Below, piece by piece: positions 1 to 43,817 of a stretch of DNA of 43,817 bases; within the stretch, counting starts at the first letter, position 1; each line of letters begins with the position of its first letter. The position numbers and the translations under genes were made by a program. Below the pieces are notes generated by a model that searched no databases, had not been told where the DNA came from, and worked only from the letters and a program-made list of their open reading frames with translations. This stretch comes from Bacteroidaceae bacterium (lineage in GTDB: Bacteria > Bacteroidota > Bacteroidia > Bacteroidales > Bacteroidaceae), in the NCBI GenBank assembly GCA_017471185.1, contig JAFUVZ010000074.1, positions 1-43,817 of the forward strand. The letters run 5' to 3'.

Positions 1-196
1 GAATAGCGCCCCGAAGGGGCAGAAAGCTAATAGCCCAGGGCATCGCCCTGGGTACAAGGATGCGGTTTGGTTCGCCCTGAAAGGGCAAAAGCCTTGCCTT
101 GTTTTCATGCTTTTGCCCTTACAGGGCGCAGGATGCACACCACATTAACCCAGGGCGTTGCCCTGGGCTGGGAGCTTACTGGCCTTTCAGGCCGTC
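1..196. repeat. Cluster of REP-like palindromes
   Basis: Several short GC-rich hairpins sit side by side: GCCCC-GAA-GGGGC near 7-19, CCCAGGGC-ATC-GCCCTGGG near 33-52, GCCCTGAAAGGGC near 74-86, GCCCTTACAGGGC near 116-128, CCCAGGGCGTTGCCCTGGG near 150-168, and GGCCTTTCAGGCC at 181-193. The whole stretch is loosely symmetrical and contains no open frame. Similar GC-rich palindrome clusters are common intergenic elements in Prevotella and related genomes. Whether a REP-associated tyrosine transposase mobilises them cannot be judged here. Confidence 0.75.
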
Positions 197-197
197 A

Positions 198-214
198 ATA
201 TTAGCTTGCGAAAC
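198..214 (+). repeat. 17-nt repeat, copy 1 (ATATTAGCTTGCGAAAC)
   Basis: The 17-mer ATATTAGCTTGCGAAAC occurs here, directly after the palindrome cluster, and again without mismatch at 26289-26305. Its 3' half, TTGCGAAAC, recurs at 26764-26772. It looks like the edge of a dispersed intergenic element. Its function is unknown. Confidence 0.6.
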
Positions 215-351
215 TTGAATTTCTTTATTTTTCTGTTTGGCATTTCTTAAAAAATACAGAATACAAATCGTATCGGGATGGCGAGAATTTCTATGGTGCC
301 CAAAACCTTTTCGACGATACTAATGATGCTGCCCTCACACCGCGCACTTTG

Positions 352-388
352 TAAAAATCCCCCCACTGCTTTCACAGACAGTGGGGGG
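352..388 (-). terminator. Terminator after the CoA-transferase gene
   Basis: A perfect 10-bp stem, CCCCCCACTG (359-368) with CAGTGGGGGG (379-388) around a 10-nt loop, lies just downstream of the minus-strand gene that ends at 425. Read on the minus strand it is followed by ATTTTTAC, a short T run typical of an intrinsic terminator. Confidence 0.85.
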
Positions 389-424
389 AAGAGTATTAAA
401 TCAATAAACGATATTGATTATAAG

Positions 425-1933
425 TTATTGTTTAACATATTCTGCAAAGTCAGTCAGGTGCATGTCACCCTTGCGAGCCAGAGTATCGTGGAATGCGAAC
501 GCAGCAGGCAGGTTATGGTGAGTATGGCCGCCGGTAGCAATCTTCAGATAATCCCAAAGCAGCTGCTTGTAATCCGGGTGAGCGCAATTCTCGATAATGC
601 ACTTAGCACGCTCGATTGGAGCCTTGCCACGCAAGTCTGCAACACCCTGCTCAGTTACGATTACGTTCACATCGTGCTCTGAGTGATCCTGATGGCTCAC
701 GAATGGAACGATAGAGCTGATTAAGCCACCCTTTGCAGTTGATGGGCAAGTGAAGATGCTGATGTAAGCGTTGCGCTCAAAGTCGCCAGAGCCACCGATA
801 CCGTTCATCATCTTAGTGCCGCTCACCTGGGTTGAGTTAGCATTGCCATAGATGTCAACCTCAATAGCGGTGTTGATAGCGATGACACCTAAGCGGCGGA
901 TAACCTCAGGAGAGTTTGAAATCTCGCTCTGACGCAAGGTCAGGTGATCTTTGAAGTAGTCAATATTGTCATAAACCTGCATCAGGCAGTCGTTAGTAAC
1001 TGTCAGAGAGCAAGCGGAAGCGTCAATCACACGGCCTTCAAGCATCATGGCTACCACTGAATCCTGCAGCACCTCGGTATAGATATTGAAGTTAGGAACG
1101 TTCTTATCTTTACCCAGCGCACCCAGGATAGCGTTTGCGGTAGTACCCACACCACTCTGCAGAGGCAGGAATGTGCTTGGGATGATGCCACGCTTCATGT
1201 CGTTTACCAGGAATTCTGCGGTGTTATGGCCAATCTGGGTAGTGATAGGATCAGCACCCTTGAAACCACGAGCCTCATCAGGAATGTTGCACTCTACCAC
1301 ACCTACAATCTTTGCAGGGTCAATCTCTACGTAAGGCTTGCCGATACGGTCGCTGACCTTTGTGATAGGAATTGGCTGGCGATAAGGTGGGTCAAGAGGC
1401 TGGTAAACGTCATGCAACAGCTTGGCTCCCTTTGAATGGAAAGCGTTGAGCTCCAGGATAACGTGCTCAGCCAGCATAGCCACTGTAGGACTGATACCAC
1501 CAGCGGCAGTCAGATATGCGCGAACCTTACCATCTTTCTCTTCAATGTCGCACACTTCCAGAATACCCCAGTTCAGCTTGCCATAGAAACCGTAACGCAA
1601 TTCCTGTGCCATGTGGCTCAGGTGAAGGTCGTTGTATGCAATCTCGTTTTGGTTTACATGTTTACGGAAATCAGGATTAGTTGTGTAAGGGGCACGGAAT
1701 TTGATAGCCTGAGCATTTGACATATCACCGTCAGTGCTCTGGCCTGTAGATGCGCCAGTGAAGATACTTACCTGGAACGGACGGCCTGCTTCATGTTCAG
1801 CAATAGCCAGCTTAGCCAGTTCCTTCGTCGTCGCCTTAGCTGCACCAGCAGGTGTAAAACCGCTAAGACCGATGCTTTCGCCATTTTTAATCAGCGAAGC
1901 TGCCTCAAGGGCAGAGATGTACTTTAATGCCAT
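425..1933 (-). CDS. Succinate/acetate CoA-transferase (acetyl-CoA hydrolase/transferase family)
   Basis: This 502-residue protein belongs to the acetyl-CoA hydrolase/transferase (Cat1/AarC-like) family, class I CoA-transferases that move CoA between succinyl-CoA and acetate. It is about the usual length of bacterial succinyl-CoA:acetate CoA-transferases. Visible family blocks are GVGTTANAIL (261-270), the NIYTEVLQDS block (283-292) whose Glu287 fits the glutamate that forms the covalent CoA thioester, and a C-terminal GIGGSGDFERN followed by VTEQGVADLRGKAP. In a fermentative Bacteroidales cell it would link succinate, propionate and acetate production in the cytoplasm. It lies 15 bp downstream of a small membrane-protein gene on the same strand and ends at a strong terminator. 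The choice among succinate, propionate and butyrate as substrate is inferred from the lineage, not seen. Confidence 0.93.
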   Translation of the reverse strand: MALKYISALEAASLIKNGESIGLSGFTPAGAAKATTKELAKLAIAEHEAGRPFQVSIFTGASTGQSTDGDMSNAQAIKFRAPYTTNPDFRKHVNQNEIAYNDLHLSHMAQELRYGFYGKLNWGILEVCDIEEKDGKVRAYLTAAGGISPTVAMLAEHVILELNAFHSKGAKLLHDVYQPLDPPYRQPIPITKVSDRIGKPYVEIDPAKIVGVVECNIPDEARGFKGADPITTQIGHNTAEFLVNDMKRGIIPSTFLPLQSGVGTTANAILGALGKDKNVPNFNIYTEVLQDSVVAMMLEGRVIDASACSLTVTNDCLMQVYDNIDYFKDHLTLRQSEISNSPEVIRRLGVIAINTAIEVDIYGNANSTQVSGTKMMNGIGGSGDFERNAYISIFTCPSTAKGGLISSIVPFVSHQDHSEHDVNVIVTEQGVADLRGKAPIERAKCIIENCAHPDYKQLLWDYLKIATGGHTHHNLPAAFAFHDTLARKGDMHLTDFAEYVKQ

Positions 1934-1948
1934 AAATCTTTAATTATA

Positions 1949-2296
1949 TTAATATTTTCGTTTTAATATTTCTGACCAAATGATTGCCTTACGGGCATCT
2001 TCCGATGTATTAATAGCATATTCTGAAGGTTCCTGCACTTCTAAGGTCTGAATCATATTAGCTGTGCTTCTTATCCCTTCATTCTTGAATTCACCCCGCT
2101 GGCTCATGTCTTCAGGCTGTTTCCTGGAACTGCGGGCATCGTTTTTCTTCATTGCCTTCCTGACAGTCTTGTGATTTTGTACTGATTGTACAGGTTTGGT
2201 TGACGTACCTTTTTTTACCGCATCATTCAGTTTGTCAAAGAAGATGCAGGCGGCAATAAATCCAGCGAAAACCAGAAAGTCTATCAGTCCCTCCAT
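1949..2296 (-). CDS. Small single-pass membrane protein, unknown function
   Basis: The gene encodes 115 residues. It begins with a hydrophobic segment (about residues 4-20, LIDFLVFAGFIAACIFF), which predicts one N-terminal membrane helix. A basic, Lys/Arg/Gln-rich soluble tail follows, and the C-terminus is amphipathic (EDARKAIIWSEILKRKY). I do not recognise the family. It is the first gene of a two-gene minus-strand unit, and the CoA-transferase start lies 15 bp downstream. A good promoter sits 30-60 bp upstream (2324-2354), which supports the start at 2296. Co-transcription with the CoA-transferase probably reflects operon layout rather than shared function. Confidence 0.75.
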   Translation of the reverse strand: MEGLIDFLVFAGFIAACIFFDKLNDAVKKGTSTKPVQSVQNHKTVRKAMKKNDARSSRKQPEDMSQRGEFKNEGIRSTANMIQTLEVQEPSEYAINTSEDARKAIIWSEILKRKY

Positions 2297-2323
2297 AATA
2301 TATCAGGTATAAATACTTTGGTG

Positions 2324-2354
2324 CAAAGATAAGCATAATTTTTATGCCTACAAA
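2324..2354 (-). promoter_or_regulatory. Bacteroidetes-type promoter for the 2296/1933 operon
   Basis: On the minus strand, TTTG (2354-2351) is followed after 19 nt by TATCTTTG (2331-2324). This matches the Bacteroidetes sigma-ABfr consensus TTTG-N19-TAnnTTTG. Transcription would start near 2317, about 20 nt before the start codon of the small membrane protein. Confidence 0.8.
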
Positions 2355-2580
2355 CATATATACATGAAAAAAGGGCAGTTTCCCAACTCCCCTTCTTTCT
2401 TTTTTAACCTAAACCTTAACTATGAAAAAATCTAATTTATTTTCCTTCTGACTGCAAATTTCTAATAAATTTCTAAATCTTGCAAATATGATGGCTTTTT
2501 TATTGAATCAATTAATATTTTTTAATATTTTGTTCCTTTTTTGTGTAAAAGATACGCTTTTTATTCCTAATTGAAAGTAG
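2355..2580. other. AT-rich gene-free spacer
   Basis: This divergent spacer is strongly AT-rich with long T and A runs. The only open frame seen is a nine-codon stretch starting at the ATG near 2422, preceded by AACCTAAACCTTAACT. I see no promoter driving it, so I do not call a leader peptide. No RNA structure is recognised. Confidence 0.5.
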
Positions 2581-2612
2581 TTTGGATATGTGAGGGAATA
2601 TTGCTAACTTTG
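2581..2612 (+). promoter_or_regulatory. Promoter of miaB
   Basis: TTTG (2581-2584), a 20-nt spacer and TAACTTTG (2605-2612) match the Bacteroidetes promoter consensus. The predicted transcription start is about 2619, some 16 nt before the miaB ATG at 2635. Confidence 0.8.
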
Positions 2613-2634
2613 CAGCGTCTTAAAACATATAATT

Positions 2635-3999
2635 ATGGAGAAGGAAACGGGAGCAGACTTAAAATCTGTTACTGCAGATGTAAAGAAGCTTTTTATAGAG
2701 ACTTACGGTTGTCAGATGAATGTGGCTGATAGCGAAGTGATCGCCTCTGTCATGCAAATGGCAGGTTACGAGGTGACTGAGCTGCTGGATGAGGCCGATG
2801 CCGTTTTTCTCAACACCTGCTCTGTGCGCGATAACGCTGAGCAGAAGATCTATAACCGCCTGGAAGCCTTGAATGCCATTCGCAAACGCCATCCTTTGAT
2901 AATTGGAGTGATGGGTTGTATGGCAGAGCATGTGAAGGATGATCTGATAGAGCATCACCATACAGACCTGGTGGTGGGTCCCGACGCTTATCTTAGCCTG
3001 CCGGACTTGATTGCGTCTGTAGAATCCGGGCATAAGGCTATCAATGTAGAGCTTTCCAAGACTGAGACCTATCGTGACATCATCCCTTCGCGCATCTGTG
3101 GCAATCATATATCGGGATTTGTGTCCATTATGCGTGGGTGTAATAATTTCTGCACATATTGTATTGTCCCTTATACCCGCGGGCGCGAACGCAGCCGTGA
3201 TGTAGAGAGTATCTTGAATGAGGTTGCCGACCTTCAGGAAAAGGGATATAAAGAGGTGACTCTGCTGGGTCAGAACGTTAATTCATACCGCTTTGAGCGT
3301 TCTGATGGCGAAGTAGTCTCTTTCCCCATGTTACTTCGTAAGGTGGGAGAATCATTCCCAGATATGAGGGTAAGGTTTACCACCTCTCATCCGAAGGATA
3401 TGAGTGATGAGACTTTGCGTGTCATCGCTGAAGTGCCTAATGTTTGCAAGCATATCCATCTGCCTGTTCAAAGTGGCAGTGACAGGATTCTCAAACTGAT
3501 GAATCGTCATTATGACCGTCAGTGGTATATGGACCGAGTGGCTGCTATCCGAAGGATTATTCCTGATTGCGGACTCTCAACCGATATTTTCTGTGGTTTC
3601 CATTCTGAAACTGAGGAAGACCATCGCCAGTCGTTGTCCCTGATGGAGGAATGTGCCTATGATTCTGCTTTTATGTTCAAGTATTCAGAGCGCGAGGGCA
3701 CGTATGCGTCTAAGCATTTGGAAGACGATATCCCTGAAGATGTGAAGATTCGGCGTTTGAATGAAATCATCGCCTTGCAGAACCGCTTGTCTGCTGAAGC
3801 TAACGCCCGTGCCGTTGGTAAGGAATATGAGGTACTGGTGGAAGGCGTTTCCAAACGTTCACGCGACCAGTTGTTCGGAAGAACCGAACAGAACAGGGTT
3901 GTGGTGTTTGATCGTGGCGACCATCATATCGGAGAACTCGTGAAGGTCCGCGTCACTGGTTCTACCTCTGCCACTTTATTAGGTGAAGCGATATCATGA
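2635..3999 (+). CDS. miaB: MiaB, tRNA-2-methylthio-N6-dimethylallyladenosine synthase
   Basis: This 454-residue methylthiotransferase adds a methylthio group to i6A37 of tRNAs that read UNN codons. It uses two [4Fe-4S] clusters and SAM. The N-terminal MTTase domain shows the first cluster cysteines in ETYGCQMN, NTCSVRD and MGCMAEH. The radical SAM core has CNNFCTYC (CxxxCxxC) followed by VPYTRGRE, and a C-terminal TRAM-like segment (KEYEVLVEGVSKRS onward) should bind tRNA. Length and motif order are those of MiaB rather than MtaB or RimO. It has its own promoter and a hairpin directly after its stop, so it looks monocistronic. Confidence 0.97.
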   Translation: MEKETGADLKSVTADVKKLFIETYGCQMNVADSEVIASVMQMAGYEVTELLDEADAVFLNTCSVRDNAEQKIYNRLEALNAIRKRHPLIIGVMGCMAEHVKDDLIEHHHTDLVVGPDAYLSLPDLIASVESGHKAINVELSKTETYRDIIPSRICGNHISGFVSIMRGCNNFCTYCIVPYTRGRERSRDVESILNEVADLQEKGYKEVTLLGQNVNSYRFERSDGEVVSFPMLLRKVGESFPDMRVRFTTSHPKDMSDETLRVIAEVPNVCKHIHLPVQSGSDRILKLMNRHYDRQWYMDRVAAIRRIIPDCGLSTDIFCGFHSETEEDHRQSLSLMEECAYDSAFMFKYSEREGTYASKHLEDDIPEDVKIRRLNEIIALQNRLSAEANARAVGKEYEVLVEGVSKRSRDQLFGRTEQNRVVVFDRGDHHIGELVKVRVTGSTSATLLGEAIS

Positions 4000-4007
4000 C
4001 CTCTATT

Positions 4008-4038
4008 TAGCCGGATGATGTTTTTTCTCATCCGGCTA
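4008..4038 (+). terminator. Terminator hairpin after miaB
   Basis: An 11-bp stem, TAGCCGGATGA (4008-4018) with TCATCCGGCTA (4028-4038), encloses a T-rich loop eight bases after the miaB stop. Only a weak TCTTAA tail follows, but the stem is strong and well placed. Confidence 0.75.
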
Positions 4039-4082
4039 TCTTAAAACTCCTTAAATATCTCGTTAATCTGCAATCTATTTTG

Positions 4083-4090
4083 TATTTTTG
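4083..4090 (+). promoter_or_regulatory. Minus-7 box before the methyltransferase gene
   Basis: TATTTTTG matches the Bacteroidetes TAnnTTTG box, with no clear TTTG upstream at the right spacing. It implies a transcript start near 4097. This rules out the in-frame TTG at 4088 as a start and supports the ATG at 4118. Confidence 0.55.
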
Positions 4091-4117
4091 CAGCAATTTA
4101 AGGTGTATTGCGCCCAG

Positions 4118-5017
4118 ATGAGTACTAAAGTTCATATTGAGAGTTGTCCGATTTGCGGTGGGAAGAGCTTGCATAAGGCTTTTTCTGCCATAGACCGTTT
4201 AGCGAGTCATGAGGAATTTGAGGTGTGGCAATGTAAGGATTGCGGCTTCAAATTTACTCAGGACGTGCCAGATGAAAAGGAAATCGACAAGTATTACGAA
4301 TCAACTGACTACATTTCACATTCTGACATAGAGCAAGGATTGATGAACCGTCTTTATCATGTGGCAAGGAGAATGATGCTGACGGCTAAGGCTGGTCATG
4401 TGACACGTGCCACTGGCATGCGCCAGGGATGGTTGCTGGATATCGGTTCTGGCACAGGTTACTTTGCGCATCTGATGACAGAGTGGGGATGGAATGTGAG
4501 GGCTATTGAGAAAAACCGTAAGGCAAGGGCGTTTGCCCAGCAGCATTTTGGACTCAAGAGCGATGGTGAGGAAGCTTACTCTACCTTGGAACCTCAGTCT
4601 TTCGATGCCATTACGCTCTGGCATGTGTTGGAGCATCTGCAGCATCTGGAAGAAATGGGTGATAGCTTTCACCGTTGGCTGAAGGATGAGGGAGCGTTAG
4701 TCATTGCAGTGCCTAACCATACTTCTACTGATGCCAGACATTATGGAGCTGATTGGGCTGCGTGGGATGTACCTCGCCATTTGTGGCATTTCTCACCTGA
4801 CACCATGAGGCAGTTTGCACAGAAACATGGGTTCAGAATTATCAAAACCATACCTATGCCTTTAGACGCTTTTTATGTGAGTATGCTTTCAGAGCAACGC
4901 ATGGGGCACAGCAATAGCTTCTTGAAAGGTCTCTGGAGGGGTTTTCTGGCTTGGGTCAGCAGTTGTGGCCATAAGGAAAGAAGTAGTTCGTTGATATATG
5001 TACTGAAGAAGGCGTAG
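4118..5017 (+). CDS. Class I SAM-dependent methyltransferase with N-terminal zinc ribbon
   Basis: The ATG at 4118 gives about 299 residues. An N-terminal zinc-ribbon-like pair (CPICGG near residue 9 and CKDCGF near residue 40) precedes a Rossmann methyltransferase domain. That domain has motif I LLDIGSGTGYFAHLM and a later FDAITLWHVLEHLQH segment typical of the Methyltransf_23/Methyltransf_11 group. The layout resembles methyltransferases that act on sugars, lipids or small molecules, but the substrate cannot be read from sequence. The longer frame from TTG 4088 overlaps the promoter box and is unlikely. The gene stands between miaB and ftsX and may be read together with ftsX, which begins 52 bp later. 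Confidence 0.88.
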   Translation: MSTKVHIESCPICGGKSLHKAFSAIDRLASHEEFEVWQCKDCGFKFTQDVPDEKEIDKYYESTDYISHSDIEQGLMNRLYHVARRMMLTAKAGHVTRATGMRQGWLLDIGSGTGYFAHLMTEWGWNVRAIEKNRKARAFAQQHFGLKSDGEEAYSTLEPQSFDAITLWHVLEHLQHLEEMGDSFHRWLKDEGALVIAVPNHTSTDARHYGADWAAWDVPRHLWHFSPDTMRQFAQKHGFRIIKTIPMPLDAFYVSMLSEQRMGHSNSFLKGLWRGFLAWVSSCGHKERSSSLIYVLKKA

Positions 5018-5069
5018 AAGGAAGAGGGGACAGACCGTAAGGTTGGATTTGGAAAATAAGAATTAGAAT

Positions 5070-5936
5070 ATGGCGAAGAAAAAAGGCTTTTTTAATTTGC
5101 AGACGGCAACGGCGACAGTCAGTACTACTCTGGTGCTGATAGTGTTGGGTATTGTGGTGTTCTTCGCATTAGCAGCCAGAAGCGTATCAGTATATGTGCG
5201 TGAGAATGTGAATTTCTCTCTGCTTATCAGTGATGACATGAAGGAAGCTGAGATTGGTGAGTTGCTGGATGACCTGAAGGCAGAGCCTTTTGTCAGAAGT
5301 GCGGAATATATTTCCAAAGCGCAGGCTCTGGAAGAGATGAAAGCCGAGCTGAATACTGACCCTGAGGATTTTCAAGGGTATAATCCTTTCCCTGCTTCCG
5401 TCAAGATTAAGTTGAGGGCCGATTACGCTAATAACGACAGCATAGCGAAAATAGAGGAACAATTGAGCGCGAATATCAACATACAAGAGGTGCTTTATCA
5501 GAAGAACCTGATAGAGAGCATGAACCGTCATATCGGCCAGTTGGAGCTGATGTTGATAGGTTTGGCTCTGATCCTGGGTCTGATATCTTTCGCACTCATC
5601 AACAATACTATACGCCTGACGGTTTATTCCCAGCGTTTCCTGATATATACCATGAAACTGGTGGGTGCCAGCCGTTCTTTCATACGCAGGCCTTTTATGG
5701 TGCGTAATTTCTGGATAGGCGTGATGGCGAGCCTGTTGGCCGATGCCGCTTTGTGGGGAGCAGCTGCCTGGCTTGTTTTGAACGAGCCTCACCTGATAGA
5801 GGTCATTTCGCCCGAGGTTATGCTTATCGTAAGTGCAACGGTATTATTGGTAGGAGTCTGCATGACGCTGCTTTGTGCCTATTGGTCTGTTAACCGTTTC
5901 CTTAGCATGAAGGCGGCTAAGCTGTATTATGTGTAG
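5070..5936 (+). CDS. ftsX: FtsX, cell-division ABC-type permease
   Basis: This 288-residue protein fits FtsX. It has a first membrane helix near residues 15-36 (TVSTTLVLIVLGIVVFFALA), a periplasmic domain of roughly 125 residues, then three helices near residues 160-185, 210-235 and 250-275, which gives the four-helix FtsX topology. FtsX partners with the ATPase FtsE and transmits ATP hydrolysis to periplasmic peptidoglycan hydrolases at the septum. No ftsE is adjacent; in many Bacteroidetes it lies elsewhere. A DUF3098 gene, uppP, truB, queA and folK follow, a gene order common in the phylum. Confidence 0.93.
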   Translation: MAKKKGFFNLQTATATVSTTLVLIVLGIVVFFALAARSVSVYVRENVNFSLLISDDMKEAEIGELLDDLKAEPFVRSAEYISKAQALEEMKAELNTDPEDFQGYNPFPASVKIKLRADYANNDSIAKIEEQLSANINIQEVLYQKNLIESMNRHIGQLELMLIGLALILGLISFALINNTIRLTVYSQRFLIYTMKLVGASRSFIRRPFMVRNFWIGVMASLLADAALWGAAAWLVLNEPHLIEVISPEVMLIVSATVLLVGVCMTLLCAYWSVNRFLSMKAAKLYYV

Positions 5937-5979
5937 TTACGAGTTACGGGCTTAATTAAGATAAATTATTATTATAAAA

Positions 5980-6207
5980 ATGGATAAGAAGAATTTTGCA
6001 TTCGACAAGAAGAACCTGATGCTGATAGCTGTGGGTATGATAGTGGTTATCATTGGCTTTCTGTTGATGACAGGGCCCAGCACCACCATAGATAATTTTG
6101 AGCCTGATATTTTCAGTGTGCGTCGTGTCAAGGTTGCTCCGATGGTCTGCCTGGCAGGTTTCATACTGATGATTTATGCGGTAATCAGAAAACCGAGGGA
6201 GGAATAG
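5980..6207 (+). CDS. DUF3098 family small membrane protein
   Basis: The gene encodes 75 residues with two predicted membrane helices, LMLIAVGMIVVIIGFLLMTG (about 14-33) and VAPMVCLAGFILMIYAVI (about 52-69). The conserved FDKKNLMLI start and the polar loop between the helices match DUF3098, a Bacteroidetes family nearly always found between ftsX and uppP. Its function is unknown. The neighbourhood suggests envelope or division work, possibly as an accessory subunit of FtsX or UppP, but that is inference. Only three bases separate it from uppP. Confidence 0.85.
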   Translation: MDKKNFAFDKKNLMLIAVGMIVVIIGFLLMTGPSTTIDNFEPDIFSVRRVKVAPMVCLAGFILMIYAVIRKPREE

Positions 6208-6210
6208 GGT

Positions 6211-7011
6211 ATGAGTTGGTTAGAAGCGTTTTTTTTGGGTATGATTCAGGGCTTGACCGAATACCTGCCTGTCAGCAGTAGCGGTCATCTGGCCATTGGT
6301 TCCGCTTTGTTTGACATTCAGGGAGAAGACAACCTGACTTTCACTATTGTGGTGCATGTGGCTACTGTGCTTAGCACGTTGGTTATCTTGTGGAAGGAAA
6401 TCGGCTGGATTTTCAGAGGTCTCTTTAAGTTTGAGATGAATGACGAGACAAAGTATGTCATCAACATCATCGTCTCTATGATTCCTATCGGCATCGTGGG
6501 AGTGTTCTTTAAAGATACGGTGGAAGAGATATTTGGCTCAGGATTGCTGATTGTAGGCTTGATGCTGCTCGTTACCGCATCCCTGCTGGCTTTCTCTTAT
6601 TTCGCCAAGCCTCGCACGAAGGAGCATATCAGCATGAAGGATGCCTTCATCATTGGTCTGGCACAGGCTTGTGCCGTAATGCCGGGTTTGAGCCGTAGCG
6701 GAAGCACTATCGCTACAGGTTTGCTCCTGGGCGACAAGAAGGAGAAACTGGCACAGTTCTCATTCCTGATGGTCATCCCTCCCATCCTGGGTGAGGCGTT
6801 GCTGGATGGCATGAAGATTGTGAAAGGAGCTGCTGAGGGGGGCGGAGATATCTCCTTGCTGGCTTTGGTGGTAGGTTTTCTGTCTGCTTTCGCCTTTGGC
6901 TGTCTGGCCTGTAAATGGATGATAGATATCGTAAAGAAAGGCAAGTTGATATATTTCGCCATCTATTGTGCCATCGTGGGTGCCATAACCGTTGGCTGTA
7001 GTCTGATTTAA
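6211..7011 (+). CDS. uppP: UppP, undecaprenyl-diphosphate phosphatase (BacA)
   Basis: This 266-residue integral membrane phosphatase recycles undecaprenyl pyrophosphate to the monophosphate carrier used for peptidoglycan and glycan export, and it confers bacitracin tolerance. The two family signatures are present: [14 protein letters not shown] near residues 14-27 and the [10 protein letters not shown] block near residue 157. The hydrophobicity pattern gives about eight helices. Length is standard. It starts three bases after the DUF3098 gene and is followed 13 bp later by truB, so it is clearly in one operon. Confidence 0.97.
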
Positions 7012-7024
7012 AGAAGGATAGCCT

Positions 7025-7825
7025 ATGGTTAACGGACAGTGGAATTTTCAAGAGGGCGAGATATTGCAGTTTGACAAACCCTATGGATGGACATCCTTCC
7101 GTGTGGTGAAGCATGTGAGGCATTTCATCTGCGAGCGGTTGGGTATCAAAACCCTCAAGGTGGGACATGCGGGTACGCTTGACCCCTTGGCTACGGGAGT
7201 GATGACCATCTGTACAGGCAGAGCTACCAAACAGATTGAACGCTTGCAATACCATACCAAGGAATATGAAGCCACGCTTTGCCTGGGTGCCACAACGCCT
7301 TCGTATGACATGGAGCATCCTATTGATGCCACTTATCCTACGGAACATATCACTCGTGAGTTGGTGGAGGAGGTTTTGCAGCGGTTCAGGGGTGAGATCT
7401 GGCAAGTGCCACCCGTATATTCTGCTTGTAATGTAGATGGCAAGCGTGCTTATCTCTATGCCCGAAAGGGGCAGGAGGTGGAACTGAAGCCCAAGCTGCT
7501 GGTGATAGATGAGATTGAGTTGCTGGAGTATGGCGTAGGGAGTAGGGATAATGGTGTAGAGCCAGGTGAAAACGTTCAATGTTCAATGTTCAATGTTCAA
7601 TGTTCAACGTTCAACGTAAAAATTCGTGTGGTCTGCAGCAAGGGCACTTATATCCGTGCGTTGGCAAGAGATATCGGAGAGGCCTTGCATTGTGGAGCCC
7701 ATCTGACAGCACTCCGTCGCACCAGAGTGGGTGATGTAAGAGTAGAGCAATGCCTGAACCCTGAGCATTTCGAGGAATGGCTCAAGACGCAGGATGTAGC
7801 GCCTTTTGTAAAGGAGAATGAATAA
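7025..7825 (+). CDS. truB: TruB, tRNA pseudouridine-55 synthase, with heptamer-encoded insert
   Basis: This 266-residue enzyme makes pseudouridine 55 in the T loop of tRNAs. The catalytic motif [11 protein letters not shown] carries Asp53, and the later [16 protein letters not shown] motif is also intact. The insert just before that second motif is unusual: six tandem heptamers (7574-7615) are translated in frame as two copies of an FNVQCS-like unit. It lies between a beta-strand region (IELLEY) and the strand leading to the CSKGTYIR motif, so it probably forms a surface loop that leaves the active site intact. The gene sits between uppP and queA. Confidence 0.96.
7574..7615 (+). repeat. Six tandem heptamers inside truB
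   Basis: Four GTTCAAT units and two GTTCAAC units run without interruption. The array is 42 nt, exactly 14 codons, so the reading frame is kept. Three heptamers equal seven codons, which is why the protein shows a seven-residue period. Confidence 0.97.
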
Positions 7826-7831
7826 ATAAAT

Positions 7832-7845
7832 GTTCAATATTCAAT
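7832..7845 (+). repeat. Two heptamers between truB and queA
   Basis: GTTCAAT followed by ATTCAAT fills part of the 32-bp gap between the truB stop and the queA start. It belongs to the same family as the arrays at 7574 and 8923. Confidence 0.85.
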
Positions 7846-7857
7846 GTCATAATAAAA

Positions 7858-8916
7858 ATGAAGTTATCACAGTTCAATTTCAAGTTGTCAGGGGATAAAA
7901 TCGCGCAGTTCCCCACAGAGTATCGTGACGAATGCCGGTTATTGGTTTTACATCGAAAGACTGGCAAGATTGAGCATCGGGTGTTTAAGGAAATCCTTGA
8001 CTATTTCGATGATAAGGATGTGTTTGTGTTCAATGATACCAAGGTGTTCCCTGCCCGTCTCTATGGCAACAAGGAGAAGACGGGTGCCCGCATTGAGGTG
8101 TTCCTGTTAAGAGAACTGAATGAAGAGCAGCGTCTGTGGGATGTGCTGGTTGACCCAGCCCGTAAGATCAGAATAGGTAATAAGCTCTATTTTGGTGATG
8201 ATGAGTCAATGGTGGCTGAGGTGATTGACAACACCACCTCTCGTGGCCGTACCTTGCGTTTCCTCTATGATGGCCCGCATGATGAGTTCAAGCGTGTGCT
8301 CTATTCTTTGGGTGAGACTCCTCTGCCTCATGAGATTATCAAACGTAGCCCTGTGCCAGAGGATGCAGAACGTTTCCAGTCTATCTTCGCTAAGAACGAG
8401 GGTGCCGTAACGGCTCCCACAGCCAACCTGCATTTCAGTCGTGAACTGATGAAGCGTTTGGAAATCAAGGGCGTTGAGTTCTCTTTTCTCACCTTGCATG
8501 CTGGCTTGGGCAATTTCCGTGGAGTGGATGTGGAAGACCTTACCAAGCATAAGACTGACTCAGAGCAAATGTACATTACCCAGGAAGCGGCTGATATTGT
8601 AAACAAGGGCAGAGACGGTGGGCATCAGATATGTGCGGTTGGTACCACCACTATGCGTGCTATCGAGACCAGCGTGAGCACAGACGGTCACATAAAGCCT
8701 TACTCTGGATGGACCAACAAGTTTATCTTCCCTCCCTATGACTTTACCGTTGCCAATGCGATGGTCTCTAACTTCCACTTGCCTCTCTCTACTCTGCTGA
8801 TGGTGGTGGCTGCCTTTGGAGGTTATGAGCAAGTGATGGAGGCCTATCATGTGGCATTGAAGGAAGGCTATAAGTTTGGCACCTATGGCGATGCCATGCT
8901 GATTACCGATAAATAA
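7858..8916 (+). CDS. queA: QueA, S-adenosylmethionine:tRNA ribosyltransferase-isomerase
   Basis: This 352-residue enzyme transfers and isomerises the ribosyl group of SAM onto 7-aminomethyl-7-deazaguanine in tRNA to make epoxyqueuosine. Characteristic blocks are [16 protein letters not shown] near residues 57-72, a GETPLPHEI segment near 151 and the [16 protein letters not shown] block near 305-320. Length is normal. It is placed between truB and folK with short, heptamer-filled gaps on both sides, so it probably reads through from the uppP/truB operon. Confidence 0.97.
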
Positions 8917-8922
8917 GCTAAT

Positions 8923-8957
8923 GTTCAACGTTCAATGTTTAACGTTCAATGTTCAAC
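8923..8957 (+). repeat. Five heptamers running into the folK start codon
   Basis: The order is GTTCAAC, GTTCAAT, GTTTAAC, GTTCAAT, GTTCAAC. The folK ATG (8949-8951) spans units four and five, so the first codons of folK are made of repeat sequence and a change in copy number would alter the translation initiation region. Confidence 0.93.
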
Positions 8958-9416
8958 GTCTATTTAAGCTTGGGTACAAACTTAGGTGACAGGCAGGCTA
9001 ACCTTCAGCATGCTGTTGCTCATATTGAAAAGGAGATCGGTCGCAAAGTGTGTCTCTCGGCTTTCTATGAGACAGAGCCTTGGGGCTTCACTTCCCCCAA
9101 CGCTTTCCTCAATGCCGCAATGTGTGTGGAGACATCTCTCTCGCCTTCAGAGGTTTTGGAGGCTACCCAACGCATTGAAAAGGAGATAGGGCGGGCTCAT
9201 AAGTCTGTGAACGGACAATATGCTGACCGCTTGATAGACATTGACCTCTTGCTGATGGGTGAGGTGGTGATGCAGACTGAAAGGCTTACGCTTCCCCATC
9301 CCCTCATGCACCGTCGCTTGTTCGTGATGGAGCCAATGGTAGAGATAGCCCCTACGGTGGTTCATCCTGTATTGCATAAAACGATATGTGAAATCTATAA
9401 TACCTTGAAACAATGA
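8949..9416 (+). CDS. folK: FolK, 6-hydroxymethyl-7,8-dihydropterin pyrophosphokinase
   Basis: This 155-residue cytoplasmic enzyme passes pyrophosphate from ATP to 6-hydroxymethyl-dihydropterin in folate synthesis. Family blocks are YLSLGTNLGDRQANL at the N-terminus, YETEPWGF near residue 38, and RLIDIDLLL near residue 93 with the metal-binding aspartates, followed by LPHPLMHRRLFV. The start at 8949 encodes MFNVYLSLG, in which MFNV comes from the heptamer array. No other in-frame start near the conserved YLSLG block is visible, so the repeat does provide the start codon. The stop overlaps the next start by four bases. Confidence 0.95.
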   Translation: MFNVYLSLGTNLGDRQANLQHAVAHIEKEIGRKVCLSAFYETEPWGFTSPNAFLNAAMCVETSLSPSEVLEATQRIEKEIGRAHKSVNGQYADRLIDIDLLLMGEVVMQTERLTLPHPLMHRRLFVMEPMVEIAPTVVHPVLHKTICEIYNTLKQ

Positions 9417-10690
9417 AGATAAAGAGTTTGTTCCTTACATGGGCGTTGCTGATGCTGGGTGTGGCATTACATGCGCAGACCTCTTTGGAGGAGATTACCG
9501 CTAATCCAGAGAAATCCGGAGGCGTTTATCTGGTCTATCCCTCTCAGTTTGAGCCGCAGACCAAAGCTCCCAAAGGATATAAGCCGTTTTATATCAGCCA
9601 TTATAGCCGTCACGGCTCTCGCTATCTCATTTCCAATGAAGACTACTCACGTGCCTTGGATATTCTCAAAGAGGGTCATGAGCAACATGCGCTGACCGCT
9701 TTGGGCGAGGATGTCTATAAGCGTCTGCAGCAGGTTTATGATGAGGCTGAAGGCCGTGGAGGCGACTTGAGTCCTTTAGGCGTGCGTCAGCATCGCGGCA
9801 TCGCTGAGCGTATGTATCAGAACTTCCCGGAGGTGTTTAAGAACAATGCCAGTCTCTCAGCCCGTTCTACGGTGGTGCTTCGCTGCACCATGAGTATGGT
9901 GGCTTTCTGCGACAGGCTGAAGGAGCTGAACCCCACCTTGCATATCGCATACGAGGCAAGTCCTAAGTATATGTCTTATCTCAATTATCAGACACCAGAG
10001 GCCAATAAGTTCACTGACTCTCGCAATGGCCCTTGGGTAGAGGAGTTCCGCAAGTTCCGCGAGTCGATGATTCATCCTGACCGTTTGATGGACACCCTGT
10101 TCTCTGACAATGATTTCGTGCTGAAGAAAGTCAATCCTGAGACCTTGATGTACGACCTCTATCAGATTACCATCGGTATGCAGAACATTGAGACCAAGGT
10201 TTCTTTCTACGACCTCTGGCAACCTCAGGAGCTTTTCGACCTCTGGCAGATAGGTAACTACAGCTTCTATGTTGGTACCGCCAACCACGCAGACGGTCAC
10301 GGCATTGTGGCTGCCAACGCCAAGCACCTCTTGCAGAACATCGTGGAGAGTGCCGACAAGGCCATCGCTACAGGCGAAGAGGCTGCTACCTTGCGTTTCG
10401 GGCATGACGGCAATGTCATCAATCTGTGTGCGCTGATGCAGATAGAGAACTTTGGCGTGGCTGTTAATAACCCTTGGGAGCTTTACAAGTCGTGGGCCAA
10501 TTTCCAGGTAACCCCGATGGCGGCTAATGTGCAGCTGGTGTTCTTCCGCAACGACAAGAATCCTGCCGATATCCTCGTGAAGATTCTGCATTGTGAGAAA
10601 GAGGTCCATATCCCTGTGCAGACAGATATGTTCCCTTATTACAAATGGAGTGATGTCCGTGCCTACTTCCAGCATATTCTGGAGCATTGA
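9413..10690 (+). CDS. Secreted histidine-type phosphatase, MINPP/phytase-like
   Basis: The 425-residue protein starts with a signal peptide (KIKSLFLTWALLMLGVALHA, cleavage near residue 22). It is a branch 2 histidine phosphatase: the catalytic motif appears as SRHGSRY near residue 65 and the proton-donor motif as RFGHDGNV near residue 325. In Bacteroidetes such MINPP-like enzymes release phosphate from inositol phosphates (phytate) or related substrates in the periplasm or outside the cell. Substrate is inferred from the family. ATGA overlap with folK indicates coupled translation, although the roles are unrelated. Confidence 0.87.
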   Translation: MKIKSLFLTWALLMLGVALHAQTSLEEITANPEKSGGVYLVYPSQFEPQTKAPKGYKPFYISHYSRHGSRYLISNEDYSRALDILKEGHEQHALTALGEDVYKRLQQVYDEAEGRGGDLSPLGVRQHRGIAERMYQNFPEVFKNNASLSARSTVVLRCTMSMVAFCDRLKELNPTLHIAYEASPKYMSYLNYQTPEANKFTDSRNGPWVEEFRKFRESMIHPDRLMDTLFSDNDFVLKKVNPETLMYDLYQITIGMQNIETKVSFYDLWQPQELFDLWQIGNYSFYVGTANHADGHGIVAANAKHLLQNIVESADKAIATGEEAATLRFGHDGNVINLCALMQIENFGVAVNNPWELYKSWANFQVTPMAANVQLVFFRNDKNPADILVKILHCEKEVHIPVQTDMFPYYKWSDVRAYFQHILEH

Positions 10691-10736
10691 TGTTTCAGCT
10701 TTGGTGAGGGGACTTTAATAAATTAGTCGCTTGATA

Positions 10737-10768
10737 TTTGTTTCTGCTCTCGACTTTTCGTAACTTTA
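10737..10768 (+). promoter_or_regulatory. Upstream duplicate promoter of metK
   Basis: TTTG (10737-10740), 20 nt and TAACTTTA (10761-10768) form a near-consensus promoter. Its 26-nt core (10742-10767) is repeated exactly at 10815-10840, 73 bp downstream. The final base of the minus-7 box is A instead of G, so this copy is probably weaker. Confidence 0.6.
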
Positions 10769-10810
10769 GATAAGTTACTTCGTCTCGGCATAAAAAATAT
10801 GCAAGCATAT

Positions 10811-10841
10811 TTTGTTCTGCTCTCGACTTTTCGTAACTTTG
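10811..10841 (+). promoter_or_regulatory. Main promoter of metK
   Basis: TTTG (10811-10814), a 19-nt spacer and TAACTTTG (10834-10841) match the Bacteroidetes consensus. Transcription should begin near 10848, leaving a leader of about 70 nt that includes the riboswitch candidate at 10866-10916. Confidence 0.85.
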
Positions 10842-10865
10842 CAGCCGATTTGTAACATTATTAAC

Positions 10866-10916
10866 ATGGTGGACGGATTTGCACTGCTTGCAACCACACT
10901 AAAAAATGCTAAAAGA
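10866..10916 (+). promoter_or_regulatory. Candidate SAM-II riboswitch upstream of metK
   Basis: The leader carries the landmarks of the SAM-II aptamer in order: a short closing stem (GTGG with CCAC), an 18-nt loop segment GATTTGCACTGCTTGCAA (10876-10893) and a downstream TAAAAAATGCTAAAAG (10900-10915) that would form the pseudoknot and lies just before the ATG at 10919. The loop has the same length as the well-known alphaproteobacterial example (recalled, not looked up) and keeps its GAUUU and UUGCAA ends, and the GCUAAAA element is also shared. SAM-II represses translation when SAM is bound, which fits a SAM synthetase gene. The closing stem is short, so a covariance-model search is the deciding test. 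Confidence 0.7.
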
Positions 10917-10918
10917 TT

Positions 10919-12211
10919 ATGGGATACTTATTTACTTCTGAATCGGTGTCTGAAGGACATCCTGACAAAGTGGCGGACCAGATTTCTGACGCCATACTTG
11001 ACAAACTCCTGGCTTATGATCCAAACTCCAAGGTGGCTTGCGAAACGCTGGTCACTACAGGACAGGTGGTGCTTGCCGGCGAGGTGAAGACTAAAGCGTA
11101 TATCGACATGCCGCTGGTGGCACGGCAGGTAATCAAGCGCATCGGATATACCAAAGGTGAATACATGTTTGAAAGCAACTCATGCGGCGTGTTGAGCGCC
11201 ATTCATGAGCAAAGCCCTGACATCAACAGAGGCGTGGAACGTGAGGATCCGATGGACCAAGGCGCTGGTGACCAGGGAATGATGTTTGGTTATGCCACCA
11301 ACGAGACGGAGAACTTTATGCCGCTCTCACTCGACCTCTCTCACCGCATCCTGCGTGTACTGGCAGACATCCGCAGGGAAGGCAAGGTGATGACCTACCT
11401 GCGTCCTGACGCAAAGAGCCAGGTGACGATAGAATATGACGATAACGGCAAGCCTGCACGCATTGATACCATCGTGGTATCTACCCAACACGATGAGTTC
11501 ATCTTACCAACTGATGACAGTAAGGAGGCACAGCTGAAAGCTGATGAGCAGATGCTCGACATCATCCGCAAGGATGTGAAGGAGGTGCTGATGCCCAGGG
11601 TGATTGATACCATCAAGGCAGAGCATGTGAGGAAGCTCTTCAATGACGGCATAACCTATCATGTGAATCCAACAGGCAAGTTCGTGATTGGTGGACCTCA
11701 TGGAGATACCGGTCTGACGGGCAGGAAGATTATCGTGGATACTTACGGAGGCAAAGGCGCTCACGGTGGTGGCGCTTTCTCTGGCAAAGATCCCAGCAAG
11801 GTGGATAGAAGTGCGGCTTACGCTGCAAGGCACATTGCCAAGAACCTGGTGGCAGCTGGTGTGGCTGATGAACTGTTGGTGCAGGTGTCTTACGCCATCG
11901 GTGTGGCCCAGCCTGTGAGCATCTATGTGAATACCTACGGACGCAGTCATGTGAATATGACTGACGGTGAGATTGCAGAGAAGGTGAAGGAACTCTTCGA
12001 CCTTCGTCCGAAGGCTATCGAAGACAGGCTGAAACTGCGTAACCCCATCTATGAGGAGACTGCGGCATACGGACACATGGGACGTGAACCACAAGTTGTC
12101 ACCAAGCATTACCGCTCTGTATATGAAGGTGATAAGGATGTGACGGTAGAACTCTTCACTTGGGAAAAACTGGACTACGTTGAGAAGGTGAAAAATGCAT
12201 TCAATCTTTAA
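10919..12211 (+). CDS. metK: MetK, S-adenosylmethionine synthetase
   Basis: This 430-residue cytoplasmic enzyme makes SAM from methionine and ATP. Signatures are [14 protein letters not shown] near the N-terminus, the [15 protein letters not shown] hexapeptide region near residue 115, and [15 protein letters not shown] near residue 280. It is longer than the roughly 384 residues of the Escherichia coli enzyme, as usual in Bacteroidetes. The gene has two promoter copies and a candidate SAM-sensing leader. The ATG at 10919 follows immediately after the riboswitch-like GCTAAAAG. Its 3' end overlaps the next gene by 17 bp. Confidence 0.98.
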
Positions 12212-12938
12212 TTTCACCCATGTGTATGAAGCCTATGACTTCATGCAGGGCGAGGAGTTCAAGTGGGTGGACTGCATAGGAATAGAGGGCACCGACTGCT
12301 ATTGTGATACGGAGGCTGAGAGACAGCTGAAAGAGAAGATGGCAGACCTGCCCTTGAATGCTGTTCATTGGATTGACTCTGGCGATTATCACTATCTCTC
12401 CAAGCTTTGGACAGACATGATTGAAGAGCCGTTTACCCTCGTGGTGTTCGACCATCATCCTGATATGCAACAGCCTATGTTTGGTTCGTTGCTCTCATGC
12501 GGAAGCTGGGTAAGGGTGGCGTTGGAGCGGAACCCTTATATAAGGAAGGTGGTGCTGATAGGCGTTGATGATAAACTGCGTTGTGAAGCAGAGGGATTTC
12601 CAGATAAGGTGGTGTTCTTCAGCGAGACGGATACCTGGCGGCTGACTGAAAATGAAATGCTTGAGCGGATGAACCTGGAAGGACCTCTCTACATTTCTAT
12701 CGACAAGGATGTGATGTCGGAGAACGAATGTATCACCAATTGGGATCAAGGGAGCATGAAATGGATACAATTAACCTCTTTGTTGGAAGAAATATTGAAG
12801 CACAGGACACTGGGTATTGACATCTGTGGCGAGGAACCGAAGATTCTGACGCAATGTGTGTATAGCCTGGATAAAAATATCAATGCGAAATTTAACGAGA
12901 GTCTTTATGACTTTATAAAGGAGAACATAGCAAGATGA
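12195..12938 (+). CDS. Ureohydrolase (arginase/HDAC fold)-like protein
   Basis: The 247-residue protein shows arginase-superfamily metal motifs: FDHHPDM near residue 83 (DxHxD-like), SIDKDVM near residue 170, and a late IDICGEEP (near 216) close to the family's conserved Glu. It could hydrolyse a guanidino or amide compound with two divalent metal ions. The N-terminal third differs from classical arginases, and the protein is shorter than the roughly 300 residues of true arginase or agmatinase, so the substrate is unknown. The start lies within the last codons of metK, so translation is coupled. The next gene overlaps by four bases. Confidence 0.75.
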
Positions 12939-13567
12939 TTGATAATGAGAAAGTGAAGGTGGATGGCAAATGGGTGTACATCAATGATATCAGGAGCGTG
13001 AGCGTGTTTTGTGCCTCCAGCAGTAAGATTGATGACGCTTATTTCGAGGCGGCTACCCGACTGGGTGAATTGTTGGCAGAGCGTGGTGTCACCTTGGTGT
13101 ATGGCGGAGGGGCCGTCGGTCTGATGGGAGCCATTTGCGATGCTGTGAAAAGCAGACGGGGCAAGGCTGTTGGTGTAATTCCCCGCTTCATGGTGCAGAA
13201 AGGATGGCTCAGGCAAGGCCTCGATCAGGTGATAGAGGTGGAAACGATGGCTGAGCGCAAGCAGGTGATGGCTGAAATGACTGATGCAGCTATCGTGCTG
13301 CCTGGAGGCGTGGGCACCTTCGACGAACTGATGGATATCATCTCGCTCAAGAAACTGGGCAAGTACCTCAAGCCTGTGGTGATTGTCAATACAAGAAACT
13401 TCTATAAGCCTTTGGCAGACCTGCTTGATAATTCTATCAAGGAGAATTTCCTGGGCGAGAACTACCGCCACATCTGGCAGATGGCAGATACCCCTGAGGA
13501 AGCTGTAGATACCATCTTTTCTGAACCTTACTGGAGTGAGGATGTAATTGATTCTGCCGTGATATGA
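12935..13567 (+). CDS. LOG-family protein (TIGR00730, nucleoside 5'-monophosphate phosphoribohydrolase-like)
   Basis: This 210-residue Rossmann-fold protein carries the LOG signature PGGVGTFDELMD near residue 124 and the upstream VYGGGAVGLMGAI nucleotide-binding block near residue 56. Members cleave the N-glycosidic bond of nucleoside 5'-monophosphates, in plants and some bacteria releasing active cytokinin; in most bacteria the physiological substrate is not settled. The gene is fused by four-base overlaps to both neighbours in the run from metK to the DUF4271 gene. Confidence 0.9.
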   Translation: MIDNEKVKVDGKWVYINDIRSVSVFCASSSKIDDAYFEAATRLGELLAERGVTLVYGGGAVGLMGAICDAVKSRRGKAVGVIPRFMVQKGWLRQGLDQVIEVETMAERKQVMAEMTDAAIVLPGGVGTFDELMDIISLKKLGKYLKPVVIVNTRNFYKPLADLLDNSIKENFLGENYRHIWQMADTPEEAVDTIFSEPYWSEDVIDSAVI

Positions 13568-14259
13568 CAGACCTGCTGATACCATACCGGATGAGTGCAG
13601 ATGATACCGTTACGATGGCATTACTCCTCTGTATATTCCTGGTGGCAGGGTCAGTCATCTATTTGGGCGTTCCTTTATTGCGGCAAATAGGAAGGACTCC
13701 ACTCTTTTCTTTCCGGAAAAGAGATTTCACAGAGATAGGAGTGCCCTCAGGCACTGTGGCGCTCTTGCTGGCGCAAGCCCTCATATCTACGGCATTGCTG
13801 GTGATGGGACTGTCCATACGGCATGAGCCTGGGCTGGCACATCTCTCATGGGCTCCAGGATGGCTGCTGCCTGTATATATCCTGGCATCAGCCCTGTTTT
13901 ACTGGCTCCGATGGGTCTTGTATAAATTTATAGGCTGGCTGTTTTTTACCCCTTCCGAAGTAGAGAAAGCCATCGACGGGTGGGGCAATTTCGTATGTGT
14001 AAGCGGACTCCTCTTTTTGATAGTCGTATTGATTGGTATCTATTACCCGATAGGTTTCAGCACATTCGCCTTTTTGGGCATTTTGGCAGTGGTTATAGCC
14101 GATATTTTGCTCTTTTTCTGGTTTAAAAAACTTTTTTATTCTAATTTTTATGGTGGTTTGCTATTATTTTTGTACTTTTGTGCGCTCGAAATTATTCCTA
14201 TCATTCTTATGGTTTTTGGAATTGTTTCGCTGAATGAATATTTACTATTAAATTATTAG
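13564..14259 (+). CDS. DUF4271 integral membrane protein
   Basis: The 231-residue hydrophobic protein has about six or seven predicted membrane segments (for example near residues 17-38, 60-82, 91-115, 139-162 and 168-190) and an aromatic-rich C-terminus. The family is known mainly from Bacteroidetes, usually next to hemD and rnpA, as here. No catalytic motif is visible and its function is unknown. The last third is markedly more AT-rich than the first. A TACTTTTG box at 14173-14180 inside the gene could help drive hemD but lacks a properly spaced TTTG. Confidence 0.85.
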   Translation: MTDLLIPYRMSADDTVTMALLLCIFLVAGSVIYLGVPLLRQIGRTPLFSFRKRDFTEIGVPSGTVALLLAQALISTALLVMGLSIRHEPGLAHLSWAPGWLLPVYILASALFYWLRWVLYKFIGWLFFTPSEVEKAIDGWGNFVCVSGLLFLIVVLIGIYYPIGFSTFAFLGILAVVIADILLFFWFKKLFYSNFYGGLLLFLYFCALEIIPIILMVFGIVSLNEYLLLNY

Positions 14260-14276
14260 AATTAGAAGCTTTGGAA

Positions 14277-15014
14277 ATGAAGAAGTTATTAGTTTCTCAA
14301 CCCAAGCCAGCAAGTGAGAAGTCACCGTATTATGATATCGCGGCAAAATATGGTATAGAGATTGAGTTCAAACCTTTTATTAAGGTAGAAAGGCTGTCAC
14401 CTAAGGAATTCCGTCAGCAGAAGATTTCCATCTTAGACCATACGGCTATCATTTTCACTTCCCGTCACGGTATCGACCATTTCTTCCATTTGTGTGAGGA
14501 TTTGCGTATCGCAATTCCTGATACCATGAAGTATTTCTGCGTGGCAGAGAAGATAGCCCTCTATATTCAGAAATACGTGCAGTATCGCAAGCGCAAGGTG
14601 TTCTACGGGGCTACAGGCAAGTTTGAAGACCTGCTCCCTCTGATTTTGAAACACAAGGCTGAGAAGTATTTCATCCCGATGTCTGACGTACATAATGATG
14701 ACATCAAGAATATGCTTGACGCTAACAACATCAAGCATACTGAGGGCGTGATGTACCGCACGGTTAGCAATGACTTTACCCCGGAAGAGATAGCGCAGTA
14801 TGACGGTCTGATTTTCTTCAGCCCGGCTGGTGTGGCTTCTCTGATGAAGAATGACCCAAACTTCAAGCAGGGCGATGTAAGGATTGGTACGCTTGGAAGC
14901 ACAACCGCACAGGCGGTTACGGATGCTGGGCTTCGACTTGATTTCCATGCGCCGACTCCAGAAGCTCCTTCTATGACTGCTGCCTTAGAGAACTTCTTGA
15001 AAGAATATGCCTGA
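14277..15014 (+). CDS. hemD: Uroporphyrinogen-III synthase (HemD)-like
   Basis: About 245 residues with a two-domain HemD layout: an N-terminal VSQPKPASEKSPYYDIAAKYG segment, then IIFTSRHGIDHFF near residue 58, and a C-terminal DGLIFFSPAGVASLM block near 180 followed by IGTLGSTTAQAVTDAGL. HemD closes and inverts ring D to make uroporphyrinogen III on the tetrapyrrole path. Many Prevotella lack a full heme pathway, so substrate or pathway completeness is uncertain. The ATG at 14277 is preferred over the in-frame TTG at 14271. The stop overlaps the rnpA start. Confidence 0.87.
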   Translation: MKKLLVSQPKPASEKSPYYDIAAKYGIEIEFKPFIKVERLSPKEFRQQKISILDHTAIIFTSRHGIDHFFHLCEDLRIAIPDTMKYFCVAEKIALYIQKYVQYRKRKVFYGATGKFEDLLPLILKHKAEKYFIPMSDVHNDDIKNMLDANNIKHTEGVMYRTVSNDFTPEEIAQYDGLIFFSPAGVASLMKNDPNFKQGDVRIGTLGSTTAQAVTDAGLRLDFHAPTPEAPSMTAALENFLKEYA

Positions 15015-15435
15015 CCCTTTATGCAGAAATACACTGAAGAAAGCCGAAAGGCTTAATCGTAAAAAGGTGATTGGGAAGGTGTTTATTGGAGGAACGGGAT
15101 ACCGTTCGTTTGTAGTCTTTCCCTTTCGTGTGGTTTATCTCATGGAGCCTGAACTGAAGTCTCAGGCTTCTGTACTTGTTTCGGTATCTAAAAGGTATTT
15201 CAAGCATGCGGTAGATAGAAACCGGGTGAAAAGGCAGGTCCGTGAGGCTTATCGCCTGAATAAGGAGCCTTTGATGCAGGTTTTGGCTGCTGAAGACCGG
15301 AAGCTTGCCATCGCTTTCATTTATCTGACAGACGAACTGAAGGATACCCGTTTCATTGAGTCACGCATGAAAACAGCATTGAGCAGAATTCAGGAGAAAT
15401 TTTCTGCAAAGAAGAATGAGGAAACTGCTGTCTGA
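15007..15435 (+). CDS. rnpA: RnpA, protein component of RNase P
   Basis: The 142-residue basic protein matches the RNase P protein: [11 protein letters not shown] near the N-terminus and the RNR core [22 protein letters not shown] near residues 65-86, with the rest rich in Lys and Arg. It assists the RNase P RNA in trimming tRNA 5' ends. It overlaps hemD by eight bases and yidD by 20 bases, so the genes are tightly coupled. The usual neighbour rpmH is not in this window, as is common in Bacteroidetes. Confidence 0.94.
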
Positions 15436-15637
15436 CATACTGCTGATGCCTATCTACTTCTATCAGAAGTTTATATCGCCTATGCTGGGACCTTCGTGTC
15501 GCTTTACGCCTACCTGTTCGCAATATGCGGTGGAGGCCATTAAGAAACACGGGCCTTTTAAAGGACTGTATTTAGCAGCAAAACGTATATTAAGGTGCCA
15601 TCCGTGGGGTGGCTCTGGCTATGATCCTGTACCATGA
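15416..15637 (+). CDS. yidD: YidD, membrane protein insertion efficiency factor
   Basis: A 73-residue protein with the full YidD signature: [20 protein letters not shown] near residues 16-35, followed by the basic [18 protein letters not shown] end. It aids YidC-dependent membrane insertion at the inner face of the cytoplasmic membrane, with an amphipathic N-terminal helix. The gene lies between rnpA and the TatD-like gene and overlaps both ends (20 and four bases). Confidence 0.95.
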
Positions 15638-16275
15638 ATAATTTTATTTTAGACATTCACGCCCATCATGATAATGGGTTGCCCGGAGAGGCGATTATCA
15701 ATTTGAAACCTGGCGAGTACTTTATGAAATCGGATAGGTGGTATTCCGTGGGTATCCACCCGTGGAGAACGAATCAATACACGGACTCAGATTTAGATCA
15801 ATTGAATCTGCTTTACAAGCATCCTCAGGTGCTGGCCATTGGTGAGACCGGATTTGACAGGCTGAAGAACTTTGACCTTGGAGTACAGATGGATATGTTT
15901 AAGCTCCATCATAATCTGGCAAAGGATGCCCGTAAGCCACTTATCATCCACATGGTTCATGCACTCGACTTAGTGTTGAAGATGAGAAAAGAGCTATGTT
16001 CTGATATACCGTGGATTATTCATGGTTTCAGGGGAAACCGTAAACAGGCAGAACAGTTATTGGATGCAGGTATGTATCTGTCATTCGGAGAGAAGTATCA
16101 GTTGGATGCGCTGCGTTCAACGCCTCTTGACCGGATGTTTCTGGAAACAGATGAGGCCACTTGCGATATAGACTGTATATTAGAAAAGGTGGCGCGTGAC
16201 CTCGATATGTATCCTGAGGATCTGGAAGAAGAGATAACTGCAAATATTGATGAAGCCTTTTTCCCGGATAAATAA
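15634..16275 (+). CDS. TatD-family metal-dependent hydrolase, short form
   Basis: The 213-residue protein has TatD-like amidohydrolase motifs: DIHAHHD near residue 7 (HxH metal ligands), AIGETGFDR near residue 72 (the Glu ligand), HMVHALDL near residue 109, and a late FLETDEA near residue 172 (the Asp ligand). TatD enzymes are metal-dependent DNases and hydrolases. This member is about 45 residues shorter than the E. coli protein, as usual for the Bacteroidetes group linked to yidD. It overlaps yidD by four bases. tyrS follows with its own promoter. Confidence 0.88.
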
Positions 16276-16279
16276 TAGG

Positions 16280-16306
16280 TTGTTCTGCGTAAAAAGCGTA
16301 TCTTTG
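16280..16306 (+). promoter_or_regulatory. Promoter of tyrS
   Basis: TTGT (16280-16283) and TATCTTTG (16299-16306) resemble the Bacteroidetes consensus, with a slightly short spacer of about 15 nt. The predicted start near 16313 leaves a 25-nt leader before the tyrS ATG. Confidence 0.6.
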
Positions 16307-16337
16307 CAACCAGTTTTGAAAAATTTGGTATCAATCG

Positions 16338-17642
16338 ATGAAAAAAAACTTTGTTGAGGAATTAAAATGGCGTGGTATGCTGGCGCAGATCATGCCTGGC
16401 ACTGAAGAACTGCTTCAGAAAGAAACGGTAACTGCTTACTTGGGTACAGACCCTACGGCAGACTCTTTGCATATCGGACACCTGTGTGGCATCATGATGC
16501 TCCGTCACTTCCAGCGTTGCGGACATAAGCCTATCATTCTGGTGGGTGGCGCTACGGGTATGATTGGCGACCCTTCCGGCAAGAGTCAGGAGCGCAATCT
16601 GCTCGACGCTGAGACTCTGTATCATAACCAGGAGTGTATCAAGAGACAGGTGGCTAAGTTCCTGGATTTCGACAGTAAGGAAGAGAATGCCGCTGAGATG
16701 GTGAACAACTATGACTGGATGAAGGACTTCACGTTCCTGGATTTCGCTCGTGAAGTGGGCAAGCATATCACCGTGAACTATATGATGGCTAAGGATTCTG
16801 TGCAGAAGCGCCTGAACGGTGAAGCTCGTGACGGCTTGTCTTTCACAGAGTTTACCTATCAGCTATTGCAGGGTTATGACTTCCTGCATCTGTATCAGAC
16901 TAAAGGCTGCAAGCTTCAGCTGGGTGGCAATGACCAATGGGGCAACATCACGACTGGCACTGAGCTGATTCGCCGTACCTTGGGTGTTGAGAACCAGGCT
17001 TTCGCCCTGACTTGCCCGTTGATTACGAAGTCAGACGGTAAGAAATTCGGTAAGACTGAAAGCGGCAACATCTGGCTGGATCCTAAGCGCACCACACCTT
17101 ATAAGTTCTATCAGTTCTGGCTGAACGTGAGCGATGAAGACGCAGAGAAATACATCAAGATATTCACCAGCTTAGAGAAGGAAACCATCGACGCTTTGGT
17201 AGCGGAACATCAGCAGGACCCAGGAAAGCGTGTGCTCCAGAAGACACTGGCTAAGGAGGTTACCGTGATGGTTCACTCAGAGGAAGACTATAATGCTGCC
17301 GTCGAGGCTTCAGGCATCTTGTTTGGCAACAATACGCACGATGCTTTGATGAAGCTGGATGAAGATACGCTGCTGGCAGTATTCGAGGGTGTGCCTCAGT
17401 TTGAGGTATCTCGTAGCCTGTTCACTGAAGGCGTGAAGGCTGTTGACCTTTTTGCAGAGCATAGCCAGGTATTCGCCTCTAAGGGTGAGATGCGTAAGCT
17501 GGTACAAGGTGGCGGCGTTTCGATGAACAAGCAGAAACTCACAGCTTTCGACCAGCTGGTAACAGAAGCTGACTTGCTGAATGGCAAGTATTTACTGGTA
17601 CAGCGTGGTAAGAAAAACTACTTCCTCCTGTTGGCAAAATAA
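16338..17642 (+). CDS. tyrS: TyrS, tyrosyl-tRNA synthetase
   Basis: The 434-residue class I synthetase charges tRNA-Tyr. The HIGH motif is HIGHLCG near residue 47. The tyrosine pocket includes GGNDQWGN near residue 197. The KMSKS-like loop is KKFGKT near residue 234, the TyrRS variant of the motif. The C-terminal 60 residues form an S4-like RNA-binding domain ([17 protein letters not shown]). Length and order are standard for bacterial TyrRS. Confidence 0.98.
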
Positions 17643-17694
17643 GTGTAGATTGTACGTTAATAATAGTTAATAGAAAGATTTTTATTTTATATTA

Positions 17695-17726
17695 TTTGTA
17701 TTGTAATATTATTTTCCATACCTTTG
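17695..17726 (+). promoter_or_regulatory. Orphan promoter downstream of tyrS
   Basis: TTTG (17695-17698), 20 nt and TACCTTTG (17719-17726) match the consensus well. It points toward the convergent protease gene but no plus-strand gene follows, so it should drive a short non-coding transcript ending at the hairpin at 17884-17912. Confidence 0.7.
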
Positions 17727-17732
17727 TGAAGG

Positions 17733-17915
17733 TAATCAGGAATGATGTGAAATCCCGATTTAAAAAGGGTTTGAACAACATAGAGATTCGTTCAGGTGTT
17801 TTGTTAGAAAGTGTATGACAGACTAGGTAAATATTAATTTTTGGTCTTTACTCTTTGTGAAAAGTGTAAAGATGGTTAACAGGATGAAGGCTGCTCTCAA
17901 AGCAGCCTTCATTGT
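17733..17915 (+). ncRNA. Candidate small RNA (about 180 nt) between tyrS and the protease gene
   Basis: A consensus promoter ends at 17726 and a strong 12-bp hairpin ends at 17912. Between them no open frame longer than a few codons exists: the ATGs found run quickly into stops (ATGATGTGA; ATGACAGACTAG). The interval is AT-rich with a possible AATCxGG/CCxGATT stem near its 5' end. Length would suit 6S RNA or another Bacteroidales sRNA, but I recognise no family signature and the call rests on promoter plus terminator. Confidence 0.45.
17884..17912. terminator. Bidirectional terminator between convergent units
   Basis: A perfect 12-bp stem, ATGAAGGCTGCT (17884-17895) with AGCAGCCTTCAT (17901-17912), and a CTCAA loop lie between the plus-strand unit and the minus-strand protease stop at 17920. 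It could end transcripts from both sides, although the flanking T runs are weak. Confidence 0.75.
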
Positions 17916-17919
17916 TAGT

Positions 17920-20900
17920 TTATCTCTTGCTGTCAATGTCTTTCAGCAATTCATCCACAGCCGTTTTCAGCTGGGTGTCCATACCCTTCACCACTGTATC
18001 TGGTGAGTTGGCTACCAATACATCAGGCTCCAGCTGGCTGTTTTCCAGATAGTCGCCTTCTTCAGTACGGTAGCCTATCACTGGTACACCAAATACCAAA
18101 GTCGGGTCTTGCAGGGTTTCCCACATCACGCTGCTCATGGTGCCTGGCACAGGCATACCTACCAGCTTGCCTATCTTCTCGTGTTTATATACCCAAGGGG
18201 TACCGTGCGCATTACTGTAGTTGGCTTCACACTGAATCATGATGCTTGGTTTGTTCCATCTGCGGCTTGGCATATCGCAAGCTTCTTCACCGCGAATCAC
18301 CTGGGTGAGGTATTTCTTTCCGCTGAACAAGATCTGGATGTCTTCATGCAGGCGGCCACCGCCGTTGAAGCGGGTATCTATCACGATACCTTCCTTCTGG
18401 TTGAACTTGCCGAGGATATCAGAGTAAATAGTACGGTAGCTGGGGTCTCCCATTGACTCGATGTGGACATAACCCAAGCGACCGTTCGACCATTTCTCCA
18501 CATCTGCCGCACGCTGCTTCACCCAGCGCTTATAGAGCAATGCGGTCAGAGCCGTCTGCTGGATGGGCAATACCACTTCATCCCAGCGTTCCTTGGTCTG
18601 AGGGTTATAGAGTGAAACCAAAGTCTTCTTGCGGGCTTTGCCGTTCAGCAGGCTATTATAATTGGTATTCTCATCAATCTCAATGCCGTCAATCTTCTCC
18701 ACGATGGTGCCAGCCTTCACCTTAGAGTTAGCGTGGTCAAACGGTCCGTTCTCCACCACTTCGTCAACCTTGAGGCCTTTACCTGTGTAGGTCCAGTCAT
18801 AGAGCAGACCTAATGTGGCAGTCTGGTCACCATTCAGGTTTGGAGAATAGCGTCCGCCACTGTGAGAAACGTTCAGCTCGCCCAACCATTCGCTCAGGAG
18901 TTCCTGGAAATCGTAGTTGTTGCTGATGTGTGGCAGGAACTTACGGTAGGCAGTAGTCATCTTCTCCCAGTCGGCGAATGCGATTTCCGGGTCAAAGAGT
19001 CTGACCTTTACCTGCTGATACACACGGTTGAACATATATTCACGCTCAGCGGCGAGGTCCATCTTCATCTCAGCGTTATAGCTGATAGGAGTCAGCTTGT
19101 CTCCCTTCGGATCCAGTTTCTGCATTCTTCCACCCAAGATAAAGATATTCTTGCCCTCCTTATCCATTTCCATAGAACCAGGCCCTACGTTCTTGCTCAC
19201 CAGTTTGGTTTCATGCTTGCGCAAATCCATCTTCCAGAGGTCATAGCCGCTCTCGAAAGAAGCGAAGTAATATAGGTTCTCGCCATCCTTGTCAATCATC
19301 ATGCCACTCATATTGGAAGAGTTTGGCGTTACACGCACGATGCGGTCTTCTATGCCGTCAAGCTCTACATTGACAGGCTTTGCCTCTTCTTTCTTCTCAT
19401 CTTTCTTGTCAGCGTCTTTCTTATCCTTAGGCTCGTCCTTGCCTTCAGCTTTCTTCTGCTCTTTCTCCAGTTCTTTCTGCAGCTCGTAGTCCTCTTTGCT
19501 CAGGCGATACTTGTCGTAGGCGTCTTGATTGACAAATACCATCATGGCATCGTTCTGTGAACCCCAGGAAGCGTGGCTACGCATACCATAGCGGTTGCTC
19601 TCATACAGAATGGCATTGCCGTCCATCACCCACATCGGACTTCCGTCAATATAACCGCTGTTGGTCAGGTTAGTGATTGCGCCACCGTTAGCGCTTACCA
19701 GACCTATGTCTGCATACGGGTCACGCTTGTTGCCAATGAACTCGATAGCGAACCATTTGCCGTCGGGCGACCAGTCGTAGCTGAATCCGCCCGAGGTTTC
19801 AGGCCACTTGGAACCATCAGTCACAGTACGTACCTTCTTGGTAGCGAGGTTCATCACCTTCAGTTGCCTGCGGTTCTCTATAAACGCCAGTTCCTTGCCG
19901 TCAGGAGAGAAAGTAGGATAAGTGCGCTCTATGCCGTCGTTGCCCGGGAAGAGTGCTTTTTCCTCGATAACGGTTGCATTGGCGAAGTTAGGGTCTTCCT
20001 TGCGGGCAATCTTCGCTTCATACAGGTTCCAGTGTCCGTCACGCTCGCTGACATAAACCAGCGTGCGGTTGTCGCTGCCGAACACAGGAGAGCCCTCGTT
20101 GGCAGCCGTGTGTGTAATCTGCTTGGTAGTATTGTATTCCACAGAAGTCACGAAAATCTCACCTCTCACGGCAAATACTACTTCCTTGCCGTTAGGTGAA
20201 ACGGACGCTGAACGTGCTCCGTTGCTGAATCTCAGGTCAACAGGCAGGTTCTCATCGTCACGAGTCAGCGTGATGCTCACTTTCTGTGCTTTCCCGCTCG
20301 CCTGTTGGGTATAAATCTCGCCATCGTAGGTATAGCAGAGGGTGCCGTTTGAGGCCACAGACAGGAAGCGCACAGGATGGTCTTTATAAGAGGTGACAGC
20401 CTGTGCGTTCTGTGCGTTTCCTAAAGTAAACGAATACACGTTGAAAGAACCCTTGTTGCGCTCGCTCAGGAAATAAACCGTCTTGCCGTCAGGGGCGATG
20501 ATCGGGTTACGGTCTTCACCTGCACGGTCAGTCAGGTTGGTATGCTTGCCAGTCTTCACGTCATATTGCCAGATGTCCCTGGAAACAGACGAGGTCTGAT
20601 GCTTGCGCCACTGGTCTTCAAAACCCTTCTGGTCTTGATAGAGGAAAATATTGCCATCCTTGCTGAAATTCACCATCTCAGCCGGAGTGCCAAGCACTTG
20701 TGTAGTTCTGCCTCCAGCTGACGGTACCTGATACAGTTCCGTCATCTGTGCGCGAGGGAACAATGCGCTTGAAGCAGGGTCTTGAATGGCGGCGGAGAAC
20801 AGGATATACTTGCCGTCAGGACTGAATGTCCAAGGCGTTTCAGCGGCAGAGTTGGTGGTAAGGCACTTGGCGGACCCACCTTCAGCAGGCATCACGAAGA

Positions 20901-21165
20901 TGTCGAAGTTGCCGTTACGGTCGCTGGCGAAGGCTATCTGTCTGCCATCAGGCGACCAAACGGGATTACACTCGTAAGAATCCTGAGTAGTGAGCTGCAC
21001 GGCTGTGCCCCCTTGGGAACCTACCTTATAAATGTCACCTTTGTAGCAGAACGCGATTTGCTTTCCGTCAGGTGAGATCTGAACATCACGGAGCCACAGA
21101 GGGGTGACTGCCATACTGCTCAGTGAGACGATGGCTGATGCCATCAGAGTAACTAATTTCTTCAT
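17920..21165 (-). CDS. Tricorn-like S41 protease, secreted
   Basis: From the ATG at 21165 the protein has about 1081 residues and starts with a signal peptide (MKKLVTLMASAIVSLSSMA). Two consecutive WD40-like/TolB-type beta-propellers follow, with repeated SPDGKxIxF units through about residue 560. Then come a Lys/Glu-rich low-complexity linker, a core domain, a PDZ-like segment (NGPFDHANSKVKAGTIVEKIDGI) and a C-terminal S41 peptidase domain with DTRFNGGG and the PGTMSSVMW block carrying the probable nucleophilic serine. Tricorn-family enzymes degrade oligopeptides; here the signal peptide places it in the periplasm. The upstream ATG at 21192 would sit almost at the transcription start, so the shorter form is preferred. 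Confidence 0.93.
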   Translation of the reverse strand: MKKLVTLMASAIVSLSSMAVTPLWLRDVQISPDGKQIAFCYKGDIYKVGSQGGTAVQLTTQDSYECNPVWSPDGRQIAFASDRNGNFDIFVMPAEGGSAKCLTTNSAAETPWTFSPDGKYILFSAAIQDPASSALFPRAQMTELYQVPSAGGRTTQVLGTPAEMVNFSKDGNIFLYQDQKGFEDQWRKHQTSSVSRDIWQYDVKTGKHTNLTDRAGEDRNPIIAPDGKTVYFLSERNKGSFNVYSFTLGNAQNAQAVTSYKDHPVRFLSVASNGTLCYTYDGEIYTQQASGKAQKVSITLTRDDENLPVDLRFSNGARSASVSPNGKEVVFAVRGEIFVTSVEYNTTKQITHTAANEGSPVFGSDNRTLVYVSERDGHWNLYEAKIARKEDPNFANATVIEEKALFPGNDGIERTYPTFSPDGKELAFIENRRQLKVMNLATKKVRTVTDGSKWPETSGGFSYDWSPDGKWFAIEFIGNKRDPYADIGLVSANGGAITNLTNSGYIDGSPMWVMDGNAILYESNRYGMRSHASWGSQNDAMMVFVNQDAYDKYRLSKEDYELQKELEKEQKKAEGKDEPKDKKDADKKDEKKEEAKPVNVELDGIEDRIVRVTPNSSNMSGMMIDKDGENLYYFASFESGYDLWKMDLRKHETKLVSKNVGPGSMEMDKEGKNIFILGGRMQKLDPKGDKLTPISYNAEMKMDLAAEREYMFNRVYQQVKVRLFDPEIAFADWEKMTTAYRKFLPHISNNYDFQELLSEWLGELNVSHSGGRYSPNLNGDQTATLGLLYDWTYTGKGLKVDEVVENGPFDHANSKVKAGTIVEKIDGIEIDENTNYNSLLNGKARKKTLVSLYNPQTKERWDEVVLPIQQTALTALLYKRWVKQRAADVEKWSNGRLGYVHIESMGDPSYRTIYSDILGKFNQKEGIVIDTRFNGGGRLHEDIQILFSGKKYLTQVIRGEEACDMPSRRWNKPSIMIQCEANYSNAHGTPWVYKHEKIGKLVGMPVPGTMSSVMWETLQDPTLVFGVPVIGYRTEEGDYLENSQLEPDVLVANSPDTVVKGMDTQLKTAVDELLKDIDSKR

Positions 21166-21195
21166 ATTATTTGAATGAGTTGATAATTTCATGTG

Positions 21196-21203
21196 TAAAG
21201 GTA
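21196..21203 (-). promoter_or_regulatory. Possible minus-7 box of the protease gene
   Basis: On the minus strand TACCTTTA approximates TAnnTTTG and predicts transcription near 21190. That would make the ATG at 21192 unusable and favours the start at 21165. No TTTG at the right distance is seen. Confidence 0.4.
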
Positions 21204-21241
21204 GTGTAAATTGTCGGTTTTAGAAAAATATTTCAAAATTA

Positions 21242-21273
21242 TTGGCATAAATCGGCAGAAAAGTGTATCTTTG
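21242..21273 (+). promoter_or_regulatory. Promoter of tRNA-Gln
   Basis: TTGG (21242-21245), 20 nt and TATCTTTG (21266-21273) form a Bacteroidetes-type promoter whose start point (about 21280) is 23 nt before the mature tRNA 5' end. Confidence 0.7.
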
Positions 21274-21302
21274 CACCGCATTCCATAGGTTGATTAATAG
21301 TT

Positions 21303-21373
21303 TGGACTATGGTGTAATGGTAGCACAACAGGTTTTGGTTCTGTTTGACTGAGTTCGAATCTCGGTAGTCCAA
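21303..21373 (+). tRNA. tRNA-Gln (anticodon TTG)
   Basis: A full cloverleaf is readable. The acceptor stem is TGGACTA with TAGTCCA. The D-arm contains TGGTGTAATGGTAGCA. The anticodon stem is ACAGG with TCTGT around the loop TTTTGGT, giving anticodon TTG. The T-arm is CTGAG-TTCGAAT-CTCGG and the discriminator is A. The CCA end is not encoded (CAACTATC follows). It is an isolated tRNA gene with its own promoter and terminator. It is read by glutaminyl-tRNA synthetase or by the transamidation route. Confidence 0.96.
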
Positions 21374-21387
21374 CTATCATACAACAC

Positions 21388-21424
21388 ACGCTGGCAGTCT
21401 GAGAAGATAGCCAGCGTTTTTTTT
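21388..21424 (+). terminator. Terminator of tRNA-Gln
   Basis: ACGCTGGC (21388-21395) pairs with GCCAGCGT (21410-21417) and is followed by a run of T. The loop sequence GTCTGAGAAGATA is nearly the same as in the terminator at 25447-25480. Confidence 0.9.
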
Positions 21425-21446
21425 ATCCTCATCCATTCAGACTACT

Positions 21447-21480
21447 CCGTTCGCTGAATGAAAATGCCCGTTCGCTGAAT
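21447..21480 (+). promoter_or_regulatory. Direct-repeat operator candidate upstream of the VTC operon
   Basis: CCGTTCGCTGAAT occurs twice, at 21447-21459 and 21468-21480, exactly 21 bp apart (two helical turns). An inverted ATTCAG half is at 21435-21440. The second copy ends five bases before the minus-33 element of the downstream promoter, a typical activator position. The binding protein is unknown. Confidence 0.55.
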
Positions 21481-21484
21481 ATAA

Positions 21485-21515
21485 TTGGCATGTATCATCC
21501 TTTCCCATACCTTTG
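21485..21515 (+). promoter_or_regulatory. Promoter of the VTC/DUF4956 operon
   Basis: TTGG (21485-21488), a 19-nt spacer and TACCTTTG (21508-21515) match the consensus at all but one position. Transcription would start near 21522, 47 nt before the first ATG. Confidence 0.75.
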
Positions 21516-21568
21516 CAACACCAAAAGATAATGCTTCTGGTAGTTTTTAAAGGTTAATGTAAATAGTA

Positions 21569-22330
21569 ATGATGATGGACGAGTTATTAGACAACTTTCT
21601 CCCGATTTCGTTGCAGGAGATGGAGGCGGTGAAGCTGATGAACCGCATAGACACAAAATTCGTGGCGACCCCATCCAGGCTGGAGCAATTGCTTCAGCTG
21701 CTGGATGGAGACTATTTCATTCAGGAGATAGACGGTAAGCGCAAGATGTCATACGACACCACTTACTTCGACACGGATTCTTTTGATATGTATAATGCCC
21801 ATCAGACGGGTAGGGCAAACAGGCAGAAGCTGCGTTTCCGCACTTACGTGGATACAGGTATTCAGTTTATGGAGGTAAAGACCAAGAATAATCACGGACG
21901 CACGAAGAAGAAACGCATTGAAGTGGGAGACATGAGCTTAGATGAGGCTCGTAAAGCAGGCTTCCTGCATGAGTTCCTGCACTATGAGATATGTTCGCTC
22001 CACCCCACTATCCGTAACCGTTTCAACAGACTGACACTGGTGAACCGCAACAAGACGGAACGGCTGACCATTGACACCGACTTGTATTTCCACAACCTGA
22101 TTTCAGGAGAGGATGTTGATATGAGTGATGTGGTGATTATCGAGCTGAAGCGTGAAGGCCTGTGTCCTTCACCCGTCTTGGATAAGCTTCGCCGGTTGCA
22201 CATTCATCCGCATGGATTCAGCAAGTATTGCATGGGCTCCGCATTGACCAACAGCCAGCTCCATGTAAACCGATTCAAGAGAAATTTAATTGAAATCAAT
22301 AAAATAAGGAGGGCGATATGTATTTTTTAG
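21569..22330 (+). CDS. VTC-domain polyphosphate polymerase-like protein
   Basis: The 253-residue protein is a stand-alone VTC domain, the catalytic fold of yeast Vtc4 that polymerises ATP gamma-phosphate into polyphosphate, within the CYTH/triphosphate-tunnel group. Visible tunnel residues are NRIDTKFV near residue 20, RQKLRFRTYVD near 86-96, FMEVKTKNNHGRTKKKR near 102-118, VIIELKR near 188 and SKYCMGS near 220. It has no membrane segment. The next gene, a DUF4956 membrane protein, overlaps its end by 13 bases. In other bacteria this pair occurs with spore-coat CotH kinase-like proteins; no CotH is present here. Activity as a polymerase rather than a phosphatase is inferred. Confidence 0.88.
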   Translation: MMMDELLDNFLPISLQEMEAVKLMNRIDTKFVATPSRLEQLLQLLDGDYFIQEIDGKRKMSYDTTYFDTDSFDMYNAHQTGRANRQKLRFRTYVDTGIQFMEVKTKNNHGRTKKKRIEVGDMSLDEARKAGFLHEFLHYEICSLHPTIRNRFNRLTLVNRNKTERLTIDTDLYFHNLISGEDVDMSDVVIIELKREGLCPSPVLDKLRRLHIHPHGFSKYCMGSALTNSQLHVNRFKRNLIEINKIRRAICIF

Positions 22331-22971
22331 ACTTTACCATTACCGCAGATTTCTGGCAGATGCTGTTGCGCTTTGCAATCTGTATGCTTGTGAACTGGGT
22401 CATTATAGACCGTCTGTATTACGCCAAGAGCCATCGTCGTGATTTCTACTTCACGTTCATGCTCATCTCTGTGGCTATCTTTTTCCTGGTGTTCTTCATG
22501 GTTTTCGTACTCGATGAGATGAAAGGCAAGACGGGCATGGGCGTGGGAATCGGACTGTTCGGCATCTTCTCCATCATGCGTTACCGCACGGATGCAATGC
22601 CCGTTCGAGAAATGACCTATCTTTTCCTGCTCATTTCCCTTTCCGTGCTCAATGCGTTGGCTGAGTCGGTCACCATCGTCGAGCTGCTGGTTACCAATGT
22701 GATTGTCATCATCTGTGTCTGGATGTGTGAGCTGAAGCTCAAGGTGCAGCCGTTCAAGCTGATACAGTATGACCGCATTGACCTCATCAAGCCTTCTAAC
22801 CGCGAGGATTTGATTGACGACCTTGAGAGGCGTTTCGAACTGAAAGTGCTGAAGGTAGAGGTGGGCGGTATCGATACGCTGAGGGACATGGCTGTGCTGA
22901 AGGTGTATTATCAAGGCGATGAGATTACTGAGGCTGACAGGAAACTGAAGCTCAAGGCAACCGATTATTAA
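22318..22971 (+). CDS. DUF4956 membrane protein
   Basis: The 217-residue protein has about four membrane helices in its first 140 residues (near 8-30, 42-66, 78-98 and 112-138) with RTDAMPVREMTYLF between two of them. A cytoplasmic alpha/beta tail of about 75 residues (FELKVLKVEVGGIDTLRDMAVLKVYY) resembles small ACT-like or ferredoxin-like domains. DUF4956 proteins are regular partners of VTC-domain proteins, so a role in exporting or anchoring the polymer product is a reasonable guess. Its start lies inside the VTC gene (13-bp overlap). Confidence 0.87.
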   Translation: MYFLDFTITADFWQMLLRFAICMLVNWVIIDRLYYAKSHRRDFYFTFMLISVAIFFLVFFMVFVLDEMKGKTGMGVGIGLFGIFSIMRYRTDAMPVREMTYLFLLISLSVLNALAESVTIVELLVTNVIVIICVWMCELKLKVQPFKLIQYDRIDLIKPSNREDLIDDLERRFELKVLKVEVGGIDTLRDMAVLKVYYQGDEITEADRKLKLKATDY

Positions 22972-22991
22972 TATTTTAACGAGAAGACAAT

Positions 22992-23729
22992 ATGAAGAAA
23001 CTACTTTATCTACTGGCTTTAGCGGCTTTACCGCTGAGCGTGAGCGCACAGGATAGCGATGATGACTTCGGCATCTGGACATCCATCGGTGCCGAGAAGA
23101 AAATCAATAAAAAGTTGAGTGTGGAGGCTGAGGCTGAGTTCCGTACTCGTAACAGCTCTAAGACAGCCGACCGTTGGACAGGAAGCATAGATGTGTCTTA
23201 CAAGATTTTCCCCTGGCTGAAAGCATCCGGCGGCTACAAGTTCATCTATAACAATAATCAGGAGAAGATAACCTATCATACGGATGGTAGCTATAACAAC
23301 TGGCGTCCTTCCTTCTGGGGCACTCGTCATCGCTTTCATATAGACTTGACGGGTGACATCGACCTGGGGCGTTTCAACCTCTCGCTGCGCGAACGATGGC
23401 AATATACTTACAGGCCTGAAGCTACTACCACACGTTATGACTTTGATAACAGCAAGTGGGAAGACACCACGGTGAGCGGCAAGGGGAAGAATGTGCTGCG
23501 CTCCCGCCTGCAGGCCAAATACAACATTCCGCATAGCAAGATTACCCCTTATGCCAACGTGGAACTGTTCAATGCCTGGAGCCTGCAGAAGGTACGTTAT
23601 ACGCTGGGAGCCGACTGGAAACTGAGCAAGCAGCATGAGATAGGAGCCTACTATCGGTATCAGCATGTGAACGATGATGATGAGCCTAATGGGCATATTT
23701 TAGGACTGAGTTACAAATTTAAATTCTAA
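22992..23729 (+). CDS. DUF2490 outer-membrane-type protein
   Basis: The 245-residue protein starts with a signal peptide (MKKLLYLLALAALPLSVSAQ). The rest alternates polar and hydrophobic residues in beta-strand fashion and ends in LGLSYKFKF with a terminal Phe, the usual end of an outer-membrane barrel. It matches DUF2490, small barrels common in Bacteroidetes. It lies 20 bp after the DUF4956 gene and seven bp before the lipoprotein gene, so it is part of the VTC operon and may provide the outer-membrane component. Confidence 0.85.
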   Translation: MKKLLYLLALAALPLSVSAQDSDDDFGIWTSIGAEKKINKKLSVEAEAEFRTRNSSKTADRWTGSIDVSYKIFPWLKASGGYKFIYNNNQEKITYHTDGSYNNWRPSFWGTRHRFHIDLTGDIDLGRFNLSLRERWQYTYRPEATTTRYDFDNSKWEDTTVSGKGKNVLRSRLQAKYNIPHSKITPYANVELFNAWSLQKVRYTLGADWKLSKQHEIGAYYRYQHVNDDDEPNGHILGLSYKFKF

Positions 23730-23736
23730 CGTCAAT

Positions 23737-25419
23737 ATGAAAAAGATACATTATTTATTATACGGACTAATGGCTGTCATGATGCTGGCCGTTGCAGGTT
23801 GCGAGAAAGATGATACTGACTTCAGCGATTATTTTAACAAGACTACAACAGAAGAGGTAAGCAAGGCGGACGATGACGCAACTGATGAGACTGAAGATAA
23901 GTCAGATGAAAACGACGGTGAGGAGACTGGTGAAAGCGGTGAGTCTGGGGAAGATGAGAGTGGAGACACTGGGAATGAAGGTACAGAAGATGAAAAAACC
24001 GGCAGTGAGGAATCGGGTGATAACCAGGGGAATAATGATGATTCTACTGGCGAGTCAGATGCTTCTGCCAATATTGACCCTTCATCTGTCAATGTGGTCT
24101 ATAGCGGTTCATCAGCACAGGTTACCATAGCTGATGATGTGAAGAACTATCTGACAGTCAGTGTCAGCGGTGCCCAGGTAAGCATCGTACAGAGCAGCAG
24201 TCTGAGTACAGAGGTAACCTATACTCTCTCTGGCTCTTCCAGCAACGGTATGTTCTATATGGATGGCGACTTGAAGGCTACCCTCGTACTGAATGGTTTG
24301 ACGCTGACCAATTCCAATGGCCCGGCTGTCAATATTGAGAACGGGAAACGCATTGCGGTCGTCTTGTCTGACGGAACGGTCAATACATTGAAAGACAGTT
24401 CCAGCGGTTCTCATAAGGCTGCCTTCATGGTAAACGGTCATACGGAGTTCGAGGGTGGCGGTACATTGAACCTTACTGGTAGTCTGAGCCATGCTTTCTG
24501 GGGAGACGAGTATGTTGTTTTCAAGAAGTCACTGGGTACCATCAATGTGTTGGGTGCCAAGAAAGACGGCTTCAACGTTAACCAATACATTGAGATGAAC
24601 GGTGGTGTCATCACAATCAAGAGTGTGGGCGATGATGGTCTGCAGGTCAGCTTGGAGGGTGATGGCTCTGCTGAGGATACCGGTGCTTTGACCATTCAGG
24701 CGGGAACTTTGAATGTCAGTGCCACAGGGAAAGGCCTCAAGGCTGAAGGTGATGTGGCTGTCAGCGGAGGCTATGTTACTGTGGCCAGCAGCGGAGGCGA
24801 AGGCATTGAGAGTGAGGGGGCCGTTAACATCACTGGTGGAGTGATTACGGTAAACAGCTATGATGACGGCATCAACTCAGGTGGTGACCTTACTGTCTCT
24901 GGTGGAAGTCTCTTTGTGAGGTCATCTAACAATGACGGTATGGATGCCAATGGTAATTGTTACATCAAGGGTGGCTTGGTCTATGCCATCGGAGCTTCAC
25001 AGCCGGAAGTGGCTATCGATGCCAATTCAGAAGAGCGTAAGCAACTGTATGTTACAGGAGGAACGCTCATTGCCATAGGAGGTCTGGAATCAAGTGCCAG
25101 TCTCTCTCAGAGCTGCTACTCCGCTTCCTCATGGAGCAAGAGCACTTGGTATTCATTGACATACGGAAGCACTGTCTTTGCCTTCAAGACTCCTTCAAGC
25201 GGAGGTACTACGATGGTAGTGTCTGCTTCCTCAACGCCTACTCTCAAATCGGGAGTCAGTGTGTCTGGTGGAACTTCCATCTTCGGAGGTATGGGATATA
25301 CTGGTGCAACGGTTAGCGGTGGTTCTTCCGTATCATTATCACAATATAATGGCTCTGGAGGCAATACTGGCGGCAATCCTGGTGGCGGTAATTCAGGAGG
25401 TCCCGGAGGCAGAGGATAG
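23737..25419 (+). CDS. Cthe_2159-type carbohydrate-binding lipoprotein
   Basis: The 560-residue protein begins with a lipoprotein signal (LMAVMMLAVAGC, lipobox Cys22). About 80 residues of Asp/Glu/Gly/Ser-rich linker follow, then a long beta-helix region of repeated TLNVSATGKGLKAEGDVAVS-like units, and a Gly-rich tail (GGNTGGNPGGGNSGGPGGRG). The repeats and the DDGI/DDGL turns match the Cthe_2159 carbohydrate-binding (pectate-lyase-like helix, calcium-binding) family. Similar proteins accompany VTC/DUF4956/CotH genes elsewhere. It probably sits on the outer membrane surface and binds a polymer. No catalytic site is evident. A terminator follows. Confidence 0.85.
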   Translation: MKKIHYLLYGLMAVMMLAVAGCEKDDTDFSDYFNKTTTEEVSKADDDATDETEDKSDENDGEETGESGESGEDESGDTGNEGTEDEKTGSEESGDNQGNNDDSTGESDASANIDPSSVNVVYSGSSAQVTIADDVKNYLTVSVSGAQVSIVQSSSLSTEVTYTLSGSSSNGMFYMDGDLKATLVLNGLTLTNSNGPAVNIENGKRIAVVLSDGTVNTLKDSSSGSHKAAFMVNGHTEFEGGGTLNLTGSLSHAFWGDEYVVFKKSLGTINVLGAKKDGFNVNQYIEMNGGVITIKSVGDDGLQVSLEGDGSAEDTGALTIQAGTLNVSATGKGLKAEGDVAVSGGYVTVASSGGEGIESEGAVNITGGVITVNSYDDGINSGGDLTVSGGSLFVRSSNNDGMDANGNCYIKGGLVYAIGASQPEVAIDANSEERKQLYVTGGTLIAIGGLESSASLSQSCYSASSWSKSTWYSLTYGSTVFAFKTPSSGGTTMVVSASSTPTLKSGVSVSGGTSIFGGMGYTGATVSGGSSVSLSQYNGSGGNTGGNPGGGNSGGPGGRG

Positions 25420-25446
25420 GCATTAGTTTGTTAAGTTAGTGGCAAT

Positions 25447-25480
25447 CGCTGGCCGTCTGCGAAGATAGCCGGCGTTTTTT
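25447..25480 (+). terminator. Terminator of the VTC operon
   Basis: CGCTGGC (25447-25453) pairs with GCCGGCG (25468-25474), one G-T pair included, followed by six T. The loop differs from the tRNA-Gln terminator loop at few positions. Confidence 0.9.
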
Positions 25481-25533
25481 ATTCCGCTATTCCGCTAATA
25501 AGTTTAGTCTTCTTAATTATTTCCCTGATAAAT

Positions 25534-25564
25534 TTTGAAAAGTGCCCGATTTTCAATACCTTTG
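25534..25564 (+). promoter_or_regulatory. Promoter of the 25671 gene
   Basis: TTTG (25534-25537), a 19-nt spacer and TACCTTTG (25557-25564) match the Bacteroidetes consensus exactly. The start near 25571 leaves a 100-nt leader that contains a repeated 30-nt motif and a heptamer array. Confidence 0.85.
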
Positions 25565-25587
25565 CGCCTGCAAGTGAAGTGTTCAAG

Positions 25588-25617
25588 ACTTTTGCCGCTG
25601 GGTAAAAGTGAAGGGTG
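25588..25617 (+). repeat. Repeated leader element, copy 1
   Basis: This 30-nt stretch (ACTTTTGCCGCTGGGTAAAA plus ten more bases) matches 26921-26950 at 26 of 30 positions, with the last 17 bases identical. Both copies sit about 20-30 nt after a CTTTGC sequence, so it may be a conserved 5' leader of related transcripts. Confidence 0.7.
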
Positions 25618-25639
25618 AACCGCATGGATGATTAATAAG

Positions 25640-25660
25640 TGATAAATGATAAATGATAAA
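25640..25660 (+). repeat. Three TGATAAA heptamers
   Basis: Three exact TGATAAA units lie directly upstream of the preferred start codon at 25671 and contain the alternative ATG at 25653. Confidence 0.9.
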
Positions 25661-25670
25661 TACAACTGAT

Positions 25671-26195
25671 ATGAATATTTTAAAAGGATTATGGAGAGTA
25701 GGTGACAAAGTTTCTCTTCCTTATAGTGAAGACACTATTTTGGAAATGAACTATAAGGTTTTTAAGTACGAACTGCCGAATGAGTGCTTATGTTTGCGGG
25801 AACCGGATAATGAAAAACCAGGTATTCTAATCAAAGTTATGCCCAAATGTCCTGCGGAAGAACTCCAGGTCGTGAATGGCAAAGCGTTTTTTAAAGACAA
25901 CAAATCTTCAGGATTCTCTTCTGACATTTATTCCTGCTACCCTTTTCCATCGGCTTCGGAGGTAAAGGATGTGCTTGGTTATATCCAGAATAATGAAGCT
26001 GCAAAGGCGTTGCTCAGTAATCAGAAAATACACCTTGACCCCAGCCGGACATATTGGATAGAAGACATCTGTTCAAGTCGTTTTTTCTTTAAGAGACGTT
26101 TCCAGTATTATGATCCGAAAACAGATGATGTAGCTGCAGCCAAGGTCGGTAGTGATGTGCATCATCGCCTTTTCATAGCTTACTTTACACGGTAG
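25671..26195 (+). CDS. Hypothetical protein, unknown family
   Basis: The ATG at 25671 gives 174 residues (MNILKGLWRVGDKVSLPYSE...). An in-frame ATG at 25653 lies inside the heptamer array and would add six residues. The protein is soluble with no signal peptide or membrane segment, is rich in aromatic residues near the C-terminus (SSRFFFKRRFQYYDP) and has several scattered Cys. I do not recognise the family. A consensus promoter and a repeated leader precede it, and a gene-free repeat region follows, so it may be the single cargo gene of a small accessory segment. Confidence 0.7.
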   Translation: MNILKGLWRVGDKVSLPYSEDTILEMNYKVFKYELPNECLCLREPDNEKPGILIKVMPKCPAEELQVVNGKAFFKDNKSSGFSSDIYSCYPFPSASEVKDVLGYIQNNEAAKALLSNQKIHLDPSRTYWIEDICSSRFFFKRRFQYYDPKTDDVAAAKVGSDVHHRLFIAYFTR

Positions 26196-26288
26196 ATTGT
26201 AATTGTCACTTTCGCACTTGTGCAGTAGGTAAACGTATTTCACAAGAATATGACTTTAACGATTATCCCTCACTGAGACAGGCTGCCT

Positions 26289-26305
26289 ATATTAGCTTGC
26301 GAAAC
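26289..26305 (+). repeat. 17-nt repeat, copy 2
   Basis: Exact second copy of the ATATTAGCTTGCGAAAC sequence at 198-214. It stands 44 bp to the left of the dyad array, and TTGCGAAAC recurs in the same orientation 19 bp to its right (26764-26772). Confidence 0.65.
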
Positions 26306-26348
26306 AAAAATATAACTTCTATAATATTTGTCTCAAAAGTGAGATTAA

Positions 26349-26745
26349 GCCTACATGCCTACATGATTTTGATGTAATTATCAGATATAAAGCTAAATAA
26401 GTATTAGTATTGCCTACATAAAGCCTACATAAAGCCTACATAAAGCCTACATGATGCCTACATGATTTACTATACTTGCAGGTATCTGAAGGCAGGAATA
26501 CTACTTATTAGCAAGTAACAAGTAGTAGGATAATAGAAAAATTCTCGAGAGAATTTTCTTGTTATCCACTATGAAGCAAGTTGCATCCTTGTTGCATGGT
26601 CTTCATCAGGCCGTAGATGAAAGGTTTTTATGTAGGCATCATGTAGGCTTTATGTAGGCTTTATGTAGGCTTTATGTAGGCATGATACCCATTAAAACAA
26701 TTGAAAAACAGATGTATTATGCGTAAATCATGTAGGCATGTAGGC
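26349..26745. repeat. Mirror-symmetric array of 14 GCCTACAT octamers around a central hairpin
   Basis: GCCTACAT starts at 26349, 26357, 26412, 26423, 26434, 26445 and 26456. Its complement ATGTAGGC starts at 26630, 26641, 26652, 26663, 26674, 26730 and 26738. Each arm therefore has one pair spaced 8 bp, a gap of about 55 bp, and five units spaced exactly 11 bp. Both arms are equidistant from 26547, where AAAATTCTC-GA-GAGAATTTT forms a hairpin that extends to GGATAA/TTATCC. The 11-bp phasing puts the sites on about one face of the helix. Candidates are a multi-site binding platform, a replication or partition site, or the ends of a non-autonomous element. Confidence 0.95.
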
Positions 26746-26796
26746 TATTATATGAATTTTGATTTGCGAAACTTTTGGTAAGGATTAAACATGACC

Positions 26797-26828
26797 TGCA
26801 CCCCTGCCGTGCGGGGCACTGCTTTTTT
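26797..26828 (+). terminator. GC-rich hairpin with T run
   Basis: TGCACCCC (26797-26804) partly pairs with GGGGCA (26813-26818) and six T follow. It could end a plus-strand transcript across the dyad array, but no gene is read into it. Confidence 0.5.
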
Positions 26829-26920
26829 AGACCCTTTTTCCTGACTTGCATCATTTTTTTCTTATCAATACTTGCATAAATAAAGAATTATCTTTTTCTT
26901 TGCAATTGCAGTTGCCCCAA

Positions 26921-26950
26921 ACTCTTGCCGTCTGGTAAAAGTGAAGGGTG
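26921..26950 (+). repeat. Repeated leader element, copy 2
   Basis: It matches 25588-25617 at 26 of 30 positions. Here no gene follows, which suggests a leader whose gene has been lost or a transcript without a coding part. Confidence 0.65.
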
Positions 26951-27220
26951 GGTGCAGACATAGTTGGAAAAGCGTTTATCATGCGCTTTGTCTTCTGACG
27001 TTCTTGAAATCTCGCAAATTTCAATCTGTTTGTCAGGGAGCAAAGCAACGATAGATGCTCATTAGGGATATGTCATTATGTCCTCATTGTCTCATATTAT
27101 GTAAGGTGTGAGGACTATATTCATATTTCGGCGTGGGCTCTTTGCCTTGAATCCTGCGATATCAAATGCGTGCTTAAACGAGCAAGTACTGAGCGAAATG
27201 CTAACGTTAAAGATATACAA

Positions 27221-27258
27221 AAGTTACCTGTGGGTAAATTACCATTTGGTAACTTTTT
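27221..27258. terminator. Terminator after the deacetylase gene
   Basis: AAGTTACC (27221-27228) pairs with GGTAACTT (27248-27255), with an inner GGTAA/TTACC stem, flanked by T on both strands. It lies 33 bp past the minus-strand deacetylase stop and can work in both directions. Confidence 0.7.
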
Positions 27259-27290
27259 CTGTATTTGCACCAGAATTGTTTGCGAAATGG

Positions 27291-27968
27291 TCAGAGCAGC
27301 TTGAACTGATAGCCTTCTTCCTTGAGGAACCAGAGGGTATGGGAGAGGGCGTACTGCAGGTTGCCGTTATTCCATGACCTCAGGCTGTCATGGAAGGTGA
27401 TGATGCTGCCGTTACGGGCATAACGGAGCACATTTGACAATACCTGGGGTGGACGGAGCTTGTAGCTGTAGTCGCGTGTCACTAAGTCCCACATCACAAT
27501 CTTATAGCCTGCCCATTGCAGCTTCTTGTACTGATAGTGGTTCATGAAACCGTGGGGAGGACGGAATAATCTACATTGACCGTTGACCATTGACCGTTGA
27601 CTATTGTCTTTCAGGTATTCCGGAGGTAAATTATCAATAATCATTTTGTCTGCCTCACGCACATCATCCATGTATCGTAGGGAGTTGCGGTCGAAGATCT
27701 TGATGTGGTGCATGGTGTGGTTGCCGAAACCATGCCCTCGCTCTACTACCATACGGAAGACATCGGGATGCTTGCGCACATTGTCGCCAACCATGAAGAA
27801 CGTTGCCTTCACTCCGTGCTGGTCAAGCTTGTCGAGTACCCAGGGGGTCACTTCGGGAATAGGTCCGTCGTCGAAAGTCAGGTAAATGGCTTTCTCGTCA
27901 GGATCCATTCGCCAAAGTGCCGATGGATAAATCTTCTTCAGCAATATGTTGGGTTGCTCAATCAGCAT
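27291..27968 (-). CDS. Polysaccharide deacetylase (NodB domain) with heptamer-encoded insert
   Basis: The 225-residue protein is a NodB-fold deacetylase of the CE4 group. Motif 1 is YLTFDDGP with the metal and catalytic Asp pair, motif 2 is GNHTMHH (HxxxH), motif 3 is FRPPHG, and ITFHDS near the C-terminus gives the late His-Asp motif. It would remove acetyl groups from a polysaccharide or peptidoglycan. There is no signal peptide. Just before FRPPHG the chain contains SQRSMVNGQC, encoded by four TTGAC-type heptamers (27576-27603), not typical of the family and probably a surface loop. The start overlaps the stop of the DUF2723 gene. Confidence 0.92.
   Translation of the reverse strand: MLIEQPNILLKKIYPSALWRMDPDEKAIYLTFDDGPIPEVTPWVLDKLDQHGVKATFFMVGDNVRKHPDVFRMVVERGHGFGNHTMHHIKIFDRNSLRYMDDVREADKMIIDNLPPEYLKDNSQRSMVNGQCRLFRPPHGFMNHYQYKKLQWAGYKIVMWDLVTRDYSYKLRPPQVLSNVLRYARNGSIITFHDSLRSWNNGNLQYALSHTLWFLKEEGYQFKLL
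27576..27603. repeat. Four TTGACCG-type heptamers inside the deacetylase gene
   Basis: On the plus strand the units are TTGACCG, TTGACCA, TTGACCG and TTGACTA. They fall within the deacetylase frame and leave it open. Confidence 0.93.
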
Positions 27969-30900
27969 CAGTCACCCATCCTTTGTCTGTAGATACCGAA
28001 CAGTTCGTTCAGTGTATCGTTTAATTCTTCTGCACGTGGAGACTCATATTGCTCCATGATAGAGATGATACGGTCGAGCACAGCCGTATGATACTCAAAC
28101 TCACCGCTTGATATCTCCAGGCGCAGGTTGTCAAGGCTGAGATAGTAGGTCATATACTGAATCTCTTTCTCTGCCATCGTGCTCATCATCTCCTCGGCTT
28201 TCTCGTTCTCACCTAACTGGTAATAAGCCGTAGCCATATCAACGGCACCGTTCTGATAATCCCAAGGCACATTGTAGGCAGGAATCATCTTCTCGGCATA
28301 ATCAAGCGCCTCCTTAGCCTTCTCCTTCTTGCCTTCCTTCATCAGCTGTTCAATGAGCAGGGCAAACATTCGGCGATGTGTGTAGCACATGCGTGATGCG
28401 TTCTCGTCGATATAGATGCCAGGCTTGTCGATGCCACCGAACTTGAACTTGTGCATCATATTGTCGAACATCTTTTCCGTATCGACGCTTACGCCAGTCA
28501 CATTCTTGTCGAATGGCGTGAAGCGGTAGGCAAGACCTTCGAGTATGAAATGGTCAGCCAACCCCATGTGCTCGTCGCTGCCTACGCTCACGGCGATATA
28601 GATAGGACGCTCCCAGTTGGCTTCTGCCAGCATCTCTAACTTCATCAGGTCCTTTTTGTAAAGCGCACGCTGGCCTTTCAGAGAGATGTGCATATAGTCA
28701 GGAATGCTGTCACCGGGAATCATCATACCGCTGCGTCGCACGGCTTCCTTATCTACTTTCAGCACGATGCTGTCGGTAGGGATGAAACGCAGGTCATCGT
28801 GCTTGCCACGTACCCAGTATTTCAAGATGTTCTTCAGCTCATACGGATTATCACCGAACTCACGCTCTACGTTCAGCAGGGCTTCTGTCTTGCCGTTCAG
28901 CACATCTTTTCTTGCAGACTCATACAGTTCGTCTATACTCTTCTTATACTCTGGTCTGATTACCACATACTCGTTGACACCTTCTACATATTCCGTACGG
29001 TCCCAAGTGATTGGCAATGACGGCGATTTGTATGACGGACGCTTCATCTGGTCAATGTACCAGTCGGTCTGCAAGTAGCTGAGGTTGCAGGTGCGTGCGT
29101 CTGTGCGGAAGCCTTCTGTCTCCTGGTTATACCAAAGCGGGAAGGTATCGTTGTCGCCATTGGTATAGATAATCGGGTTACCTGTTTCCTGCAAAGTCAT
29201 CAGGTAGTTCTGACCGAAGTCGCGAGTCATATAACGTCCGCTTCTGTCGTGGTCATCCCAAGTCTGTGATGCCATCTGGATGGGAACTAACAGGCAGATG
29301 AGAGATACACCAAGGGCTAACCAAGGGCTAACCGTTGATTGTTGACTGTTGACCGTTTCATCATTATCTTTTGGCTTAGTAAACAGGTCTTGCAGGAGTT
29401 GGATTAGTCCGGCAACGCCCATGCCTATCCAAATGGCAAAGGCATAGAACGAACCGGCGTATGCGTAATCTCGTTCGCGAGGCTGTCCTGGTGTCTGATT
29501 CAAGTATAAGACAATCGCCAGACCAGTCATGAAGAACAGGAAGAACACAACCCAGAACTGCTGGATGCCTTTCTGTCCCCTATATGCCTGCCACAGCAGG
29601 CCGATAAGACCTAACAGCAAGGGCAGGCCATAAAACACATTATGTCCCTTGTTTTCCTTCAGCTCGTCTGGCAGCAGTTCCTGATTGCCCAGCATCAGGT
29701 TGTCTAACCAGCTGATGCCTGAAATCCAGTTGCCATGTTCCAGTTCTCCGTTCCCTTGTATGTCATTCTGACGGCCTACAAAGTTCCACATGAAGTAACG
29801 CCAGTACATCCAGTTTACCTGATAGGAGAAGAAGAACTGAATGTTCTCCCACATGGTAGGGATGTTTACCATCTGCACTTCTCCACACTGGTCGTAAGGA
29901 ACGTCATGCCCCTCGATATTCATCCAGGCTCTATAGAGTTGCGGATGATTGAGTGAAGAGCTGTACATGCGGGGGAACAGCATGTTCTGCGCATATTTGT
30001 ATTCCAAGCGTCCAGGAACCTGTACATAGCTGTCAGGCTCGTTTTCGTTATTCTTTTCCTTGCGTATCCACTTAAACTGCTCTTCAGCTACCACTGGTTC
30101 ACAATAGCCGTCTTTCTCCTGAAACTCCACTTTAGAAGCGAAGGTAGGGCCATAGAACAACGGGCGCGTGCCGTATTGCTCACGACCTAAATACTCACCC
30201 AAGGTAAAGATATCCTCTGGAGAGTTCTGGTCCATAGGCGTGTTGGCGGTAGAGCGAATCACAATCAAGGCGTATGAAGAATAGCCTATGACTATCATCA
30301 TGATGCTCAATAGTGTAGTATTCAGCACCCGGGATGAGATTTTCCAGCTGGGACTCAGGCTGCGTTGGGTGGCCGGACGCAGGAAAAACCATAGCAATGC
30401 CAATACGATGACACCGATTACAACAGAAGTGACGCCATGTCCATAGAAAGGAATACCCAAAATGCCTACAGTGAGGATAAAGCTCCACATCATACGCATC
30501 TCGCTCTTCTCGACGAAGCTTTCATAAACCGCCCATATAATCACAGCAGCTGTCACAAGGATATATACGATGACACCCGTATTGAACGGCATGCCGAGGT
30601 CGTTGACAAACAACAGTTCAAACCATCCGCCTACCTTCACGATGCCAGGCACGATGCCGTAGAGCACGACTGCCACAAGAACGGCTGAAGCCAGCAATGC
30701 CAGCAAAGAACCTTTGGCATTTGCGTTGGGCACACGCTTGTAATAATATACCAATACGATGGCTGGCAGACAGAGCAGGTTCAGCAAATGGACACCGATA
30801 CTCAGGCCAGTAAGATAAGCGATGAGAATCAGCCAACGGTCGCTGTGAGGCTGGTCAGCCACATCCTCCCACTTCAGAATCAGCCAGAAGACGACAGCCG

Positions 30901-31384
30901 TGAAAAGGGAAGAGAAGGCATACACCTCACCTTCAACCGCACTGAACCAAAAGGTGTCACTGAACGTATAGACCAATGCGCCTACAACACCGCTGCCCAT
31001 GATGGTGATCAGTTGACCGTTATCCAATGCTGATGAATCACTCATCGTTTTCCATTGTTCGTCTGAAATCACTAACTTGCGGACTAAGTGAGTGATGGTC
31101 CAGAATAGGAACAGGATACAGCCGGCACTCATCAAGGCACTCATGTAGTTTACCATCTTAGCCACCTGAGTGGTGTCTGAAGCAAACTGCGAGAACAGAT
31201 TGGCAACCAGCATGAAGAATGGTGCGCCAGGTGGATGTCCTACCTCCAGCTTATATCCGGTTGTGATAAACTCCGGGCAATCCCAGAAACTTGCCGTCGG
31301 CTCTATCGTCATGCAATAGACGATAGCTGCAATGGCAAAGACTGCCCATCCTACTATGTTGTTAATCAATCGATATTGTTTCAT
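27968..31384 (-). CDS. DUF2723 (TMEM260-like) membrane glycosyltransferase
   Basis: From the ATG at 31384 the protein has about 1138 residues. The N-terminal half has many membrane helices and the DUF2723 signature TIEPTASFWDCPEFITTGYK, then GHPPGAPFF, with acidic residues in the first lumenal or periplasmic loop as in GT-C enzymes. Human TMEM260, of the same family, is a protein O-mannosyltransferase, so this may be part of Bacteroidetes protein O-glycosylation. The C-terminal part is soluble with TPR-like helices (KEKAKEALDYAEKM, ENEKAEEMMSTMAEKE). A three-heptamer array encodes VNSQQST in a loop. The TTG at 31390 lies in the upstream repeat and is less likely as start. Confidence 0.88.
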   Translation of the reverse strand: MKQYRLINNIVGWAVFAIAAIVYCMTIEPTASFWDCPEFITTGYKLEVGHPPGAPFFMLVANLFSQFASDTTQVAKMVNYMSALMSAGCILFLFWTITHLVRKLVISDEQWKTMSDSSALDNGQLITIMGSGVVGALVYTFSDTFWFSAVEGEVYAFSSLFTAVVFWLILKWEDVADQPHSDRWLILIAYLTGLSIGVHLLNLLCLPAIVLVYYYKRVPNANAKGSLLALLASAVLVAVVLYGIVPGIVKVGGWFELLFVNDLGMPFNTGVIVYILVTAAVIIWAVYESFVEKSEMRMMWSFILTVGILGIPFYGHGVTSVVIGVIVLALLWFFLRPATQRSLSPSWKISSRVLNTTLLSIMMIVIGYSSYALIVIRSTANTPMDQNSPEDIFTLGEYLGREQYGTRPLFYGPTFASKVEFQEKDGYCEPVVAEEQFKWIRKEKNNENEPDSYVQVPGRLEYKYAQNMLFPRMYSSSLNHPQLYRAWMNIEGHDVPYDQCGEVQMVNIPTMWENIQFFFSYQVNWMYWRYFMWNFVGRQNDIQGNGELEHGNWISGISWLDNLMLGNQELLPDELKENKGHNVFYGLPLLLGLIGLLWQAYRGQKGIQQFWVVFFLFFMTGLAIVLYLNQTPGQPRERDYAYAGSFYAFAIWIGMGVAGLIQLLQDLFTKPKDNDETVNSQQSTVSPWLALGVSLICLLVPIQMASQTWDDHDRSGRYMTRDFGQNYLMTLQETGNPIIYTNGDNDTFPLWYNQETEGFRTDARTCNLSYLQTDWYIDQMKRPSYKSPSLPITWDRTEYVEGVNEYVVIRPEYKKSIDELYESARKDVLNGKTEALLNVEREFGDNPYELKNILKYWVRGKHDDLRFIPTDSIVLKVDKEAVRRSGMMIPGDSIPDYMHISLKGQRALYKKDLMKLEMLAEANWERPIYIAVSVGSDEHMGLADHFILEGLAYRFTPFDKNVTGVSVDTEKMFDNMMHKFKFGGIDKPGIYIDENASRMCYTHRRMFALLIEQLMKEGKKEKAKEALDYAEKMIPAYNVPWDYQNGAVDMATAYYQLGENEKAEEMMSTMAEKEIQYMTYYLSLDNLRLEISSGEFEYHTAVLDRIISIMEQYESPRAEELNDTLNELFGIYRQRMGD
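29335..29355. repeat. Three TTGAC-type heptamers inside the DUF2723 gene
   Basis: TTGATTG, TTGACTG and TTGACCG make 21 nt, exactly seven codons. Immediately left, the 11-nt unit CCAAGGGCTAA is duplicated in tandem (29310-29331). Both lie in a soluble loop before a membrane segment. Confidence 0.9.
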
Positions 31385-31405
31385 GTTCAATGCTCAATGT
31401 TCAGC
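31385..31405. repeat. Three heptamers between cysS and the DUF2723 gene
   Basis: GTTCAAT, GCTCAAT and GTTCAGC fill the junction. They overlap the cysS stop codon (31401-31403) and end one base beside the DUF2723 ATG (31382-31384). Confidence 0.85.
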
Positions 31406-32876
31406 GGTTTAACTTCCATTCCGCACCGTTCTTGCCATCCTTAATCTCAAAGCCTAAGGCGGAAAGCTCGTTGCGTATCCTGTCAGACTTAGCCCAGTCT
31501 TTATTGGCCTTAGCTTCCTGACGTTCTGCCAGCAACAGGTTCACGGCTCCTGCGTATGCTTCCTCGCGACCTGCATTTGAAGCATGGTCTTCTTTCAATC
31601 CCAAGATGTCGAAGCAGAACATACGGAATGTTTCCTTCAGCGTGTCTAAATCTTCTTGCGTGATGGTAGCCTTTCCGTCTGCCAGGGAGTTGATGGCGCG
31701 TGACGCGTCAAAAAGATGGGCGATAACGATAGGCGTATTCAAGTCATCATCCATTGCGTCATAGCATTTCTCACGCAAGTCGGCAACCTGTACGGTTGTT
31801 GTTTCAGCTGGTTTTATCTTGTCTAAGGCATGAACGGCATCCATCAGTCTTTCCAGCCCCTTTTCAGCTGCCTGCAGAGCTTCATTGCTGAAATCTACCG
31901 TACTGCGGTAGTGGGCCTGCAGGATGAAGAAGCGGATGGTCTTCGGGCTATAGGCCTTATCCAGATTTTTATTGGTCCCATCGAAGAACTCAAATAGCGT
32001 GATGAAGTTGCCTAAGCTCTTGCCCATCTTCTGCCCGTTGATGGTAATCATATTGTTGTGCATCCAATAGTGTACCATATCATCACCTTGAGAGGCTACA
32101 GACTGTGCGATCTCGCACTCGTGATGAGGGAACACCAGGTCCATGCCACCTCCGTGAATGTCAAAGTGGGAGCCTAAGTATTTCTTGCCCATCGCAGTAC
32201 ATTCGCAGTGCCAGCCTGGAAAACCGTCGCTCCATGGTGAGGGCCAACGCATGATGTGTTCTGGCTGTGCTTTCTTCCACAAGGCAAAATCCACAGGGTT
32301 ATGCTTCTCGTCCTGCCCGTCCAGCTCTCGTGAAGTATTGATGACATCTGTCAGGTTACGTCCTGAGAGCTTGCCATAATGGTGATACTTATTGTATTTT
32401 GGCACATCGAAATAAACAGAACCGTCGCTCTCGTAAGCAAATCCCTTATCAAGTATCTGCTTCACCAGTTCTATCTGCTCGATGATATGCCCGGAGGCAT
32501 GTGGCTCTATGCTGGGTGGCAGCACGTTCAACGCATCCATTGCATGATGATAACGGTTGATATAGTATTGTGCCACCTCCATAGGCTCAAGCTGCTCTAA
32601 GCGTGCCTTCTTGGCTATCTTGTCCTCACCCTCGTCAGCATCGTGTTCCAGATGGCCCACATCAGTGATATTTCTCACATAGCGCACCTTGTAGCCCAGG
32701 TGCTTGAGGTATCTGAACAAGATGTCAAAAGTGATGGCAGGTCGCGCATGGCCCAAATGTGGGTCGCCATATACTGTAGGTCCGCAAACATACATCCCCA
32801 CATGAGGAGCGTGCAGCGGTGTGAATCTTTCCTTTTGTCTGCTCAGTGTGTTGTAAATAACCAGTTGATGTTCCAT
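31401..32876 (-). CDS. cysS: CysS, cysteinyl-tRNA synthetase
   Basis: The 491-residue class I enzyme charges tRNA-Cys. Motifs are [18 protein letters not shown] near residue 29 (zinc-ligand Cys and HIGH), WHCECTAMG near 224, [13 protein letters not shown] near 249 (zinc and substrate site) and the KMSKS loop KMGKSLGN near 282. Length is usual. It starts seven bp after the GH3 gene stop, and the DUF2723 gene follows 16 bp after its own stop. It probably belongs to one minus-strand operon with them. No sequence reason links CysS to glycan work. Confidence 0.98.
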
Positions 32877-32883
32877 AATCTTC

Positions 32884-34398
32884 TTATTTATTGAGTTGCA
32901 TCATTTCTTCAATATACTCCCTTGTATTGCTCAAGCGAGGAATCTTGTGCTGTCCACCCAGCTTTCCCTTTCCATCGAGCCAGTCATGGAACAGATTCTT
33001 GCGGGCAACAATCACCTCCAGCGGTTGCAGAGCCAGATCATTTTGACGCTTTGCCTCATAATCAGAATTAATCTCCTTTAAGGTGTCATCAAGTACCTTG
33101 GCGAAATGTTCCAGGCTATCAGGCATCTTGGCAAACTCGATAAGCCATTGGTGGCGGCATTTGGCATGCTTGTCCATAAACACGGGCGCCGCTGAATAAT
33201 CTAATACCAATGCGCCTGTCTCGGCGCAAGCCTTCGCAAGTCCTTTCTCCGCATTGTCAACAATCAGTTCCTCACCGAAAGCATTGATGAAATGCTTGGT
33301 GCGTCCTGTAATGATGATCTTATAAGGATCCTTACTGATGAACTTCACCGTGTCGCCGATCATATATCGCCACAACCCGGCAGAGGTAGAGATTACCATC
33401 GCATAGTTCTTTCCTAACTCAACTTCCCAGAGAGGCACAATCTTCGGATTGTCCTTACCGACCTCGTCAAGAGGTATGAATTCAAAGAAGATGCCATAAT
33501 CGATCATCAGCAACATGGCAGGGTCACTGAGGTCATTCTGTGTGGCGAAATAGCCTTCTGACGCGTTGTAGGTCTCCACATACATCATGTCAGACTTCTT
33601 GATTATCTGCTTGTATTGTTCGCGGTAGGGAGTGAAAGCCACACCACCATGAAAGAATACTTCCAGATTAGGCCATACCTGCTCTAAAGTATGCTTGCCC
33701 GTCTTGTCTAAGATGTGCTTGATGAGTACCAGCATCCAGGAAGGAACGCCTGAAAGACTCACTACATTCGTGCCTATCGTCTCATTGGCAATGGCCTCCA
33801 TTTTAGATTCAAAATGCTCCATCAGAGCTGTCTGTTTGGAAGGTACGCGAAGGTACATACCCACACTCGGCATATTCTCTATCAGGATGGCACTTAAGTC
33901 ACCTACCAGACTCTTGTTTGTAGCCAGGTTAGGAGCATGACTTCCACCCAGCACGAGGCTCTTTCCTGTGAAGAAACGGCTCTTGGAATTCATGTGGAGA
34001 TAAAGAGCTACAGCGTCCTTGCCTCCGCAGTAATGCGTGTCCTGTATGGAATCGCTGGTAACAGGGATGAATTTACTCTTGTCATTAGTGGTGCCGGAAG
34101 ATTTGGCGAACCATCTGGTCATGCCTGGCCAAAGCACATTTTCCTCACCCTGGCGAGCCCTTTCCACCCATGACTTCACTTCCTCGTATGTCTGTATAGG
34201 TACATGGGAGGCAAAACCGGCATAGTCCTTGATAGAGGCATAGTCATGCATCTTGCCCCATTCTGTTTGAGCAGCCTTATTGATGAGCCACTTCAGCACC
34301 TGCTCCTGCAGTTGCATAGCTTGGCTTGCATATTTTTCTATTCTACGATAGCGTGGAGCAAGATACACGCTATCCGCTACTTTAGTGATTAAGTCCAT
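32884..34398 (-). CDS. GH3-family acyl-acid amido synthetase-like protein
   Basis: From the ATG at 34398 the protein has about 504 residues. The adenylate-forming signature [15 protein letters not shown] (ATP loop) lies near residue 100, [10 protein letters not shown] near 296 and YMIGDTVKF near 345, matching the GH3 family. Plant members join amino acids to jasmonate or auxin. Bacteroidetes homologues are common but their acyl substrate is unknown. It is the first gene of the operon. The TTG at 34431 overlaps the promoter-like CAAAATTA and is not favoured. Confidence 0.9.
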
Positions 34399-34428
34399 TA
34401 ATTTGCTTAAATCTTGTTTTTTAATGTG

Positions 34429-34436
34429 CAAAATTA
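34429..34436 (-). promoter_or_regulatory. Possible minus-7 box of the GH3/cysS operon
   Basis: TAATTTTG on the minus strand matches TAnnTTTG, 31 bp upstream of the GH3 ATG at 34398. No TTTG at the standard distance is seen, so the call is weak. Confidence 0.45.
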
Positions 34437-34509
34437 ATCTTTTATCTTGGCATCTCTATCTTTTTTAAGTTTTTTTTCTAACTTTATATGCATAAAAAGG
34501 GAAATGGTC

Positions 34510-35175
34510 TTAAATACGAAGTCTGTATCCTTGTTCTGTTGTTTCAATTATAAGAGATTGGTCTTTAGATATCAATTCTCTTAATTTAGCTATATAATTA
34601 TATAAAGAGTGATAATTCATGACTGTACTATCCCATATTGATTCCAATTCTTTATGGGTAACTTCTTCATTCCTTTTTGAATACAACATCAACAAGATGG
34701 CAAACTCTGTCTTTGTCAGCCTTCTTATCACAAAGCCATTAAATTTCAGCTCTCTGTTTTCTGCATTTAATCTGAATTTGCCAATGGGTATGCTACAATC
34801 TATCGTTTGTTCTGGCGTAGCGTATCTCTCAGTATATGACAATAGATCATCCACTTCGAAAGGCTTTGAAAGAAAAGCGACCGCCCCCATTGCAAAAGCT
34901 CTTTGCTTTTCACTTCTCTCGATATGGGAAGATATGATGAGAATGGGAGTTTTGGGAAGTACCGCTCTTATTAATGGTATTTGTTCAATTCCATCAAATT
35001 TTCCCACAGCAATATCTAATAATATCAAATCGGGATTGAAGTCTTTAGCTGTTTTGTGGATAGATGTCAATGAGTTTTGGAAATGCACCTCATAGTCTTC
35101 ATCAGTCAATGCTTGAGTCATGATGTTTCCTAACAGCATGTCATCATCAACAATTAGTATCTTTGCTTTACCCAT
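34510..35175 (-). CDS. OmpR-type response regulator
   Basis: The 221-residue protein has a receiver domain (acidic pocket DDD at 10-12, phospho-acceptor Asp54 in LILLDIA, Lys104 in FLSKPFE) and a C-terminal winged-helix DNA-binding domain of the OmpR/PhoB group (about residues 125-221, ending ETTEQGYRLRI). It pairs with the histidine kinase 26 bp upstream on the same strand. The pair is divergent from the precursor and maturase genes, so it probably controls the RiPP locus. Its resemblance to Bacteroides RprY is only general. Confidence 0.93.
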   Translation of the reverse strand: MGKAKILIVDDDMLLGNIMTQALTDEDYEVHFQNSLTSIHKTAKDFNPDLILLDIAVGKFDGIEQIPLIRAVLPKTPILIISSHIERSEKQRAFAMGAVAFLSKPFEVDDLLSYTERYATPEQTIDCSIPIGKFRLNAENRELKFNGFVIRRLTKTEFAILLMLYSKRNEEVTHKELESIWDSTVMNYHSLYNYIAKLRELISKDQSLIIETTEQGYRLRI

Positions 35176-35201
35176 ATTTGATCCTCCTTAATTAGTTTGT
35201 A

Positions 35202-36566
35202 TTAGTTTGGGAACCAGCAAGTAAAAATACTCCCCTTGCCAGGCTCGCTTTCCACTGTGATTTTTCCTTCGTGAGCTTCCATGATGTACATAGAGAAAGC
35301 TAATCCCACGCCATAGCCTTCCCTTCGATATAGTTTTCCAAGCGGTACTTGAAAGAACTGCTCAAAGATTCTCTTTTGATATTTTCTTTCAATTCCCCAT
35401 CCGTCATCTACCACCTGCAACAAAGTCCATTCGTTATCTTTATTTATCCTAATGCAGATAGATACGCCGTCATCTGAATATTTCAGCGCATTCTCTATTA
35501 GGTTTCTGATTACATTTGTCACATATACACTATCCGCTTCAATCAACACCTTATCTGTATAAAATTTATGCGTGATTGCATGATTCTTTCCAGCGTATTG
35601 CGTCGCAACGCTTGTCTCGGCTTGATTTACCAATGATATTAAATCCACTTCTTGTTTGCGAAGGATAATTTGTTCCCTATCTTTTCGGGCTGTTACAAGC
35701 AAGGATTCAATGTCTGCCACCATATTGCGTGATTGCCTGATGCACTCATCCATATTTTCAATGGTTGTTGTGTCTGTTACTTTTTTCTTTGCCTGACTCA
35801 TCATGAATATCACGTTGTTCAGTGGAGCCTTCAAGTCATGCACGGTTCCATTCACGCTCGCTTCCCTTTGTTTGAATAGTTTGTCTTTCTTTTTGATGGT
35901 AATAATCAGGAAAACGACACAGCCCAATGCTATCAATACCAATAGAGCAGAAGCTATAATAAAAAGCATAGATTCCATGAGAAATTCTGATGACTTGACA
36001 TCGACTTTCACTTGTACAAACTGCAAGCCTTTTGTGCCTAAGGGAAACAATCTTGTTGTTCTGGTTCTGGCAGTTTCTTTGCGCAAGGTGCCTATGCTGT
36101 CTAATAACAACGTGTCTTTATCTAACCAGAGTATGCTGTATTTTGCCTTAATATTGCTTTCTGTTAGTCTGTCGTTAAGCAATGAGTCCACCCAATGCAG
36201 ATTGATAAAGTTCCCTTTAGCAATGAGATTGTCCGCCTGTACTTGAATCAGTGCATCCTTTGTATCCAATCCATATTTTTTCTTCATCATGTCATCAACC
36301 ATGATAGTATCTCCTTTCAGAGAAAGCCTCTCTTCTTCAGTCATCTCATCAGCATACTTTATTTTTATTCTTGTAAATTTCCTGTTACCCATATTAGACA
36401 TTCGTAAGTCCAGCTCTCGTGATAAGCTTGCTGAAACGTATTGCTCCAGCTTCTGCATGACTCCGTCTTTATAGTCTCTAAAAGCATGACTAATCCAAAG
36501 TAATTGCATTGCCATCAAGACAATGGCAGATAGAGTAACAATAGCTATTTGTTTTTTGTTATTCAT
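35202..36566 (-). CDS. Membrane sensor histidine kinase
   Basis: The 454-residue kinase has membrane helices near residues 7-25 and 199-223 with a periplasmic sensor of about 170 residues. The DHp domain carries His243 in TVHDLKAPLNN. The ATPase domain has the N-box NLIENALKYS, the G1-box VDDGWGIE and the G2-box GYGVGLAFSMY. The sensor is not a recognised PAS or Cache domain. The gene starts 150 bp from the first precursor, in the opposite direction. It may sense the exported peptide or envelope stress, which is inference. Confidence 0.93.
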   Translation of the reverse strand: MNNKKQIAIVTLSAIVLMAMQLLWISHAFRDYKDGVMQKLEQYVSASLSRELDLRMSNMGNRKFTRIKIKYADEMTEEERLSLKGDTIMVDDMMKKKYGLDTKDALIQVQADNLIAKGNFINLHWVDSLLNDRLTESNIKAKYSILWLDKDTLLLDSIGTLRKETARTRTTRLFPLGTKGLQFVQVKVDVKSSEFLMESMLFIIASALLVLIALGCVVFLIITIKKKDKLFKQREASVNGTVHDLKAPLNNVIFMMSQAKKKVTDTTTIENMDECIRQSRNMVADIESLLVTARKDREQIILRKQEVDLISLVNQAETSVATQYAGKNHAITHKFYTDKVLIEADSVYVTNVIRNLIENALKYSDDGVSICIRINKDNEWTLLQVVDDGWGIERKYQKRIFEQFFQVPLGKLYRREGYGVGLAFSMYIMEAHEGKITVESEPGKGSIFTCWFPN

Positions 36567-36587
36567 CCTCTATATTTTCCTTTTTTG

Positions 36588-36595
36588 CAAAAGTA
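36588..36595 (-). promoter_or_regulatory. Possible minus-7 box of the two-component operon
   Basis: TACTTTTG on the minus strand fits TAnnTTTG, 22 bp upstream of the kinase ATG. No TTTG at the standard spacing is present, as often seen for promoters that need an activator. Confidence 0.5.
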
Positions 36596-36716
36596 CTAAA
36601 AAAAACGATACTCATTATTTTTTTCGCAAAAATGGGTGTAACAAAATTAATTGAAAAGATTACTCGTTTATTACTTCGTTCTGTTTCTATTGTATTTTCT
36701 TTGTAAAAAATACAAA

Positions 36717-36839
36717 ATGGACATAAGGTTGTTAACATACGAGGAATTAAACCAGATAAAAGGTGGTTATTGGATTTGGGTTGATGGGGAATGGGTTTGG
36801 ATTGAAGATGATATTAAGAAATATCCATTATCAACTTAA
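36717..36839 (+). CDS. RiPP precursor peptide A, Trp-rich core
   Basis: This 40-residue peptide has the leader MDIRLLTYEELNQIKGG, a double-glycine leader of the GG-Bacteroidales type, followed by a 23-residue core beginning YWIWVDGEWVWIEDD. The core has four Trp arranged as WxW-x4-WxW and several acidic residues. A C39 peptidase should cleave after Gly-Gly. The ATG at 36717 is chosen because the in-frame TTG at 36651 would put a hydrophobic stretch before a standard leader. WVD and WIE resemble the aromatic-X-X motifs crosslinked by triceptide-type radical SAM enzymes, a speculative match. Its stop overlaps the first ATG of the next frame. Confidence 0.82.
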   Translation: MDIRLLTYEELNQIKGGYWIWVDGEWVWIEDDIKKYPLST

Positions 36840-36892
36840 TGGGACGAAGATTATTTAACATATTTTATTGTTTAACACTAAAACTATTAGTT

Positions 36893-37078
36893 ATGGATAA
36901 AATGAGTAAATTACCTCTTCCAATTAATGTGTTGGAATTAGAGTTAGGTGAGTTGTTTATTATTAAAGGTGGATTAACACCTGATTCAAGTGGCTTACTT
37001 TCTGGCATTGGTTGTGGGTGCGGTTGTAGCAATGGCACTGGTTGTGGCTGTGGTTGTAATTGTGAACCTTTAGAATAA
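36893..37078 (+). CDS. RiPP precursor peptide B, Cys-Gly repeat core
   Basis: From the ATG at 36893 the peptide has 61 residues: a leader of 27 ending LELGELFIIKGG and a 34-residue core. The core starts LTPDSSGLLSGIG, then has CGCGCSNGTGCGCGCNC and ends EPLE. Seven Cys alternate mainly with Gly, giving two mirrored CxCxC groups around SNGTG. This layout suits thioether or other Cys-derived crosslinks made by a radical SAM enzyme, or a metal-binding peptide. The upstream in-frame ATG at 36839 would add 18 residues (MGRRLFNIFYC...) before a standard leader, so the later start is preferred. Maturase and exporter lie downstream. Confidence 0.88.
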   Translation: MDKMSKLPLPINVLELELGELFIIKGGLTPDSSGLLSGIGCGCGCSNGTGCGCGCNCEPLE

Positions 37079-37137
37079 GGACTGCTCTGTATAATAGAAT
37101 TGTCATAGCCAGAAAACTAACAAATTATGTTTGTTAT

Positions 37138-37166
37138 TTACAGCCGCATTTATAATGCGGCTGTAA
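37138..37166 (+). terminator. Strong hairpin between precursor B and the maturase
   Basis: A perfect 13-bp stem, TTACAGCCGCATT (37138-37150) with AATGCGGCTGTAA (37154-37166) and a TAT loop, lies 14 bp before the maturase ATG. With only a weak T tail it would act as a leaky terminator or RNA-stabilising element, keeping precursor mRNA in excess over enzyme mRNA. Confidence 0.75.
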
Positions 37167-37179
37167 TAAAGTGTATTTT

Positions 37180-38493
37180 ATGAAAGAAAGTTTTTATAAT
37201 ATTTATGCTAAGCAACCTTATGGATGGACTATTTGTTATAATACACGTTTTTCATCGTTTGCCCTATTGCCTAAATTGGTTTATAAACTGATAACAAGTG
37301 GTAATATTGATAAGATTCCGCCTCAGTATATCGCACCTTTGGAAGCCTGTGGATGTTTGCTTAATGATAACATAGACGAATTCCAACAGCTTTTAGAAGA
37401 ACACGAAAAAGTAGTGTCTGCTGATAACTCTAATTTTGAGCTAACTTTATTACCCTCACTTGATTGTAACCTGAGATGTTGGTATTGTTTTGAGAACCAT
37501 GTAAAGGGAAGTCATCTAAGCTCCCAGACAATAAATAATATCTTGAAGTTAATTCACAACATTTGTAATAATAAAAAAATTGACCATATAAACATTGAAT
37601 TATTTGGAGGTGAACCTCTATTATATTTTGAAGAAGAATTATATCCATTATTAAAAGATATTGAAAATATAGCTGGTACATCTCATAAATCTGTTTCATT
37701 TTTCTTTGTAACAAACGCTACTTGCATTACTGAAGATATGATACCACTTTTCGCCAACCTTAAAGCAAAATTCCAAATATCAATTGACGGATATAAGGAT
37801 AAGCATAACAAAGTGAAGAAGGATATTAGAAGAAAAGACGAACCAACATACCAAAGAGTAATGGAGATAATACGTATGCTGACAAAGAGCTACCCTGAGT
37901 GTTATATAAACCTACGTATTAACTATGACAACAAAACTTTGATACATATAACTGAATTGCTACAAGATATCGAAGATATTGATCCGTCACAATTAGGTTT
38001 CCATTTAGAGCGCGTATGGCAAACAAAAGCAGACACTAATGTAACAATGAGTGTCAAGGATGCCATATTAATGATTTTAAGAAGTGGCTATACTGTTTCC
38101 TACATGAATTTTTCACGTAGGAGTTGTTCTTGCAAGACAAGCCGGATAAACCAAGCTGTCATATCCTATGACGGAAAAGTGTATAAATGCAGTGGAAGAG
38201 ATTTTACAAATGAGCTTCAAGAAGGGAAATTGACTGATGAAGGAACGATAGAGTGGCAAGAAGAGAAGCTGCAAAAGCGTTTGAACATCATTACATTCAG
38301 TGATCCACGGTGTAAAAAATGCAAAATGTTGCCTTTGTGTTGGGGGCCATGTAATCAAAAACTTCTTGAACACCCAGACCGCCATGAAAGCTATTGCCAG
38401 CTAAATAATTTGGAGATTTCTTTGGAAGATTATATCTTTGTAGAATTTAATAATGAACTGCTAAAACGAAAAATCTACCAAACAACAGAATGA
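37180..38493 (+). CDS. Radical SAM/SPASM peptide maturase
   Basis: From the ATG at 37180 the protein has 437 residues. The radical SAM core carries the cluster motif CNLRCWYC (Cys96, Cys100, Cys103), then ELFGGEPLLYF (the GGE motif that helps bind SAM) and FQISIDGYKDKHNK. An N-terminal stretch of about 90 residues could hold the leader-binding (RRE-like) region. The C-terminal SPASM/twitch part is Cys-rich: CSCKTSR, YKCSGRDF, then CKKCKMLPLCWGPC and a final YCQ, enough for two auxiliary [4Fe-4S] clusters. The GTG at 37171 is a less likely start. Adjacent Cys- and Trp-rich precursors indicate RiPP maturation, but the chemistry (thioether or C-C bond) is open. The stop overlaps the next start. 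Confidence 0.93.
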   Translation: MKESFYNIYAKQPYGWTICYNTRFSSFALLPKLVYKLITSGNIDKIPPQYIAPLEACGCLLNDNIDEFQQLLEEHEKVVSADNSNFELTLLPSLDCNLRCWYCFENHVKGSHLSSQTINNILKLIHNICNNKKIDHINIELFGGEPLLYFEEELYPLLKDIENIAGTSHKSVSFFFVTNATCITEDMIPLFANLKAKFQISIDGYKDKHNKVKKDIRRKDEPTYQRVMEIIRMLTKSYPECYINLRINYDNKTLIHITELLQDIEDIDPSQLGFHLERVWQTKADTNVTMSVKDAILMILRSGYTVSYMNFSRRSCSCKTSRINQAVISYDGKVYKCSGRDFTNELQEGKLTDEGTIEWQEEKLQKRLNIITFSDPRCKKCKMLPLCWGPCNQKLLEHPDRHESYCQLNNLEISLEDYIFVEFNNELLKRKIYQTTE

Positions 38494-40775
38494 ACATGAT
38501 GAAGCACAGATTCCAGATATGTTTGCTGTTGGTTATTATATCTATGAATGCCATGAGCCAAGTAACACTTAGTGGTATCGTGAGAAACAATAACAAAGAA
38601 GTACTTACTGCTGCAGTGGTTCAATTGCAGCAAGATACTACATTGGTTGCCATGACTATGACTAACCGTAAAGGCGAATATAATATTTCTGACATTACAA
38701 ATGGTGAGTACACGATAACTGTGACATGTTACGGATATCAGTCGAAGTTAGAGAAACTAAATATAACAGCAACTATACGCAAGGACTTTACCATGGAACA
38801 AGAAGCTCAGGTTATGCTTGAAGAGGTAACGGCTATTGCAGACATGAGTCAGGTAGTTCTGCCAAATGCTACGGGTACTGTTTATTACCTGTCAAACCAC
38901 GCTAAGAGTTTGAAGAATCCTTATGAGTCATTGCAAGAGATTCCACGACTGATTGTCATTCCGACAGAGAAGAAAGTCATGTTGGAAAATGGTTCATCTC
39001 CTTTAATCATGATAAATGGAAAACGATTCGGTGGGAGTATTGACAGTGTGGAACCTTCATTAGTGGAAGGAGTGGAACTCATAGAATCGCCATCGGCTCG
39101 ATATCTGAAAGAAGGCATAAGGAGTGTATTGAATATCAGGATGAAACGTCGGAAAGCGTCATATTACAATGCCAATATTACAGCCAAACAAATGCTTCCG
39201 GTGCTGTATGGTATTACTATGCCGTATTTTGAAACGGGAAACAATAAGATTTCTTTTAACGTTTCAGCACAGCATTTTTATTTCCACCATGATGATACTG
39301 ACTGGGAACAAAGGCAAAGCAACATTGGTTACTATAATAAGGAGAGTTCTGGTGACCAGCGTTACAATATGCAGAGCTATTATGCAGATATGAACCTGGA
39401 CTGGCTGGCTTCTGAGAATGACAATCTGGTGCTCAATGCTTCCATTATTTACTCACCCAGCAAAACAGTCAAGACTGGCACGGGTTTTCTCTCATCTGAG
39501 GGCAACTATGCCATGCAAGATGTTGACAAAGGTGACTATTTCGTAAACTCATATAATTTGTACTATAGACATGTTTTCTCAAAGAAAACGATGTTGGAGG
39601 CTACGGGGCATTTCAACCTTAATGGCAATAACACAAAGGGGCAACGTGCGGAATTATACGATGATTGGAACTATGATTTCCTTTACGACTTCGACAACTT
39701 CCGTTATTCCGGCGGTCTTGAACTTGACTTTGCAACCAAGGTGGGAACACAGTCGCTTGAACTTGGAAGTCATCTGACTTTCACCAAAGATCGTGTTGAG
39801 CAGACAGCAGTTGATAATCCGATATTCCATCATAGGAATTGGAATGAGTATCTGTATTGTAATCTGAGTGGGAATATTTCAAAAAAGCTGTCCTATGCTT
39901 TATCTATAGGTTTGGATGTGATGAACCGCAAGGTCGCTGATAAATACTTTAACTACGTGCGCCCTGTCGAGATGGCCTCTTTGAACTATCGAATCAATCA
40001 GTCAAGCTCTGTTGATGTGAGATATAATCTCGAAAACGTGTCACCTAATGTGGCTCAGCTCAATCCTTACAACACTTCAACAGACTCTCTGGAAATTGTT
40101 TCGGGTAATCCATATCTGTTGCCCTCACGCCACTACAATTGGGTCATGCGATACCGGTATAATAAGAATGGATGGAATCTTCAGCCGTCAGTATCCTATC
40201 ATCTATATACAGACAATATTAACAGGGTGGGAAACACTGACCCTGTCACATCCATTTATACCAATACTTACATGAATTACGACAAGTATCGTAGGCTTGT
40301 TGCATCAGTTAACATAGGATATCGTAGTAACAAGTGGGGAGGGATATCGTTGACTGTCAGTAATAGCACAGACTTTTACGAGGGACAATCTGGGAAGAAC
40401 TATTTCTCGCTGACCTCTAACTTCTATGGGTGGAAAAAGAAATGGTCGTGGAACGGCTACATAAATTACTTTCCCAAGATATATAGTATAAATTCTTTGA
40501 CCAAATCAAAGGGAGCTGAATCTGAGTTCACTATTACTTATCGAGCCAGCAATATCATATCTTTAAATGCCGGTATGAGATACTTCCTGGGTAAGCTTCA
40601 AAGTAAGACATTCATGAAGGATGGCGCTTATGAGAATTACAATCGGTTGATTAATAAAGACCGTGCTTATAGAGTACTTTTGGGCTTGAGTATATACATA
40701 AACAAGAATAAAAATGTGCCGTTTAGGCAAAAAAAACAGCTTAACAGCACAGAGGAGGGTATCACTATCAAGTAA
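38490..40775 (+). CDS. Outer-membrane beta-barrel (TonB-receptor-like, PF14905-type)
   Basis: The 761-residue protein starts with a signal peptide (FQICLLLVIISMNAMSQ). A carboxypeptidase-regulatory-like domain follows (VTLSGIVRNNNKEVLTAAVV..., about residues 24-105), then a plug-like region (SLQEIPRLIVIPTEKKV, PLIMINGKRFGG) and a long barrel with aromatic beta-strands. The block NVSPNVAQLNPYNTSTDSLEIVSGNPYLLPS is the usual one in outer-membrane beta-barrel (OMP_b-brl_3) proteins. No obvious TonB box is visible. Overlapping the maturase stop and placed before the exporter, it may pass the peptide across the outer membrane or act as a receptor or immunity-linked sensor. Confidence 0.87.
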   Translation: MNMMKHRFQICLLLVIISMNAMSQVTLSGIVRNNNKEVLTAAVVQLQQDTTLVAMTMTNRKGEYNISDITNGEYTITVTCYGYQSKLEKLNITATIRKDFTMEQEAQVMLEEVTAIADMSQVVLPNATGTVYYLSNHAKSLKNPYESLQEIPRLIVIPTEKKVMLENGSSPLIMINGKRFGGSIDSVEPSLVEGVELIESPSARYLKEGIRSVLNIRMKRRKASYYNANITAKQMLPVLYGITMPYFETGNNKISFNVSAQHFYFHHDDTDWEQRQSNIGYYNKESSGDQRYNMQSYYADMNLDWLASENDNLVLNASIIYSPSKTVKTGTGFLSSEGNYAMQDVDKGDYFVNSYNLYYRHVFSKKTMLEATGHFNLNGNNTKGQRAELYDDWNYDFLYDFDNFRYSGGLELDFATKVGTQSLELGSHLTFTKDRVEQTAVDNPIFHHRNWNEYLYCNLSGNISKKLSYALSIGLDVMNRKVADKYFNYVRPVEMASLNYRINQSSSVDVRYNLENVSPNVAQLNPYNTSTDSLEIVSGNPYLLPSRHYNWVMRYRYNKNGWNLQPSVSYHLYTDNINRVGNTDPVTSIYTNTYMNYDKYRRLVASVNIGYRSNKWGGISLTVSNSTDFYEGQSGKNYFSLTSNFYGWKKKWSWNGYINYFPKIYSINSLTKSKGAESEFTITYRASNIISLNAGMRYFLGKLQSKTFMKDGAYENYNRLINKDRAYRVLLGLSIYINKNKNVPFRQKKQLNSTEEGITIK

Positions 40776-40784
40776 AGTCCGCCA

Positions 40785-42965
40785 ATGTTTCCTTTCATTA
40801 GACAACATGACACTATGCAGTGTGGAGTAGCTTGCTTGCAAATGGTATGCAGATTTTACGGGAAGAGTTATTCATCTGCTTTCCTGTCTGATTATTGCCA
40901 CGCTTCTGTTGATGGTGTATCACTGCTTGGAATCAAAGAAGCTGCTGAAAAGTTGGGACTACAAACAATATGTGGTAAAACAACTTTAAAGCAACTTACC
41001 TCGGCATCATTGCCCTGCATCCTTCACTGGAATCAGAACCATTTTGTGGTATTGTATAAAGTTAAAAGAGGGAATAGGTTCTATGTGGCAGATCCAGGAA
41101 AAGGTAAAATATGTTATCGTGAGAAAGAATTTAAAAGCTGTTGGATTAGCAGCTCTGGTAATGGTACAGAAAGAGGGGTGGCTATGTTCTTGTGTCCTGC
41201 AGAAGCGTTTTATGAACAATTAGATGACAATATAGGAGAGAAACACTCTTTAAGATTTCTTGGGAAATATGCCAAACAATATCACAGTAGTATTGTGAAA
41301 GTTGTAATAGCTGCTGTCTTAGGGAGTTTGCTACAATTGGTATTCCCATTCTTGACTCAAGTCGTAGTTGACGTTGGTATAGAACAGAAAAACTTGAATA
41401 TCATCCTCCTGATACTACTTGGACAACTTATGCTCACCATTTCCAAAGCCTGTGCTGATTTTTTTAGACGTAGAGTTTTGTTACGTATAGGTACGCAAAT
41501 CAATATCTCATTAGTATCAGACTTCTTGATCAAGTTGCTTAAACTGCCCATGTATTTCTTTGATACCAAACTTACGGGAGATCTGTTGCAGCGTATGAAT
41601 GACCATAAACGTTTGGAGACATTTCTGACCAAGCATCTCATTAATTTAACTTTTTCATTGTTGACTTTTATCATCTTTGGGGTAGTGCTGCTTAGCTATA
41701 ATCTGTTTATCATATCCATATTTGTTGTCGGAAGTATTGTATATGCTGTATGGACTGTATGGTTTCTTGAAAGGCGCAAAGTGCTTGATTATATGCTGTT
41801 CGAAAAGGAAGCACAAAACAGCAATAAAACCTATCAGTTTGTTACAGCCATGCAGGAAATTAAGCTTCAAGATTGTGAACAGCGTAGAAGAAACGAATGG
41901 GAAAAGATACAAACGGATTTGTTGGACATTAAGATTAAGACTTTGAACCTGTCTCAAACTCAAGAGGCAGGGGCTATTCTCATTAACGAAACTAAAAACA
42001 TTTTGATTACCATCATTGCTGCAATGCTCGTAATAAAAGGAAGTATAACGCTTGGCATGATGCTTGCTATTCAATATATATTAGGACAACTTAATGCTCC
42101 TTTAGACCAGCTCATGAATTTCATCTATAACATGCAGGATGTGAATATAAGTCTGGAACGTATCAATGAGATTCGAGACAGAACAGAGGAGGAACAACCA
42201 GGTGGCAAAACAGCTTTTTCTAATGATAGCACTTTGCGTTTCAATCATGTTAGTTTCAAGTATGATCCTCACAGCCCTTATAAAACACTTGATGACATTT
42301 GTATTGAAATCCCCAAAGGTAAGGTTACTGCTATTGTAGGGGCAAGTGGAAGCGGAAAGACCACTATATTGAAGCTGATGCTGGGGTTTTATCAAGTTAA
42401 TGAGGGTACAATTTTAATAGGAGAGACTCCGATACAAGATTATAGCATGAAATGGTGGCGAAGGCAATGTGGGGTAGTAATGCAAGAAGGAGTGATATTC
42501 TCTGAAAGTATAGCTCGTAACATTGCCGTTGATGACTATAAAATTGATAATGAAAGGCTTTTGCACGCTGCCCATATAGCTTGTGTATATGACTTTGTAG
42601 AATCATTGCCCTTGAAATACAATACTGTCATTGGGAGGGATGGCTTGGGGTTAAGTCTGGGACAGAAACAACGTATTCTCATAGCGCGTGCTGTATATAA
42701 GTATCCCCAGTACATATTCTTAGATGAAGCCACAAACTCTCTTGATGCCAATAATGAGCGTGCTATTGTAGAGAGACTAACTGATTTCTATAAAGGGAAA
42801 ACTGTAGTTGTAGTTGCTCATAGGCTTAGTACTGTCAGGAATGCAGATCAGATTATTGTTTTGGAAAAAGGTAAGATTGTAGAGCAAGGTTGTCATAATG
42901 ATTTAATATCATGCAAAGGAGCATATTATAATTTGGTGAAGAACCAGTTAGAGTTGGGCAATTAA
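40785..42965 (+). CDS. Peptidase C39 domain-containing ABC exporter
   Basis: The 726-residue protein combines three domains. Residues 1-140 form a C39 peptidase with Gln7, Cys13 (TMQCGVACLQMVC), His86 (NQNHFVVLYK) and Asp103 (VADPGKG), the site for cleaving Gly-Gly leaders. About residues 160-440 are six membrane helices. The rest is an ABC ATPase with Walker A GASGSGKTT, signature LSLGQKQR (a variant of LSGGQ), Walker B YIFLDEAT and the His switch AHR. It processes and exports the two precursors from the cytoplasm. It starts nine bp after the barrel gene. No HlyD-type fusion protein follows; the operon ends near insertion-sequence remnants. Confidence 0.95.
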   Translation: MFPFIRQHDTMQCGVACLQMVCRFYGKSYSSAFLSDYCHASVDGVSLLGIKEAAEKLGLQTICGKTTLKQLTSASLPCILHWNQNHFVVLYKVKRGNRFYVADPGKGKICYREKEFKSCWISSSGNGTERGVAMFLCPAEAFYEQLDDNIGEKHSLRFLGKYAKQYHSSIVKVVIAAVLGSLLQLVFPFLTQVVVDVGIEQKNLNIILLILLGQLMLTISKACADFFRRRVLLRIGTQINISLVSDFLIKLLKLPMYFFDTKLTGDLLQRMNDHKRLETFLTKHLINLTFSLLTFIIFGVVLLSYNLFIISIFVVGSIVYAVWTVWFLERRKVLDYMLFEKEAQNSNKTYQFVTAMQEIKLQDCEQRRRNEWEKIQTDLLDIKIKTLNLSQTQEAGAILINETKNILITIIAAMLVIKGSITLGMMLAIQYILGQLNAPLDQLMNFIYNMQDVNISLERINEIRDRTEEEQPGGKTAFSNDSTLRFNHVSFKYDPHSPYKTLDDICIEIPKGKVTAIVGASGSGKTTILKLMLGFYQVNEGTILIGETPIQDYSMKWWRRQCGVVMQEGVIFSESIARNIAVDDYKIDNERLLHAAHIACVYDFVESLPLKYNTVIGRDGLGLSLGQKQRILIARAVYKYPQYIFLDEATNSLDANNERAIVERLTDFYKGKTVVVVAHRLSTVRNADQIIVLEKGKIVEQGCHNDLISCKGAYYNLVKNQLELGN

Positions 42966-43334
42966 TTTTGAAATATTTTAGCAGTTGGCTTGACATTCAC
43001 TCGTACTTACAATTACTTAAGGGATGACCACTTTGCGGTCAAATGCTATATCATCGTCAAGATTGGCTTAAGTTGGGGGAAAAACGTCTGCTTAAAAAGA
43101 AGTCTTAATTCTTCATAAACCGCTCTTAACATGCTGTTTCCCTTTATATTAACAGCATGAAATCCTGCTTCAGGTCTTCATAACTCTTCATAGGTCTTCA
43201 CACTTTATCTTCGCCAGTTTTGGTGAATAGGCGCGAAAAGGTATGAAGAGGAAAAATGCCAATTCATACTAGTAACTCACTGTTACATTGCGTATTACAA
43301 CCTATTTCCTGTTTTTCTGAATGAGACACCCAAA
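42966..43334. other. Gene-free stretch with CTTCAT repeats
   Basis: No gene or clear terminator is seen between the exporter and the transposase relic. It holds a weak TGACC/GGTCA hairpin near 43024-43040. It also has TCTTCA repeats at 43110, 43175, 43185 and 43195 (the last three 10 bp apart), with an inverted TATGAAGA at 43242-43249. Confidence 0.6.
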
Positions 43335-43682
43335 TCAGTTTTGAGCAATATCTACCAGTAACCTTTGTTCATCAGTCATCTGTAGTAATGTGGTTCTTTC
43401 TTCCTTTGTCTCTGGAAGTGTGTAAGTTATTGAATATATATTCTTGGTCAACTCCCTTGCTTAGTTGAGAGATAAATGCGTATTTGCCTCTTTTAACCTC
43501 CGCTCCAACTCAAGCATGACGGTATATGCTGTGAAACAGATACAGATATGTCCCTCTATACGATTTCGGAGTCTGTGATAAATGGGTCTTATGCGTAAAT
43601 CCGTTTTGTTCATTCGAAATGCTCGTTCAATGAACCACAGATTATGATAGTTCGCTACAATCCTCCTGACTTCGGTGATGCG
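43335..43682 (-). pseudogene. Relic of an IS1634-family transposase (C-terminal third)
   Basis: Reading the minus strand, 73 codons open after a stop at 43683-43685. They encode NYHNLWFIERAFRMNKTD followed by RIRPIYHRLRNRIEGHICIC, the conserved C-terminal block of IS1634/IS4-group transposases. A single in-frame TAA at 43461-43463, likely once AAA, interrupts it. The same frame then continues for 41 codons as AREL TKNIYSITYTLPET... MTDEQRLLVDIAQN before the true stop at 43335. The N-terminal two thirds are absent. The match is from memory of the family. Confidence 0.82.
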
Positions 43683-43712
43683 TCACCCTGTTCGCTCGTG
43701 CGCCTGTTAGAT

Positions 43713-43817
43713 TTATTTCTGCTTTTTGTTGAGGATGTCCTTGATATCGAAAAGTGGCTTAATTCGTTGTTGCTTTTCTGTTAGAAATAGGGTCTTTACC
43801 CTCTCGGTGTCACCATA
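43713..43817 (-). CDS. C-terminus of a second transposase-like gene, cut by the window edge
   Basis: The last 34 codons of a minus-strand gene run in from the window edge, starting YGDTERVKTLFLTEKQQRIK and ending DILNKKQK, then TAA at 43713-43715. The GDT...KT..LTE.QQ pattern resembles the C-terminal end of other IS1634-type transposases and parallels the end of the relic below it. It is probably a second, possibly intact element. With only 34 residues visible the identity is tentative. Confidence 0.5.
   Translation of the reverse strand, partial: YGDTERVKTLFLTEKQQRIKPLFDIKDILNKKQK

Follow-up and report, generated by a model that had tools for sequence, protein, structure and literature searches.

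A kinase-linked, tryptophan-rich GG peptide as a candidate autoinducer of exchangeable RiPP modules in Bacteroidaceae

Introduction

In pneumococcus, GG peptides leave the cell through C39-ABC exporters, and some are described as signalling via a kinase from the same locus (PMC7595303). In the Bacteroidales RiPP clusters BGC1-9, as presented by Fernandez-Cantos et al. 2023 (PMC10352776), GG precursors occur together with a C39 exporter and a radical SAM enzyme, four of the nine clusters have an outer-membrane protein but lack an adaptor, and signalling by the mature peptides is proposed in the Discussion of that work. Sections 3.2 and 4 of the same paper include no kinase-linked Trp-rich peptide, and none of the titles and abstract openings found by full-text search of an open-access library dealt with kinase-linked Trp-rich GG peptides.

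The locus described here lies in a stretch of 43,817 nucleotides from a Bacteroidaceae bacterium (the window), which is contig 49 of a draft genome of 2.76 Mb in 85 contigs. Like BGC1-9, it has GG precursors, a C39 exporter, a radical SAM enzyme and an outer-membrane protein and, like ComC-ComDE and BlpC-BlpHR, it has a short GG peptide, a C39 exporter, a kinase and a regulator beside bacteriocin-type genes. By contrast with the Gram-positive GG-pheromone systems, the host is Gram-negative and the peptide is Trp-rich and putatively hairpin-like. ComD and BlpH are polytopic and ComE and BlpR have LytTR domains, whereas the window kinase is of a two-TM type (two hydrophobic segments) with a periplasmic domain, and the window regulator is a winged-helix protein (Trans_reg_C).

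Results

The features of the locus are as follows.

34510-35175, minus strand: response regulator (RR), receiver plus winged-helix Trans_reg_C (Pfam Response_reg, Trans_reg_C)
35202-36566, minus strand: sensor histidine kinase (HK; Pfam HATPase_c, motifs, hydropathy)
36567-36716, no strand: divergent control region, with ATTAC at 36659 and 36670 (11 bp apart), putative regulator boxes
36717-36839, plus strand: P1, 17-aa GG leader and 23-aa Trp-rich core (homologues, alignment), proposed autoinducer
36893-37078, plus strand: P2, a GG leader followed by a 34-aa core containing 7 Cys; candidate RiPP product
37180-38493, plus strand: radical SAM/SPASM peptide maturase (rSAM; Pfam, NCBIfam, motifs)
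38490-40775, plus strand: outer-membrane barrel (Pfam CarboxypepD_reg and OMP_b-brl_3)
40785-42965, plus strand: C39-ABC exporter (Pfam Peptidase_C39 and ABC, motifs)
43461-43613, minus strand: IS1634-type transposase fragment, bounding the locus (tblastn)

An earlier note on this DNA had described a RiPP locus that carries two-component genes of its own, a reading that is supported; gene order, strands and coordinates are correct. The maturase and barrel genes overlap by 4 bp, and a 9-bp gap separates barrel and exporter. P2 begins 53 bp after the end of P1, the start of which was taken as the ATG at 36717 because the homologues start at a similar leader position. Hydropathy places hydrophobic segments of the kinase near residues 5-27 and 193-228, which would enclose a periplasmic domain of ~165 residues; HDLKAPL and the N, D and G boxes are present, and the exporter has the C39 QCG motif together with Walker motifs. 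No adaptor gene was found in the window's locus. GC content is 33-41% across nine 1-kb intervals from 34001 to 43000 and mostly 43-53% in the 1-kb intervals to the left, two of which are under 40%, so that the AT-richness relative to the left neighbours, as noted before, holds for most of them. The transposase remnant reported at the locus end also stands: the segment is similar to the terminal part of a transposase of IS1634 type, its best two tblastn places being 58% and 56% identical and the second being annotated as an IS1634 family transposase; it has no Pfam match.

With the maturase as bait against genome contigs, 15 stretches matched the pattern and three encoded relatives. The recurrence of the set, which the earlier note had proposed to look for, was found in full, in the same order, in a Bacteroidaceae MAG from goat omasum (L001; goat rumen), and in part in Phocaeicola sartorii (L002), where RR, HK, P1, P2, maturase and barrel are present and the exporter lies across RR, together with a second cassette. 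Because the same order recurs in L001 and, minus the exporter, in L002, the gene set is more than a chance assembly. Identities of the window proteins to those of L001 and L002, respectively, are 57 and 53% for the maturase, 48 and 47% for HK, 51 and 40% for the barrel, and 65 and 66% for the exporter. In a sample of 393 genomes of the order, four match the maturase at E<=1e-60, and a four-row maturase profile matches 43 of 399 family genomes at E<=1e-40 (window included in both counts).

In P. sartorii (L002 2749-11562 and L069 4045-11001) a single RR/HK pair lies between two RiPP cassettes. The one on the RR side comprises a barrel, a Cys GG peptide, a second maturase and the exporter; the one on the HK side comprises P1, P2, maturase and barrel. 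A MAG from goat reticulum (L003 7986-11206) contains a broken remnant of the closest maturase (69%) plus barrel, with P1, P2, HK and exporter absent nearby.

A profile of three P1 sequences, run against 399 family genomes, had four matches at E<1e-4 other than the window (G478, G766, G449 and G688) as well as 14 weak ones; all four of the former lie divergently beside an HK gene, and the genes behind them differ. Once enlarged by these four (seven rows), the profile found six places in 61 genomes of one genus and 16 in 158 of the window's genus. As in ComCDE and BlpCHR, where a short GG peptide lies beside its own kinase and regulator, a divergent two-component gene adjoins P1 at 20 of these 22 places (two genera, window included), or at 13 of 15 when the seven rows of the profile itself are set aside. 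The independent cases are fewer than 22, since G859 is the genome of L001 and the peptides of G831, G792 and G794 are the same as those of G834, G688 and L002, respectively; the P1s of G867 and G885 are degenerate forms. The exceptions to the kinase neighbour are a leader-only match (G898) and the second P1 copy in G866. The P1 places stand before different maturases or where none was seen.

The corresponding control, 31 maturase-bait loci (L006-L008 and L013-L040) with flanks of ~1.5 kb or less, had a similar HK in no case, with the window, known positives, a remnant, a paralogue and duplicates (L001-L005, L009-L012) left out, the G766:C202 maturase, which has P1 and HK, not among the loci, and the HK and RR (L118) of G583 (L025) located ~3 kb from the maturase and thus beyond the flank. 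A similar HK adjoins one of the 14 weak P1 matches; the G860 kinase falls under the similar-HK cut-off of this test, yet is visible in its locus. P1 goes with HK/RR rather than with the maturase. It marks part of this kinase family: a sensor profile of the window kinase has P1 beside only four of its 15 matches in 399 genomes, and the RiPP cluster of G583 has a related HK and RR and no recognisable P1. The sensor profile has no sequence match in the PDB at E<=1. Outside the family, no convincing P1 was found in a phylum sample of 184 genomes, four of which gave matches with E of 0.003-0.01.

The earlier note had inferred one or two modified peptides; a reading of both as modified products is not supported for P1, which tracks the kinase and not the maturase and is retained in G846, where no maturase was found; P1 is therefore better read as a signal. 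Divergence of P1 correlates with that of HK over 14 loci, with r=0.58 for the sensor half and 0.59 for the kinase half, as shared descent alone would give, and sensor-specific coevolution was dropped because the kinase half correlates equally.

The P1 core of the window is YWIWVDGEWVWIEDD... and has four weak NCBIfam matches (E 0.003-0.04), including the pheromone BlpC and the bacteriocin leader model (14.9 bits, cut-off 15.7), and a weak Pfam match to ComC. The leaders had been assigned previously to GG-Bacteroidales, an NCBI leader-peptide model; neither P1 nor P2 matched such an NCBIfam model at E<=0.1.

Alignment of 16 P1s shows one invariant Gly of the GG site, an invariant Trp in the second strand and cores of 16 to 32 residues. 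The strand spacing is seven residues in 14 of the 16, with a longer loop in G866 and G860, which a looser quartet test places in an off register, the actual loop being two residues longer. Aromatic residues at i, i+2, i+7 and i+9 form a full quartet in nine of the 16 cores, including that of the window; shuffled cores averaged 0.15 and reached at most three of 16 in 5000 rounds, a descriptive comparison given that the P1s are related. The segments concerned are, for example, WIWVDGEWVW in the window, WVYINGEWYY in G846 and FVYIGNKWVW in G861. In the designed peptides trpzip2 (SWTWENGKWTWK; PMC2705519) and trpzip1 (SWTWEGNKWTWK; PMC9049704), as their sequences are given there, aromatics likewise occur at i, i+2, i+7 and i+9 about a two-residue turn. 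By contrast with the designed peptides, P1 is genome-encoded with a GG leader, often has Tyr or Phe instead of Trp, and in many cases has an acidic tail; the comparison is of spacing alone, the P1 hairpin being putative. Mature P1 would probably be a hairpin of the tryptophan-zipper kind.

Direct repeats with an 11-bp period occur between the operons at 17 P1 loci (in L001, GATTACCAAAA GATTACGTTTT GATTACAAATA), a period that would suit tandem binding by an OmpR-type regulator. Repeats in the control region would be a possible further likeness to ComC-ComDE and BlpC-BlpHR, significant here over the 17 loci jointly: at lag 11 the best match averages 13.53 of 22 vs 11.36 (sd 0.36) for shuffles, none of 400 of which reached it, and lags 9, 10, 12 and 13 have no excess over shuffles. 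Taken singly, six of the 17 loci have p<0.05 at lag 11, the window giving p=0.41. Nine control kinase regions average 13.67 at the same lag; these are eight sensor-matched kinases without recognised P1 and one from G885 (L117, score 10), which has a degenerate P1 core alongside, L083 having been left out as it yielded no kinase ORF. The repeats were accordingly dropped as a mark of P1 loci and, because kinases without P1 also have them, are ascribed to the regulator family.

The maturase matches Pfam Radical_SAM (PF04055) at 59.9 bits (cut-off 29.5) and has CNLRCWYC as its CX3CX2C motif; its SPASM match (PF13186, 18.8 bits) is below the cut-off of 21.5, and the C-terminal cysteines are present (CKKCKMLPLCWGPC) and conserved in four relatives. 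By score, its nearest named NCBIfam families are maturases of Cys-rich peptides, i.e. CefB (NF038107, 123 bits, cut-off 600), geopeptide (TIGR04280, 112, cut-off 400), TIGR04463 (111, cut-off 525) and PapB (NF047865, 97, cut-off 340), the partner peptides of which are Cys-rich by family name. However, the window maturase scores far below the curated cut-offs and reaches no named family (best four scores 123, 112, 111 and 101 vs 600, 400, 525 and 600). NCBIfam cut-offs were reached neither by it nor by the six relatives scanned, among which the G449 maturase had no NCBIfam match at E<=1e-20. A PDB search with the maturase profile gave five matches, the best being 5wgg (E 2e-16), the thioether-forming CteB.

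No NCBIfam or Pfam family matched P2 which, as in thioether sacti- and ranthi-peptide systems, is a Cys-rich precursor beside a maturase. Cys peptides of the P2 type go with the maturase: a Cys-bearing GG peptide is near the enzyme in 25 of the 31 maturase-bait loci (L006-L008, L013-L040), the ORF filter having shown none in L019, L020, L022, L035, L037 and L039. Six loci are intact and encode a maturase that shares at least 44% identity with the window's (window, L001, L002, G258, G619 and G592). All six have a CxC peptide, and three of them (window, L001 and L002) have HK, RR and P1; G258, G619 and G592 are without HK, RR and P1, yet keep the Cys peptide. Given this linkage, the nearest families and the best PDB match, P2 is the likeliest substrate of the maturase, with a thioether as the likeliest chemistry.

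The system occupies one chromosomal site in three genomes of the window's genus, G939, G846 and G829 (L107, L108 and L111), where a flanking 548-aa protein is 93-98% identical. P1, HK/RR and the exporter look like a constant part (HK 57-77%, RR 68-89%, exporter 73-80% and P1 37-65% identical), and P2, maturase and barrel like an exchanged one: the barrels are 24-26% and the P2s 18-25% identical, against ~14% for shuffled P2 (one pair), and G939 and G829 share 28% identity in their maturases. BLAST of the G846 ORFs against the window and G449 maturases found no maturase in 19.5 kb. That the barrel changes together with the cargo in these three genomes, all at a single site, suggests a role for it in handling the product.

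A cargo candidate in G846 is a GG peptide of Thr repeats with zero cysteine (L108 9257-9430). A protein of 153-160 aa follows the C39 exporter in four loci (L107 3376-3855, L108 4103-4585, L130 2718-3191 and L011 12824-13285), with HlyD_3 scores above the cut-off in one of the four and below it in another, and in L001 a 71-aa ORF after the exporter has a similar start, whereas the window's exporter has no such ORF behind it; the 153-160-aa protein could be the adaptor thought to be missing from such clusters.

Discussion

On balance it is probable, if by no means firmly so, that P1, once exported, acts as the autoinducer in a three-component switch controlling a RiPP module that can be exchanged, and that the product is P2. 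The exporter would cut P1 after GG, releasing a short peptide that the periplasmic domain of the divergent kinase would sense; the kinase would activate the OmpR-type regulator, which may bind the 11-bp direct repeats between the operons (putative boxes) and drive P1-P2-maturase-barrel-exporter, giving positive feedback. The SPASM enzyme would crosslink P2 at its cysteines, most likely as thioethers, the same exporter would remove the P2 leader, and the barrel, which varies with the cargo, may serve the P2 product at the outer membrane. A wider proposal, which we hold tentatively, is that the P1s are a family of natural Bacteroidaceae tryptophan-zipper pheromones, sensed by two-TM kinases and forming with the C39 exporter a constant chassis for exchanged peptide-making modules; with equal caution, these modules would include radical SAM types, weakly LanC-like ones and ones in which no maturase was seen.

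Other roles for P1 have been weighed against that of an exported signal. It may be that the exporter simply takes P1 as far as the periplasm, for the cell's own kinase to read as evidence of working export; the sensor is periplasmic by hydropathy, and the window's locus has no adaptor gene, so P1 may stay periplasmic. Such a private checkpoint is rather unlikely; with one of the four 153-160-aa proteins after the exporter above the HlyD_3 cut-off, some relatives may have an adaptor. A small unmodified antimicrobial would likewise be short, Trp-rich and GG-led, and could either be self-sensed, as nisin is, or be accompanied by a kinase answering envelope stress; in G861, G939 (second place) and G527, P1 is accompanied by further GG peptides but by no detected maturase. 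However, its place beside HK/RR is kept while the other peptides of the cluster change, which makes this role distinctly improbable.

The arrangement of two GG peptides and one maturase in one apparent operon might also point to a two-peptide RiPP, both P1 and P2 being maturase substrates and P1 being crosslinked at Trp/Tyr, and aromatic-crosslinking SPASM enzymes are among the weaker NCBIfam matches. This is the least probable of the alternatives, since three loci of the same clade have the maturase but lack P1, the P1 motif is kept beside maturases just 26-30% identical to that of the window, and P1 is present in G846, which showed no maturase. The substrate reading was given up as the preferred one because P1 follows the kinase past different maturases and into G846.

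As an exported autoinducer, P1 would give peptide clusters of gut Bacteroidaceae that are otherwise silent a candidate signal that is concrete and can be synthesized, rendering peptide quorum sensing in Bacteroides directly testable, and further clusters could be sought by way of Trp-rich GG peptides encoded divergently from a kinase. The tryptophan-zipper hairpin is known mainly from design; the P1s, if the assignment is true, would be its natural relatives.

Other P1-like peptides were observed in different settings. The window's own genome has a second, frameshifted one of the G866/G860 type (G000:C83, L128 2327-2465), located between lipoprotein-like genes and with no kinase nearby within the 12 kb examined. 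In G866 and G860 (L109, L112), the longer-loop P1-like peptides adjoin RR-HK in reversed order and stand at the head of clusters that contain Cys GG peptides and ~400-aa proteins. In G688 and G527 (L068, L115), a P1-like peptide and HK are accompanied by several GG peptides that look unmodified; with resolvase- and ParA-like genes nearby, the whole is perhaps, as judged by eye, a mobile element.
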